NCBI RefSeq assembly: GCF_014596445.1
Contig: NZ_MECL01000227.1
Span: 1 to 64,000 of the forward strand
Reading direction: 5' to 3'
From: Streptomyces sp. CBMA29
GTDB taxonomy: Bacteria > Actinomycetota > Actinomycetes > Streptomycetales > Streptomycetaceae
DNA: 64,000 nucleotides
Position numbers and translations under genes: made by a program. Positions 1 to 64,000 of this stretch are shown piece after piece. Below the pieces are notes generated by a model, which saw only the letters and a list, made by a program, of their open reading frames with translations, was not told where the DNA came from and did not search any database. Within the stretch, counting starts at the first letter, position 1. Every line of letters begins with the position of its first letter.

Positions 1-817
1 ACCGCTCCTCGGGGCCGGCGTCGGCCGTGAGCAGGACGTGGCGGCCCTCGCCGAGCAGTTCGGTCAGCGCCGCGTCGACCCGGGCGGCGGACCGCCCGTC
101 GGGCAGTACGGCGAGGGCGCCGCGCCCCGAGGCGAGGGTGGTGGCGACGGCCACCGCCAGTTCGCGCGGCCAGTGCGGTCCTGGCAGCGCGAGCCAGACC
201 GCGCGGGGGCTGTCGCCGCGGGCCAGCGCCTGGAGATACGCGGGCCCGGTCGCGTACCGCTGCCAGCTTCCCTGCTCCGGCGCCGCCGGGTCCGGCAGCG
301 GTCCCGGTGACGGGTCGCGCTCGGCGCGGGCCATTCTGGGCGGCACGGCGAGCTGGACGACGTCGGCGAGCGCTCCGGCGTACCGGTCCGCGACCTGGCG
401 GCACAGCTTCAGCAGCGGCGGGGTCAGCACCTGCTCGGTCGACAGCACCTGCGCGAGCGGGGCGAGAGGGCCGCGGAAGTCGCTCTCGGCCCGCCGTTCC
501 ACGATGAAGCCGTCGTGCAGCGAGCCGCCTTCTCTCCTGCCCTTCACCACCCGGGCCCCGAAGCGGACCCTCACCCGTACGCCGGGACTGGCCTCCTCGT
601 CCATGGCCGCCGGCACCGCGTAGTCGAAGAACTGGTCCAGGTGCAGCAGCCCCTTGTCGACCAGCACCCGCGCTACCGGCAGCCCTTCGGCGAGGGCCGC
701 CCCGCGCCAGGTGCGCGGCTTCGCCCTGGGCTCCTTCGCCTTCTTGACGGTCTCCCGAATGAGCGCGAGCTGCTCCCCTGCGGGGGGCTCGGCGTCCTGA
801 CCGTTCTCGCTGCTCAT
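1..817 (-). CDS. priA: Primosomal protein N' (PriA), N-terminal part, cut by the window edge
   Basis: This is the first 272 codons or so of a PriA-type protein, which in other bacteria restarts stalled replication forks. The start is the ATG at 815-817. About 35 polar residues precede the conserved N-terminal DNA-binding region: VLVDKGLLHLDQFFDYAVP, then a VRVRFGAR stretch, as in the 3'-end-binding domain of PriA. The helicase motifs lie beyond the left edge. Actinobacterial PriA proteins are often degenerate in their Walker motifs, so helicase activity cannot be judged here. It lies downstream of metK on the same strand, as in other Streptomyces from memory. Assignment is firm from the N-terminus and context, but only a fragment is visible. 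Confidence 0.85.
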   Translation of the reverse strand, partial: MSSENGQDAEPPAGEQLALIRETVKKAKEPRAKPRTWRGAALAEGLPVARVLVDKGLLHLDQFFDYAVPAAMDEEASPGVRVRVRFGARVVKGRREGGSLHDGFIVERRAESDFRGPLAPLAQVLSTEQVLTPPLLKLCRQVADRYAGALADVVQLAVPPRMARAERDPSPGPLPDPAAPEQGSWQRYATGPAYLQALARGDSPRAVWLALPGPHWPRELAVAVATTLASGRGALAVLPDGRSAARVDAALTELLGEGRHVLLTADAGPEER

Positions 818-897
818 CTTGCGATTCTTACAGACCCCTCGGACACACTCGCGCTGCCGCAAGACGCCGCCCCACCGGGGGCGCGGGAGGTACCCCA

Positions 898-912
898 CGC
901 CCCTACGGGGCG
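898..912 (-). terminator. Possible terminator between metK and priA
   Basis: A 6-bp GC stem (CGCCCC / GGGGCG) with a TAC loop lies about 30 bases downstream of the metK stop on the minus strand. There is no U-tract, as is common in streptomycetes. It may stop metK transcripts before priA, but the stem is short and read-through is possible. Confidence 0.35.
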
Positions 913-942
913 GACCCCCTCACGGCGGGGAGCCGTACGGAC

Positions 943-2160
<1,218 letters not shown>

Positions 2161-2202
2161 ATCGCTCCCTGGGGTTGCAGCGGCTGCTGGCTGAATCTGG
2201 GC

Positions 2203-2231
2203 GGAGTGCGCAGGGCTGCGCCCGGCACTCC
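2203..2231 (-). other. Hairpin in the metK leader
   Basis: On the minus strand GGAGTGC pairs with GCACTCC, enclosing a second small stem GGGC-TGC-GCCC. It lies between the predicted metK promoter and the start codon, so it would be in the 5' UTR. It resembles no SAM riboswitch class I can recognise. It could affect mRNA stability or translation. Confidence 0.45.
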
Positions 2232-2239
2232 ACTGCAAG

Positions 2240-2268
2240 CTTATAGTCCGCCGCCGCGGACGTGACAC
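2240..2268 (-). promoter_or_regulatory. Predicted metK promoter
   Basis: On the minus strand a -35-like GTGTCA (4 of 6 to TTGACA) at 2263-2268 and a -10-like TATAAG (5 of 6) at 2240-2245 are separated by 17 bp. A start about 7 bases after the -10 gives a 5' UTR of about 70 nt. This is the best vegetative promoter match in the metK-coaBC gap. Confidence 0.5.
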
Positions 2269-2305
2269 GGCATCTCGACCTTTGGATTCGTGGCGGAACG
2301 CGTCA

Positions 2306-3532
2306 TCACGTGTCCACCCGAGTGTCGCTTTCCGGCAATCTCGCGCCGACAAGATCCCATACCCGGTCCGCCAGATCCTCCTTGGGCCCGTACGGTACGG
2401 GGGTCTCGCTGCCGTCGGAGCCCAATACCACAGCCTCGTTCTCCTCGGTGCCGAACGCCTTGCCGTCACCCACTTCGTTGACGACGAGCAGATCACAACC
2501 CTTTCGGGTGAGCTTGGCGCGTCCGTTGACGAGCACGTCGTCGGTCTCGGCGGCGAAGCCGACGACGAGCTGTCCTGGCCGCGCGCGGTGCGCGGAGACC
2601 TCGGCGAGGATGTCGGCGTTGCGCACCAGGGTGATCGGCGCGGGCTCCTGGTCGTCCTTCTTCTTGATCTTGCCCGCCGCGTACCGCGCGGGGCGGAAGT
2701 CCGCGACGGCCGCGGCCATCACCACCACGTCGGCGTCGGCCGCGGCCTTGAGCACCGCTTCCCTGAGCTGTTCCGCGGTGCCGACGGTGACGACGTCGGC
2801 GCCTGCCGGGTCGGGGAGCCCGGTGTTGGCCGCGAGAAGGGTGACCCGGGCGCCGCGCGCCACGGCGGTCCTGGCCAGCGCGTAGCCCTGCTTGCCGGAG
2901 GAGCGGTTGCCGAGGTAGCGGACCGGGTCGAGGGGTTCGCGGGTGCCGCCCGCGCTGATCACCACGTGGCGTCCGGCCAGGTCGCGCTCGGCGGGTCCCC
3001 GGCGCAGCACGCGGCGGCAGACCTGGTAGATCTCGGCGGGGTCGGGCAGCCGTCCCTTGCCGGTGTCGACGCCGGTCAGCCTGCCGACGGCGGGTTCGAT
3101 GACGACGCAGCCACGGCGGCGCAGGGTGGCGACGTTCTCCCGGGTGGCCGGGTGCTCCCACATCTCGGTGTGCATCGCGGGGGCGAAGACCACGGGGCAG
3201 CGGGCGGTCAGCAGGGTGTTGGTGAGCAGGTCGTCGGCGAGGCCGTGGGCGGCCTTGGCGAGCAGGTCGGCGGTGGCGGGGGCGACGACGACGAGGTCGG
3301 CGTGCTGGCCGATCCGTACGTGCGGGACCTCGTGGACGTCGTCCCAGACGCGGGTGGAGACCGGGTTGCCGGACAGCGCCGACCAGGTGGCCTCGCCGAC
3401 GAAGTGCAGCGCGGACTCGGTGGGCACCACCCGGACGCCGTGCCCCGACTCGGTGAGCCGCCGCAGCAGCTCGCACGCCTTGTAGGCGGCGATGCCACCG
3501 CTCACGCCCAGCACGACCTGTGGTTTCGCCAT
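2306..3532 (-). CDS. coaBC: Phosphopantothenoylcysteine decarboxylase / phosphopantothenate-cysteine ligase
   Basis: This bifunctional flavoprotein carries out the second and third steps of coenzyme A synthesis: joining cysteine to 4'-phosphopantothenate (CoaB) and decarboxylating the product (CoaC). The 408-residue protein begins [20 protein letters not shown], the FMN-binding CoaC N-terminus. [13 protein letters not shown] follows near residue 120, then the CoaB half with [20 protein letters not shown] and SSGKQG. The ATG at 3530-3532 matches the family start, although the frame is open 15 codons upstream. A strong hairpin separates it from rpoZ, so it may have its own promoter. Confidence 0.95.
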
Positions 3533-3577
3533 CGTGTCTCCCGACCCGAGATCCGTCTTGCGCTGCTCCCATGACAC

Positions 3578-3614
3578 ACCACGGGCCCGGCGGTCGCTCC
3601 GCCGGGCCCGTGGT
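3578..3614 (-). terminator. Strong hairpin terminator downstream of rpoZ
   Basis: A perfect 16-bp inverted repeat (3578-3593 and 3599-3614) with a 5-base loop lies between rpoZ and coaBC. No U-run follows on the minus strand, typical of streptomycete terminators. It overlaps only the non-coding upstream part of the coaBC frame, which supports the shorter coaBC start. Confidence 0.7.
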
Positions 3615-3615
3615 C

Positions 3616-3648
3616 AAGGTGCTGTACGTGATGAAGGTGCTGTACGTG
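3616..3648. repeat. Two copies of a 15-bp direct repeat
   Basis: AAGGTGCTGTACGTG occurs at 3616-3630 and again at 3634-3648 (period 18 bp), just after the rpoZ terminator hairpin. No function is evident. Confidence 0.7.
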
Positions 3649-3665
3649 CTGGACGCGCGTCGGCG

Positions 3666-3938
3666 TCAGTGCGCGGGCGCCTCGACCGCTTCGGAGGTCA
3701 GCAGACCCGCGTTGATCTCGCGCAGCGCGATGGAGAGCGGCTTCTCGTGCACGTGGGTGTCCACGAGCGGGCCGACGTACTCCAGCAGGCCCTCACCGAG
3801 CTGGGAGTAGTACGCGTTGATCTGGCGCGCGCGCTTGGCGGCGTAGATCACCAGGCTGTACTTCGAATCGGTGGCTTCGAGCAGCTCGTCAATCGGAGGA
3901 TTGATGATGCCCTCGGGCGTGGTGATGGAAGAGGACAC
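3666..3938 (-). CDS. rpoZ: RNA polymerase omega subunit
   Basis: The 90-residue protein is the omega subunit, which aids folding and assembly of beta' in RNA polymerase. Family features are [20 protein letters not shown] near the N-terminus, [12 protein letters not shown], and [13 protein letters not shown] toward the end. The length is typical for Streptomyces omega. It lies between gmk and coaBC, the usual actinobacterial order gmk-rpoZ-coaBC-metK. The 64-bp gap to gmk suggests co-transcription with gmk; the hairpin behind it ends the unit. Confidence 0.97.
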
Positions 3939-4002
3939 GCTCTACCTACCCCTACTACTGGTGGAAATACTACTGATGGAAAAAAGAGAAGACCGAGTCA
4001 GC

Positions 4003-4626
4003 TCAGTCAATCTGCATCAAGGCTAGCAGCTCACGCGCTACAGCCTCGACCGAGGTGTTGACAAGGGTCACGTCGAACTCGGCCTCGGCGGCCAGTTCGA
4101 CCTTGGCCGCGGTCAGCCGCTCCTCGATCACCTCGGGCGATTCGGTGCCGCGCCCGGTGAGGCGGCGGACCAGTTCCTCCCAGCTCGGCGGCGCGAGGAA
4201 GACCAGGCGCGCCTCGGGCATCGACCCGCGGACCAGTCGGGCGCCCTGGAGATCGATCTCCAGCAGCACGGGCTCGCCCGCGCCGAGCTTGTCGAGCACG
4301 GCGCCGCGCGGCGTGCCGTAGCGGTTCCCGGCGAATTCGGCCCACTCCAGCAGTTCGCCGTTGGCGACGAGCTTGTCGAACTCGTCGTCGTCCACGAAGT
4401 AGTACTGGACACCGTGCTGCTCGCCGGGGCGCGGCTTGCGCGTGGTGGCGGAGACCGACAGCCAGACGTCGGGGTGCACCGTGCGCAGGTGGGCGACGAC
4501 CGTGCTCTTGCCGACCCCTGAGGGGCCGGAGAGCACGGTCAGTCGCGGGTGTCTGTCCGGGGGGGCCGGAGTGGCCCCCTGTGAAGCGAGGGGGCGGGCC
4601 GCCCCCCGGGAGACTGTAGAACTCAT
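4003..4626 (-). CDS. gmk: Guanylate kinase
   Basis: Gmk phosphorylates GMP to GDP with ATP and links guanine salvage to nucleotide pools, including those used for (p)ppGpp. The 207-residue product has the P-loop GPSGVGKST near residue 35 and the GMP-binding region with [24 protein letters not shown] and [12 protein letters not shown] follow. The ATG at 4624-4626 leaves an N-terminal extension of about 25 residues rich in Ala, Pro and Ser, common in actinobacterial Gmk. The longer upstream frame is not used because it runs into the gap before mihF. Confidence 0.95.
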
Positions 4627-4699
4627 GGAGCGATTATCCCTGGTTCCCGGAGGTGCTTGTGCCGCGGCGGGGCAAAGCTTGCCGGGGGCACGAGGACCG

Positions 4700-5023
4700 T
4701 CAGGCGGAGGCGCCGCCGAACTCGCGCTCCAGGGACGCGATCTGGTTCGAGCCCAGACCACGGACGCGGCGGCTCTCGGAGATCCCGAGCCGCTCCATGA
4801 TCTGCTTGGCGCGCACCTTGCCGACGCCGGGCAGGGACTCCAGGAGAGCGGAGACCTTCATCTTGCCGATGACGTCGTTCTCCTGGCCCTGCTTGATGAC
4901 CTCGTGCAGAGAGGCGCCGGAGTGCTTGAGCCGGTTCTTGACCTCGGCGCGCTCCCGGCGAGCCGCGGCGGCCTTTTCGAGCGCGGCAGCGCGCTGTTCA
5001 GGGGTAAGGGGCGGAAGAGCCAC
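4700..5023 (-). CDS. mihF: Actinobacterial integration host factor (sIHF/mIHF), nucleoid protein
   Basis: This 107-residue basic protein is the actinobacterial integration host factor, unrelated in fold to E. coli IHF. In S. coelicolor it binds DNA without sequence preference and affects sporulation and antibiotic production (established for the family). The sequence starts [20 protein letters not shown] after a GTG start and holds the helix-two-turn-helix [20 protein letters not shown]. It ends with the conserved [18 protein letters not shown]. The GTG at 5021-5023 gives the known family start; the upstream 29 codons of open frame are not homologous. A promoter candidate lies about 110 bp upstream. 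Confidence 0.96.
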
Positions 5024-5135
5024 GCCTACGTCACCTCGGATGTAGAGCAATCGGATATGGACCGTGTGGTGGAGCACACTCCCCCCGCGTTTACGGGGGA
5101 GAAGCGACACGAGTGAACGCCGCCGCTCCTGTCGG

Positions 5136-5164
5136 AGACTAGCGGTCCGAACGGCTCAAGTCAG
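5136..5164 (-). promoter_or_regulatory. Predicted mihF promoter
   Basis: On the minus strand CTGACT (5159-5164) and TAGTCT (5136-5141) are separated by 17 bp; TAGNNT is a common streptomycete -10. The predicted 5' UTR of about 105 nt contains a short GC hairpin near 5078-5100. The rest of the 387-bp gap between mihF and pyrF (about 5165-5335) is AT-richer than its surroundings. Apart from the pyrF terminator hairpin I see nothing else in it. Confidence 0.45.
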
Positions 5165-5338
5165 CGAGAACAGACGAAAAGTCCTGGTCAGACTCGATCC
5201 AGCGGGATATTTGGGGCAAAGCGGAACAGGTTTCTGCGTCAATTCGTTCGATGGTTGAATCTGAACCTTCTTTTTGACGTTTAAACAGCGCGCGACCGGC
5301 CCCATCAGGGACGCGACAGGGGCAATGTTTCGGGGTCC

Positions 5339-5362
5339 GTCCGGGCCCCGGAGAACCCGGAC
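5339..5362 (-). terminator. Possible terminator at the end of the pyr operon
   Basis: A perfect 7-bp stem (GTCCGGG / CCCGGAC) with a 10-base loop lies about 50 bases downstream of the pyrF stop codon. It has no U-tract. It is the most likely end of the pyrR-to-pyrF transcript. Confidence 0.45.
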
Positions 5363-5410
5363 TCCCCTGCCGCGCACCGTCGTTGGGCCGCCTGCCCGCG
5401 ACCGGCTCGG

Positions 5411-6267
5411 CTACCCGCCCGAGACCGCCGCGCGCACCTCGTCGGTGAAGCGCGCCGCCGCCTCGCGCAGCCCCGCCGCGTCGGGCCCGTGCCGCAGCAC
5501 GTCGCGGCTGACGCTGGGCACCACATTGGCCACCGCGGAGCCGAACAGCGCCGGCAGTCCCGCGGGCGTGGCGCCCTGCGCCCCGATGCCGGGCGCCAGC
5601 AGCGGCCCGTTGATGTCGAGATCCGCGCCCGCCTCCGACAGCGTCGCGCCGACCACCGCGCCGACCGAACCCAGCGGCCTCGCACCGGCGTTCTCGGCCG
5701 CCATGTGGTCGAGCATCACCTGCGCGACGGACGCGCCGCCCGCCGCCGTCGCCCGCTGCACCTGCGCGCCCTCCGGATTGGAGGTCAGGGCGAGGACGAA
5801 GACCCCGGAACCCGAGATCCGCGCCGCGTCCAGCGCGGGCCGCAGCGACTCGAAGCCGAGATAAGGGCTGACGGTGACCGCGTCGGAGAACAGCGGCGAG
5901 TCCTTTTCCAGATACGTGGCGGCGTACGCGGCCATCGTCGAGCCGATGTCGCCGCGCTTGGCGTCCATCAGCACCAGGACGCCCGCGGCCCGTGCCTCGG
6001 CGACCGCCCGCTCCAGCACGGCGATGCCGCGCGAGCCGAAGCGCTCGAAGAACGCCGACTGCGGTTTGAAGACCGCCGTACGGTCGGCCAGCGCCTCGAC
6101 GACGGTCATCGTGAAGCGTTCGAGACCGGCCACGTCGTCGTTGAGGCCCCACCCGGTGAGCAGCGCGGAGTGCGGGTCGATGCCGACGCAGAGCTGTCCG
6201 CGGGTGTCCATGGCCCGGCGCAGTCGCGCGCCGAAGGGTTCGAATTCCACCTGGTGCGGGGTCGAGG

Positions 6268-6271
<4 letters not shown>
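5411..6271 (-). CDS. pyrF: Orotidine 5'-phosphate decarboxylase (type 2)
   Basis: PyrF carries out the last step of UMP synthesis, decarboxylating orotidine 5'-phosphate. At 286 residues with the catalytic segment VLMDAKRGDIGSTMAAYA, it belongs to the longer type-2 subfamily found in actinobacteria. Other family segments are CVGIDPHSALL, FKPQSAFFERFG and the late VAPGIGAQGA-like LLAPGIGAQGATPAG phosphate-binding loop. The ATG at 6269-6271 overlaps the pyrD stop by 4 bp (ATGA), indicating translational coupling. It is the last gene of the pyr operon. Confidence 0.96.
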
Positions 6272-7377
<1,106 letters not shown>

Positions 7378-7388
7378 GGTCCGGCCCC

Positions 7389-10698
<3,310 letters not shown>

Positions 10699-10706
<8 letters not shown>

Positions 10707-11877
10707 GCTGGGCTCCTTGATCGTTCATGAGCTGCACGCTGTGCTTGTCTTGTTCGTCTCGCATGAGCTCGACGAAGCGGTCGAACAGGTAGGCGGCGTC
10801 GTGCGGTCCTGCCGCCGCCTCCGGGTGGTACTGGACGCTGAAGGCGGGCTTGTCGAGCAGCCGCAGACCCTCCACCACGTCGTCGTTGAGGCAGACGTGG
10901 CTGACCTCGGCGCGGCCGTACGGGGTGTCGCTGACCCGGTCGCGCGGCGCGTCCACGGCGAAGCCGTGGTTGTGCGCGGTGACCTCGACCTTCCCGGTGC
11001 TGCGGTCCTGCACCGGCTGGTTGATGCCGCGGTGGCCGTACTTGAGCTTGTACGTGCCGAAGCCGAGCGCGCGGCCGAGGAGCTGGTTGCCGAAGCAGAT
11101 GCCGAACAGCGGGGTCCCGCGCTCCAGGACGGCCTGGATGACGGTGAGGTCGGCGGTGGCCGGGTCGCCGGGGCCGTTGGACAGGAAGACGCCGTCGGGC
11201 GCGACCGCGTACACGTCCTCGACGCTCGCGTTCGCGGGCAGGACGTGCACCTCGATGCCGCGCTCGGCCATCCGGTGCGGGGTCATGCCCTTGATACCGA
11301 GGTCGAGGGCGGCGACGGTGAAGCGCTTCTCCCCGATCGCCGGGACGACGTACGCCTGCCGGGTGGCGACCTCGGCGGACAGGTCGGCGCCGGTCATCTC
11401 GGGGGCCTGCCGGACCCTGGCGAGCAGCGTGCCGTCGTCGGCCAGTGCCTCGCCGGAGAAGATGCCGACCCGCATCGCGCCGCGTTCGCGCAGGTGGCGG
11501 GTGAGAGCGCGGGTGTCGATGCCGCTGATGCCGACGACGCCCTGGGCGGTCAGCTCCTCGTCGAGCGAGCGCCGCGAGCGCCAGTTGGACGGGGTGCGGG
11601 CGGGGTCGCGTACGACGTAGCCGGACACCCAGATGCGGGACGACTCGGCGTCCTCGTCGTTGACGCCGGTGTTGCCGACGTGCGGGGCGGTCATGACGAC
11701 GACCTGGCGGTGGTACGAGGGGTCGGTGAGCGTTTCCTGGTAGCCGGTCATACCGGTGGAGAAGACGGCCTCGCCGAAGGTCTCCCCCACCGCCCCGTAG
11801 GCACGGCCGCGGAAGGTGCGGCCGTCCTCCAGGACGAGTACGGCGGGTGCGGTGGCCGCCCGGACGGAGGTCGTCAT
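10699..11877 (-). CDS. carA: Carbamoyl-phosphate synthase, small (glutaminase) subunit
   Basis: CarA hydrolyses glutamine and channels ammonia to CarB. The 392-residue protein has the N-terminal CPSase small domain ([20 protein letters not shown]) and a class I amidotransferase domain. The nucleophile Cys is in [16 protein letters not shown], and the His-Glu pair is in [14 protein letters not shown]. The ATG at 11875-11877 overlaps the stop of the preceding membrane-protein gene by 4 bp (ATGA), and its end overlaps carB. The gene order carA-carB after pyrC is that of other streptomycetes. Confidence 0.97.
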
Positions 11878-12488
11878 TGTGCGCCTTCCTTTGCCTGTTC
11901 CTTGGTGTCCGTGAAAGCGACAGCGCTGTCGCCGCTGATGCGGTTGATCTCCGCGACCCAGGCCGGGTGCTGCGCGGCCTGGTCGGCGCGGAAGCCGGAG
12001 TCGATGAGGGTGCCGCCGTGCTCCCAGGTGACGACCAGCAGGCCGCCTTCGGTGAGGACCTTGCCCGCGATGCCCTTGTCGAGGCGGGCGCCGCGCAGGG
12101 CGTCGGCGGGCACGAAGAAGCCGGGGGCGCCGACGCGGTCGGCGTCCAGGCCCCGCTGGGTGAGGGTGAGCGTCACCTTGCTGCGTACGCCCAGGCCGTG
12201 GGCGACGATCCGGTCGAGCCACTGCCCCGCGGTGGTGCTGCCGTGGTAGCGGCCGTGGAATTCCAGCAGCGGTTCGCCGGTCTCCTCGGGGGCCTGCGGG
12301 AGTGCGGGCAGGCCGCCCTGGAGGGTGCGGCGCCACTGCCAGCCCTGGCGCATCAGCCAGTACAGCAGGCCGACGAACAGGGCGAGGCCGACGATCCAGC
12401 CGATCCGGTCGGTCCAGTCGGTGACCTTCGCCGAGTGCTTGTCCGCGGCCCGCGCCGTACCGGCCGCCAGCAGTGTCAGAGGTGTCAC
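11874..12488 (-). CDS. Membrane-anchored protein of the pyr operon (PH-like/transporter-annotated family)
   Basis: The 204-residue product starts with GTG (12486-12488), overlapping the pyrC stop by 4 bp. It has one clear membrane segment near residues 30-48 ([18 protein letters not shown]) followed by a basic stretch WQWRR. A soluble C-terminal part rich in beta-strand-forming sequence follows ([27 protein letters not shown]). It carries no catalytic motif that I can see. A small membrane protein in this position between pyrC and carA recurs in Streptomyces from memory and is often annotated as a transporter or PH-like protein. With a single membrane span, transport alone is unlikely. Its tight coupling suggests a role tied to pyrimidine or carbamoyl-phosphate synthesis, but this is inference. 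Confidence 0.8.
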
Positions 12489-13783
12489 GTGAGCTTCCCG
12501 TCCATGACCGTCGCCTGGCCCCGCAGGAAGGTGGCGTGCACCCGGCCCGGCAGTTCGCGTCCCTCGTACGGGGTGTTGCGGCTGCGGGAGGCGAAGCCCG
12601 CGGGATTGACCACCCCACGGTATGCGGGATCGACCAGGACGAGGTTGGCGGGCTCGCCCTCGGCGAGCGGCCGTCCGTGGCCCGCGAGCCGTCCGATGAC
12701 GGCGGGCCTGGCCGACATGCGGTCGGCGACGCCCGCCCAGTCCAGCAGTCCGGTGTCGACCATGGTGTGCTGCACGACGGACAGCGCGGTCTCCAGGCCC
12801 ACCATGCCCATGGCGGCGGCGGCCCACTCGCAGTCCTTGTCCTCGTGCGGGTGCGGTGCGTGGTCGGTGGCCACACAGTCGATGGTGCCGTCGGCCAGGG
12901 CCTCGCGCAGCGCGAGCACGTCCGCCTCGGTGCGCAGCGGCGGGTTGACCTTGTAGACCGGGTTGTACGTACGCACCAGCTCGTCGGTGAGCAGCAGGTG
13001 GTGGGGGGTGACCTCGGCGGTGACGTCCCAGCCCTTGGACTTGGCCCAGCGGACGAGTTCGACGGAGCCCGCGGTGGACAGATGGCAGATGTGCACGCGG
13101 GAGCCGACGTGCGCGGCGAGCAGGATGTCGCGGGCGATGATCGACTCCTCGGCGACGGCGGGCCAGCCGGTCAGGCCCAGTTCGCCGGAGACGGTGCCCT
13201 CGTTCATCTGGGCGCCCTCGGTGAGCCGGGGCTCCTGCGCGTGCTGGGCGACGACGCCGTCGAACGCCTTCACGTACTCCAGCGCGCGGCGCATGATCAC
13301 CGCGTCGTCCACGCACTTGCCGTCGTCGGAGAAGACCCGTACCCGGGCGGCCGAGTCGGCCATGGCGCCCAGTTCGGCGAGCTGCTTGCCTTCGAGGCCG
13401 ACGGTGACGGCGCCGACCGGCTGCACGTCGCAGTAGCCGGACTCCTTGCCGAGCCGCCAGACCTGCTCGACGACGCCCGCGGTGTCGGCGACGGGGAAGG
13501 TGTTGGCCATGGCGTGCACGGCGGTGTAGCCGCCGATCGCGGCGGCCCTGGTGCCGGTCAGCACGGTCTCTGAGTCCTCGCGGCCCGGCTCGCGCAGGTG
13601 GGTGTGGAGGTCGACCAGGCCGGGCAGCAGGACCATCCGGCCCTCGCCCTCGACGACGGTGACGCCGTCACCCTCGCCGCCCGAAAAGCCGGTGCCGATC
13701 CCGGCGATGGTCTCGCCGTCGATCAGGACGTCCTGCGGCTCGCCGCCGAGCACCTTCGCGCCACGGATCAGGATCTTGCTCAT
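12485..13783 (-). CDS. pyrC: Dihydroorotase
   Basis: PyrC cyclises carbamoyl aspartate to dihydroorotate. The 432-residue class I enzyme begins [14 protein letters not shown] and has the metal site [18 protein letters not shown]. Further metal or catalytic segments are [23 protein letters not shown] and [16 protein letters not shown]. Length and motifs are normal for the zinc-dependent class I family. The ATG at 13781-13783 lies 2 bp after pyrB, and the gene end overlaps the downstream membrane-protein gene, so it is embedded in the operon. Confidence 0.97.
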
Positions 13784-13785
13784 GG

Positions 13786-14796
13786 TTACTTGCTCTCCTC
13801 GGTGCGGGCGGCTGCGGTCGTCGCGGGGGCGGTCTCGGGTACGGGCGCGGTGGTGGCGATGGCCGGTTCCGAGCCGCCGAGCAGCAGGTACAGCACGGCC
13901 ATCCGGGTGCTGACGCCGTTGGCGACCTGCTCCACGACGGTGCAGCGCGGCGAGTCGGCGACCTCGGCGGTGATCTCCATACCGCGGTTCATCGGTCCCG
14001 GGTGCATGACGATGGCGTGCTCGGGCAGTACCGCCATCCGCGGCCCGTCCACGCCGTAACGCCGGGTGTACTCGCGCTCGGTGGGGAAGAAGGCGGCGTT
14101 CATCCGCTCGCTCTGCACCCGCAGCATCATCAGCGCGTCGGTCTTGGCGAGCACCGCGTCGAGGTCGTAGCTGACCTCGCACGGCCACTGCTCGACGCCG
14201 ATCGGCAGCAGGGTCGGCGGGGCGACCAGGGTGACGCGCGCGCCCAGCGTGCCCAGCAGCAGCACATTGGAGCGGGCGACCCGGCTGTGCAGGATGTCGC
14301 CGACGATGGTGACGCGGCGGCCCTCCAGGTCGCGGCCGACGCCGGACAGATGGCGGCGCATGGTGAAGGCGTCCAGCAGTGCCTGCGTGGGGTGTTCGTG
14401 GGTGCCGTCGCCCGCGTTGACCACCGAGCCGTTGATCCAGCCGGAGGTGGCCAGGCGGTGCGGCGCGCCGGACGAGCCGTGCCGGATGACGACGGCGTCG
14501 GCGCCCATCGCCTCCAGGGTCAGCGCGGTGTCCTTGAGGGATTCGCCCTTGGAGACCGAGGAGCCCTTGGCGGAGAAGTTGATGACGTCGGCGGACAGCC
14601 GCTTGGCGGCGGCCTCGAAGGAGATGCGGGTCCGCGTCGAGTCCTCGAAGAAGAGGTTGACGACGGTACGGCCGCGCAGGGTGGGCAGTTTCTTGATGGG
14701 CCGGTCGGCGACGCGGGCCATCTCCTCGGCGGTGTCGAGTACGAGGAGGGCGTCGTCGCGGCTGAGGTCGGCGGCCGAGATCAGGTGGCGCTTCAT
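13786..14796 (-). CDS. pyrB: Aspartate carbamoyltransferase catalytic subunit
   Basis: PyrB joins carbamoyl phosphate to aspartate, the committed step of pyrimidine synthesis. The protein starts [20 protein letters not shown] and has the carbamoyl-phosphate motif [13 protein letters not shown] and the [12 protein letters not shown] segment. It is about 336 residues with an Ala/Thr-rich tail of about 25 residues ([16 protein letters not shown]). There is no pyrI-like regulatory subunit next to it; actinobacteria use other ATCase assemblies. The ATG at 14794-14796 fits the family start better than the upstream in-frame ATG. Confidence 0.96.
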
Positions 14797-14843
14797 GCGG
14801 GTCACTCCGGGGGTGCTGGGGCGGGTCAGGGCGCGCGGAAGCA

Positions 14844-14865
14844 CAGGACCCCGGCGGGGGTCCTG
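14844..14865 (-). other. Intercistronic hairpin between pyrR and pyrB
   Basis: A perfect 9-bp inverted repeat (CAGGACCCC / GGGGTCCTG) with a 4-base loop lies just after the pyrR stop codon. It may be a partial terminator or an mRNA processing or stability element that sets the PyrR to PyrB ratio. No U-tract follows. Confidence 0.5.
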
Positions 14866-14876
14866 TCCCGGGTGCG

Positions 14877-15554
14877 CTAGTCGTCCGCCGGAAGGCCCTC
14901 GCGCGGCGCTGTGTCGTGTCGGTCCTGCCGGTCACGGCGGTCGCGCCGGTCGCGGGCGTCCTTGTCGTCCTTCTGGCCGAGCAGGACGGTGTCGCGGCCG
15001 TCCTCCTCGGTGAGCTGGACCTTGACGGTCTCGCGCAGCGAGGTGGGCAGGTTCTTGCCGACGTAGTCGGCCCTGATCGGCAGTTCGCGGTGGCCGCGGT
15101 CGACCAGGACCGCGAGCTGTACGGCGCGGGGGCGGCCGATGTCGTTGAGCGCGTCGAGGGCCGCGCGGATGGTGCGGCCGGAGAAGAGCACGTCGTCGAC
15201 GAGGACGACGAGCCTGCCGTCGATCCCGGTGGCCGGGATCTCGGTACGGGCCAGCGCGCGCGCCGGGTGCAGCCGCAGGTCGTCGCGGTACATGGTGATG
15301 TCGAGGGAGCCGACGGCCGTCGTGCGGCCGGTGATCTCGGCGAGCTTGGCCGCCAGGCGCTGCGCCAGATGGACGCCGCGGGTCGGGATGCCGAGGAGCA
15401 CGACGTCGTCCGCGCCCTTGGCGCGTTCCACGATCTCGTGGGCGATACGGGTGAGGACGCGCGCGATGTCGGGTGCTTCGAGCACCGGACGGGCGGGCGC
15501 CGGGTTCCACTCGGCGGTATCGCGGTCTTCAGGGGTGCTGCGGTCTTCGACCAT
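14877..15554 (-). CDS. pyrR: PyrR bifunctional pyrimidine regulator / uracil phosphoribosyltransferase
   Basis: PyrR binds UMP/UTP and the pyr mRNA leader to lower expression, and has uracil phosphoribosyltransferase activity in many species. The 225-residue protein has the PRPP loop [19 protein letters not shown] and the family segments [16 protein letters not shown] and [10 protein letters not shown]. It is about 35 residues longer than usual PyrR. The extra C-terminal tail is highly charged, with runs such as [14 protein letters not shown], likely disordered. It heads the pyr operon and is divergent from bldD. A PyrR-binding type hairpin overlaps its own ribosome binding site. Confidence 0.96.
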
Positions 15555-15564
15555 GGGTCGGGGA

Positions 15565-15591
15565 CCTCCTTCCCCGCCTCACAGGACGGGC
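15565..15591 (-). promoter_or_regulatory. PyrR-binding RNA hairpin overlapping the pyrR ribosome binding site
   Basis: In the minus-strand RNA, GCCCGUCCUGUGAGGCGGG (15573-15591) forms a short stem whose loop GUCCUGUGAGGC (15576-15587) matches the PyrR loop consensus RUCCNGNGAGGY. The Shine-Dalgarno AAGGAGG (15565-15571) follows almost at once, 10 bases before the ATG. An alternative GGGG/CCCC pairing (15572-15575 with 15560-15563) would enclose the Shine-Dalgarno. This fits translational control by PyrR, as described in mycobacteria. Confidence 0.75.
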
Positions 15592-15673
15592 GTTAAAGGA
15601 CGTCAGGGGTACGCGGCAACGGTATCAGGTGGCGCAGACCGCCCAGGTCAGCGACCGATCGGCCCCTTCCCGC

Positions 15674-15703
15674 TTGACGAGCACGGATTACGCTGCGTAA
15701 CCT
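15674..15703 (+). promoter_or_regulatory. Predicted bldD promoter
   Basis: TTGACG (15674-15679) and TAACCT (15698-15703) are separated by 18 bp, a good vegetative promoter. A start near 15710 gives a leader of about 30 nt before the bldD ATG. Confidence 0.6.
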
Positions 15704-15706
15704 CAC

Positions 15707-15717
15707 AGTGAGTCACC
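15707..15717 (+). promoter_or_regulatory. BldD operator (autoregulatory)
   Basis: AGTGAGTCACC matches the BldD binding consensus AGTgA(N)TCACc and sits just downstream of the bldD -10 box, over the expected transcription start. BldD is known to repress its own gene in Streptomyces. Confidence 0.75.
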
Positions 15718-15739
15718 GAGTTTCCGTCCGGGGAGCCAT

Positions 15740-16240
15740 ATGTCCAGCGATTACGCCAAGCAGCTCGGAGCAAAGCTCCGGGCCATCCGCACGCAGCAGG
15801 GTCTGTCTCTGCACGGCGTCGAGGAGAAGTCCCAGGGCCGCTGGAAGGCAGTGGTCGTGGGCTCGTACGAGCGCGGCGACCGTGCCGTGACCGTGCAGCG
15901 CCTCGCCGAGCTTGCGGACTTCTACGGAGTTCCGGTCCAGGAGTTGCTGCCGGGTACGACCCCCGGCGGGGCGGCAGAGCCGCCCCCGAAGCTCGTCCTC
16001 GACCTGGAGCGCCTGTCCCAGGTCCCGCCGGAGAAGGCCGGGCCTCTCCAGCGGTACGCCGCCACGATCCAGAGCCAGCGCGGCGACTACAACGGCAAGG
16101 TGCTGTCGATCCGCCAGGACGACCTCCGCACCCTGGCCGTGATCTACGACCAGTCGCCGTCCGTGCTCACCGAGCAGCTCATCGGCTGGGGCGTCCTCGA
16201 CGCCGACGCGCGGCGCGCGGTCCAGCACGAAGAGGGCTAG
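15740..16240 (+). CDS. bldD: BldD developmental master regulator (c-di-GMP dependent repressor)
   Basis: BldD holds sporulation genes silent in vegetative growth when dimerised by tetrameric cyclic di-GMP. The 166-residue protein has an N-terminal helix-turn-helix (about residues 10-65, with RTQQGLSLHGVEEKS and VQRLAELADFYGVPV) and a C-terminal ligand domain. The two c-di-GMP contact motifs known from S. venezuelae are intact: R114-G-D116 and R125-Q-D127-D128. The Shine-Dalgarno-like GGGGAG lies shortly before the ATG. Its promoter carries a BldD box. Presence of this gene strongly indicates Streptomyces or a near relative. Confidence 0.98.
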   Translation: MSSDYAKQLGAKLRAIRTQQGLSLHGVEEKSQGRWKAVVVGSYERGDRAVTVQRLAELADFYGVPVQELLPGTTPGGAAEPPPKLVLDLERLSQVPPEKAGPLQRYAATIQSQRGDYNGKVLSIRQDDLRTLAVIYDQSPSVLTEQLIGWGVLDADARRAVQHEEG

Positions 16241-16274
16241 GCGCCCGGCTCGCCCGAATAGTGCAGAAACGTCC

Positions 16275-16318
16275 CGCCGCCCGGTGCGGACCCCTTCCCG
16301 GGTCCGCCCCGGGCGGCG
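16275..16318. terminator. Bidirectional terminator between bldD and the PLP decarboxylase gene
   Basis: Nested inverted repeats CGCCGCCCGG (16275-16284) with CCGGGCGGCG (16309-16318), and CGGACCC with GGGTCCG inside, form a long GC stem. It lies between the convergent ends of bldD and the PLP decarboxylase gene. Confidence 0.7.
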
Positions 16319-16355
16319 CCGCGTTCCCGGGCGGTCACCCCGGTGACGTATGCCG

Positions 16356-17819
16356 TCAGGCCGGGGCGCTCACGTACATCCGGGAGATGACCTCGGGCAG
16401 CAGGCGTTCTGTGAGGCGCGGGGGCAGGGCTTGGAGGACGGCGAGGACGGGGGCCATGCGGTCGGGCAGCGCGCCGCCGGGGCCGACGCCCGCGAGCTGG
16501 AGGGCGAGCGCCACCTCGTCGGGGCCGAGGGCGTCCGGGTCGAGCGCGGCGGCCAGTTCCACGAGTCCGGGGTCGACGACGGTCGGGCCGTACGCGCGGG
16601 CCCTGGTCACGGCGTCGGCCAGGTGGGCGAGGAGTTCGTCGATCCGGTCCGGGTCCGCGACGGCGGCGGTGACCGTGAGGTGCACATTGGACGGCGAGCC
16701 GCCGAAGGCCGGCTGCGGCTGGAGGTACCAGCCGAGCAGCCGCATCTCGTCCGCGACCACGAACGGGTCGAGCGCCGGGTCCGCGGAGGCGACGGCCACC
16801 AGCGACGCCTCGGGGGCGCCGAGCACCCGCAGCCCGTCGATCCGGCCGATCCCCTCGACCAGCCGTACGGTCGCCGCGTGCACGCGCCGGGACAGGTCGG
16901 TGTACCCGTCGGCGCCGACCCTGCGCAGCACCGCCCAGGCGGCGGCCAGCGGCCCGGCGGACTTGGTGCCCTGCAAGGTCGCGTTGACGACCGGGTAGCC
17001 CGGCCAGGAGGCGTGCGCGAACCAGCCGTGCCTGCGCAGTTCCGCGTCCCGGAAGAGCAGCACGGAGGCTCCCTTGGGCGTGTAGCCGTACTTGTGCAGG
17101 TCGACCGAGAGCGAGGTGACGCCGGGCACCGCGAGGTCGAAGGCGGGCGGCGGCGGGGTGTCGTCGGCCAGCCGCCGGTGCGCCAGGTACCAGCCGCCGA
17201 TGCAGGCGTCCACGTGGCACAGCGTGCCGCGTTCCGCGGCGGCCCGCGCCACCTCGGCGACCGGGTCGAGCACGCCGTGCGCGTAGGAGGGCGCGGAGAC
17301 GACGACGAGGGCGGTACGGGGGCCGATGACGGCTGTCATGTCCTCGGCCCGCACCCGGAAGGTCTCCGGGTCCACGGGGACGCTCACGACGGTGAGCCCG
17401 AAGAGCGCGGCGGCCTTGTGGAAGGCGGCGTGCGCGGTGACGGGGAGCACGATCTCGGGCGCGGTGACGCCGCGCGTCCTGCGGGCGTGCTCGCGGGCGG
17501 TGAGGACGGCCAGCAGGCAGCTCTCGGTGCCGCCGCTGGTGAAGGTGCCCGCCGTCCGCGGGCCGCCGCCGAGCACGGCCGCCGCCCGCCCCACGACGTC
17601 GTTCTCCAGCGCGACCACGCTGGGGAAGGCGGTCATGTCGAGGCCGTTGACGCCCGCGAAGGCGGCCTGGGCGCTCGCCGCGAGATCGTCGAGCCCGTCG
17701 AGTCCCGCGTCGTAGACGTACGCCATCGTGCGTCCGCCGTGCACGGGCAGGTCGGCGGCGCGCAGTCCGGCGAGGTGCTTCAGGATCGCGTCGTCGGTCC
17801 GGTCGTCCGTTTCGTCCAT
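16356..17819 (-). CDS. PLP-dependent group II decarboxylase / sphingosine-1-phosphate-lyase-like protein
   Basis: This 487-residue fold-type I PLP enzyme resembles the glutamate decarboxylase and sphingosine-1-phosphate lyase group. Visible landmarks are GTFTSGGTESCLLAVL (phosphate cup, near residue 95) and His130 in PVTAHAAFHKA. HVDACIGGWY contains Asp203, and SVDLHKYGYTPKG contains the Schiff-base lysine Lys243. The HKYGYTPKG form is characteristic of the lyase/tyrosine-decarboxylase-like branch. The substrate cannot be told: an amino acid decarboxylase or a phospho-amino-alcohol lyase both fit. It stands alone between bldD and nusB, flanked by terminators. A -10 box lies so close to the ATG that the mRNA may be leaderless. 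Possibly an insertion in this conserved block. Confidence 0.85.
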   Translation of the reverse strand: MDETDDRTDDAILKHLAGLRAADLPVHGGRTMAYVYDAGLDGLDDLAASAQAAFAGVNGLDMTAFPSVVALENDVVGRAAAVLGGGPRTAGTFTSGGTESCLLAVLTAREHARRTRGVTAPEIVLPVTAHAAFHKAAALFGLTVVSVPVDPETFRVRAEDMTAVIGPRTALVVVSAPSYAHGVLDPVAEVARAAAERGTLCHVDACIGGWYLAHRRLADDTPPPPAFDLAVPGVTSLSVDLHKYGYTPKGASVLLFRDAELRRHGWFAHASWPGYPVVNATLQGTKSAGPLAAAWAVLRRVGADGYTDLSRRVHAATVRLVEGIGRIDGLRVLGAPEASLVAVASADPALDPFVVADEMRLLGWYLQPQPAFGGSPSNVHLTVTAAVADPDRIDELLAHLADAVTRARAYGPTVVDPGLVELAAALDPDALGPDEVALALQLAGVGPGGALPDRMAPVLAVLQALPPRLTERLLPEVISRMYVSAPA

Positions 17820-17826
17820 GCGCGGG

Positions 17827-17832
17827 AATCTA
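17827..17832 (-). promoter_or_regulatory. Probable -10 box of a leaderless transcript for the PLP decarboxylase
   Basis: TAGATT on the minus strand ends 7 bases before the A of the ATG at 17819, so transcription is expected to begin at or next to the start codon. No good Shine-Dalgarno sequence is present. The -35 (TGGTGT at 17-bp spacing) is weak. Confidence 0.45.
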
Positions 17833-17855
17833 GGCCAGGGTCAGGACACACACCA

Positions 17856-17894
17856 GGCCCGAAGCAGAATATTGTTCAACTTCTGCTTCGGGCC
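17856..17894 (-). terminator. Terminator of the efp-nusB unit
   Basis: A perfect 14-bp stem (17856-17869 and 17881-17894) with an 11-base loop lies 40 bases downstream of the nusB stop, before the PLP decarboxylase gene. Confidence 0.75.
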
Positions 17895-17935
17895 CGGGAA
17901 CACGGGCCTGCCGGCCGGGCGCTCGGGCGCGGGTC

Positions 17936-18361
17936 CTACCGCTTGAGCGTCGGCTTCAGTTCCATCAGCCGGGCCAGCAGCCCGTTGACGAAGGCCGGCG
18001 ACTCGTCGGTGGAGAACTCCTTGGCGAGCTGCACCGCCTCGTCCAGCACGACCGCGTCCGGGACGTCGTCCTCCCAGAGCAGCTCGTACGTGCCGAGCCG
18101 CAGCACATTGCGGTCCACGACCGGCATCCGGTCGAGCGACCAGCCGACGGAGTAGCTGGACAGCAGTTCGTCGATCCGCTCGGCGTGCGCCTCACAGCCC
18201 TCGACGAGCCGCATCGTGTACTCGGTGACCGGCGGCTGCCGGTCGTCGGTCCTGGCGAGCCGGATCCAGTCCGCCATGGCGGTCTTGGGGTCGACGCCCC
18301 GCTGTTCCGCCTCGAAGAGGATCTGGAAGGCCCGCTTGCGGGCCTTGTTCCGGGCAGCCAC
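17936..18361 (-). CDS. nusB: Transcription antitermination factor NusB
   Basis: NusB binds boxA RNA with S10 (NusE) and supports antitermination of rRNA operons. The 141-residue protein shows the all-helical family pattern: ARNKARKRAFQILFEAEQRG at the start, LSSYSVGWSLDRMPVVDRNV, and the C-terminal AVQLAKEFSTDESPAFVNGL. It lies 2 bp downstream of efp and is clearly co-transcribed with it. The efp-nusB pairing is widespread in bacteria. Length is normal. Confidence 0.97.
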   Translation of the reverse strand: MAARNKARKRAFQILFEAEQRGVDPKTAMADWIRLARTDDRQPPVTEYTMRLVEGCEAHAERIDELLSSYSVGWSLDRMPVVDRNVLRLGTYELLWEDDVPDAVVLDEAVQLAKEFSTDESPAFVNGLLARLMELKPTLKR

Positions 18362-18363
18362 GG

Positions 18364-18930
18364 TTAGCTGTTCACCCGGCCGAGGTAGTCGCCCGTACGG
18401 GTGTCGACCTTGACCTTCTCACCCGTGGTGATGAAGAGCGGGACGCCGATCTCGTAACCGGTCTCCAGGCGGGCGGGCTTGGAGCCGCCGGTGGAGCGGT
18501 CGCCCTGGACGCCGGGCTCGGTGTACTCGATGACCAGCTCGACGGAGGCGGGCAGCTCGACGTAGAGCGCGGAGCCCTCGTACATCGCCACGACCGCCTC
18601 GAAGCCCTCGAGCAGGTAGTTGGCGGCGTCGCCGACCGTCTCGGGCGCGATGATGATCTGGTCGTAGGTCTCGGTGTCCATGAAGACGAAGTCGGTGCCG
18701 TCCTTGTAGGAGAACTGCATGCCGCGCTTGTCGACGTTGGCGGTCTCGACCTTCACGCCCGCGTTGAAGGTCTTGTCGACGACCTTCCCGGAGAGCACGT
18801 GCTTCAGCTTGGTGCGCACGAAGGCGGGGCCCTTGCCGGGCTTGACGTGCTGGAACTCGACTACGGTCCAGAGCTGGCCGCTGTCGAGCTTGAGCACGAG
18901 GCCGTTCTTGAGGTCGTTCGTGGTGGCCAC
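18364..18930 (-). CDS. efp: Elongation factor P
   Basis: EF-P relieves ribosome stalling at polyproline. The 188-residue protein starts at the GTG 18928-18930 ([20 protein letters not shown]). It has three beta-barrel domains with the family end GDYLGRVNS. The domain I tip reads [12 protein letters not shown]. The palindromic loop PGKGP with an unmodified lysine (Lys33 here) is the actinobacterial type, shown in Corynebacterium to work without modification. No epmA or epmB-like gene is nearby. It forms a unit with nusB. Confidence 0.97.
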
Positions 18931-18985
18931 GGTTGCGGAATCTCCTGAAAGTGCTGCTTCGGGGACCGAGGAGGGCACGCGCCCG

Positions 18986-20089
18986 TCACAGGGCGAGCAG
19001 TTCCTTGGTCGTGATGGTGAGTAGCTCGGGCCCGCCGTCCGCCAGTGGACGTACGACGAGTGTGTCGTCGATGCGGACACCGCCGCGGCCCGGAAGGTGG
19101 ACCCCCGGTTCGACGGTGACCGGCACGCAAGCGTCCAGTTTACCCATGGCCGCAGGTGACAGCCGAGGGTCCTCGTCGATTTCCAGACCCACGCCGTGTC
19201 CCGACCACTGTGCCAGACCCTCCGCGTGGCCGGCGGCGGTCAGCGGGCCGCGGGTCGCGTGGTCGACGTCTCGGCAGGCCACACCGGGTGCGAGCGCCTC
19301 GCGGCCGGCCCGCTGGGCGGCGAATACCAGGTCGTAGAGGTCGATCTGCCAGGCGGCGGGAGCGGTGCCGATGACGAACGTACGGCCGACTTCGCAGCGG
19401 TAGCCGCGGTAGCGGGCGCCGAGCCGGACGGTCAGGAAGTCGCCCTCCTCGACGCGTCGGTCGGTCGGCACGTGCCGGGGCGCGCCGGAGTTCGGCCCGG
19501 TGCCGACGGACGTACGGAAGGCGGGTCCCTCGGCGCCGTGGTCGACCAGGCGGCGCTCCAGCTCCAGGGCGAGGTGCCGTTCGGTGCGGCCGACCAGGAT
19601 CGACTCCAGCAGTTCGCCCAGGGCCTGGTCGGCGATCTCCGCGGCGATCCTGAGGTTGGCGATCTCGTGCTCGTCCTTGACCAGCCGGAGCTGTTCGACG
19701 GCGCCGCCGAGGTCGGACAGCGGGAGCCCGCCGACGACCGAGCCGATCGCGCGGTGCCGGGTCACCGTCAGGTGGTGCTCCTCGACGGCGAGGGAGTCGG
19801 CGTGCTGTTCGCGGGCCAGGTCGGCGGCGGCCACCGCCGCGTCGCCGTCCGGCGTCGCCAGCACCACCGCGCGCAGGTCGCCGGGCAGGGGTTCGTCGCG
19901 GTCGTCCTGCGGCGGGGTGAGGTGCACCAGCGCGTCGTCGTCCGGGCCGATCAGCAGCGCCGCGCCCTGCGGCGCGCAGCCGGTCAGATAGCGGATGTTC
20001 GCGGGACGGGTCACCAGCGCGGCGGACGCGCCGTTCGCCGCGCACCGGTCGCGCAGCCGTGCTCTGCGTGCTGCGTGCACCTCGGACAT
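18986..20089 (-). CDS. M24-family (Xaa-Pro aminopeptidase-like) protein with altered metal site
   Basis: The 367-residue protein has the creatinase N-terminal domain ([12 protein letters not shown]) and the pita-bread M24 domain (from about residue 145, [20 protein letters not shown]). Typical M24 peptidases use Asp-Asp-His-Glu-Glu as metal ligands. Here the first Asp position is Arg222 ([10 protein letters not shown]) and the second is Glu233 (CEVGRTF). His298 ([12 protein letters not shown]) and Glu327 (VEPGVHL) remain, and the last Glu is Asp341 (VRIDDT). Two-metal catalysis is therefore doubtful. The ATG at 20087-20089 is chosen by homology. It lies 55 bp upstream of efp, the same neighbourhood as pepQ-type genes next to efp in Firmicutes. 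Confidence 0.85.
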
Positions 20090-20193
20090 GTGGCGAGCGT
20101 AAGTGCGCCGCCGCGGCCCGGCTTCCTGAGCGCGTCCACCCGTGGCGGCGGGCGCTCTCCCCACCGTGAGGCCGCACCGCCGACCCTTGCGGG

Positions 20194-20245
20194 CGGGCTA
20201 CCGGACCGGCGGGCTACCGGACCTCGGCGGGCTACCAGATCGGCG
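20194..20245. repeat. Three short direct repeats before the kinase gene end
   Basis: The core GGGCTACC occurs at 20195-20202, 20211-20218 and 20229-20236 with extended similarity around each copy (about 16-18 bp units). The third copy contains the stop codon and last codons of the P-loop kinase gene. Function unknown. The remainder of the 142-bp gap to the M24 gene shows nothing clear. Confidence 0.6.
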
Positions 20246-20951
20246 GCCCCTGGGCGCTGCGGGCCACGACGCGGTCGAGTGCGGCGGCAGCGGAGACCAC
20301 GTCGAGCTGGGAATTGTCGATGATGGGCAGGCCCGAGCCGTACCAGCCCGCCATACGGCCGTGGATCCGGGCGACTTCCTCGTCCGACAGCCGGCGGTTG
20401 CCGGTGCGCTCCGCGTTGCGGGTCAGGACGACGTCGAGTCCCGGGAGCAGGACGACGGGGAGCAGGCCGGGCCCGACGTGCCGCTTCCAGCCGCCGAGGC
20501 CGACGGCGGGTCGGTCGGGGAAGACGGCGTCGTCGATGATGCAGGAGACGCCGTTGGCCAGGAAGTTACGGGCGGCGAAGCCGCAGGTGCGGCGGGCCAG
20601 CCGGTACTGCGCCTCGGAGTGCTCGTTCCACCCCGCCTGCGGGTCGGCGAAACCGGCCCGCACCCATTCGCGTACGTCGTCCAGGCTGATGTGCGCGGTC
20701 GGCGCGCCGCGGTGGTCGGCCCAGTGCCGCGCGATCGTCGTCTTGCCCGCCCCCGCGGCGCCGATCAGCAGCACGGCTATCGGGCCGTGCGAGGCGCCGG
20801 ACAGCGAGCCGTTGCCGTGCGGCGCCGGGACCTGCACGGGCGCGGGCGACGACAGCGGGAAGTGCCCCGTACTGACGCCCGTCCCCTGGGGCGGGGTGGG
20901 GCCACCGGGCTGCGGCGCCCCCACAGCGTGCTGCATCTCGCCCCACTCCAT
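20232..20951 (-). CDS. P-loop ATPase/kinase of the AAA_33 zeta-toxin-like type
   Basis: The 239-residue protein has a Walker A VLLIGAAGAGKTTIARHW near residue 65 and the acidic SLDDVREWVRAGF, typical of small-molecule kinases of the AAA_33 group. A lid region NAERTGNRRLSDEEVARIH follows. The first 50 residues are Pro/Gly-rich and likely disordered. The substrate is unknown. It lies between aroQ and the M24 protein on the same strand, in a place occupied by an ATP-binding protein in other Streptomyces from memory. The start ATG at 20949-20951 is the first in frame; a shorter start within the disordered region is possible. Confidence 0.8.
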   Translation of the reverse strand: MEWGEMQHAVGAPQPGGPTPPQGTGVSTGHFPLSSPAPVQVPAPHGNGSLSGASHGPIAVLLIGAAGAGKTTIARHWADHRGAPTAHISLDDVREWVRAGFADPQAGWNEHSEAQYRLARRTCGFAARNFLANGVSCIIDDAVFPDRPAVGLGGWKRHVGPGLLPVVLLPGLDVVLTRNAERTGNRRLSDEEVARIHGRMAGWYGSGLPIIDNSQLDVVSAAAALDRVVARSAQGPPIW

Positions 20952-21065
20952 CCCGTACGGAGGATCAGCTTCTTCAACCGGCCGGTAACGAACCCGTTCG
21001 ACACGGAACGGTACAGCCCCTGACCGCCGTTGTGTGAACGAGCCGCGCTCCTGCGGGGTGCCCTT

Positions 21066-23117
<2,052 letters not shown>

Positions 23118-23121
<4 letters not shown>

Positions 23122-24302
23122 TTGATCGCCAGGTTGTCGAGGAAGCCGCGCACGCTGCGCCGGGTCTGTACGACCGAGTCGCCGCCGAACTTCTCCGCGA
23201 CCGCGTCGGCCAGCACCAGGGCGACCATCGCCTCGGCGACGATGCCCGCCGCGGGCACCGCGCACACGTCGGAGCGCTGGTGGTGGGCCTGGGCGACCTC
23301 GCCGGTGGTGACGTCGACGGTGGCGAGCGCGCGCGGCACGGTGGCGATCGGCTTCATCGCGGCGCGGACCCGCAGCACCTCTCCCGTGCTCATGCCGCCC
23401 TCGGTGCCGCCGGACCTGCCGGAAGCGCGCCGGATGCCGTCCGGGCCCGGCACGATCTCGTCGTGCGCCTGGGAGCCGGGCACCCGGGCCAGGTCGAAGC
23501 CGTCGCCGACCTCGACGCCCTTGATCGCCTGGATGCCCATCAGCGCGGCGGCCAGCCGTGCGTCGAGCCTGCGGTCCCAGTGGACGTGCGAACCGAGGCC
23601 GACCGGCACTCCGTACGCCAGCACCTCCACGACGCCGCCGAGCGTGTCGCCGTCCTTGTGGGCCTGGTCGATCTCCGCGACCATCGCCTTGCTCGCGTCC
23701 GCGTCCAGGCAGCGGACCGGGTCCGCGTCCAGCCGCTCCTCGTCGCCGGGCACGGGCACCACCCCGTAGGGCGCCTTCGCCCCGGCCAGTTCCACCACGT
23801 GCGAGACGATCTCGATGCCCGCGGTCTCCTTCAGGTACGACCGCGCGACCGCGCCCAGCGCCACCCGCGCCGCGGTCTCCCGCGCGCTGGCCCGCTCCAG
23901 CACCGGCCGCGCCTCGTCCAGGTCGTACTTCTGCATCCCCGCCAGGTCGGCGTGGCCGGGTCGCGGCCGGGTCAGCGGCGCGTTGCGCGCCAGGCCCGCC
24001 AGGATCTCCGGGTCCACCGGGTCGGCCGCCATGACCTGTTCCCACTTGGGCCACTCGGTGTTGCCGACCATCACGGCCACCGGGCTGCCCATGGTGAGGC
24101 CGTGCCGTACGCCGCCCAGGAAGGTCACCTCGTCGCGCTCGAACTTCATCCGCGCCCCGCGCCCGTATCCGAGCCGCCGCCGCGCCAGCGCGTCCGCCAC
24201 CAACTCCGTGGTGACCGGCACCCCGGACGGCAGCCCCTCCAACGTCGCGACGAGTGCGGGTCCGTGCGACTCCCCCGCGGTCAGCCAGCGCAACCTGCTC
24301 AA
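23118..24302 (-). CDS. aroC: Chorismate synthase
   Basis: AroC makes chorismate from 5-enolpyruvylshikimate-3-phosphate with reduced FMN. The 394-residue protein has [20 protein letters not shown] at the start, then [39 protein letters not shown] and [17 protein letters not shown]. The start is most likely TTG at 24300-24302: it begins the family N-terminus exactly and is preceded by GAGGGAG at good spacing. No ATG or GTG fits as well. The end overlaps aroK by 4 bp. Confidence 0.96.
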
Positions 24303-24438
24303 CGGTGCTCCCTCGATGTGCGCGTCCCGGTCCGGCCGCCCCCGAGCAACGGCGTGCCGTCCTGTCCCCCGATCCTCCCACGCCGAGGTGCCGTGCCCCG
24401 ACACGGTCCACCGTGCGGACAGCGACCGGTCGGACCCG

Positions 24439-25287
24439 TCATCCCCGCGGCAGCGCGGCCTCGCCCGCCGCGCGCATGGCCGCGAGGGGGGCGGGGGCGC
24501 GGCCGGTGTACCGCTCGATCTGGAGGACGGCCTGGTGGACCAGGAGGTCGAGGCCGCCGATGACCGGGGCGTCGCGCGTGGACCAGGCGGCGGCCAGCGG
24601 GGTGGGCCAGGGGTCGTAGAGGACGTCGAAGAGGGCGCCGGGGGTGGGCGGGACGGCGGCGGCGAGGTGGTCGGCGGCGCCGGCCGGGGTGGTGGCGATG
24701 ACCAGCGGCTCGTCGAGGGCCTTGGCGGCGTCGGCCCAGTCGGCGACGCGCACGGCGACGCCGAGGCGTTCGCCCCACTGCCGCATCTCGGCGGCGCGCG
24801 CCGGGCCGCGCACATACGCGGTGACCTCGGCCGTGCCGAGCCGCGCGAGTGCGGCCAGCGCGGAGGAGGCGGTGGCCCCGGCGCCGAGGATCGCCGCTGA
24901 CGGCGCGGAGGTGATGCCGCGCTCCCGCAGGGCGGCGAGCATGCCGGGGATATCGGTGTTGTCGCCCCTGAGGCGGCCGTCGGGGCCGAGCACGACGGTG
25001 TTGACGGCCTCCACGGACGCGGCCGTGTCGGTGATCTCGTCCAGCAGCGGGATCACGGCCCGCTTGAGCGGCATCGTCAGCGACAGACCGCGCCAGACGG
25101 CGGGGTCGAGGCCGCCGATGAAGCCGGGCAGCGCGGCCTCGTCGACCTCGAAGCGGTCGTAGCGCCACTCGTCGGCGAGACCCATCGCCTCGAACGCGGC
25201 CCGGTGCAGCACCGGGGAGAGCGAGTGCGCGATGGGTGACCCGAGCACCGCCGCACGGCGGATGCCCGGGTGTCCGGTCGTGTCCAC
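24439..25287 (-). CDS. aroE: Shikimate dehydrogenase
   Basis: AroE reduces 3-dehydroshikimate with NADPH. The 282-residue protein has the substrate-binding [17 protein letters not shown], the catalytic lysine in [10 protein letters not shown] and the Asp in GDNTDIPGM. The cofactor-binding [19 protein letters not shown] and a late [14 protein letters not shown] complete it. It lies between mltG and aroC, 18 bp after mltG. The 136-bp gap to aroC contains no feature I can name, but the strand is the same and co-transcription is likely. Confidence 0.94.
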
Positions 25288-25305
25288 GGAAGAAGTGCCC
25301 CGGTC

Positions 25306-27288
25306 CTACTGGCTGTTGTACTGGTCGTAGAGCTTCTGGAACTCGGCGTGCGTCGAGGTGAACTTGGTCGTCTTGCCGTCCAGCGAGATGAAGTAGTACC
25401 AGTTCCCGCTGTCGGGGTTCATCGCCGCCTTCAGCGCGTCGACGCCCGGGTTTCCGATCGGCCCCGGCGGCAGGCCCCTGTACTTGTAAGTGTTGTACGG
25501 GTCGTCCAGGGACTTGATCTTGGCGAGGCTGATGTTCGTGGCGCTGGTGTTCTTGATGTAGTTGTACGTCGAGTCGAACTGGAGCAGTCCGAAGGTCTCC
25601 TTGTTGGTGGTGACCATCCGGTTGTAGACGACCTTGGCCATCTTGCGGAAGTCGTCGTCGGTCTTGCCCTCGGCCTGCACCAGGCTGGCGACGGTGAGCA
25701 GTTGCAGCGGCGAGCGGAGATTCTGCTTCTTCGCCTCGGCGACCATGTCGAACTGGGCGTACTGCTTCTTCGCCTCGCCGATCATCTCGCGCAGCAGCAC
25801 TTCGGGTTTCATGCCCTTGGCAACGCCGTAGCGGGACGGGAAGAGGAAACCTTCCAGCGGGTCCTTGACCTTGGAGCCGGTGTCCGCCCAGTCCGGCAGT
25901 CCGAGATTCTTGGCCTGGTCGTGCGCGACCTTCTTCGTGCTGCCCGCGGACAGGCCGAGACGCTTGTCGATGGCGTCGTAGATCTGCGCGTCGCGCATGC
26001 CCTCGGCGATGATCATCGCGTTCTGCGACTTGGGGTCGAGCATCATCGTGACGGCCGAGGACGCCGACATCTGCTTGTTGAGGACGTAGACGCCGGCCTG
26101 GATGAACTGGCCCTTGGGGTTCTTGCGGGCCGCGGCGGTGAAGGCGTCGACGCTCTTGACCACACCGTCGGACTTGAGGATGTTGCCCATGGTGGTGATC
26201 GTCGAGCCCTTGGGGATCTCGACCTGGACCTCGCCCGCGCCGTCGCCCGCGTAGTCGGGGGCCGGGCCGAAGCGGTCCTGGTAGAAGTTGTAGCCGAAGT
26301 AGCCGACGCCGCCGAGGCCACCCCCCAGGACGACCAGGACGAGCAGGCAGGCGCAGCCGCTGCGGCGCTTCTTGCCGCCCTTGGCGGGGGCCGACCTGCC
26401 CGCGCGCCGACCGCCGCCGCTGGTGGTGGTGGTCGCGGGGGCGTCGTCATCGTCCTCGTCATCGCGGCCGGAGAAGAAGGCGTGCTCGCGCGGGTCGTCG
26501 TCCTCCCCCGCGTCCCAGTCGCCGGTGTTGCCCGGTGCGGTCCGCAGCGGGCGCGCGCCCGGCTCCTGCGGGTGACCGCCCTGCACGCCCTGCGCGCCCT
26601 GGACCCCTTGCGCGCCCTGCGCCGGACCCTGGCCCTGCGGCTGGCCCTGGCCCTGGCCTTGGCCCTGCGGCTGACCCTGGCCGTGCAGCGGCGCCTGCGG
26701 CTGGCCCTGGCCTTGTGGCTGGCCCTGGAACGGCGCCTGCGGCTGCTGCCGGTACTGGGGCTGCTGCGGCGGCGGGTAGCCGTTCTGCCCGTAGAAGTCG
26801 GGCTGCGGGCCGCCCGCGTACGGGTCCTGCGGCTGGTGACCGCCATACGGGTCCTGGTGGCCGTATCCGCCGACCGAGTGGGAGCCGGTGTCGTAGCCGT
26901 CGTACTGCGCCTGCGGGTACTGCTGTTGTTGAGGGTTCTGCTGGGAGTGGTGCTGGGGGTTCTGCTGCGGGTTCTGCTGGGGCTGGTACTGCCCCTGTGG
27001 GTGCTGCGGCTGCTGCTGCGGGTACCCCTGCTGCTGGTACTGCTGCGGGGTCTGGGGGTACTGCTGGCCGCCCTGCTGCTGCGGGGTCTGGGGGTACTGC
27101 TGGCCGCCCTGCTGCTGCGGGTACTGCTGCTGGTGCTGACCGGTGGCGTAGGGGTCGTACTCCGCCTGCGGGTACTGCACCTGCTGCTGCGGCGGGTAGG
27201 GCTGCTGCGCCTGGTCGTAGCCGTCACCGAAGAGCGGGTCCTCGGGATGCCACGGTTCGGAGCCGGAGCCCCGGCCATAGTCAGTCAT
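25306..27288 (-). CDS. mltG: Endolytic peptidoglycan transglycosylase MltG with long Gln-rich cytoplasmic region
   Basis: MltG cleaves new glycan strands and helps set their length. The 660-residue protein has about 300 residues of N-terminal cytoplasmic sequence. Residues 25-240 are extremely rich in Gln, Pro, Gly and Tyr, with repeats such as QQYPQTP and GQGQPQ. An acidic stretch (DDEDDDD, near 277-282) and a basic stretch (KGGKKRRS) precede one membrane span at residues 311-334. The extracytoplasmic part holds a LysM-like region and the YceG catalytic domain. The likely catalytic Glu540 is in ASLVQAEGKT, with LPPGPIGNPG near the end. Actinobacterial MltG often has a disordered N-terminus, but this one is unusually long and repetitive. 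Confidence 0.95.
   Translation of the reverse strand: MTDYGRGSGSEPWHPEDPLFGDGYDQAQQPYPPQQQVQYPQAEYDPYATGQHQQQYPQQQGGQQYPQTPQQQGGQQYPQTPQQYQQQGYPQQQPQHPQGQYQPQQNPQQNPQHHSQQNPQQQQYPQAQYDGYDTGSHSVGGYGHQDPYGGHQPQDPYAGGPQPDFYGQNGYPPPQQPQYRQQPQAPFQGQPQGQGQPQAPLHGQGQPQGQGQGQGQPQGQGPAQGAQGVQGAQGVQGGHPQEPGARPLRTAPGNTGDWDAGEDDDPREHAFFSGRDDEDDDDAPATTTTSGGGRRAGRSAPAKGGKKRRSGCACLLVLVVLGGGLGGVGYFGYNFYQDRFGPAPDYAGDGAGEVQVEIPKGSTITTMGNILKSDGVVKSVDAFTAAARKNPKGQFIQAGVYVLNKQMSASSAVTMMLDPKSQNAMIIAEGMRDAQIYDAIDKRLGLSAGSTKKVAHDQAKNLGLPDWADTGSKVKDPLEGFLFPSRYGVAKGMKPEVLLREMIGEAKKQYAQFDMVAEAKKQNLRSPLQLLTVASLVQAEGKTDDDFRKMAKVVYNRMVTTNKETFGLLQFDSTYNYIKNTSATNISLAKIKSLDDPYNTYKYRGLPPGPIGNPGVDALKAAMNPDSGNWYYFISLDGKTTKFTSTHAEFQKLYDQYNSQ
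27031..27130. repeat. 36-bp tandem repeat inside mltG
   Basis: A 36-bp unit encoding the Gln-rich heptad-like YPQTPQQQGGQQ begins at 27061 and repeats from 27097 (nearly complete), with a partial unit before it. It lies in the disordered part of MltG, so slippage in multiples of 3 would change tail length without a frameshift. Confidence 0.7.
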
Positions 27289-27338
27289 CGGTCCCCTTGG
27301 TACGCGGTCTGCAACCGGCTTGCCGACCCTGCGAAACG

Positions 27339-27361
27339 GGCGGCGCCCGAAGGGCGCCGCC
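27339..27361 (-). terminator. Terminator between ruvX and mltG
   Basis: A perfect 10-bp stem (GGCGGCGCCC / GGGCGCCGCC) with a GAA loop lies 30 bases downstream of the ruvX stop. It separates the alaS-ruvX unit from mltG-aro. Confidence 0.7.
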
Positions 27362-27390
27362 GTGTCGCGCGAGACGTTACCGTATCGCGA

Positions 27391-27906
27391 TCAGATGACC
27401 ACTTCGACGCTCTCGCCCGGAGCTTTACCCGACACCCGTTCGGTCTCCAGCGCACTTTGCAGAATAATGACCGCGGCAGCCTGATCCACTACGGAGCGTC
27501 CCTTTTTCGCCTTCACTCCGGAGGCGCGGAGCCCTTGCGTGGCCGTGACCGTGCTCATGCGCTCGTCCACCAGGCGCACCGGAAGCGGCGAGATGACTTT
27601 CGCCACATGCTGGGCGAAGCCGCGGACCTTGGCCGCCGCCGGGCCCTCGCCCCCGTTGAGGGAGCGCGGCAGCCCGATGACGACCTCGATCGGCTCGTAC
27701 TCCGCCACGATCGCGGCGAGCCGCCGCAGCGCCGCGGGCACGTCCCGGCCGGGCACCGTCTCGACCGGCGTGGCGAGGATCCCGTCGGGGTCGCACGAGG
27801 CGACCCCGATGCGGGCGTCCCCGACATCCACCGCGATTCTCCGGCCGCGCCGCATCCGAGGACCCTCGTCCTGTCCCGGCGCTTCCTCGGACACGTCCGG
27901 TGTCAC
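27391..27906 (-). CDS. ruvX: Holliday-junction-resolvase-like nuclease RuvX/YqgF
   Basis: RuvX/YqgF is an RNase H-fold nuclease linked to 16S rRNA processing and to recombination in different bacteria. The 171-residue protein has the acidic residues in [35 protein letters not shown] and [13 protein letters not shown]. The GTG at 27904-27906 overlaps the alaS stop by 4 bp. A later ATG (27853-27855) would also leave the whole domain, so the first 17 residues are uncertain. The alaS-ruvX-mltG order is a common actinobacterial one. Confidence 0.93.
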
Positions 27907-30572
27907 GCCTTCTCGCCCACCAGGCGCTGGACGGCCTCGACGGCGTCCTGGACCGCGGCCGGATTCTGGCCGCCGCCTTGGGCGACGTCGTCCTTGCCGC
28001 CGCCTCCGCCGCCGAGCGTCTTGGCAGCGGTGCGGACCAGCTCGCCGGCCTTGATGCCGCGCTCGCGGGCGGCCTCGTTGGTGGCGATGACGGTCAGCGG
28101 GCGGCCGTTGGCGACGGTGAAGAGGGCGACGACGCCGGGGCGCCCGCCGCCGATCCGCTGGCGCACGTCGAGGACGAGCTTGCGCAGGTCGTCGGCACCG
28201 GTGCCCTCGGGGACCGTACCGGCGACCAGGGCGACGCCCTTGATGTCGGCGGCGCTCTCGGCGAGCCCGGCGGCGGCCCGGAGGACCTTCTCCGCACGGA
28301 AGCGCTCGATCTCCTTCTCGGCGTCCTTGAGCTTGGCGAGCATCCCGGAGATCTTGTCGGGCAGCTCCTCGGGGCGGCCCTTGACCAGCTCGGTGAGCTG
28401 GGCGACGACCGTGTGCTCGCGGGCGAGGAAGTGGTAGGCGTCCACGCCGACGAGGGCTTCGACGCGGCGCACGCCGGAGCCGATCGAGGACTCGCCGAGC
28501 AGCTTCACCAGGCCGAGCTGCGCGGTGTTGTGCACATGGGTGCCGCCGCACAGCTCCTTGGAGAAGTCGCCGATGGTGACGACCCGGACCCGCTCGCCGT
28601 ACTTCTCGCCGAATTCGGCGATAGCGCCCTGCTTCTTGGCCTCGGCGATCGGCAGGACCTCGGCGGTGACGTCCAGTTCGCGGGCCAGCACCTCGTTGAT
28701 CTTCTGCTCGACGTCGGTGAGGACGGCGCCGGGGACCGCGGCCGGGGAGCCGAAGTCGAAGCGGAAGCGGCCGGGGGCGTTCTCGGAACCGGCCTGGGCG
28801 GCCGTCGGGCCGAGGGCGTCGCGCAGCGCCTGGTGGGTCAGGTGGGTGGCGCTGTGGGCGCGGGCGATGGCGCGGCGGCGTACGAGGTCGATCCGGGCCA
28901 GCACACCGGCGCCGAGGGTGACCTCGCCGACCTGGACGACGCCCTTGTGGACGCTGACGCCGGGCACCGGCTGCTGGACGTCGCGGATCTCGATCACGGC
29001 GCCGTTGTCGGCGCGGATCCGGCCGGTGTCGGCGAGCTGGCCGCCGCCCTCGGCGTAGAACGGGGTGCGGTCGAGCACCACTTCGACCTCGTCGCCCTCG
29101 GTGGCTGCGGGCGAGGGGACGCCGTCGACCAGCAGGCCGACGACCGTGGCCTCGTTGTGGTTCTGGGTGTAGCCGGTGAACTCGGTGCTGCCGGAGCGGT
29201 CGGCGACCTCGCGGTAGGCGGACAGGTCGGCGTGACCGGTCTTCTTGGCACGGGCGTCGGCCTTGGCGCGGTCCCGCTGCTCCTTCATCAGGCGGCGGAA
29301 GCCCTCCTCGTCCACCGACAGGCCCTGTTCCGAGGCCATTTCGAGGGTGAGGTCGATCGGGAAGCCCCAGGTGTCGTGGAGCAGGAACGCCTTGTCGCCG
29401 GGGAGCACGGCGCCGCCGGCCGACTTGGTCTCGGTGATGGCGGTGTCGAGGATGTTGGTGCCGCCGCTGAGGGCCTTGAGGAAGGCGGTCTCCTCGGCGA
29501 TGGCGACCGTCTCGATCCGCTTGCGGTCCGAGATCAGCTCCGGGTACTGCTCGCCCATCGTCTTGATGACGACGTCGGCCAGTTCGGCGACGACCGGTGC
29601 GGTGGCGCCCATCAGCCGCATATTGCGGATGGCGCGGCGCATGATGCGGCGCAGGACGTAACCGCGGCCCTCGTTGCCGGGGGTGACGCCGTCGCCGATC
29701 AGCATCACGGAGGTGCGGATGTGGTCGGCGACCACGCGCAGCGAGACGTCGGTGTCGTGGGCCCGGCCGTAGCGGACACCGGTCAGTTCGGTGGCGCGGT
29801 CCATGACGACGCGCAGGGTGTCGGTCTCGTACATGTTCTGTACGCCCTGAAGGATCATCGCGAGGCGTTCGAGGCCGAGGCCGGTGTCGATGTTCTTGCT
29901 GGGCAGGTCGCCGAGGATCGGGAAGCTCTCCTTGCCCTCACCGGCGCCGCGCACGTACTGCATGAAGACCAGGTTCCAGATCTCCACGTACCGCTCGTCG
30001 TTGACGGCGGGGCCGCCCTCGACGCCGAACTCGGGGCCTCGGTCGTAGTTGATCTCGGAGCAGGGGCCGCAGGGGCCGGGGACGCCCATGGACCAGAAGT
30101 TGGGGCCCATGCCGAGGCGCTGGATGCGCTCGGCGGGGACGCCGATGACGTCACGCCAGATCTGCTCGGCCTCGTCGTCCTCCTGGTAGACGGTGATCCA
30201 GAGCCGGTCGGCCTCCAGGCCGAAGCCGCCGTCGGCCAGGGAGCCGGTGAGCAGCTCCCAGGCGTACGTGATGGCGCCTTCCTTGAAGTAGTCGCCGAAG
30301 GAGAAGTTGCCGCACATCTGGAAGAACGTGCCGTGCCTGGTGGTCTTGCCGACCTCTTCGATGTCCGGGGTGCGGACGCACTTCTGCACGCTGGTGGCGC
30401 GGTCGAAGGGCGGCTTGACCTCACCGAGGAAGTACGGCTTGAACGGGACCATGCCCGCCGGGACCAGCAGCAGAGTCGGGTCGTCCGCGATGAGCGACGC
30501 CGAAGGGACAACGGTGTGCCCGCGCTCCTCGAAGAAGCGCAGCCAGCGGCGACGGATTTCTGCCGACTCCAT
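27903..30572 (-). CDS. alaS: Alanyl-tRNA synthetase
   Basis: AlaS charges tRNA-Ala and edits mischarged Ser and Gly. The 889-residue protein begins [20 protein letters not shown]. It has class II motifs ([24 protein letters not shown]), the editing domain zinc motifs [15 protein letters not shown] and CGGTHVHNT, and a C-terminal DHHA1 domain with a glycine-rich [18 protein letters not shown]. Start and end overlap neighbours by 1 and 4 bp. Length and motifs are normal. Confidence 0.98.
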
Positions 30573-30877
30573 CAGTGTTCGTCCTTCCGGTTGTACGCGA
30601 TGCTCCGGCGCGGTGCCGGGAGTTCGGACGGGATTTCGGATTGCGGGGCGCTGCCGGTGAGGCCGAGCGCGTCCTGGAGTTCGCTCTCGCGCTGCGTCAT
30701 GCCCGCCCGTACGTCCTGGGCGAACACCCGCAGCCGCGCGCCGGTCTCCAGCGCCCGGTCGGCCGCGGTCGCCGCGAGGCTCTCCGGCGTGAGGCGGCGC
30801 AGCGCCCGGTTGACCTTGGTGGTGGCCCAGACGCCGGTGGCGGCGCCGGTGACGAACCAGAACATACGGCGGAACAT
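30572..30877 (-). CDS. DUF6167-type small membrane-associated protein
   Basis: The 101-residue protein starts [20 protein letters not shown], a short hydrophobic N-terminal segment that could anchor it. A basic and helical region ([20 protein letters not shown]) and a polar tail follow. The stop codon shares one base with the alaS ATG, so expression is coupled to alaS. Homologues in this place before alaS are usual in actinobacteria; function is unknown. The preceding DUF948 protein is also membrane-anchored, so the pair may act together at the membrane. Confidence 0.85.
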
Positions 30878-30883
30878 GTGGCC

Positions 30884-31408
30884 TCAGTCCTTCGAGCGGT
30901 TGCGACGGCCGCCGCGCCGGGCGGCGGGAAGCACCTTGCCTGCCTTGACGGTCCTGGCACGGGAGCGGTCGGTGCCCGCCGCGCCTTTGCCCGCCGCGCC
31001 TTTGGCCGACGCGCCTTTGGCCGACGCGCCGTTGGCCGCCGCGCCCGCGCCCGCCGCGCCGGAGGTCCGCAGGCCGACCGCGCGCCGTACGCCGTAGCTG
31101 AAGGCGGCGACCTTCACCAGGGGTCCGCCGAAGGCCGACGCGACGGTGGAGGAGAGCGCGGAGGCGTTGGCCGTCACCTCGGCGACCTCCGCGGTGATGG
31201 TGTCGACCCGGTCGAGCTGGCTGTGGGCGGTGCGCAGCGCGTCGGAGGCGTCGCCGAGCAGCGGTACGGCCTGCTCGGTGATGCCTGCCACGAGTTCGCT
31301 GGTCCGCTTGAGCGTCTGGGCGAGTCTGACCAGCGCGACGGCCAGGAACGAGACCAGGATCGCCCAGAAGACCGCCACGATGAGGCCAGCTACCTCTGCA
31401 CCGGACAC
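30884..31408 (-). CDS. DUF948 membrane protein
   Basis: With the GTG at 31406-31408 the product is 174 residues. It has one N-terminal membrane span ([20 protein letters not shown]) and a helical region with heptad-like leucines typical of DUF948 ([19 protein letters not shown]). A Lys/Ala/Gly-rich tail follows with repeats [20 protein letters not shown] longer start (ATG at 31426) is possible, but GGAGCGGAGCAAC before the GTG is a better ribosome site. Function is unknown. It lies 6 bp before the DUF6167 gene and heads the alaS unit. Confidence 0.85.
30970..31040. repeat. Short tandem repeats in the DUF948 gene tail
   Basis: An approximately 15-18 bp unit around GCGCCTTTG and GCCGACGCGCC is repeated four to five times and encodes the KGA(S/A)-type repeats of the C-terminal tail. 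Confidence 0.6.
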
Positions 31409-31661
31409 GTTGCTCCGCTCCCTCACCGTCGGCTTCTCACGGACACGTCGCCGCGCTGTCTCGGCCGCTTCTCACGGCCGCTTCCCGCGGCTGTTCTTCA
31501 CCACGACATCGGCCTCCGACCCTATCGCGCCGGGCCTGCGCGTCCGTACCGCATTACGCGCGCGCCGGGCCTGTCCCACAACCGGGCAAGCGCGGGCGTT
31601 ATACCACTACTCGGCGTCGGGATTGTACGGTCCGCACACATTCAAGTACGCTCCGTGCACC

Positions 31662-33821
31662 ATGGAGACTGTGGGTAACCTCCCCGCCGAGCTGACCGGC
31701 TTCGTCGGCAGGACGTCCGAACTCGCGGCGCTCGACGCACTGTTGTCGCCAGTGGCGGAGTCCCGGCTGAGCACCGTGACCGGAGTCGGCGGGGTGGGCA
31801 AGACGCGGCTGGCGCTGCGGGCCGCCAGGCGCGCGCAGGACCGTTTCCTCGGCGGTGTCTGGCTGGTCGACCTGTCCGGGCTCGGCGACGCGTCGCTGCT
31901 GGACCACGCGGTCGCGGAGGCGCTGCGGCTGGCGGACCACACCACCCGCCCGACGCGTTCGGTGCTCACCGAGCGGCTGGCCGACCGCGAGCTGCTGCTG
32001 GTCTTCGACGGCTATGACCGGGTGCACGCCGAAGTGGCCTCCCTCGCGGCGGAGTTGCTGCGCCGCGCGCCGGGGCTGCGGGTGCTGGCGGCGGGCCGCA
32101 GGCCGCTGGGCATCACCGGGGAGCGGCTGCTGCCGCTGGCGCCGCTGCCCGCGCCGGACGCCCACAGCGACGCCGTACGGCTGTTCGCCGAGCGCGCCGC
32201 GGCCGTGCTGCCGGGCTTCACCGTGACGGCGGCCAACAGCGGTCCCGTCCTGGAGCTGTGCGCCCGTCTCGACGGGCTTCCGCTCGCCCTCGAACTCGCT
32301 GCGGTCCGGCTGCGGGCGCTGTCGGTGGAGCAGGTGCTCGAACGGCTCGACGACCGCTTCCGGCTGCTGACCGGCGGCGACCCCACCGCGCCCGCCCGGC
32401 ACCGCGCGCTGCGTACGGCAATCGGCTGGAGCCACGAATTGTGCACGCCGGGCCAGCGGCTGCTGTGGGCGCGGCTGTCGGTCTTCGCCGGACGGTTCGA
32501 CCTGGACGCGGTGGAGTACGTGTGCACGGGTCCCGATCTGGCCGAGGAGGACATCGTGGAGACGGTGTCCGCGCTGGTCGACCAGTCGGTGCTCAGCCGC
32601 GAGGAGGGCGCCGACGGCCTGGTGCGCTACCGGATGCTGGACACGGTCCGCGAGTACGGCGCGGGCTGGCTGGCCGCGCTCGGCGACGACGTACGGATGC
32701 GGCGGCGGCACCGCGACTGGTACCTGGGCCTGGCCACCTGGTGCGAGCTGGACTGGTTCAGCCCCCGGCAGTCGGAGGTGGCCGCGCGGGTCGAGGCCGA
32801 ACTGCCCAATCTCCGGCTGGCGTTGGAGTTCAGTCTGGACGGCGCCGCGGACCGGCCGCCGGAGGACCCGGCCGTGGGCCAGTATCTGGCGGGCACCATG
32901 TGGTTCTGCTGGGTCGGCTGCGGGCGGCTCGCGGAGGGCAGGCACTGGCTGGAGCGGGCCCTCGACCTCGCCGCGGGGCGCTCGGAGGCGCGCGCCAAGG
33001 CGATGTGGGTGTACGGCTATGTGACGCTGCTCCAGGGCGACTCGGTCACCGCGCTCGACGTGCTCCAGCAGTGCCGCAGTGAGGCCGAGGCGACCGACAA
33101 CGGTACGGCGATGGCGTACGCGGTCCACCGGCTGGGCTGCCTCGCCCTGGTCTCCGACGACATGCCGCGGGCCGAGCGGTTCATCGGTGACGCGCTGCTG
33201 CGCTACCGCAGGATCGGCGAACTCAACAGCAACGTCCTCATGGCACAGGTCGAGTTGGCGATGGCGGTGGCCTTCCAGGGCGACGTCGACCAAGCGGTGA
33301 CCCTCGCCGAGGAGGCCCGCGACATCTGCCACGACCACGGCGAGCGCTGGACGCTGGCCTACGCGCTCTACGTCCTCGCTTACGCCGCCTGGCTCGGCGG
33401 CGACCGGGCGCGGGCGCGGCGGCTGGCCGAGGAGGCGCTGGCGATCGACCACGCCTTCCGCGACCTGGTCGGCGCGGTGCTCGCCCTCGAACTGCTGGCC
33501 CTCATCACCGAGGACGAGGGCGCCCCGCACGAGGCCGCGGTCCTCCAGGGCGCCGCGGGGCGCCTGTGGGCCTCGGTCGGCCTGCGCCTGTTCGGCTCCC
33601 GTTTCTTCAACGCCCCGCACGTGCTGTGCGAGGGGCGCGTGCGCGCGGCGCTGGGTGACGACGCCTACGCCGCCGCCCTGCGCGAAGGTGAGCGGTTCGG
33701 TCTGGACGCGGCGGTCCACCGCGCCCTGCACCGCCCGTCGGCCGCCGCCGCCTGCGAGCGCCCCGCCCGGAAGGCGCCCGCCAGGAGCGCGGCCCCCGCG
33801 GAGGTGGCCGCCCCCGAGTAA
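31662..33821 (+). CDS. NB-ARC/TPR-type ATPase related to AfsR/LuxR-family regulators but without DNA-binding domain
   Basis: The 719-residue protein begins METVGNLPAELTGFVGRTSE, the typical entry to the STAND ATPase module. Walker A is GVGGVGKTRLAL at about residue 41, and the Walker B-like LLLVFDGYDRV and sensor GLRVLAAGRRPLGITGE follow. LDGLPLALELAAVRLRALS is the conserved GLPLALELAA motif. Leu/Ala-rich helical repeats of TPR type follow (YGYVTLLQGDSVTALDVLQQ). It ends soon after the repeats; the LuxR or BTAD DNA-binding domain of its relatives is absent at both ends. I saw no clear Shine-Dalgarno before the ATG at 31662, so the exact start is uncertain. It may act through a partner protein. 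Confidence 0.85.
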   Translation: METVGNLPAELTGFVGRTSELAALDALLSPVAESRLSTVTGVGGVGKTRLALRAARRAQDRFLGGVWLVDLSGLGDASLLDHAVAEALRLADHTTRPTRSVLTERLADRELLLVFDGYDRVHAEVASLAAELLRRAPGLRVLAAGRRPLGITGERLLPLAPLPAPDAHSDAVRLFAERAAAVLPGFTVTAANSGPVLELCARLDGLPLALELAAVRLRALSVEQVLERLDDRFRLLTGGDPTAPARHRALRTAIGWSHELCTPGQRLLWARLSVFAGRFDLDAVEYVCTGPDLAEEDIVETVSALVDQSVLSREEGADGLVRYRMLDTVREYGAGWLAALGDDVRMRRRHRDWYLGLATWCELDWFSPRQSEVAARVEAELPNLRLALEFSLDGAADRPPEDPAVGQYLAGTMWFCWVGCGRLAEGRHWLERALDLAAGRSEARAKAMWVYGYVTLLQGDSVTALDVLQQCRSEAEATDNGTAMAYAVHRLGCLALVSDDMPRAERFIGDALLRYRRIGELNSNVLMAQVELAMAVAFQGDVDQAVTLAEEARDICHDHGERWTLAYALYVLAYAAWLGGDRARARRLAEEALAIDHAFRDLVGAVLALELLALITEDEGAPHEAAVLQGAAGRLWASVGLRLFGSRFFNAPHVLCEGRVRAALGDDAYAAALREGERFGLDAAVHRALHRPSAAAACERPARKAPARSAAPAEVAAPE

Positions 33822-33843
33822 GGGGTATCGGGGCACTTCCCAA

Positions 33844-33933
33844 CGGTGGCCGGGGAACGCACGACGCGACCGACCACGACGGCGGCGTCACAGCCGGCCC
33901 CGGGGGCCATTTCCCGTCGTTCCCCGGCCACCG
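33844..33933. repeat. 16-bp inverted repeat with 58-bp spacer
   Basis: CGGTGGCCGGGGAACG (33844-33859) and its exact reverse complement (33918-33933) flank a 58-bp spacer between the convergent ATPase gene and rpsD. It could be a large terminator structure for the ATPase gene. Confidence 0.7.
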
Positions 33934-33970
33934 GCCGGCTGACCGCGCCCCTGGGGGCGACCGCCTCCCG

Positions 33971-33993
33971 GGGCGGGGCGCGGCGCCCCGCCC
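33971..33993. terminator. Terminator hairpin downstream of rpsD
   Basis: A perfect 11-bp GC palindrome (GGGCGGGGCGC / GCGCCCCGCCC) with a single central base lies 20 bases beyond the rpsD stop codon in the convergent gap. Confidence 0.65.
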
Positions 33994-34013
33994 AGCGACC
34001 TCCCCGGAGGGGG

Positions 34014-34628
34014 TCAGCGGGCGTAGTACTCGACGACGAGCTGCTCGTCGCAGATGACGGGGATCTCGTTGCGGTTGGGGTCCCGGTCCAGGCGGAAGGC
34101 GAGGGCCTGGAGGTTGGTCTGGAGGTAGCGGGGAGCTTCGCCCTCACCGGCCCAGCCGCCTTCGCGGGCGACGATGAACGGCGTCTTCTCGCGGGAGCGC
34201 TCGCGGACGGTCACGACGTCGTCCGGGCTGACCCGGAAGGACGGCTTGTCGACCTTGCGGCCGTTGACCTCGATGTGGCCGTGCACGACCATCTGGCGGG
34301 ACTGGTAGATCGTCCGGGCCAGACCGGCGCGGAGCACGAGGGCGTCCAGGCGCCGCTCCAGCTCGATGATCAGGGCCTCGCCGGTCCGCTTGCCGGAGAC
34401 CTTCTTGGCGCGGTCGTACGCGCGCTGCATCTGCCGCTCGCTGATGTCGTACTGCGCGCGCAGCCGCTGCTTCTCCAGCAGCCGGGTCTTGTAGTCGCTG
34501 TTCTGCTTGCGACCGCGACCGTGCTCACCGGGCGGGTAGGGGCGGGCCTCGAAGTACTTGACCGCCTTGGGGGTGAGCGCGATGCCCAGCGCCCGGGACT
34601 TCTTGACCTTGGGACGCGACTGATTCAC
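34014..34628 (-). CDS. rpsD: 30S ribosomal protein S4, zinc-free type
   Basis: S4 nucleates 30S assembly. The 204-residue protein begins NQSRPKVKKSRALGIALTPK after a GTG (34626-34628), with GGAGG 10 bases upstream. It contains the S4 RNA-binding domain (LDALVLRAGLARTIYQSRQM and VVHGHIEVNGRKVDKPSFRV) and the family end ICDEQLVVEYYAR. The N-terminal zinc cysteines found in many S4 proteins are absent. Unlike in E. coli it is not in the alpha operon but alone, as in other Streptomyces. A strong iron box lies 23 bp upstream of its start, shared with the divergent gene. Confidence 0.97.
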   Translation of the reverse strand: MNQSRPKVKKSRALGIALTPKAVKYFEARPYPPGEHGRGRKQNSDYKTRLLEKQRLRAQYDISERQMQRAYDRAKKVSGKRTGEALIIELERRLDALVLRAGLARTIYQSRQMVVHGHIEVNGRKVDKPSFRVSPDDVVTVRERSREKTPFIVAREGGWAGEGEAPRYLQTNLQALAFRLDRDPNRNEIPVICDEQLVVEYYAR

Positions 34629-34650
34629 GTGCGTTGAACCTCCGTGTAAA

Positions 34651-34669
34651 TTAGGTAAGGCTTACCTTA
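34651..34669. promoter_or_regulatory. Iron box (DmdR1/DtxR-type operator)
   Basis: TTAGGTAAGGCTTACCTTA matches 16 of 19 positions of the DtxR/IdeR/DmdR1 consensus TTAGGTTAGGCTAACCTAA and is itself a near-perfect palindrome. It lies between the divergent rpsD and DUF2470 genes, directly before the GAGGAG ribosome site of the latter. A TTGAAC at 34634-34639 could be the -35 of the DUF2470 promoter, placing the box over its -10 region. Confidence 0.8.
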
Positions 34670-34683
34670 GCTGAGGAGAACGC

Positions 34684-35481
34684 ATGTTTCGACCCGGGAA
34701 CCCCATGCCTGGCGTACCAGCACATGGTCAGCCGCGTCCCGAAGTGGAAGAAGCGCCCCGGCTGCCCTCGGCAGCCGAACGCGCGCGAACTCTCGTCGAG
34801 AATAACTCGTCCGCCGTCGTGACGATTCCCGGCCTGGCCACGGCCGGATCCGACGTCATGGCCCCGGTGCGCCGCTCCGTGGGGCCCACAGGCGACGTGT
34901 TCCTGCTGCTCCCCGACGAATCCCCCGCCGTGCGCGTGGTGCGGGCCGCGGGCGGCGAGGAGATCGAGGCTGTGCTGGAGATCACGGATGTGGCACCGGT
35001 CGCGGTGCCGCACCGGATTCGCGGCAGGGCCTGGGTCGCGGGCTGGCTGACACCCGTCCCGGGCGGCGCGATGGAGTCCGGTACGACGCTGCTCCGCCTG
35101 GAGACCGGCGAGATCTCGCTCGACGACCTGTGGGGCGCCGCCCTGGTCGAGCCCGACGAGTTCGCCGACGCCGCCGCCGACCCGCTCGCCGAGTACGAGA
35201 GCGAACTGCTCCAGCACCTCGCCGCGGCGCACAGCGCCCAGGTGGGTCTCCTGTGCGCCCTCGTCGGCCGCCACGAGGCGTCCTGCGACGGCGTCTCCGC
35301 GGGCTCGCGCCCGCCGCTGAGCGCCGTGCCGCTGGCGCTCGACCGCTTCGGGCTGCGGGTGCGCTTCACCGGCGACAACAGCGTCTTCGACGCCCGCTTC
35401 GACTTCCCCGAGCCCGTCTGCGACCGCGACGGACTGCGCCGCTCGATGCACGCGCTCTTCGACGCGGCCCGCGACTCCTGA
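34684..35481 (+). CDS. DUF2470 (HugZ-type heme-utilisation) domain protein, probably iron regulated
   Basis: The 265-residue protein has an N-terminal region with RARTLVENNSSAVVTIPGLA, resembling the split-barrel pyridoxamine-oxidase-like fold. Its C-terminal region fits DUF2470: LAEYESELLQHLAAAHSAQV, ALDRFGLRVRF and VFDARFDFPEPVCDRDGLRR. DUF2470 proteins occur in HugZ-like heme-degrading or heme-storing proteins. The iron box in its promoter supports a role under iron limitation, such as heme iron release, but no enzymatic residue is certain. The ATG at 34684 has GAGGAG at 5-base spacing. Confidence 0.85.
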   Translation: MFRPGNPMPGVPAHGQPRPEVEEAPRLPSAAERARTLVENNSSAVVTIPGLATAGSDVMAPVRRSVGPTGDVFLLLPDESPAVRVVRAAGGEEIEAVLEITDVAPVAVPHRIRGRAWVAGWLTPVPGGAMESGTTLLRLETGEISLDDLWGAALVEPDEFADAAADPLAEYESELLQHLAAAHSAQVGLLCALVGRHEASCDGVSAGSRPPLSAVPLALDRFGLRVRFTGDNSVFDARFDFPEPVCDRDGLRRSMHALFDAARDS

Positions 35482-35494
35482 CCCCGGGGGTGTG

Positions 35495-36856
35495 TCAGTC
35501 CGAGGCCGGGGCCTCGCCCGCGAGCCGGGCGCGGACCCGGTCCAGGACGTCCGCGTAACGGGCCTCCGTGCCGTGCCGGGTCGGCTCGTAGTAGCGGCGG
35601 TCGCGCAGCTCGTCCGGCGCGTACTGCTGCGCGGCGATGCCGCCGGGCACGTCGTGCGGGTAGACGTACCCCTGGGCGTGGCCGAGCTTGGCGGCGCCCT
35701 TGTAGTGGCCGTCGCGCAGGTGCGCGGGCACGGGTCCCGCCTTGCCCGCGCGTACGTCCGCCAGCGCCGCGCCGATCGCGGTGGTGGCCGCGTTGGACTT
35801 TGGCGCGAGCGCCAGCGCGATGGTGGCGTGGCTGAGGGTCAGCGCGGCCTCGGGGAAGCCGATCATGGCGACGGCCTGGGCGGCGGCGACGGCGGTGGGC
35901 AGGGCGGTGGGGTCGGCGAGGCCGATGTCCTCGCTGGCGGAGATCATCAGGCGCCGCGCGATGAAGCGCGGGTCCTCGCCCGCGTCGATCATGCGGGCGA
36001 GGTAGTGCAGGGCGGCGTCCACGTCGGAGCCGCGAATGGACTTGATGAGGGCGCTGGCCACGTCGTAGTGCTGGTCGCCGTCGCGGTCGTAGCGCACGGC
36101 GGCCCGGTCGACGGACTCTTCGAGGGTGGCCAGGGTGAGCGCGTCCTCGCCCTTGTCCAGGGCGGAGCCCGCGCCCGCCTCCAGGGCTGTCAGGGCGCGC
36201 CGCGCGTCGCCGCCGGCGATCCGCAGCAGGTGCTCCTCCGCGTCCTGCGGCAGGGTCACGGCGCCGCCGAGACCGCGCTCGTCGGTCACCGCGCGGCGCA
36301 GCACACCGCGCAGGTCGTCGTCGGTGAGCGGTTCGAGGGTGAGCAGCAGGGAGCGGGACAGCAGCGGCGAGATGATCGAGAAGTACGGGTTCTCCGTGGT
36401 GGCCGCGATCAGGGTGACCCAGCGGTTCTCGACGGCGGGCAGCAGCGAGTCCTGCTGGGCCTTGCTGAAGCGGTGGATCTCGTCCAGGAACAGCACGGTC
36501 TCGCGCTGGTAGCCGCCCGCCTGGCGCTTGGCGCTCTCGATGACCGCGCGGACCTCCTTGACGCCCGCGGTGATCGCCGAGAGTTCGACGAAGCGCTTGT
36601 CTGTGGCCTTGCTGACCACGTACGCCAGCGTGGTCTTCCCGGTCCCCGGCGGACCCCACAGGATCACCGAGGACGCGCCCGCCGGTCCCCCGCCGTCGGC
36701 CACCAGGCGGCGCAGCGGGGAGCCGGGGCGCAGCAGGTGCTGCTGGCCGACGACCTCGTCGAGGGTACGGGGCCGCATCCGTACGGCGAGCGGGCTGCTG
36801 CCCGGATCCCGCTCGTGACGGTCCTCTGCGGCTGCGGTGAACAGATCTGGCTCCAC
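35495..36856 (-). CDS. rarA: Replication-associated recombination factor RarA (MgsA) AAA+ ATPase
   Basis: RarA acts at stalled replication forks and ssDNA ends. The 453-residue protein starts [20 protein letters not shown] followed by [20 protein letters not shown]. It has Walker [20 protein letters not shown], Walker [16 protein letters not shown] and [18 protein letters not shown]. The C-terminal tetramerisation region has [16 protein letters not shown] and [10 protein letters not shown]. Length and motifs are normal. It ends 13 bp from the convergent DUF2470 gene. Confidence 0.96.
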
Positions 36857-36865
36857 TCCGGCAGC

Positions 36866-37588
36866 CTATGTGCTGGGTGTGACAGCCCGGTCCGCGGCGG
36901 CGGCGAGCAGGGCGTGGACCAGGCGCGGGTCGGTGCCGTTCTCGGGGTGCCACTGGACGCCGAGGACGAAGCGCTCGCCTGGTGCCTCGACGGCCTCCAC
37001 GGTGCCGTCGTCGGCGTGCGCGGCGGCGGTGAGGCCGTCGCCGAGACGGTCGACGGCCTGGTGGTGGTAGGTGGGCACGTCCTGGGGGCCCGGCAGTACG
37101 CGGGCCAGCAGGGTGCCGGGCACGGGCGTGACGCGGTGCTCGCCGAAGACGCCGGGCTCGGGGGCGTGGGCGTCGTGGCCGACGCGGTCCGGCAGGTGCT
37201 GGACGAGCGTGCCGCCGTACAGCGCGTTCATGAGCTGCATGCCGCGGCAGATCCCGAGGACGGGGGTGGCCGCGTCCAGGGCGGCGCGCAGGACGGCCGA
37301 CTCCCAGCCGTCGCGCTCCGGTGCGGGCGGCCCGGTGCGCGGGTGGCGCGGTTCGCCGTAGCGCTCGGGTGCGATGTCCGGGCCGCCCGCCACGATCACC
37401 GCGTCCATCCGCGCGACGGCCGCCGGTGCGCGCCCGGCCGCGTCGGGCGGCAGCAGGACGGCGACGGCGCCCGCGGCCTGCACCAGGCGCGGATAGGTGG
37501 CGGGCAGCAGGACGGCGGAGGTGTCCCACAGCCCCCAGCGCGCCCGCTCCAGATAGGTGGTGACCCCCACCAGCAGCGTCCTCGGCAC
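36866..37588 (-). CDS. Class I glutamine amidotransferase-like gamma-glutamyl hydrolase (PuuD type)
   Basis: The 240-residue protein has the gamma-glutamyl-GABA hydrolase fold. The nucleophile Cys114 is in LGICRGMQLMNALYGGT, and the triad partners are in VLGVQWHPE (His214, Glu216). The segments VIVAGGPDIAPERYGEP and YHHQAVDRLGDGL are as in PuuD. It would release glutamate from a gamma-glutamyl product. It lies downstream of the FadR-type regulator on the same strand and next to the glutamine-synthetase-like gene, so it likely carries out the last step of that route. The start ATG (37586-37588) is well placed. Confidence 0.9.
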   Translation of the reverse strand: MPRTLLVGVTTYLERARWGLWDTSAVLLPATYPRLVQAAGAVAVLLPPDAAGRAPAAVARMDAVIVAGGPDIAPERYGEPRHPRTGPPAPERDGWESAVLRAALDAATPVLGICRGMQLMNALYGGTLVQHLPDRVGHDAHAPEPGVFGEHRVTPVPGTLLARVLPGPQDVPTYHHQAVDRLGDGLTAAAHADDGTVEAVEAPGERFVLGVQWHPENGTDPRLVHALLAAAADRAVTPST

Positions 37589-37660
37589 CGTCCCCGTCCT
37601 CCCGCGTCGGCCAATGGTCCGGACCCGTACCTTAACCGGCGCGATTCGTCCGCCCCGCGC

Positions 37661-38494
37661 TCAGCACAGAAAGCCCCGCAACAGCGAGGCCGTGCCCGCG
37701 AGGTGCTGCCGCATCGTCTGCCGCGCCCGCGCTTCGTCGGCGGCCAGGACGGCGGCGACCAGGGCGGCGTGCTGACCCTGGGAGTGCTCGATGTTGCGGA
37801 CCAGCATGGGGATGCCGTCCAGGAGTTGGTTGACCCGGGCCCGGACGGCGGCGTACTGGCGGGCCAGCGAGGGGGAGCCGGACAGCTCGGCTATCGCGAG
37901 GTGGAGGAGCGTGTCGGCGCGCCGGTAGTCCTCGATGGGGGCGTCCCCGGTGGCGCGCAGCCGGGCCCGCAGCAGGTCGGCGTCCGCACCGGTGAGGCGC
38001 GCGCGGGCGCAGAGCCCGGCGGCGCCCACCTCCAGGACCTCGCGGAAGCGGAGCACGTCGTCCAGACCCGCCGCGTCCAGACCCGCCGCGCCCAGGCCCG
38101 CCGCGTCCAGGGGCAGGGCGTCCGCGCCGGGCGGCCTCGGCCGGACGAAGGTGCCGCCCTGGCGACCGCGGCGGCTCTCGACCAGGCCCTCCTCGTGCAG
38201 CACGCGCAGCGCCTCGCGCAGGGTGACCCGGCTGATCGCCAGCCGCCCGGCGAGTTCCCGCTCCGGGGGCAGCCGGCCGCCCGCGGGGACCAGGCCGAGG
38301 CGGACCACTTGGAGCAGCCGCTCCACGGCTTCCTCGAAGCCGTTGCCGCCGCGCACCGGCCGAAGCACCGTGTCGAGTGGGTCGGCGGCCCGCGCCGGAG
38401 GCTCCGCCGGCCGCCCGGCCGTCGCCTGGGCCGTCGGCTCGCCCATCGGATCTGCCATCGCCTCGGCCATCGGGTCCGTCATCCGCTCCGTCAT
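37661..38494 (-). CDS. FadR-subfamily GntR transcriptional regulator
   Basis: The 277-residue protein has a winged helix near residues 50-120 (GRLPPERELAGRLAISRVTL and REALRVLHEEGLVESRRGR) and an all-helical FCD ligand domain. The FCD domain includes VLRFREVLEVGAAGLCA, TLLHLAIAELSGSPSLARQY and SQGQHAALVAAVLAADEARA. The N-terminus has five Met within 17 residues (MTERMTDPMAEAMADPM), so the true start is uncertain by up to 17 codons. A second small repeat, DAAGLGAAGLDAAGLDD, lies between domains. It is divergent from the ligase gene and likely represses the cassette until a substrate-derived effector binds. Confidence 0.9.
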   Translation of the reverse strand: MTERMTDPMAEAMADPMGEPTAQATAGRPAEPPARAADPLDTVLRPVRGGNGFEEAVERLLQVVRLGLVPAGGRLPPERELAGRLAISRVTLREALRVLHEEGLVESRRGRQGGTFVRPRPPGADALPLDAAGLGAAGLDAAGLDDVLRFREVLEVGAAGLCARARLTGADADLLRARLRATGDAPIEDYRRADTLLHLAIAELSGSPSLARQYAAVRARVNQLLDGIPMLVRNIEHSQGQHAALVAAVLAADEARARQTMRQHLAGTASLLRGFLC

Positions 38495-38566
38495 GGCGAG
38501 GCCCCCTTCCCTTCAATGGTTCACACCCATACCTTAAGTCTTCCGACCGATCCGAGAGGTTCCGCT

Positions 38567-39940
38567 GTGGCAGAACACACTCCAGCCCTGTCCGTCGGCG
38601 CGCTCCGCTCGCTGGTGGCGGCGGGCGAGATCCACACCGTCGTCCTGGCTTTCACCGACATGCAGGGGCGGCTCCAGGGCAAGCGGTTCGCGGCTCCGTT
38701 CTTCCTGGAGGAGGTGCTGCCGCACGGCTCGGAGGGCTGCAATTACCTGCTCGCCGTCGACGTCGACCTCAATACGGTGGACGGCTACGCGATGTCGTCC
38801 TGGGAGCGGGGCTACGGCGACTTCGCGATGCGCCCCGACCCCACGACGCTGCGCCGCATTCCCTGGCAGGACGGCACCGCGCTGCTGCTGGCCGATCTGA
38901 CGTGGGAGGACGGCAGCCCGGTCAGCGCCTCGCCGCGGCAGATCCTGCGGCAGCAGCTCGACCGGCTCGCAGGACACGGCCTGACCGCGCACGCGGGCAC
39001 CGAGCTGGAGTTCCTGGTCTTCCGCGACACCTACGAACGGGCGTGGGACAGCGGCTACCGCGGGCTGACCCCGGCCAACCAGTACAACGCCGACTACTCG
39101 GTGCTGGCCACCGCCCGGGTCGAACCGCTGCTGCGCCGCATCCGCAATGAGATGGCGGGCGCCGGGCTGGTCCCGGAGTCCGCGAAGGGCGAGTGCAACC
39201 TCGGCCAGCACGAGGTGGTGTTCCGCTACGACGAGGCGCTGACCACCTGCGACCAGCACAGCGTCTACAAGACCGGCGCCAAGGAGATCGCCTCGCAGGA
39301 GGGCATGGCGGTCACCTTCATGGCGAAGTTCAACGAGCGCGAGGGCAACTCCTGCCATATCCACCTGTCGCTGCGGGACGCGGACGGCGCCCCTGCGATG
39401 GCCGACCCCGAGGACCACTCCCCCACCGCGATGTCCCCGCTGATGCGGCACTTCCTGGCCGGACAGCTCGCCGCCCTGCGGGAGTTCTCGCTGTTCTTCG
39501 CGCCGAACATCAACTCCTACAAGCGCTTCCGCCCCGGCTCCTTCGCGCCCACCGCGGTCGCCTGGGGCCGGGACAACCGCACCTGCGCGCTGCGCGTGGT
39601 CGGCCACGGCCCCTCGCTGCGGCTGGAGAACCGGGTGCCCGGCGGCGACGTGAACCCGTATCTGGCGGTCGCCGCGATGGTCGCCGCCGGACTGCACGGC
39701 GTCGAGCGGGAGTTGGAACTGCCGGAGCCGTGTACGGGCAACGCCTACACGGAGTCGTACGAGCAGGTGCCCGGATCGCTGCGGGAGGCCGCCGAGCTGT
39801 GGTCGGGCAGCGACCTGGCCCGCGAGGTGTTCGGCCCCGAGGTCGTCGCGCACTACGCGAACATGGCGCGGATCGAGCAGCGGCAGTTCGACACCGCGGT
39901 CACGGACTGGGAGCGGTTCCGCTCCTTCGAGCGGATGTAG
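38567..39940 (+). CDS. Glutamine-synthetase-like gamma-glutamyl ligase (GlnA4 type, probable gamma-glutamylethanolamide or polyamine ligase)
   Basis: The 457-residue protein has the GS fold. Metal and glutamate sites are GTELEFLVF (Glu146, Glu148), KGECNLGQHEVVFRY (Glu209, Glu216), HIHLS (His264) and the NRVPGGDVNPYL end. The GlnA-type adenylylation segment is not present. It starts MQ-less with GTG at 38567 (AEHTPALSVGALRSLVAAGE). The sequence resembles the PuuA/GlnA3/GlnA4 group that makes gamma-glutamylamides rather than glutamine. The neighbours (FadR regulator, aldehyde dehydrogenase, SDR, gamma-glutamyl hydrolase) fit amine catabolism. In S. coelicolor GlnA4 acts on ethanolamine; the substrate here is inferred. 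Confidence 0.88.
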   Translation: MAEHTPALSVGALRSLVAAGEIHTVVLAFTDMQGRLQGKRFAAPFFLEEVLPHGSEGCNYLLAVDVDLNTVDGYAMSSWERGYGDFAMRPDPTTLRRIPWQDGTALLLADLTWEDGSPVSASPRQILRQQLDRLAGHGLTAHAGTELEFLVFRDTYERAWDSGYRGLTPANQYNADYSVLATARVEPLLRRIRNEMAGAGLVPESAKGECNLGQHEVVFRYDEALTTCDQHSVYKTGAKEIASQEGMAVTFMAKFNEREGNSCHIHLSLRDADGAPAMADPEDHSPTAMSPLMRHFLAGQLAALREFSLFFAPNINSYKRFRPGSFAPTAVAWGRDNRTCALRVVGHGPSLRLENRVPGGDVNPYLAVAAMVAAGLHGVERELELPEPCTGNAYTESYEQVPGSLREAAELWSGSDLAREVFGPEVVAHYANMARIEQRQFDTAVTDWERFRSFERM

Positions 39941-39951
39941 GGGCGGACGGG

Positions 39952-41313
39952 ATGCGGGAGAGCCACGACGTACTCAACCCCGCCACCGAGGAGGTCGTCG
40001 CGACGGTCGCGGCGACCTCCCCGGAGGGCGTGGACGCGGCGGTCGCCGCCGCGGTGCGGGCCCAGCGGGGCTGGGCCGCGCTCGCGCCGGGTGAACGCGC
40101 CCGGCTGCTGCGGCGATTCGCCGCCGAGGTCGACGCGCACCTGGAGGAACTGGCCGCGCTGGAGGTGCGGGAGGCGGGCCACACCGTGGGCAACGCCCGC
40201 TGGGAGGCGGGCAACGTCCGGGACCTGCTGGAGTACGCGGCGGGCGGTGTCGAGCGCCTGACTGGCCGTCAGATCCCGGTGGCGGGCGGCCTCGACCTGA
40301 CCTTCCACGAACCGCTCGGCGTGGTCGGCGTCATCGTGCCGTGGAACTTCCCGATGCCGATCGCCGCCTGGGGCTTCGCCCCCGCGCTGGCCGCGGGCAA
40401 CGCCGTCGTGCTCAAGCCCGCGGAGACCACCCCGCTGACCGCCCTGCGGCTGGCCGAACTCGGCCTGGCCGCCGGGCTGCCCGAGGGCCTGTTCCAGGTG
40501 GTGCCCGGCGCGGGTCCCGTCGCCGGGGCGCGGCTGGTCGACCACCCCGACGTACGGAAGATCGTCTTCACCGGTTCCACCGCGGTCGGCAAGCGGATCA
40601 TGGAGCGGTGCGCGGCCCAAGTGAAGCGGCTCACGCTGGAGTTGGGCGGCAAGAGCCCCAACATCGTCTTCGCGGACGCCGATCTGGAACGCGCCGCGGA
40701 CCCGATGGCGTTCCTGGACAACGCGGGCCAGGACTGCTGCGCCCGCACCCGGCTGCTGGTGCAGCGCGAGGTCTACGACCGCTTCCTCGACCTGCTGGCC
40801 TCCGGCGTGCGGGCGGTGCGGGTCGGCGACCCGGCGGACCCGGCGACCGCGATGGGCCCGCTGATCTCGGCGGTCCAGCGCGAGCGGGTCCGCGGCTATG
40901 TCACGCCCGAACTCCCGGTCGTGGCACGGGGTTCCGCGCCCGAGGGCCCCGGCTTCTGGTACCCGCCGACGGTGCTCGCCCCGGACGGCCCCGGCGTGCC
41001 GGCGGCCACCGAGGAGATCTTCGGCCCGGTGGCGGTCGTGCTGCCCTTCGACGACGAGGCGCACGCGCTGCGGCTGGCGAACGCGACGCCGTACGGCCTG
41101 TCCGGCTCGCTGTGGACCCGCGACCTCGGCCGCGCGCTGCGGCTCGCGCGCGGTGTCGCGGCGGGGAATCTGTCCGTCAACTCGCACAGCAGTGTGCGCT
41201 ATTGGACGCCCTTCGGCGGCTTCAAGCAGTCGGGGCTCGGCCGCGAGCTGGGACCCGACGCGCTCGCCGCGTTCACCGAGACCAAGAACGTCTTCATCGG
41301 CACCGAGGAGTAG
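39952..41313 (+). CDS. Aldehyde dehydrogenase (NAD-dependent family)
   Basis: The 453-residue protein has the ALDH landmarks: VIVPWNFPMPIAAW with Asn132, the NAD site VFTGSTAVGKRI, Glu230 in LTLELGGKSPNIVF and catalytic Cys262 in NAGQDCCARTRLLV. EEIFGPVAVVLPF and TPFGGFKQSGLGREL complete it. It starts 11 bp after the ligase gene (ATG 39952-39954), so they share an operon. In a gamma-glutamylation route it would oxidise the gamma-glutamyl aldehyde to the acid. It is slightly shorter than the usual 480-500 residues, with a short N-terminus. Confidence 0.92.
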   Translation: MRESHDVLNPATEEVVATVAATSPEGVDAAVAAAVRAQRGWAALAPGERARLLRRFAAEVDAHLEELAALEVREAGHTVGNARWEAGNVRDLLEYAAGGVERLTGRQIPVAGGLDLTFHEPLGVVGVIVPWNFPMPIAAWGFAPALAAGNAVVLKPAETTPLTALRLAELGLAAGLPEGLFQVVPGAGPVAGARLVDHPDVRKIVFTGSTAVGKRIMERCAAQVKRLTLELGGKSPNIVFADADLERAADPMAFLDNAGQDCCARTRLLVQREVYDRFLDLLASGVRAVRVGDPADPATAMGPLISAVQRERVRGYVTPELPVVARGSAPEGPGFWYPPTVLAPDGPGVPAATEEIFGPVAVVLPFDDEAHALRLANATPYGLSGSLWTRDLGRALRLARGVAAGNLSVNSHSSVRYWTPFGGFKQSGLGRELGPDALAAFTETKNVFIGTEE

Positions 41314-41319
41314 CAGCCC

Positions 41320-42135
41320 ATGTCCGACACCACAGGCACCACCACGGTCCCCGAGGAGGGCGCGCCGGTCTGCCGCCGCCTCGTCGGCCGTACCGCCGTC
41401 ATCACCGGCGGCGGCAGCGGCATCGGCCTGGCCACGGCGCGGCGGTTCGCCGCGGAGGGGGCCAGGGTCGTGGTCGCCGACATCGACCGGGACAGCGGGC
41501 GGGCGGCGGCCGAGGAGACCGGCGGGCTCTTCGTCGCCACCGACGTGACCGACCCGGAGCAGGTCGAGGCGCTGTTCACGGCCGCCCACGACACCTACGG
41601 CTCGGTCGACATCGCCTTCAACAACGCGGGGATCTCACCGCCCGACGACGACTCGATCCTCACCACCGGCCTGGACGCGTGGCGCCGGGTGCAGGAGGTC
41701 AATCTGACGTCGGTCTACCTGTGCTGCAAGGCCGCGCTGCCGTACATGCGGCGGCAGGGCAAGGGGGCGATCATCAACACCGCGTCGTTCGTGGCGGTGA
41801 TGGGCGCGGCGACCTCGCAGATCTCGTACACCGCGTCCAAGGGCGGGGTGCTGGCGATGACGCGGGAGCTGGGCGTGCAGTTCGCCCGCGAGGGAATCCG
41901 GGTGAACGCGCTGTGCCCCGGACCCGTCGACACCCCGCTGCTGCGCGAGCTGTTCGCGAAGGACCCGGAGCGGGCGGCGCGGCGGCTGGTGCACATTCCG
42001 CTGGGGCGGTTCGCGGCGGCCGAGGAGATCGCCGCCGCCGTGGCGTTCCTGGCCAGCGACGACGCCGGATTCATCACCGCCGCCGAGTTCCTGGTGGACG
42101 GCGGCATCTCCGGCGCCTACGTCACGCCGCTGTAG
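41320..42135 (+). CDS. Short-chain dehydrogenase/reductase (SDR)
   Basis: The 271-residue protein has the cofactor motif VITGGGSGIGLATARRF, NNAG (residues 101-104) and the active-site Ser156 with Tyr170 and Lys174 in SYTASKGG. The end reads ASDDAGFITAAEFLVDGGIS. It starts 6 bp after the aldehyde dehydrogenase gene. In this setting it is the best candidate for oxidising the hydroxyl of a gamma-glutamyl amino alcohol to an aldehyde, the step that FAD oxidases perform in polyamine routes. An unrelated specificity is possible. Confidence 0.9.
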   Translation: MSDTTGTTTVPEEGAPVCRRLVGRTAVITGGGSGIGLATARRFAAEGARVVVADIDRDSGRAAAEETGGLFVATDVTDPEQVEALFTAAHDTYGSVDIAFNNAGISPPDDDSILTTGLDAWRRVQEVNLTSVYLCCKAALPYMRRQGKGAIINTASFVAVMGAATSQISYTASKGGVLAMTRELGVQFAREGIRVNALCPGPVDTPLLRELFAKDPERAARRLVHIPLGRFAAAEEIAAAVAFLASDDAGFITAAEFLVDGGISGAYVTPL

Positions 42136-42160
42136 CGGGCGGGCCGCTCGGCGGGTCCGC

Positions 42161-42808
42161 TCAGACCAGCGTCTTCCAGTACGACCACCAGCGGGTCAGG
42201 ATCAGCAGGATGAGCACCCCGTACCAGAGCACCGGCACGACCCAGTGGAACTCCAGCACGGCGGTGCGCGCGCCTTCCGGCACCTTGATGATCCGGTGCT
42301 TGACGTTGTGCACCGCCGTGTACCAGAACGCGGCGATGGTCGCGACCCAGGCGAGGCTGCACCACAGGCAGAGCGAGCCGATGCTGTACAGCGACTGGTA
42401 CTGGAGCCAGGTGACGAAGCCGACACCGAACAGGGTGCCCGCCTGGAGGCCGAGCCAGAACCAGGGGCGGTAGCGGGCACCGGCCAGGATGCCCATCGCG
42501 ACGCAGATCATCACGGGGTAGGCGATCATGCCGATCATCGGGTTCGGGAAGCCGAACGCGTGGGCCTGGTCGCTCTTCATGATGTTGCCGCAGGAGATGA
42601 TCGGGTTCAGGCTGCACGCGGGCGTGTAGTTCGGGTCTTCCAGCAGCTTGAACTTGTCATCGGTGATCACGAACGACGCGACGGTGCCGAGGATTCCGCA
42701 GATCAGCAGCAGCCAGGTGAAACCGCGCCCCGCTCCGATGCCTTCGACGGGCTGCCGGTCGTCGCTGCCGCCGTCCGTACGCGTCTCGTCCAACGCGGAA
42801 GTCGTCAT
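42161..42808 (-). CDS. Vitamin K epoxide reductase (VKOR) family membrane protein
   Basis: The 215-residue protein has about five membrane segments and the VKOR cysteines: Cys65 and Cys73 in PACSLNPIISCGNIMKSD, and the CXXC Cys147-Cys150 in GSLCLWCSLAW. Bacterial VKOR reoxidises DsbA-like thiol oxidases with quinone during disulfide formation. The start ATG (42806-42808) is chosen over one 14 codons upstream. It lies beside hisS on the same strand, about 100 bp away. No DsbA-like gene is adjacent. The thioredoxin domain fused in some VKORs is absent. Confidence 0.93.
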   Translation of the reverse strand: MTTSALDETRTDGGSDDRQPVEGIGAGRGFTWLLLICGILGTVASFVITDDKFKLLEDPNYTPACSLNPIISCGNIMKSDQAHAFGFPNPMIGMIAYPVMICVAMGILAGARYRPWFWLGLQAGTLFGVGFVTWLQYQSLYSIGSLCLWCSLAWVATIAAFWYTAVHNVKHRIIKVPEGARTAVLEFHWVVPVLWYGVLILLILTRWWSYWKTLV

Positions 42809-42909
42809 GATCGCCGATCTCTTAGGTCGTGGGGAGCGGGCACCCAACATTGTGCACCAGGGCGGTCAGGACTGGATAAGACCTGCACGCCCTGGTACAC
42901 GGAAGAGGG

Positions 42910-44196
42910 TCAAACGAGCCGCGCCTTGACGCTCGCGACCACCTCGGCGAGCGGAACCGCCGTCTGCTCGCCGCTGCCCAGGTCCTTGAGCTGGACGACG
43001 CCCTCGGCGAGGTCCCGCTCCCCCGCGACCAGCGCGAATCTGGCGCCGGAGCGGTTCGCGGACTTCATCGCGTTCTTCATGCCCTTGCCGCCGAAGGCGA
43101 AGTCCGCGGCGACCCCGGCCCTGCGCAGCGCGGTGACCGTGCCGAACAGCGCCCGGCGCGCCTCGTCGCCGAGCGGTACGGCGTAGACGTCGGTGACCGC
43201 GGGAAGGGCCAGTTCCACGCCCTCGGAGCGCAGCGCGAGCACCGTACGGTCCACGCCCAGCGCCCAGCCGACCGACGGCAGCGCCGGGCCGCCGATCATC
43301 TCGGACAGCCCGTCGTAGCGCCCGCCGCCGCCGACCGCGGACTGCGAGCCGAGCCCGTCGTGGACGAATTCGAAGGTGGTGCGGGTGTAGTAGTCCAGGC
43401 CGCGCACCAGCCGGGGGTCGTCCTCGAAGGCCACGCCCGCCTCGGTCAGCAGCGCGCGCACCTCCTCGTGGTACGCCTTGCACGCCTCGCACAGGTGGTC
43501 GCGGATCAGCGGCGCGTCGGCGAGCTGCTTCTGTACGGAGTCGCGCTTGTCGTCGAGCACCCGCAGCGGATTGATCTCGATCCGGGCGCGGGTCTCCTCG
43601 TCCAGGTCCAGGCCGCGCAGGAAGTCCTGGAGGGCGGCCCGGTAGACCGGACGGCACTCGCGGTCGCCGAGTGAGTTGAGCAGCAGCCGGAAATTCCGCA
43701 GCCCGAGGTCGGTGTACGCGTCCACCGCCAGGATGATCAGCTCCGCGTCGAGCAGCGGGTCCTCGGCGCCGATCGCCTCGGCGCCGACCTGCGAGAAGTG
43801 CCGGTAGCGGCCCGCCTGCGGGCGCTCGTAGCGGTAGTACGAGCCGGAGTACCAGAGCTTGACCGGCAGATTCCCCGTCTTGTGCAGATTGGCCTGGAGG
43901 GCCGCGCGCAGGACGGAGGCGGTGCCCTCGGGGCGCAGCGCCAGTTCGCTGCCGCCCTTGGTGGTGAGGGTGAACATCTCCTTGGTCACGATGTCGGTGG
44001 ACTCGCCGACACCGCGGGAGAACAGCTCGACGTTCTCGAAACCGGGGGTCTCGACATAGCCGTAACCGGCCCGGCGGGCGGGCGCGGCGATGGCCTCGCG
44101 CACCGCGAGGAACACCGCGGAGTCGGGCGGCAGCAGGTCGTAGGTGCCCTTGGGGGCCTGGAACGCGCGTACGGCGGAACTCACTGAATCCGTCAC
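42910..44196 (-). CDS. hisS: Histidyl-tRNA synthetase
   Basis: HisS charges tRNA-His. The 428-residue protein has [15 protein letters not shown] at the start, class II motifs including [16 protein letters not shown] and [19 protein letters not shown], and the histidine-binding [15 protein letters not shown]-terminal anticodon-binding domain completes it. The GTG at 44194-44196 overlaps the metallo-hydrolase stop by 4 bp; a second GTG four codons later (44182-44184) is an alternative. The coupling supports the first. Confidence 0.96.
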
Positions 44197-44903
44197 AATC
44201 CTCGTCGCGGAGCCGGGTCTGCGGCTCCTGGGCCGCGGGCCGCCTCGCCCAGGTAGGGGTTGGCGGCGCGCTCGCGGCCGATGGTCGTCTGGGGGCCGTG
44301 TCCTGAGAGCACCACGGTCGAGTCGTCGAGCGGCAGGCACACACGGGCCAGCGACTCGTACAGCTCGGCCATGGAGCCGCCGGGCAGGTCGGTGCGTCCG
44401 ACGGAGCCGGCGAAGAGCAGGTCACCGGAGAACAGCACCGACGGGATGTCCGTGGTCTCGGGCAGCCTGAACGTCACCGACCCCCTGGTATGGCCGGGCG
44501 CGTGCGCGACGGAGAACTCCAGGCCCGCCAGCGTCAGCGCGGCGCCGTCGGCCAGTTCCTTGACGTCGTCGGGCTCGCCGATGGTCAGCTCCCCCATCAG
44601 CGGCTGCCCGATGGCGCGGCCGAGCGCCTTCTCGGGGTCGCTGAGCATGTACCGGTCCTCGGGGTGGATCCAGGCGGGCACGTCGTGCGCGCCGCAGACC
44701 GGTACGACGGAGGCGACATGGTCGATGTGGCCGTGGCTGAGGATGACGGCGACGGGCTTCAGTCGGTGCTTGGCGAGCATGTCCTCGACACCCTGGGCCG
44801 CGAGGTGGCCCGGGTCGACGATCACGCACTCCTCACCCGCGGCGGGGGCGACCACATAACAATTGGTGCCCCAGGCCCCGGCGGGGAACCCGGCAATGAG
44901 CAC
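44193..44903 (-). CDS. Metallo-beta-lactamase-fold hydrolase (glyoxalase II-like)
   Basis: The 236-residue protein has the metal motif [13 protein letters not shown] (HxHxDH), the second His in [12 protein letters not shown], the Asp in [20 protein letters not shown] and the last His in [14 protein letters not shown]. The substrate may be a glutathione- or mycothiol-linked thioester or another small ester; glyoxalase II-like proteins beside hisS are a usual pairing in Streptomyces from memory. It overlaps hisS by 4 bp and is divergent from the cyclophilin gene. The 266-bp divergent gap up to 45,170 has only a weak -10-like TAGGCT (44958-44963) for this gene. Confidence 0.93.
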
Positions 44904-45169
44904 GTTCGTCCTTCTGTCGTCCGCGGTGTCGGCCGCGGGTGATATCGGCCGTTCACGAGCCTACCGGCCGCCGTACCGCCGCAGCGAACTCGTATTGTGC
45001 CCTCATCGGACCGCGTGCGGACTGGACGGGGGACGCGCATGCCGCGAAGATCTGCGGCACGCGTATTCGCGTTCGAGCACACCGCGGCACACGGCCTACG
45101 GACAGGTCGTGGACAGCGGAAACACAGTCATCGCACAGCACTCACGAGACACGACCGGGAGACGGCGAA

Positions 45170-46024
45170 GTGGTCACCAAGGATCAGCGGCGGCGGCAGC
45201 TCGCCCGGGAGAAGTTCGAGCGGCAGCAGCAGCGGCGGGTGCAGATGCGCCGCAAGTCGCGGACGCGCACCTCGGTGATCGCCGCCGTGCTCGCCGTGGT
45301 CGTCATCGGCGGCGGCTCCGCCTGGGGCCTGGGCGCCTTCGACAGCGGAGGCAAGAAGAAGACCACGGACGACGCGGCGGCCAACGCCAGCACGTCGCCG
45401 TCGGCGACCCCCTCGAAGGCGCCGGACCCGTGCGGCAAGGCGGACGCGGGCGCGCCGGGCACGGAGCAGTGGAAGACCGAGCCGAAGATGGCGATCGACA
45501 AGAGCGCGAAGTACACCTTCACGCTCCAGACGACCTGCGGCTCGATCCCGATCGCGCTGGACGCGGCGAAGGCCCCCGACACCGCGAACTCCTTCAAATT
45601 CCTCGCGGACAAGGGCTTCTTCGACCACACCAAGTGCCACCGGCTGACCGCCGAGGGCATCTTCGTCCTCCAGTGCGGCGACCCGACCGGGCAGGGCAAC
45701 GGCGGCCCCGGCTACACGATCCCGGACGAGAATCTGACGGCGTTCGGCAAGGCCGACGCGCAGAAGACCGTGACGTACCCGGCGGGCACCGTGGCCATGG
45801 CCAACACCGGCCAGGCGCACACCGGCGGCAGCCAGTTCTTCCTGGTCTACAAGGACAGCCCGCTGGCGCCGAGCTACACGCCGTTCGGCACGATCGACGC
45901 CGCCGGTATGAAGGTGCTCGACAAAATCGCCGCCGCGGGCGCCCAGCCCGCCGACCAGACGACGGGCAACACCGCCCCGAACGCGACCGTGGTGATCAAC
46001 AAGGCGACCGTCAGCAAATCCTGA
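45170..46024 (+). CDS. Membrane-anchored cyclophilin-type peptidyl-prolyl isomerase
   Basis: The 284-residue product starts at GTG (45170-45172). It has a basic N-terminus rich in Arg and Gln (REKFERQQQRRVQMRRKSRT) and one membrane segment near residues 38-56 (VIAAVLAVVVIGGGSAWGL). A Thr/Ser/Pro-rich linker and a cyclophilin domain follow, with CHRLTAEGIFVLQCGDPTGQ, GNGGPGYTIPDE and MANTGQAHTGGSQFFLVYK. The domain is thus outside the membrane and may help fold secreted proteins. The open frame extends 77 codons upstream, but the shorter start has GGGAG before it and is the family type. Confidence 0.9.
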   Translation: MVTKDQRRRQLAREKFERQQQRRVQMRRKSRTRTSVIAAVLAVVVIGGGSAWGLGAFDSGGKKKTTDDAAANASTSPSATPSKAPDPCGKADAGAPGTEQWKTEPKMAIDKSAKYTFTLQTTCGSIPIALDAAKAPDTANSFKFLADKGFFDHTKCHRLTAEGIFVLQCGDPTGQGNGGPGYTIPDENLTAFGKADAQKTVTYPAGTVAMANTGQAHTGGSQFFLVYKDSPLAPSYTPFGTIDAAGMKVLDKIAAAGAQPADQTTGNTAPNATVVINKATVSKS

Positions 46025-46030
46025 TTGGGC

Positions 46031-46045
46031 CCGCATCGGATGCGG
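46031..46045 (+). terminator. Small hairpin after the cyclophilin gene
   Basis: CCGCAT-CGG-ATGCGG lies 6 bases after the cyclophilin stop. The 6-bp stem is weak, and it overlaps the -35-like element of the next promoter. Confidence 0.3.
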
Positions 46046-46072
46046 ACAGCCGGGGTGCTGGTCGCCTATGTT
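46043..46072 (+). promoter_or_regulatory. Possible promoter of the DUF349 gene
   Basis: CGGACA (46043-46048) and TATGTT (46067-46072) are separated by 18 bp, each with 4 of 6 matches. The gap 46025-46167 shows nothing else clear apart from the small hairpin. Confidence 0.35.
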
Positions 46073-46167
46073 GGCGTTGGACCGGTCAGGGCGTGCGGCC
46101 CAACCGGTGAAATTCTGTGGAAGATGTCCGGCCGTGAGCCGGCCGGGCATCACGTGGAGGAGGCGCT

Positions 46168-47397
46168 GTGAGCAGCGACCCGTGGGGCCGCGTCGATGAG
46201 ACGGGGACCGTGTACGTGCGTACGGCCGACGGGGAGAAGGAGGTCGGTTCGTGGCAGGCGGGTTCTCCTGAGGAGGCACTCGCCTACTTCGAGCGCAAGT
46301 ACGAAGGACTCGTCGTGGAGATCGGCCTCCTCGAACGACGGGTGCGGACCACCGATCTCGCGCCCAAGGACGCGCTGGCCGCGATCGAGCACCTGCGCGT
46401 CTCGGTGACCGAGGCGCACGCGGTGGGCGATCTGGCGGCGCTGGGCGAACGGCTGGACGCGCTGGTCGCGCTGGTGGACTCCCGGCGCGAGGAGCGCAAG
46501 GCGGCCAGGGCGAAGCAGAGCGAAGAGGCGAAGGTCGCCAAGGAGCAGCTTGTCGCGGAGGCCGAGCAGCTCGCCGAGAGCGAGCAGTGGCGGACCGCGG
46601 GCGAGCGGCTGCGCGCCCTGGTCGACACCTGGAAGGGCCTGCCGCGTCTTGACCGCAAGGCGGACGACGAGCTGTGGCACCGCTTCAGCCACGCCCGTTC
46701 GGTGTTCTCCAAGCGCCGCAAGGCGCACTTCGCGTCGCTCGACGCGCAGCGCGAGGAGGCCAGGCGGACGAAGGAGAAGCTGGTCACCGAGGCGCAGTCG
46801 CTGTCGAATTCGACGGACTGGGGGCCCACCGCGGCCCGCTACCGCGAGCTGATGACGGAGTGGAAGGCCGCCGGGCGTGCGCAGCGCGAGGCCGAGGACG
46901 ATCTGTGGAACCGCTTCCGCGGCGCCCAGGACGTCTTCTTCGCGGCTCGCTCCGAGGTGTTCGCCGAGCGGGACACCGAGCAGCGCGACAACCTCGCGCT
47001 CAAGGAGGAGCTGGTCGTCGAGGCCGAGAAGCTGCTCCCGGTGACCGAGCTGAAGTCGGCGCGTGCCGCCTTCCGCTCGCTCAACGAGCGCTGGGAGGCC
47101 ATCGGGCACGTGCCGCGGGACGCGCGTCCGCGGATCGAGGCCCGTATGCACGCGGTGGAGCGGGCGCTGGCCGAGTCCGAGGAAGCCGAGTGGCGGCGCA
47201 CCAACCCCGAGGTCCGGGCGCGGGCGGCCGGTCTGACCGGTCAGCTCCAGGCGGCGGTCGAGAAGCTCCAGAAGCAGATCGACGCGGCGCGCTCCGCGGG
47301 GAACACCGCGAAGGCGGACAAGCTCCAGTCGGAGCTCGACGGGCGTCAGGCCCTGCTGGACGCGGCCCTGAAGGGCATGGGCGAGTTCGGCGGCTGA
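46168..47397 (+). CDS. DUF349 coiled-coil protein
   Basis: The 409-residue protein starts with GTG (46168-46170, SSDPWGRVDETGTVYVRTAD), preceded by GGAGGAGG. It has repeated DUF349 units of the pattern WKGLPRLDRKADDELWHRFS, WKAAGRAQREAEDDLWNRFR and WEAIGHVPRDARPRIEARMH. It is highly charged and helical, with coiled coil likely throughout. DUF349 proteins are conserved in Streptomyces beside relA, with unknown biochemical role. A good terminator follows. Confidence 0.93.
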   Translation: MSSDPWGRVDETGTVYVRTADGEKEVGSWQAGSPEEALAYFERKYEGLVVEIGLLERRVRTTDLAPKDALAAIEHLRVSVTEAHAVGDLAALGERLDALVALVDSRREERKAARAKQSEEAKVAKEQLVAEAEQLAESEQWRTAGERLRALVDTWKGLPRLDRKADDELWHRFSHARSVFSKRRKAHFASLDAQREEARRTKEKLVTEAQSLSNSTDWGPTAARYRELMTEWKAAGRAQREAEDDLWNRFRGAQDVFFAARSEVFAERDTEQRDNLALKEELVVEAEKLLPVTELKSARAAFRSLNERWEAIGHVPRDARPRIEARMHAVERALAESEEAEWRRTNPEVRARAAGLTGQLQAAVEKLQKQIDAARSAGNTAKADKLQSELDGRQALLDAALKGMGEFGG

Positions 47398-47426
47398 GCC
47401 GGTGGGTGGCTGATCGACAGCGGAAC

Positions 47427-47466
47427 GGTTCCCCGCGTCCTGTGAAAGGGCGCGGGGAACCCTTTT

Positions 47467-47467
<1 letters not shown>
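47427..47467 (+). terminator. Intrinsic terminator between the DUF349 gene and relA (convergent)
   Basis: A perfect 11-bp stem (GGTTCCCCGCG / CGCGGGGAACC) with a 13-base loop is followed by CTTTTT on the plus strand. The T-run reaches the relA stop codon. On the minus strand the stem could also serve relA. This is one of the few classical terminators with a U-tract here. Confidence 0.85.
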
Positions 47468-49956
<2,489 letters not shown>

Positions 49957-50005
49957 GAGCACTCCTCACGCGGGATAGAGGTTCCATGGTATCGACCTGC
50001 GGCGA

Positions 50006-50040
50006 GAGGCGGGCGCCCGAGCCTGCCGGGCGCCCGCCTC
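50006..50040 (-). terminator. Terminator between apt and relA
   Basis: A perfect 14-bp stem (50006-50019 and 50027-50040) with a 7-base loop lies about 120 bases past the apt stop codon. If efficient, relA needs a promoter in the 49 bp between this hairpin and the relA start. The rest of the 200-bp gap shows further GC-rich symmetry but no gene. Confidence 0.65.
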
Positions 50041-50157
50041 GGGGCCGTGCGCGGGGTCGTACGGGGCCGCACGACGCTGGCAGGAGGCCCGCGCCGGGCC
50101 CCGCGGACCCGAATGGCGTACGCGGGCGCCGTACGCCGTTACGCCGTCCGCAGCGCG

Positions 50158-50718
50158 TCAGATCGCGACGAGGGTGTCCAGCGGGGCGTCTCCCAGGACC
50201 GGGGCGAGCCGCGCCCGGCCGCCGAGGAAGCCCAGCTCCAGCAGGACGGCCACGCCCGCGACGGTCGCGCCGGTCCGCCGGATCAGCTCCAGCGAGGCTT
50301 CCGCGGTGCCGCCGGTGGCCAGGACGTCGTCGATCACCAGGACCCGGTCGCCCTCGGCGAAGGCGTCGACCTGCACCTCGATCTCGGCGGTGCCGTACTC
50401 CAGGTCGTACGACTGCGCCAGGGTCTTTCCGGGCAGTTTGCCCGCCTTGCGGACCGGGACGAAGCCGAGGCCCGCGCGGGCGGCGGCCGGGGCGGCCAGG
50501 ATGAAGCCGCGGGCTTCGAGGCCGACGACCTTGGTGGCGCCGTGCCGCGCGCACAGGGCGGCGAGCGCGTCCACCAGGGCGCTGAAGGCGACGGGGTCGG
50601 CCAGCAGCGGGGTGATGTCCTTGAAGATCACGCCGGGCCGCGGGTAGTCCGGTACATCGCGGATGCGGCCGAGCAGCAGTTCCCTGAGCTCGGCGGAGAC
50701 TGCGTCCGTGGTGGTCAT
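50158..50718 (-). CDS. apt: Adenine phosphoribosyltransferase
   Basis: Apt salvages adenine to AMP. The 186-residue protein has the family start RIRDVPDYPRPGVIFKDITP, the adenine site KVVGLEARGFILAAPAA and the PRPP loop VLVIDDVLATGGTAEASLEL. It lies between secF and relA on the same strand, the usual Streptomyces order. Purine salvage next to relA may be tied to nucleotide supply in the stringent response, but that is inference. Confidence 0.96.
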   Translation of the reverse strand: MTTTDAVSAELRELLLGRIRDVPDYPRPGVIFKDITPLLADPVAFSALVDALAALCARHGATKVVGLEARGFILAAPAAARAGLGFVPVRKAGKLPGKTLAQSYDLEYGTAEIEVQVDAFAEGDRVLVIDDVLATGGTAEASLELIRRTGATVAGVAVLLELGFLGGRARLAPVLGDAPLDTLVAI

Positions 50719-50744
50719 CGCGCTACTTTCGTCGGTTCATGTCG

Positions 50745-50792
50745 CGTCGGTTCATGTCGCGTCGGTCGATGAGGGTCGGTCGATGAGGGTCG
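50745..50792. repeat. Two neighbouring tandem repeats in the apt leader
   Basis: Between secF and apt a 15-bp unit like GTCGGTTCATGTCGC occurs twice, followed by a unit like GTCGGTCGATGAGG occurring twice. They lie 25-75 bases upstream of the apt start codon. Confidence 0.7.
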
Positions 50793-50802
50793 GGAAACGG
50801 AA

Positions 50803-50844
50803 AATCGCCGCCGCCCGGTCGGTGTCGACCGGGCGGCGGCGATT
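50803..50844 (-). terminator. Very strong terminator downstream of secF
   Basis: A perfect 19-bp inverted repeat (50803-50821 and 50826-50844) with a GTGT loop begins 5 bases after the secF stop and is followed on the minus strand by TTCCGTTTCCC. It should end the yajC-secD-secF transcript before apt. Confidence 0.85.
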
Positions 50845-50849
50845 CACGG

Positions 50850-52040
50850 TCAGCGCCGCTTGCCCGAGGGGCGGTTGCGGCCACCGCGGGTGCCGCGGTT
50901 GGCGGACGCGCCGCGGGTGCCGCCGGAACGGCTGCCCGGGGCGGAGCCCTGGGCCCGCGGGCCCACCACACCGGCACCGGCCGCCGCGGCTTCCGCCTGG
51001 TCGTCGCCGTCCCCGTCCTCGGGGTCGGCGGGCTCCTCGCCACGGGCGGCCGCCTCGGCGGCCTTCGTGGCGTCGGAGGCCCGGCGGGCGAGCACCCGCT
51101 TGCGGACCTGCTTCATCGCCGGGTCGCGCTCCTTGAGGTCCGCGACGATCGGGGTCGCGATGAAGATCGAGGAGTACGCACCGGCGGTGAGGCCGACGAA
51201 CAGCGCGAGCGCGATGTCGTTGAGCATGCCCGCGCCGAGGATGCCGCCGCCGATGAAGAGCAGCGCGCCGACCGGCAGCAGGGCGACGACCGTGGTGTTG
51301 ATCGACCGCACCAGGGTGCCGTTGAGGCTGCGGTTGGCGATCTCGCTGTAGGTGTACCTGTTCTGCTTGGTGATGTCCTTGGTGGACTCCTTCAGACCGT
51401 CGAAGACGACGACGGTGTCGTAGAGGGAGTAACCGAGGATGGTGAGCAGACCGATCACCGTGCCGGGTGTGACCTCGAAGCCCACGATGGCGTAGACACC
51501 GATCGTGATCGTGAGGTCGTGGAGCAGGGCGATCAGTGCCGCGACGGCCTTGCGCCACTCGAAGGCGATGGCCAGATAGGCGACCACCAGCACCAGGAAG
51601 ATGATCAGACCCTGAAGGGCCTTGTGGGAGATCTCCTTGCCCCAGCTCGGACCGACGATCTGCGCGTCGATGTCCTTGAGCGGGATGCCCAGTTCCTTGG
51701 AGATGTTCTGCTGGACGGTCTTGGACGCCTCGGTGGAGATGTCGCTGACCTGGATGCGGAGCTTTCCGCTGCCCAGCTTCTGGATCGTCGCGTCGTGACC
51801 GGCGGTGTGGCCCTCGATCTTGCTCTGCGCGTCCGCGACCGAGATGGAGGTCTTGGCCGTGGTGAAGTCCGCGCCGCCGGAGAACTCGATGCCGAGCTTG
51901 AGGCCGTTCACCAGCAGGCCGACCGCGGCGACGACCGTGATCAGGATCGATACGCCGTACCAGATCTTGCGGTGGCCGACGAAGTCGTACGCGATCTCGC
52001 CGCGGTGCAGCCGGTGACCGAGATTGCTGAGCTTGGACAT
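50850..52040 (-). CDS. secF: Protein translocase subunit SecF
   Basis: SecF with SecD uses proton motive force to finish protein export through SecYEG. The 396-residue protein begins MSKLSNLGHRLHRGEIAYDF, has a first membrane span (YGVSILITVVAAVGLLVNGL) and then GIEFSGGADF. Five further membrane segments follow, including GTVIGLLTILGYSLYDTVVV with the conserved D1-D6 type motifs. The C-terminal 70 residues are charged and Gly/Arg-rich. The ATG shares one base with the secD stop (TGATG). Confidence 0.96.
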   Translation of the reverse strand: MSKLSNLGHRLHRGEIAYDFVGHRKIWYGVSILITVVAAVGLLVNGLKLGIEFSGGADFTTAKTSISVADAQSKIEGHTAGHDATIQKLGSGKLRIQVSDISTEASKTVQQNISKELGIPLKDIDAQIVGPSWGKEISHKALQGLIIFLVLVVAYLAIAFEWRKAVAALIALLHDLTITIGVYAIVGFEVTPGTVIGLLTILGYSLYDTVVVFDGLKESTKDITKQNRYTYSEIANRSLNGTLVRSINTTVVALLPVGALLFIGGGILGAGMLNDIALALFVGLTAGAYSSIFIATPIVADLKERDPAMKQVRKRVLARRASDATKAAEAAARGEEPADPEDGDGDDQAEAAAAGAGVVGPRAQGSAPGSRSGGTRGASANRGTRGGRNRPSGKRR

Positions 52041-53806
52041 CAGGCTTCCTTCGTCTCGGTGGGCCGGTTGTGGCGGACGCTCCGGCGCAGCGGCGCCTGC
52101 ACGCCGAGCGCCTTGGGGTCGAGACCGGACCACTTGTGGCCCTGAGCGAAGAACGGGCGGCGGGCGAGGATCGTCATCAGCGGCTTGGTGAACAGGAACA
52201 CCACGACGACGTCGAGCACGGTGGTGAGACCGAGCGTGAACGCGAAGCCCTGGACCTTGCCGACCGTCACGGTGAACAGCACGGCGGCGGCGAGGAAGGA
52301 CACGAAGTCCGACACCAGGATGGTGCGCCGGGCGCGCGGCCAGCCGCGGGCGACCGCGGGTTGCAGCGAGCGGCCCTCGCGGAGCTCGTCCCTGATCCGT
52401 TCGAAGAAGACGATGAACGAGTCGGCGGTGATACCGATGGCGACGATGGCGCCACAGACCGCGGGCAGGTTCAGTGCGAAGCCGATCGCCTCACCGAGCA
52501 GACACATGATCGTGTAGGTGAGCGCGCCCGAGACCACGAGGCTCGCGAGCGCCACGAGGCTCAGTCCGCGGTAGTAGGCGAACATGTAGAGCACGACCAG
52601 GACGAGGCCGACGGCGCCGGCGATCAGACCGCCGCGGAGCTGCTCGCCACCGAGCGCGGGAGAGACCGTGGTCGTGTCCTGGATGGAGAACGCCAGGGGC
52701 AGCGAGCCGTACTTCAGCACGTTCGCCAGGTCCTCGGCGGACTTCTGGGTGAAGCTGCCGGAGATCTGGGCGCTGCCGCCGGGCAGGGCCTGGGAGACCG
52801 ACGGGGCCGAGACGACGTTGCCGTCCAGGTCGATCGCGAACTGGTTGTTCGGCTGGGCCTGGGAGGCGAGGTCGCCGGTGACCTTGGTGAACTGGCTGGC
52901 GCCCTTGGAGTCGAACGTCAGGTTGACGACCCAGCCGTTGCCCTGCTGCGAGTCGAAGTTCGCGCTGGCGCCGGAGACGCGCTTGCCGTCGATCAGCGTC
53001 GGGCCGAGCGCGTACTTGATCCACTGGTCGCCCTGCTGACCGCAGGCGACGACCTTGTCACCGGGCTTGGTGCCCTTGCTGGCCGCAGTGCGCTGCGTGG
53101 GGTCGGTGCAGTCGAGCTTGTCGAGCTTCGCCTGGAGGTCGGCGGGGATCGACAGGTCGGCGGCGCCGGCGCCGGGGGTGGTCGCCGGGTTGCTGGGTGT
53201 CGCGGTGGGCGTCGGTGTCGGCGCCTTGTTCACATTCGACTTCAGCGCGTCGGTGACGGCGCGGCCCTGCGGGCTGGACGTGGTGCTCCCGGTGGCCTTC
53301 GGCGTGCCCGTCGCGCTGGGCGTGCCGCTCGGCTTCGGCGTCGTACCGCCGGAGGCCGAGGGGCTGGCCGAGGGATTGGGCGCGGCCGTCGCCGGGTTGC
53401 CGTCCGCGGCGGTCAGCACCTGGCGGAAGGCGAGCTGGGCGGTGGTGCCCACCTGCTGCTCGGCCTGGGCGGCGTTGGTGCCCTTGGGGATGTTGACGAT
53501 GATGTTGTTCGATCCCTGGGTCTGCACCTCCGCCTCGGAGACACCGAGTCCGTTGACACGGCGGTTGATGATGCCGACCGCCGTGTTCATGTTGGACTTG
53601 GTGACCGCGTTCCCCTGGTCCGCCTTGGCGGACAGCGTGATGCTGACACCGCCGGCCAGGTCGATGCCCAGTCGGGGAGTGGTGTTGCCGGAGAGGAACA
53701 TTCCTCCGGTCAGCGCCACCAGGGCGATCACGATCACGGCCAGAGCGCGCCCGGGGTATCCCTGACTCCCCGGGGACGGCCTGCGGCCCTTGTTGGCTGC
53801 TGCCAC
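52040..53806 (-). CDS. secD: Protein translocase subunit SecD
   Basis: The 588-residue SecD has six membrane segments, a large extracytoplasmic domain after the first (RLGIDLAGGVSITLSAKAD) and the conserved GITADSFIVFFERIRDELRE near the end. The outer domain carries a long low-complexity insert of about 100 residues rich in Pro, Ser, Thr and Ala (PNPSASPSASGG and PTPTPTATPSNPA). This is typical of actinobacterial SecD but absent from E. coli. The GTG at 53804-53806 is the start. Confidence 0.96.
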   Translation of the reverse strand: MAAANKGRRPSPGSQGYPGRALAVIVIALVALTGGMFLSGNTTPRLGIDLAGGVSITLSAKADQGNAVTKSNMNTAVGIINRRVNGLGVSEAEVQTQGSNNIIVNIPKGTNAAQAEQQVGTTAQLAFRQVLTAADGNPATAAPNPSASPSASGGTTPKPSGTPSATGTPKATGSTTSSPQGRAVTDALKSNVNKAPTPTPTATPSNPATTPGAGAADLSIPADLQAKLDKLDCTDPTQRTAASKGTKPGDKVVACGQQGDQWIKYALGPTLIDGKRVSGASANFDSQQGNGWVVNLTFDSKGASQFTKVTGDLASQAQPNNQFAIDLDGNVVSAPSVSQALPGGSAQISGSFTQKSAEDLANVLKYGSLPLAFSIQDTTTVSPALGGEQLRGGLIAGAVGLVLVVLYMFAYYRGLSLVALASLVVSGALTYTIMCLLGEAIGFALNLPAVCGAIVAIGITADSFIVFFERIRDELREGRSLQPAVARGWPRARRTILVSDFVSFLAAAVLFTVTVGKVQGFAFTLGLTTVLDVVVVFLFTKPLMTILARRPFFAQGHKWSGLDPKALGVQAPLRRSVRHNRPTETKEA

Positions 53807-53885
53807 CTTCTTGATTCTCCCTGTCCTACCGGCCCCTGAGCCTGCACGCTCATGGGGTGGCCACGAAGTTGTGAGAGCCGGACCC

Positions 53886-54359
53886 TTACTTGGACGTGGA
53901 GTCGGGGCCGTCCTGCCCCGGCGCGTCCTCGGTCTTGCTCAGATCGATGCTGTGCTCGCCCGAGTCCTTGGCGTCCTTCTTGATGTCGACCGTCGCAGCG
54001 GCATCCCCGGAAGCCGCGTCGGCGGTGACGTCACCGTCGGTGTCCTCGGTGTCGTCGTCCTCGATCTCCTCCGGCTCGATGCCGTGCACGATCCGGTTGA
54101 ACTCCTCTTCGGCCAGTACCGAGCCGATGGCGTTCTTCGCGAAGTGTGCGTGCACCCCGTCCGTCAGCTCAAGGAGGACCGTCTCCTCGTTCACTTCCTT
54201 GACCACGGCGTACATGCCACCGATCGTGCGGACGCCCGAGCCGGGCTCCATCTGGTTCCGCATGGACGCGGCCTGGCGCTGCTTGTTCTTGGCCGAGCGC
54301 GTCATCATGAACATGACGCCAACGATCAGGACCAAGGGGAGGAGAGTGACGATACTCAC
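53886..54359 (-). CDS. yajC: Preprotein translocase subunit YajC
   Basis: YajC associates with SecDF. With the GTG at 54357-54359 the protein has 157 residues: SIVTLLPLVLIVGVMFMMTR as the single membrane span, RNQMEPGSGVRTIGGMYAVV with the family GDxVxTxGG-like motif, then a long acidic tail (EPEEIEDDDTEDTDG). The longer frame upstream is not part of the family. It lies before secD with a 79-bp gap. Confidence 0.93.
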   Translation of the reverse strand: MSIVTLLPLVLIVGVMFMMTRSAKNKQRQAASMRNQMEPGSGVRTIGGMYAVVKEVNEETVLLELTDGVHAHFAKNAIGSVLAEEEFNRIVHGIEPEEIEDDDTEDTDGDVTADAASGDAAATVDIKKDAKDSGEHSIDLSKTEDAPGQDGPDSTSK

Positions 54360-54445
54360 GGTCTGGACGTTCCTTCGCACGGCCAACGTGGGGCTGGCCT
54401 GGGTTTCGGGATGTGGATGCCGATCCGGAGGAAGGGCGTCGGCGG

Positions 54446-54475
54446 AGTCTAAGCGCTGGCTCGCCGCCTGAACAA
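54446..54475 (-). promoter_or_regulatory. Possible promoter of yajC-secDF
   Basis: On the minus strand TTGTTC (54470-54475) and TAGACT (54446-54451) are separated by 18 bp, 86 bases upstream of the yajC GTG. Confidence 0.4.
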
Positions 54476-54522
54476 CGCCAAGCATGGCACTGGGGTTCCT
54501 GAAGGGGCGAGTCTACCGACGG

Positions 54523-55587
54523 TCACGGTCCGAACAACCCGCTCTGTCCGGGTCCGGCATGATTCTGCGGCGGCACCAGACCGAGGTGCGTCCAGGCCGC
54601 GGGAGTGGCCACCCGGCCGCGCGGCGTCCGGGCCAGCAGCCCCTCCCTGACGAGGAACGGCTCGGCGACCTCCTCGACGGTCTCGCGCTCCTCGCCGACC
54701 GCCACGGCGAGCGTGGACAGGCCGACGGGGCCGCCGCCGAAGAGCTTGAGCAGCGCCTGGAGCACGGCCCGGTCCAGCCGGTCGAGACCGCGCTCGTCCA
54801 CCTCGTAGACCTCCAGCGCCTTGGCGGCGATCTCCCGGGTGATCACCCCGTCCGCCCTGACCTGGGCGTAGTCGCGGACCCGGCGCAGCAGCCGGTTGGC
54901 GATCCGGGGGGTGCCGCGGGAGCGTCCGGCGATCTCGGCGGCGCCGTCGTCGGCGACCTCGACGTCCAGCAGCCCCGACGAGCGGCGGATGACCTTCTCC
55001 AGCTCGGCGGGGGCGTAGAACTCCATGTGGCCGGTGAAGCCGAAGCGGTCCCGCAGCGGGGGCGGAAGCAGTCCGGCCCTGGTGGTGGCGCCGACCAGGG
55101 TGAAGGGCGGCAGCTCCAGCGGGATCGCGGTCGCGCCGGGGCCCTTGCCGACGATCACGTCGACCCGGTAGTCCTCCATCGCCATGTAGAGCATTTCCTC
55201 GGCGGGCCGTGACATCCGGTGGATCTCGTCGAGGAAGAGCACCTCGCCCTCCTGGAGCGAGGACAGGATCGCGGCGAGGTCGCCCGCGTGCTGGATGGCC
55301 GGTCCCGAGGTGATCCGGATGGGCGCGCCCATCTCGGCCGCGATGATCATCGACAGCGTCGTCTTGCCGAGGCCGGGGGCGCCGGAGAGCAGGACGTGGT
55401 CCGCGGTGCCCTGGCGCTGCCGGGCGGCCCTGAGCACGAGGTCGAGCTGCTGCCGTACGCGCTCCTGCCCGATGAACTCCCCCAGGTCCTTGGGACGCAG
55501 CGCCGCCTCGACCGCCTGGTCCTCATGGTCGGCGGCGGTGCCGACCAGTCGCTCCGGCCGCTCGTCGGTGGCGTCGTCCCAGTTCAT
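54523..55587 (-). CDS. ruvB: Holliday junction branch migration ATPase RuvB
   Basis: RuvB is the hexameric motor that drives Holliday junction migration with RuvA. The 354-residue protein has [20 protein letters not shown], Walker [21 protein letters not shown], Walker [17 protein letters not shown] and [18 protein letters not shown]. The arginine finger region and a winged-helix end ([18 protein letters not shown]) follow. It lies 84 bp after ruvA, third in ruvC-ruvA-ruvB. Confidence 0.97.
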
Positions 55588-55671
55588 GGTTGGTCTCTCG
55601 GGTCGGTGTGGGGTCGGCGGTACGGGCCTGCGTCACGGTTACGGGTGCGGCCGACGGCGTCAACAGGGCGG

Positions 55672-56283
55672 TCAGCGGGTGCGGTTGAGGGTCTGGAGGG
55701 CCGCGCGCAGCAGCGCGCCGACGTTCGGCTCCTGCTCGGCCTCGGCCCGCGGGGTGACGGCGGCGACCGCCTCGTCGGCCTCGCGGGTGGCGTAGCCGAG
55801 GCCGAGCAGCGCGGCGTGCAGCTGCTCGCGCCAGGAGGTGCCGACCGGGCTGCCGATCCCCCGGTCCGCGCCGGAGCCGACCGGTTCGCCGAGCCGGTCC
55901 TTCAGTTCGAGGAGCAGCCGCTGCGCGCCCTTCTTGCCGATGCCGGGCACCGCGGTCAGCGCCTTCTCGTCGCCGACCGCGACCGCGGAGCGCAGCGCGT
56001 CCGGGGTGTGCACGGCGAGCATGGTCTGGGCGAGCCTGGGGCCGACTCCGCTGACGGTCTGGAGCAGTTCGAAGACCTGCCGCTCGTCCTCGTCCGCGAA
56101 GCCGTAGAGGGTGAGCGAGTCCTCGCGGACCACCAGGGAGGTGGCGAGCTTGGCGGGCTGGCCGATCCGCAGCGCGGCCAGGGTGTTCGGGGCGCACTGG
56201 ACGGCCATGCCCACGCCGCCGACCTCGATGACCGCGGTGTCGGGGGCGAGCGCGGCGACCTGGCCGCTGACGAAGGCGATCAC
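55672..56283 (-). CDS. ruvA: Holliday junction DNA-binding protein RuvA
   Basis: RuvA binds four-way junctions and loads RuvB. The 203-residue protein starts with GTG (56281-56283): [20 protein letters not shown]. It has the helix-hairpin-helix segments [16 protein letters not shown] and [20 protein letters not shown], and the C-terminal RuvB-binding domain ([20 protein letters not shown]). GTGA overlap with the ruvC stop couples the two. Confidence 0.96.
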
Positions 56284-56819
56284 TTGGCGGACTCCTGGGG
56301 TCGTACGGGGCGGTGGGCGGCGATGGCCTGCTGGAGGCGGTTGGTGGCGGCGCCGCGCCAGATGTGACAGATGGCCAGCGCCAGCGCGTCGGCGGCGTCT
56401 GCCGGTTTCGGCGGGGCGTCGAGCCGCAGCAGCCGGGTCACCATCGCGCCGACCTGCGCCTTGTCGGCCCGGCCGCTGCCGGTGACGGCGGCCTTGACCT
56501 CGCTGGGAGTGTGCAGATGGACGGGCAGACCGCGTCGGGCCGCGCACAGCATGGCGACCGCGCTCGCCTGGGCGGTGCCCATCACGGTGCGCACATTGTG
56601 CTGGCTGAAGACCCGTTCCACGGCGACCGCCTCCGGGCGGTGTTCGTCGAGCCACTCCTCGATGCCGCGCTCGATCAGGACCAGCCGGTCGCCGATCTCC
56701 GCGTCGGCCGGGGTGCGTACGACGCCGACGCCGACCATCGTCAGCGGGCGTCCGGGGACGCCGTCCACCACTCCGATGCCGCACCGGGTCAGACCCGGGT
56801 CCACGCCGAGCACTCGCAT
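56280..56819 (-). CDS. ruvC: Crossover junction endodeoxyribonuclease RuvC
   Basis: RuvC cuts Holliday junctions. The 179-residue protein has the acidic active-site segments [20 protein letters not shown] (Asp7), [15 protein letters not shown] and the end [19 protein letters not shown]. It is first of the ruvCAB operon; the promoter upstream resembles the RecA-independent DNA-damage type. Confidence 0.97.
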
Positions 56820-56857
56820 GCCGCCCCCTTCCGCGCCCGTCAGCCGCCGTCTTCGCC

Positions 56858-56893
56858 AACCTGTTCGTGCAGGTTATCGGTTGGGGCCGACAA
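56858..56893 (-). promoter_or_regulatory. DNA-damage (RecA-NDp / PafBC type) promoter of ruvCAB
   Basis: On the minus strand TTGTCGGCC - 8 bp - TAACCT (56871-56893) matches the actinobacterial consensus TTGTCRGTG-N8-TANNNT at 7 of 9 and both fixed -10 ends. It lies 52 bases before the ruvC ATG. An inverted repeat AACCTG-TTCGTG-CAGGTT (56858-56875) overlaps the -10 and could be an operator. Confidence 0.65.
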
Positions 56894-56901
56894 ACAGCGG
56901 A

Positions 56902-56931
56902 GGGGCCGACGGGGTGTGTCCCGTCGGCCCC
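56902..56931 (-). terminator. Terminator between yebC and ruvC
   Basis: A perfect 12-bp stem (GGGGCCGACGGG / CCCGTCGGCCCC) with a GTGTGT loop lies downstream of yebC, before the ruvC promoter. Confidence 0.75.
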
Positions 56932-56993
56932 CACGTGCTGACCGTCCGTCAGGGCCCGCTCGCGCGGCCCCCGTGTCACCGCCTGAGCGCGGC

Positions 56994-57746
56994 TCAGGCG
57001 TCGACCTTCTCCATGACCTCGTCGGAGACGTCGAAGTTGGCGAAGACGTTCTGCACGTCGTCGCTGTCCTCCAGCGCGTCGATGAGCTTGAAGATCTTGC
57101 GCGCGCCGTCCTCGTCCAGCTCCACCTGCATGGTGGGCAGGAAGTTGGCGTCGGCCGAGTCGTAGTCGATCCCGGCCTCCTGGAGCGCCTTGCGGACCGG
57201 CACCAGGTCGGTGGCCTCGCTGATCACCTCGAAGGACTCACCGAGGTCGTTGACCTCCTCGGCGCCCGCGTCGAGCACCGCGTCCAGCACGTCGTCCTCG
57301 CCCAGCTCAGCCTTGGGGACGATCACCACGCCCTTGCGGTTGAACAGGTACGACACCGAGCCCGGATCGGCCATCGAGCCGCCGTTGCGGGTCATGGCCA
57401 CCCGCACGTCGGACGCGGCGCGGTTGCGGTTGTCGGTCAGGCACTCGATGAGGACCGCGACGCCGTTGGGGCCGTAGCCCTCGTACATGATCGTCTGGTA
57501 GTCGGCGCCACCGGCCTCAAGACCGGCGCCGCGCTTGACCGCGCTGTCGATGTTCTTGTTCGGAACCGAGCTCTTCTTCGCCTTCTGGATGGCGTCGAAC
57601 AGGGTCGGGTTGCCGTCCGGGTCGGCGCCACCGGTCCGCGCCGCGACCTCGATGTTCTTGATCAGCTTCGCGAAGAGCTTGCCGCGCTTGGCATCGATCA
57701 CGGCCTTCTTGTGCTTGGTCGTAGCCCATTTAGAGTGGCCGGACAT
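56994..57746 (-). CDS. yebC: YebC/PmpR-family regulatory or translation-associated protein
   Basis: The 250-residue protein begins [20 protein letters not shown], the family signature. [40 protein letters not shown] and [19 protein letters not shown] follow. YebC proteins have been described as DNA-binding regulators and, more recently, as factors that ease ribosome stalling. It lies between pdxT and ruvC on the same strand. The order pdxS-pdxT-yebC-ruvC-ruvA-ruvB is conserved in actinobacteria. Confidence 0.96.
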
Positions 57747-57812
57747 CCGACGGTCTCCTTCGCGTCACCAAATGCTGTCTTTCGTCGCGCCGTCGATCCT
57801 ACCGGGATCCGG

Positions 57813-58406
57813 TCAGCCCGCCGCGCGCACAGTGTCCACGAAGAGTTCATGGACCCGGTGGTCGCCGGTCAGTTCGGGATGGAACGACGTGGCGAGCACA
57901 TTGCGCTGGCGGACGGCGACGATGTGGCCACCGTACTCGGCGAGGACCTCCACGTCCGCACCCACCGACTCGACCCACGGCGCGCGGATGAAGACGCCCT
58001 CGACCGGGCCGCCCTCGACGCCCGCGACGTCGACGACCGCTTCGAAGGACTCGTTCTGCCTGCCGAAGGCGTTGCGGCGGACGATCATGTCGATGCCGCC
58101 GAAGGTCTCCTGGCCGGACCTGGGGTCGAGGATCTTGTCGGCGAGCATGATCAGTCCCGCGCAGGTGCCGTAGACCGGCAGGCCGCCGCGGATCGCCTGG
58201 CGCAGCGGTTCCATCAGGCCGAAGAGCACGGCGAGCTTGGAGATGGTGGTGGACTCGCCGCCGGGTATCACCAGGCCGTCGATTCCGGCCAGTTCCTCCG
58301 GGCGCCGGACGGGACCGGCCGCGGCGTCCGCCGCGGCCAGTGCCGTCAGATGCTCCCGGACGTCGCCCTGGAGTGCCAGGACGCCGATGGTGGGAGAGCT
58401 GGTCAT
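57813..58406 (-). CDS. pdxT: Pyridoxal 5'-phosphate synthase glutaminase subunit PdxT
   Basis: PdxT supplies ammonia to PdxS for vitamin B6 synthesis. The 197-residue protein has the family [16 protein letters not shown] start, [16 protein letters not shown], the nucleophile Cys in [12 protein letters not shown] and the His-Glu pair in [13 protein letters not shown]. It lies 7 bp after pdxS. Confidence 0.97.
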
Positions 58407-58413
58407 CGTCGCG

Positions 58414-59322
58414 TTACCAGCCGCGGTTCGCGTAGTGCTCGGACTCCGGGAGGGTGTCGATGTTGATGCCGACCATGGCCTCGCCGAGGTTGCGGGAGGC
58501 GTCCGCGATGACCTTCGGGTCGTCGAAGAAGGTGGTGGCGCGGACGATCGCGGCGGCGCGCTTGGCCGGGTCGCCGGACTTGAAGATGCCGGAGCCGACG
58601 AAGACGCCCTCGGCGCCGAGCTGGCGCATCAGCGCGGCGTCGGCCGGGGTGGCCACACCGCCCGCGGAGAACAGCACGACGGGCAGCTTGCCCAGCACCG
58701 ACACCTCCTTGACCAGCTCGTACGGAGCGCGCAGGTCCTTGGCGGCGGCGTACAGCTCGTTGTTGTCCAGGCCCTTGAGACGGGAGATCTCGCTCTTGAT
58801 CTGGCGCAGGTGGCGGACGGCCTCGACCACGTTGCCGGTGCCGGCCTCGCCCTTGGAGCGGATCATGGCCGCGCCCTCGGCGATCCGGCGCAGGGCCTCG
58901 CCGAGGTTGGTGGCGCCGCAGACGAAGGGGGTGGTGTAGGCCCACTTGTCGGAGTGGTTGACCTCGTCGGCGGGGGTCAGCACCTCGGACTCGTCGATGT
59001 AGTCGACGCCGAGCGCCTGGAGGACCTGGGCCTCGACGAAGTGGCCGATCCGGGACTTGGCCATCACGGGGATGGACACCGCGTTGATGATGCCCTCGAT
59101 CATGTCCGGGTCGGACATCCGGGCCACGCCGCCCTGCGCGCGGATGTCGGCCGGCACCCGCTCCAGTGCCATGACGGCGACGGCGCCCGCGTCCTCGGCG
59201 ATCTTCGCCTGCTCCGGGGTGACGACATCCATGATCACGCCGCCCTTGAGCTGCTCGGCCATACCGCGCTTGACGCGTGCGGTGCCGGTCTCGGGGGTGG
59301 TGGCGGAGGGGCTGGTGGACAC
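58414..59322 (-). CDS. pdxS: Pyridoxal 5'-phosphate synthase subunit PdxS
   Basis: PdxS builds PLP from ribose 5-phosphate, glyceraldehyde 3-phosphate and ammonia. The 302-residue protein starts with GTG (59320-59322) and has [20 protein letters not shown] and [20 protein letters not shown]. The lysine in [36 protein letters not shown] and [14 protein letters not shown] follow. A GAGTGAGG purine stretch precedes the start. The 143-bp gap to the next gene contains only GC-rich symmetry and presumably the pdxST promoter. Confidence 0.97.
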
Positions 59323-59465
59323 GGTGACCTCACTCGCTGACGAAATCGGTGGCTTTCCTCCATGGTCCGGCCGGCCGCCGGGGGCGGGAAAGGGCCAATT
59401 CCGCTGCGGTGGCTCCCCGCGGGCCGGCGGGTGGCCCCCCCGTTCAGCCTTGGGGTGCCGTGCGC

Positions 59466-60014
59466 TCAGTGCGCTCCGGCGCCGTCCGCCGTGAGCGGCA
59501 CCGGCGGCTCGTCGTCCATCTCGAAGGCGAGCGGGAAGGGGGCGTGGCCCGCGAGGCGGAACCAGCGCACCACGCGGTGTCTGCGGACCGCCCGCGCGGC
59601 GCGTACCGCGTCGTTGTGGAAGCGCCGGGCCATCGGCACCCGCCGTACGGACTGGGTCAGCTCCTTGATCGCGTCGGTGCCGCCCGGCGCCTCCCCGATC
59701 TCGGTGACCGCGTCCGGCTCGGAGAAGACCGCGCGCAGCGCCTGGCTCAGCTCGCTCTCGGCGACCTCCCGCTGCTCCGGCTCGGCCTGCCGGGCGGCGT
59801 GCGCGGACTCGTACAGCACGATCGACGCGGCCGGGTCCAGCACACCGGCCGTGGCCAGTTCCTGGGCCACCGAGGCGCGGCGCAGCAGTTGCGCGTCCAG
59901 GGCGGCGCGGGCGGCGTCGATCCGGGCGTGCAGGCGGTCGAGGCGCCCGGCCGTCCAGCTCAGATAGAGGCCGATCGCGACGATCGCGACCGCGACCCAG
60001 ATGATGGTGGTCAC
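59466..60014 (-). CDS. LemA-like membrane-anchored protein
   Basis: The 182-residue protein has one N-terminal membrane span ([20 protein letters not shown]) and a helical region [20 protein letters not shown] resembling the LemA core. [18 protein letters not shown] and the AFEMDDEPP end are also like LemA (compare the usual RRFYNDAV and FEA ends). Function is unknown. Its start overlaps the pimA stop by 4 bp, making it the last gene of the PI-mannoside operon. Confidence 0.75.
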
Positions 60015-61177
60015 TGTCCGTCCCTTGCCAGGCCGAATCTCGCCCGAAGGCTGGTGCGTTCGTCCGCGGCGACATGCGCGGCGCCGTCGGTGACGGTCTC
60101 GTAGACGGACAGGATGTCACCGCCGACCACCGACCAGTCGAAACGCCGCACATGGGCGCTGCCGCGGGTGCGCAGTTCGGTGCGGCGCGCGGGGTCGCCG
60201 AGCAGCCGCAGGGCGGCGGCGGCGAGCGCGTCGGCGTCCTCGTTGGCGAAGAGTTCGCCCGCCGCGCCCTGGTCGAGGACCTGCGCGAAGGCGTCGAGGT
60301 CGCTGGCGAGCACGGCGGCGCCCGCCGACATCGCCTCGACCAGGATGATCCCGAAGGACTCGCCGCCGGTGTTGGGCGCCACGTAGAGGTCGACGCTGCG
60401 CAGCAGCCGCGCCTTGTCCTCGTCGCTGACCATGCCGAGGAATTCGACCCGGTCGCGCATCTCGCGCGGCAGCGACTCGACGGCCTCCTCCTCGTCGCCG
60501 CGGCCCGCGACCAGCAGCCGGGTGCCCGGCCGCTCGGCGAGGATCTTCGGCAGTGCCCGGATCAGCACGGGCAGGCCCTTGCGCGGCTCGTCGATCCGCC
60601 CGATGAAGCCGATCGTCCCGCCCTGCCACTCCTTCTTGGGCTCGGCCCGCGCGAAGAAGTCCACGTCGACCCCGTTGGGGATGACGACCGCGTCGCCGCC
60701 CAGGTGCTCGACCAGGGTGCGGCGGGCGTACTCGCTGACCGCGATCCGGGCCCTGATCTTCTCCAGCGCGGGTTGCAGGATCGGGTACGCGGCGATCATC
60801 GCGCGCGAGCGCGGGTTGGAGGTGTGGAAGGTGGCCACGATCGGGCCCTGCGCCGCCCAGCAGGCCAGCAGGCCGAGCGAGGGTGAGGCGGGTTCGTGGA
60901 TGTGGATGACGTCGAAGTTGCCGTCGTGCAGCCAGCGGCGGACGCGGGCGGCGGACAGGAAGCCGAAGTTGAGCCGGGCGACCGAGCCGTTGTACGGGAC
61001 CGGCACGGCGCGGCCCGCCGACACCACGTACGGCGGCAGCGGTGTCTCGTCGTCGGCGGGGGCGAGCACGGAGACCTCGTGGCCGAGGCCGATCAGGTGC
61101 TCGGCGAGGTCGCGGATGTGGAACTGGACGCCGCCGGGGACGTCCCAGGAGTACGGGCAGACGATCCCGATCCTCAC
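60011..61177 (-). CDS. pimA: Phosphatidylinositol alpha-mannosyltransferase (PimA-like GT4)
   Basis: PimA transfers mannose from GDP-mannose to phosphatidylinositol, the first step of PIM synthesis at the inner membrane face. The 388-residue GT-B glycosyltransferase has a GTG start ([20 protein letters not shown]), the acceptor region [14 protein letters not shown] and [19 protein letters not shown]. The donor site [16 protein letters not shown] and the EX7E motif in [19 protein letters not shown] follow. Four-base overlaps link it to the acyltransferase and the LemA-like gene. Confidence 0.94.
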
Positions 61178-62319
61178 GTTTTCTCCGTTCCGGAGTGGTC
61201 GGCGGGGCCGCCGGGCGTACCGCCCGCGCCGGACGGGCCGTCCGTACCGTCGATACCGTCGGCCGTACCGGCTGCGCCGCCCGTACCGTCGGCTGCGGCC
61301 GTGCTCGGGCCGCCCTGCGGGGAGACGCCGGACGTGCCCCGCACCGTTGCTCGCGCGCTCTCCCCCGCCGTGTCGGCGGCGCCGCCCGCCGGGGGTTCGG
61401 GGCGGGGTTCGAGGTCGGACAGCCACAGGCGTTGCAGCATGTGCCAGTCCTCGGGGTGCTCGGCGATGCCGGAGGCGTACGCGTCGGCCAGTTCCTGCGT
61501 CATCGCGGCCGTCTTCGACGTACGGTCGCCGGTCGCGGGGACCTCGACCGGCGGGTGGACGCGACCGCGCATGACGGGCGACTCGTCGTACCAGAGGGTG
61601 ACCGGCAGCAGCAGCGCGCCGGTCTGCTGGGCGAGCATCGCGGGGCCCGCGGGCAGCCGGGTGCGCTCGCCGAAGAAGTCGACCTCGACGCCACTGGCCG
61701 ACAGGTCGCGGTCGGCGACCAGGCAGACCAGGCCGCCGGCGCGCAGCCGCCGGGCCAGGGTGCCGAAGGCGGCGCCGCCGGTGTGCGGCAGCACCTCCAT
61801 GCCCAGGCTCTCGCGGTAGGCGACGAAGCGGTCGTACAGCGTCTCGGGCTTGAGGCGCTCGGCGACGGTGGTGAAGGGGGTGTCCAGCGCGGTGGTCACC
61901 CAGGCGCCCGCCAGGTCGTAGTTGCCCATGTGCGGCAGCGCGAGGATCACGCCGCGCCCGGCGGCGAGTCCTTCGGTCAGGTAGTGCACGTCCGTGGGGT
62001 CGAAGCCGCCGCGGACGCGGTCCTTGCTCCAGGCCGGGAGCCGGAAGGACTCCATCCAGTAGCGCAGGTAGGAGCGCATGACCGAGCGCGACAGCGCGCG
62101 CAGCCGCTCCTCGTCGGCGTCCGGCACGACCCGGACGAGGTTGGCCTCAAGGCGTCGGACGCCCTTGCCGCGCTGCCGCCACGTCACGTCCGCGATGCCG
62201 CGGCCGAGCGCTCGGGCGGCCGGTTCCGGCAGCGTCTTGACCGCGCTCCAGCCGAGCCCGTAGAGCCCGTCGGCGACACTCCCCCTGAGCCTCGCGGCCC
62301 GGGAGGTGTCCTCGCTCAC
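61174..62319 (-). CDS. Phosphatidylinositol mannoside acyltransferase (LpxL/HtrB family)
   Basis: The 381-residue protein resembles the lysophospholipid acyltransferase HtrB/PatA family that acylates the mannose of PIMs. The HX4D catalytic motif is in LALPHMGNYDLAG; the CLVADRDLSASGVEVDFFGE and PAGPAMLAQQTGALLLPVTL segments follow. The last 60 residues are Gly/Ala/Thr-rich and likely disordered. The GTG at 62317-62319 overlaps pgsA by 4 bp. Together with pimA and pgsA it forms the conserved PIM operon. Confidence 0.93.
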   Translation of the reverse strand: MSEDTSRAARLRGSVADGLYGLGWSAVKTLPEPAARALGRGIADVTWRQRGKGVRRLEANLVRVVPDADEERLRALSRSVMRSYLRYWMESFRLPAWSKDRVRGGFDPTDVHYLTEGLAAGRGVILALPHMGNYDLAGAWVTTALDTPFTTVAERLKPETLYDRFVAYRESLGMEVLPHTGGAAFGTLARRLRAGGLVCLVADRDLSASGVEVDFFGERTRLPAGPAMLAQQTGALLLPVTLWYDESPVMRGRVHPPVEVPATGDRTSKTAAMTQELADAYASGIAEHPEDWHMLQRLWLSDLEPRPEPPAGGAADTAGESARATVRGTSGVSPQGGPSTAAADGTGGAAGTADGIDGTDGPSGAGGTPGGPADHSGTEKT

Positions 62320-62981
62320 GCGTTGCTCCCCTGCCCCGCGGTGGCGGCAGCGGCGTCGGCCTCCGCGGACTCGCGGCGTACGGTGACGATCCGCTGGATC
62401 AGCGTGATCAGGCTGCCCGCGGCGACCACCCACAGGGCGATCGGCAGCAGGTACTGGATGCCGGGCACACCGAATTTGTGCAGGCCCGCGAAGCCGCACA
62501 GGGTCAGCGTGATGACCAGCCGCTCGGCGCGCTCGATGAGGCCGTTGACGTTCACCGGCAGGCCGATCGCCTCGCCGCGCGCCTTGGTGTAGGACACCAC
62601 CTGGCCGCTGGCCAGGCAGAAGATCGTCACCGCGCACAGCACGAGGTCGTCGCCGCGGCCCGCGTACCACATGGCGAGGCCGCCGAAGATGCCCGCGTCG
62701 GCGACCCGGTCGAGGGTCGAGTCGAGGAACGCGCCCCACCGGCTGGAGACCCCGGCCTGGCGGGCCATGTTCCCGTCCACCAGGTCGGAGAAGACGAAGA
62801 GCGTGATCACCACGGTGCCCCAGAAGAACTCGCCCCTGGGATAGAAGGCCAGTGCGCCCGCCATGACACCCGCGGTGCCGAGCAGGGTCACCGCGTCGGG
62901 GCTGACCCCCTTGCGGAGCAGAAATGCGGCGAACGGCGTGAGAACACGCGTGAAGAACGCACGCGCGTACTTGTTCAGCAT
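62316..62981 (-). CDS. pgsA: Phosphatidylinositol phosphate synthase (CDP-alcohol phosphatidyltransferase)
   Basis: This enzyme joins CDP-diacylglycerol to inositol 1-phosphate in actinobacteria, making the precursor of phosphatidylinositol. The 221-residue protein has several membrane segments and the CDP-alcohol motif in DLVDGNMARQAG followed by GAFLDSTLDRVADA, complete with its Asp residues. It lies at the head of the PIM operon. The ATG at 62979-62981 is preferred over upstream frames with no homology. Confidence 0.93.
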   Translation of the reverse strand: MLNKYARAFFTRVLTPFAAFLLRKGVSPDAVTLLGTAGVMAGALAFYPRGEFFWGTVVITLFVFSDLVDGNMARQAGVSSRWGAFLDSTLDRVADAGIFGGLAMWYAGRGDDLVLCAVTIFCLASGQVVSYTKARGEAIGLPVNVNGLIERAERLVITLTLCGFAGLHKFGVPGIQYLLPIALWVVAAGSLITLIQRIVTVRRESAEADAAAATAGQGSNA

Positions 62982-63060
62982 GGCCTTCCCGACAGGTCGG
63001 AGGATGGTGTCACGGCGGCCGGAGCGGCAACCGGATGGCCCATCGTAGCCAGCCCGCGCG

Positions 63061-63111
63061 CACCGGATGTCCCAGGCCGTGCCGGAGCGGCGGGGCCTGG
63101 GGCATCCGGTG
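63061..63111. repeat. Near-perfect 18-bp inverted repeat between pgsA and the EF-G-like gene
   Basis: CACCGGATGTCCCAGGCC (63061-63078) and its reverse complement with one mismatch (63094-63111) flank a 15-base loop in the 297-bp divergent gap. It may be an operator, a leader RNA structure or a barrier. The rest of the gap holds no gene, and a GGGAGG site serves the plus-strand start. Confidence 0.7.
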
Positions 63112-63278
63112 GCCGCGCGTACGACGTATGGACGCACCCGGACGGCCGTGGGAAGGTCGAAAGACCGCGGGCGTCGTCGAGGCCGCCTGTGCGTTGAGCG
63201 GTCTCCCGTGGCGCCCCTGTGACGCGCCCCCCACCGAGGGCGCGGTCCATGCAGTGAAGGACCGGGAGGCGAGAACGC

Positions 63279-64000
63279 GTGGGTGGTGCAGCGGACAGGA
63301 GAGACGCACAGCCAGGGGCCGCCGGAAGGGCACCGGCGGCCGACCGCCCCGAGAACGTGCGCAATGTGGTGCTGGTCGGCCACTGCGGATCAGGCAAGAC
63401 GACATTGGTGGAGGCGCTGGCGCTGACCACCGGCGCGGTGAACCGGGCGGGCCGGGTCGAGGACGGCGGCTCGGTGTCCGACCACGACGAGATCGAGCAG
63501 CGGCAGCAGCGCTCCGTACAGCTCTCGCTCGTCCCCGTGGAGTGGGGCGGGATCAAGGTCAATTTGCTGGACACCCCGGGATACGCCGATTTCGTCGGGG
63601 AGTTGAGGGCCGGTCTGCGCGCCGCGGACGCGGCCCTGTTCGTCGTCTCGGCCGCGCAGGACGGCGAGGGCATCGGCGGCGCGACCCGGATGGTGTGGGA
63701 GGAGTGCGCGGCCGTCGGGATGCCGCGGGCGGTCGTCGTGACGCACCTGGAGTCGGTGCGGGCCGGTTTCGAGGAGATGGCGGCGCAGTGCGCGGCGGAA
63801 TTGGGCGGCGACTCCCCCGATACGGTGCTGCCGCTGTATCTGCCGGTGCACGGACCCGCGGGCCCCGACGGCCACGCCCCGGTGACGGGCCTGGCGGGGC
63901 TGCTCTCGCAGCGGGTGTACGACTACGCGTCCGGCGAGCGGGCCGAGGCCGAGCCGGACGCGGCGCTGGCGCCGCTGGTGGAGCAGGCGCGCAACCGGCT
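63279..64000 (+). CDS. Elongation factor G-like GTPase (EF-G2 type), cut by the window edge
   Basis: About 240 codons of a translational GTPase are visible. GTG at 63279-63281 has GGGAGG upstream. The G domain shows G1 VLVGHCGSGKTTLVEAL, G3 LLDTPGYADFVGEL and, at the G4 place, VVVTHLES instead of the usual NKxD. The missing NKxD points to the EF-G-like (FusA2/tetracycline-resistance-like) group rather than the main EF-G. A related gene lies at this locus in other streptomycetes from memory. The remainder lies beyond the right edge. Confidence 0.88.
   Translation, partial: MGGAADRRDAQPGAAGRAPAADRPENVRNVVLVGHCGSGKTTLVEALALTTGAVNRAGRVEDGGSVSDHDEIEQRQQRSVQLSLVPVEWGGIKVNLLDTPGYADFVGELRAGLRAADAALFVVSAAQDGEGIGGATRMVWEECAAVGMPRAVVVTHLESVRAGFEEMAAQCAAELGGDSPDTVLPLYLPVHGPAGPDGHAPVTGLAGLLSQRVYDYASGERAEAEPDAALAPLVEQARNR

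Follow-up and report, generated by a model that had tools for sequence, protein, structure and literature searches.

A PepQ-like protein encoded beside efp has lost catalytic residues across Streptomyces and close relatives and is probably kept as a binding protein

Introduction

The closest solved relatives of the protein described here are prolidases, that is, Xaa-Pro dipeptidases (PepQ) of family M24B such as 1pv9, 3q6d and 5giu. M24-type folds also serve binding or other chemistry, as in the N-terminal domain of Spt16, itself an M24 pseudoenzyme, and in creatinase, DddP and the ectoine hydrolase DoeA; creatinase works without metal, through a His at the place of H243 in E. coli aminopeptidase P (EcAPP). 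All four have active-site residues of their own, and to our knowledge none shares the residue set of the streptomycete protein.

Other M24 pseudoenzymes have been described in eukaryotes. According to a review table, Ebp1/PA2G4 (M24A) keeps two of its five metal ligands and has no peptidase role, and its homologue in Leishmania is described as a further case. In the published account of PID-5 from C. elegans, a domain related to aminopeptidase P (APP) keeps the fold but has N, Q and G at ligand places, with one His and one Glu remaining. On the bacterial side, a description of Saccharopolyspora gives an operon of pepQ, efp and nusB, then bldD, in which pepQ is taken to encode an Xaa-Pro dipeptidase.

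The streptomycete protein resembles PepQ in fold, length, two-domain layout and efp-adjacent operon place, but lacks three of the five metal ligands and both catalytic His residues, and instead shows strong constraint at residues 151-185. It differs from Ebp1, which is MetAP-like and eukaryotic, in being a bacterial prolidase. It also differs from PID-5, whose APP-related domain sits within a larger Tudor protein and has an active paralogue at its side, because here the orthologue itself has changed throughout a lineage. Since M24 pseudoenzymes are already known, what sets the streptomycete case apart is this lineage-wide conversion, with intact controls at the same locus. A search of open-access literature found no paper on the protein, although earlier notice in subscription papers or MEROPS is possible.

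Results

A prolidase fold with an altered active site

The window analysed here is the whole 64,000-nucleotide stretch of Streptomyces sp. CBMA29 DNA (contig NZ_MECL01000227.1, positions 1 to 64,000). In it, an initial annotation had noticed an M24 peptidase-like gene 55 bp from efp. Its coordinates (Table 1) and the 55-bp gap to the efp start at 18930 are correct; translation places the frame on the minus strand, and the plus strand of the same interval runs into stops. Along the minus strand, an AAA/zeta-toxin-like kinase gene is followed by the M24 gene, efp and then nusB, with bldD beyond a PLP-decarboxylase-like gene. We take the locus tag for the M24 gene to be SCO1492, and a search of open-access literature found no paper under it. 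Published work names SCO1491 as EF-P and SCO1490 as NusB.

Both Creatinase_N and Peptidase_M24 score far above their Pfam cut-offs in the 367-residue protein. The pita-bread fold with its Creatinase_N domain was also recovered by VIA-align, with 3q6d as the best match (Z 28.8, rmsd 5.7, 337 aligned) and the Spt16 N-terminal domain, creatinase, DddP and DoeA among the matches at Z about 24-26. None of the NCBIfam PepQ equivalogs reached its cut-off, the best being an archaeal model (NF040821, 175.8 bits against 630). A structure model built with distant alignment rows reached pLDDT 76.4 and pTM 0.76 and contains helices at residues 140-165 and 173-183; residues 293-302, on the loop that bears H298, and 307-323 were modelled poorly (pLDDT under 50), and a first model was poorer still (pLDDT 66, residues 291-367 under 50). 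With these fold and model scores, the view that the fold is well kept holds, and the protein is presumably folded. By fold, length, two-domain layout and operon place beside efp, the gene is an orthologue of actinobacterial pepQ.

Where solved prolidases such as 1pv9 align with D, D, H, E and E, the five metal ligands of M24B Xaa-Pro peptidases, positions 222, 233, 298, 327 and 341 of the protein read R, E, H, E and D. The initial annotation had made the same assignment, which alignment to 1pv9 and relatives bore out, but it overlooked further changes: both catalytic His residues are replaced (His205 by R, His305 by D), as are H231 by R, H294 by Q and Y331 by H. H206, the neighbour of position 205, is kept. 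Positions were equated with those of EcAPP in Table 1 through alignments. As cited in the PID-5 paper, changes of EcAPP D260 and D271, or of H243, abolish activity, and the equivalents of all three differ in the streptomycete protein. Judged by these residues, the protein would not hydrolyse Xaa-Pro peptides.

Table 1. Positions of the M24 gene, its neighbours and the residues and DNA elements discussed in the text
Feature	Position	Strand	Basis
AAA_33/zeta-toxin-like kinase gene, lying between aroQ (upstream) and the M24 gene	20232-20951	-	
Degenerate PepQ/aminopeptidase-P-like gene (M24B), 367 aa	18986-20089	-	ORF, Pfam, alignment to solved structures
Helix pair at residues 151-185, protein sequence strongly constrained across the degenerate clade	19535-19639	-	conservation, pN/pS; helices in model
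R205 (canonical catalytic His, EcAPP H243 type)	19475-19477	-	alignments
R222 (canonical Asp, EcAPP D260 type)	19424-19426	-	alignments
E233 (canonical Asp, EcAPP D271 type)	19391-19393	-	alignments
H298 (canonical His kept)	19196-19198	-	alignments
Stretch upstream of efp constrained at nucleotide level, with fixed rare codons (codons 301-365)	18995-19189	-	codon choice
D305 (canonical catalytic His, EcAPP H361 type)	19175-19177	-	alignments
TAAACT, invariant TAnnnT hexamer within the gene, probably the -10 of an efp promoter	19137-19142	-	conservation
E327 (canonical Glu kept)	19109-19111	-	alignments
D341 (canonical Glu)	19067-19069	-	alignments
GACAC (WhiA-type motif) at D342-T343, 136 nt upstream of efp start	19062-19066	-	sequence
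efp, elongation factor P	18364-18930	-	domain match
nusB	17936-18361	-	
PLP-dependent decarboxylase-like gene, between nusB and bldD	16356-17819	-	

A lineage-wide change best explained by one loss

Active-site residues were read from 223 distinct efp-linked M24 proteins, of which 66 were intact, 155 degenerate and 2 partial, the last two being left out of the degenerate count. Distinct proteins were counted because some genomes were present in two collections; of 240 efp loci, 42 had no M24 gene in the stretch examined, some of them owing to contig ends. All ligands and both His residues were kept in 66/66 intact proteins and in 0/155 degenerate ones, and no group mixing the two kinds was seen among the 223. 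The intact proteins came from other families of the class (53) and from the same order (13), 7 of the latter belonging to two deep Streptomycetaceae genera (g2 and g5).

The degenerate proteins fall into two halves, and position 222 in the set is mostly Cys, Arg, Val, Ala, Ser or Gly. The first half (119 proteins, including that of CBMA29) comprises Streptomyces, Actinacidiphila, Streptantibioticus and others, and mostly carries C, R or G at 222, E at 233, H at 298, E at 327 and D at 341. The second (36 proteins from genera g3, g4, g11 and g14) has V, A or S at 222 and E at 341, with S, C or A at 233 and G or A at 327 in 36/36. Arg222, which the initial annotation had proposed to follow as possibly fixed in streptomycetes, is no signature of the clade: it occurs in 34/119 and 0/36, and Cys is commonest in the first half (74/119). 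Position 205, which we take to be the equivalent of the creatinase His, is His in 2/119 and 3/36.

A tree of EF-P plus NusB (117 rows) requires one loss, with all 64 degenerate rows in one clade (SH-aLRT 93), and an M24 tree built after removal of 16 active-site columns likewise gives one loss (support 99). In the EF-P plus NusB tree, a protein recorded under Kitasatospora aureofaciens NRRL B-2183 groups with Streptomyces; the name is probably an old one. A single change on both trees argues that catalysis was lost once in an ancestor and that the site drifted differently afterwards. The best explanation of the residue patterns places this loss in the ancestor that Streptomyces and Actinacidiphila share with most other Streptomycetaceae. 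In keeping its fold, losing metal ligands and having the change fixed in a lineage, the protein is like M24 pseudoenzymes such as Ebp1 and PID-5. Intact orthologues, named beforehand as the sign of a local mutation, do exist, but they lie outside the clade, so that the loss is lineage-wide and a local mutation is rejected by the counts above.

Retention of an open frame

Orthologue and frame were scored in 150 family genomes, in part of which the ligands were also read. An orthologue was present in 35/35 genomes of the genus including CBMA29, the 34 others showing 78-92% identity, and, at E<=1e-60, in 149/150 genomes of the family. Among these 149, the gene is split by a frameshift in G096 and G103, cut at a contig end in G134, and a single frame with indels in G043 and G048; the one genome without an orthologue, G065, is a fragmented assembly. 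The two split copies (L164 and L165) could reflect erosion or long-read errors. Four order-level genomes (G153, G157, G158 and G160) lack a close efp-linked orthologue, their sole match (30-32% identity) lying elsewhere; the gene has probably been lost outright in part of a sister family. For CBMA29 itself, the open frame and the orthologues at 78-92% identity reject a sequencing error or pseudogene.

Within-genus dN/dS was 0.17-0.37 in degenerate genera versus 0.10-0.40 in intact ones, as estimated by the Nei-Gojobori method, whose values are inflated by the strong G+C bias of these genomes; the same inflation makes dN/dS of EF-P unreliable. For residues 21-295, median omega was 0.30 in the first half and 0.49 in the second, values raised by saturation of distant pairs and by the lowering of dS through codon bias. 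With the binuclear site lost and the fold kept, these data support the earlier suggestion of selection for something other than Xaa-Pro hydrolysis.

Constraint has shifted to residues 151-185

We compared pairs of proteins matched for overall identity (55-65%). Across 16 active-site and neighbouring columns, 29% of residues were identical in degenerate pairs versus 98% in intact pairs, whereas at residues 151-185 the figures were 90% and 48%. At the level of sequence, this comparison shows that constraint left the active site and moved to the two helices that open the catalytic domain. At 151-185, pN/pS was 0.04 in one degenerate half and 0.07 in the other; near intact relatives had 0.36 and the wider class 0.84. 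Synonymous change continues there (pS 0.37 versus 0.41-0.43 in the flanks in the first half, 0.26 versus 0.37-0.39 in the second), which indicates that the constraint is mainly on protein. Invariant polar residues run along the whole length of these helices, as a contact surface would show. Part of the stretch is already similar in the nearest intact genera, so constraint on it may predate the loss.

The 3' end carries DNA that probably serves efp

Codons 301-360 had codon-choice scores of 0.7-1.3 bits, versus mostly 0.15-0.3 in the rest of the gene; the same codons scored 0.69-0.79 in near intact relatives and were slightly raised in the wider class. Rare codons are fixed over codons 303-360, among them CTA for L356 (118/119), GCT for A320 (116/117), GGT for G316 (118/118) and GAA for E303 (117/119). 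A TAnnnT hexamer at codons 316-318, about 207 nt upstream of the efp start codon, is present in 119/119 and 36/36 proteins of the two degenerate halves, 13/13 near intact relatives and 45/53 of the wider class, the next most frequent aligned TAnnnT position occurring in 45/119. Codon 316 varies in the wider class (n=53: GGT 33, GAT 9, GCT 3, others) while the T-A...T letters are mostly kept. On this conservation, from which the promoter call was made, TAnnnT is probably the -10 hexamer of an efp promoter that was in place before the catalytic loss and in most actinomycete families sampled. A scan with consensus sigma-70 found no promoter, and no good -35 was found for the hexamer.

Published ChIP-seq data from S. 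venezuelae include a WhiA peak 191 bp upstream of efp. In Actinoplanes, a construct with an efp promoter is reported to give medium-strength reporter expression. GACAC or GTGTC occurs 100-230 nt upstream of efp in 155/155, a weak count because D342-T343 yields GACAC almost freely. No RNA structure was seen in the 3' stretch (z -0.62 against column shuffles), and an Rfam match to NiCo was rejected as weak, far below cut-off, on the other strand and elsewhere. Synonymous change is also low at the C-terminal codons. This codon-level constraint means that conservation of residues 321-367 cannot be read as protein function alone, and DNA serving efp partly explains it. Even alone, such embedded DNA would stand in the way of deleting the 3' end.

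No EF-P column was found to change with the loss

We looked for columns that changed with the loss, requiring a state present in at least 95% of the degenerate set, at most 20% of near intact and fewer than 30% of all intact relatives. At these limits no column of EF-P qualified, and in NusB positions 12 and 56 alone did so. Almost all members of the degenerate clade carry the NusB changes (Leu/Val to Phe at 12, Val to Tyr at 56), which no near intact relative has. The order pepQ-efp-nusB is ancestral, and elsewhere its PepQ is, by its residues, an intact enzyme. A proline-related tie to EF-P, suggested at first by the short distance to efp, thus finds no support beyond the old operon. A conserved N-terminal extension of EF-P in the upstream open frame was likewise unsupported, since open-frame lengths vary between genomes.

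Discussion

We consider it probable (about 0.6) that the gene encodes a catalytically dead PepQ, retained in Streptomyces and close relatives as a binding protein. The starting point would have been the ancestral actinobacterial pepQ, encoding an Xaa-Pro dipeptidase in a pepQ-efp-nusB operon. The sequences show that neither catalytic His and only two of five metal ligands remain, with one loss on the tree, and that the frame afterwards stayed open under purifying selection; the gene would thus have been kept as a pseudoenzyme. Its present action, suggested by the constraint, would be to bind a partner through the 151-185 helix pair, while the 3' end of the gene would separately carry DNA for efp expression. 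A newly frozen, putatively exposed stretch in a protein kept intact suggests binding rather than cutting. The chemistry itself could be done by an intact M24 paralogue (L001) in the CBMA29 genome. Several observations count against this reading. EF-P has no column, and NusB only two, that changed with the loss, and the similarity of part of 151-185 in near intact genera may mean that its constraint came first. Gene erosion occurs, as in the frameshifted copies of G096 and G103 and the missing orthologue of G065. Finally, E233, H298, E327 and D341 are jointly retained in 111/119 proteins of the first half, which a useless site would not need.

This joint retention argues for a main rival, an altered enzyme in the Streptomyces/Actinacidiphila half, in which these four residues would hold one metal for another reaction or slow hydrolysis. 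E233 and D341 are D-to-E and E-to-D exchanges at D271- and E406-type positions, the E-H-E-D set stays complete while 222, 205 and 305 vary, and C222, commonest in this half, could be a ligand. The initial annotation had held that an Arg at a metal position excludes the binuclear site; this stands for the usual site, although a single metal might still bind at the four residues. We nonetheless regard the single-metal enzyme as unlikely. Both catalytic His positions are lost, and R222 with R231 could balance the acid cluster without metal. Furthermore, the second half lacks the acids at 233 and 327 yet keeps 151-185 about as strictly, which indicates that metal is not the shared reason for retention of the gene.

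An equally doubtful possibility is that the protein is dispensable and slowly decaying, and that the gene persists through its 3' efp promoter and the transcription feeding efp and nusB. The hexamer, the fixed rare codons, the WhiA peak and the frameshifted copies would all fit. This account extends only to codons about 301-365, however, whereas residues 21-295 and above all 151-185 show constraint on protein, and the entire frame is intact in nearly all genomes.

Somewhat more speculative, and improbable as a whole, is a streptomycete-specific regulatory or translation-linked factor. In this case 151-185 would, once catalysis had gone, have come to dock an important partner (the ribosome, a nascent chain or a developmental regulator of the efp-nusB-bldD region) in an Ebp1-like manner, and the gene would also be a DNA platform for WhiA-controlled efp expression.

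Lastly, as has been suggested for C. elegans PID-5 with APP-1, the protein might join an active M24 paralogue as an inactive subunit or regulate it, a reading that fits the paralogue in CBMA29 and the dimeric or tetrameric aminopeptidase P enzymes, with a modelled heterodimer, described in the PID-5 paper, but that is very unlikely since 10/45 Streptomycetaceae genomes have no second match to this protein at E<=1e-30 and that paralogue is therefore not a steady companion.

On the favoured reading of a catalytically dead PepQ kept for binding, a housekeeping peptidase has become a probable non-enzyme across a whole lineage of much-studied bacteria, for which intact sister enzymes encoded at the same locus serve as controls, and the constraint shift singles out a short, testable stretch, 151-185. 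A family match alone would label such proteins Xaa-Pro peptidases. In addition, expression of actinomycete efp probably depends on DNA within the neighbouring gene; with efp promoter DNA inside it, deletion of the M24 gene would disturb efp as well.
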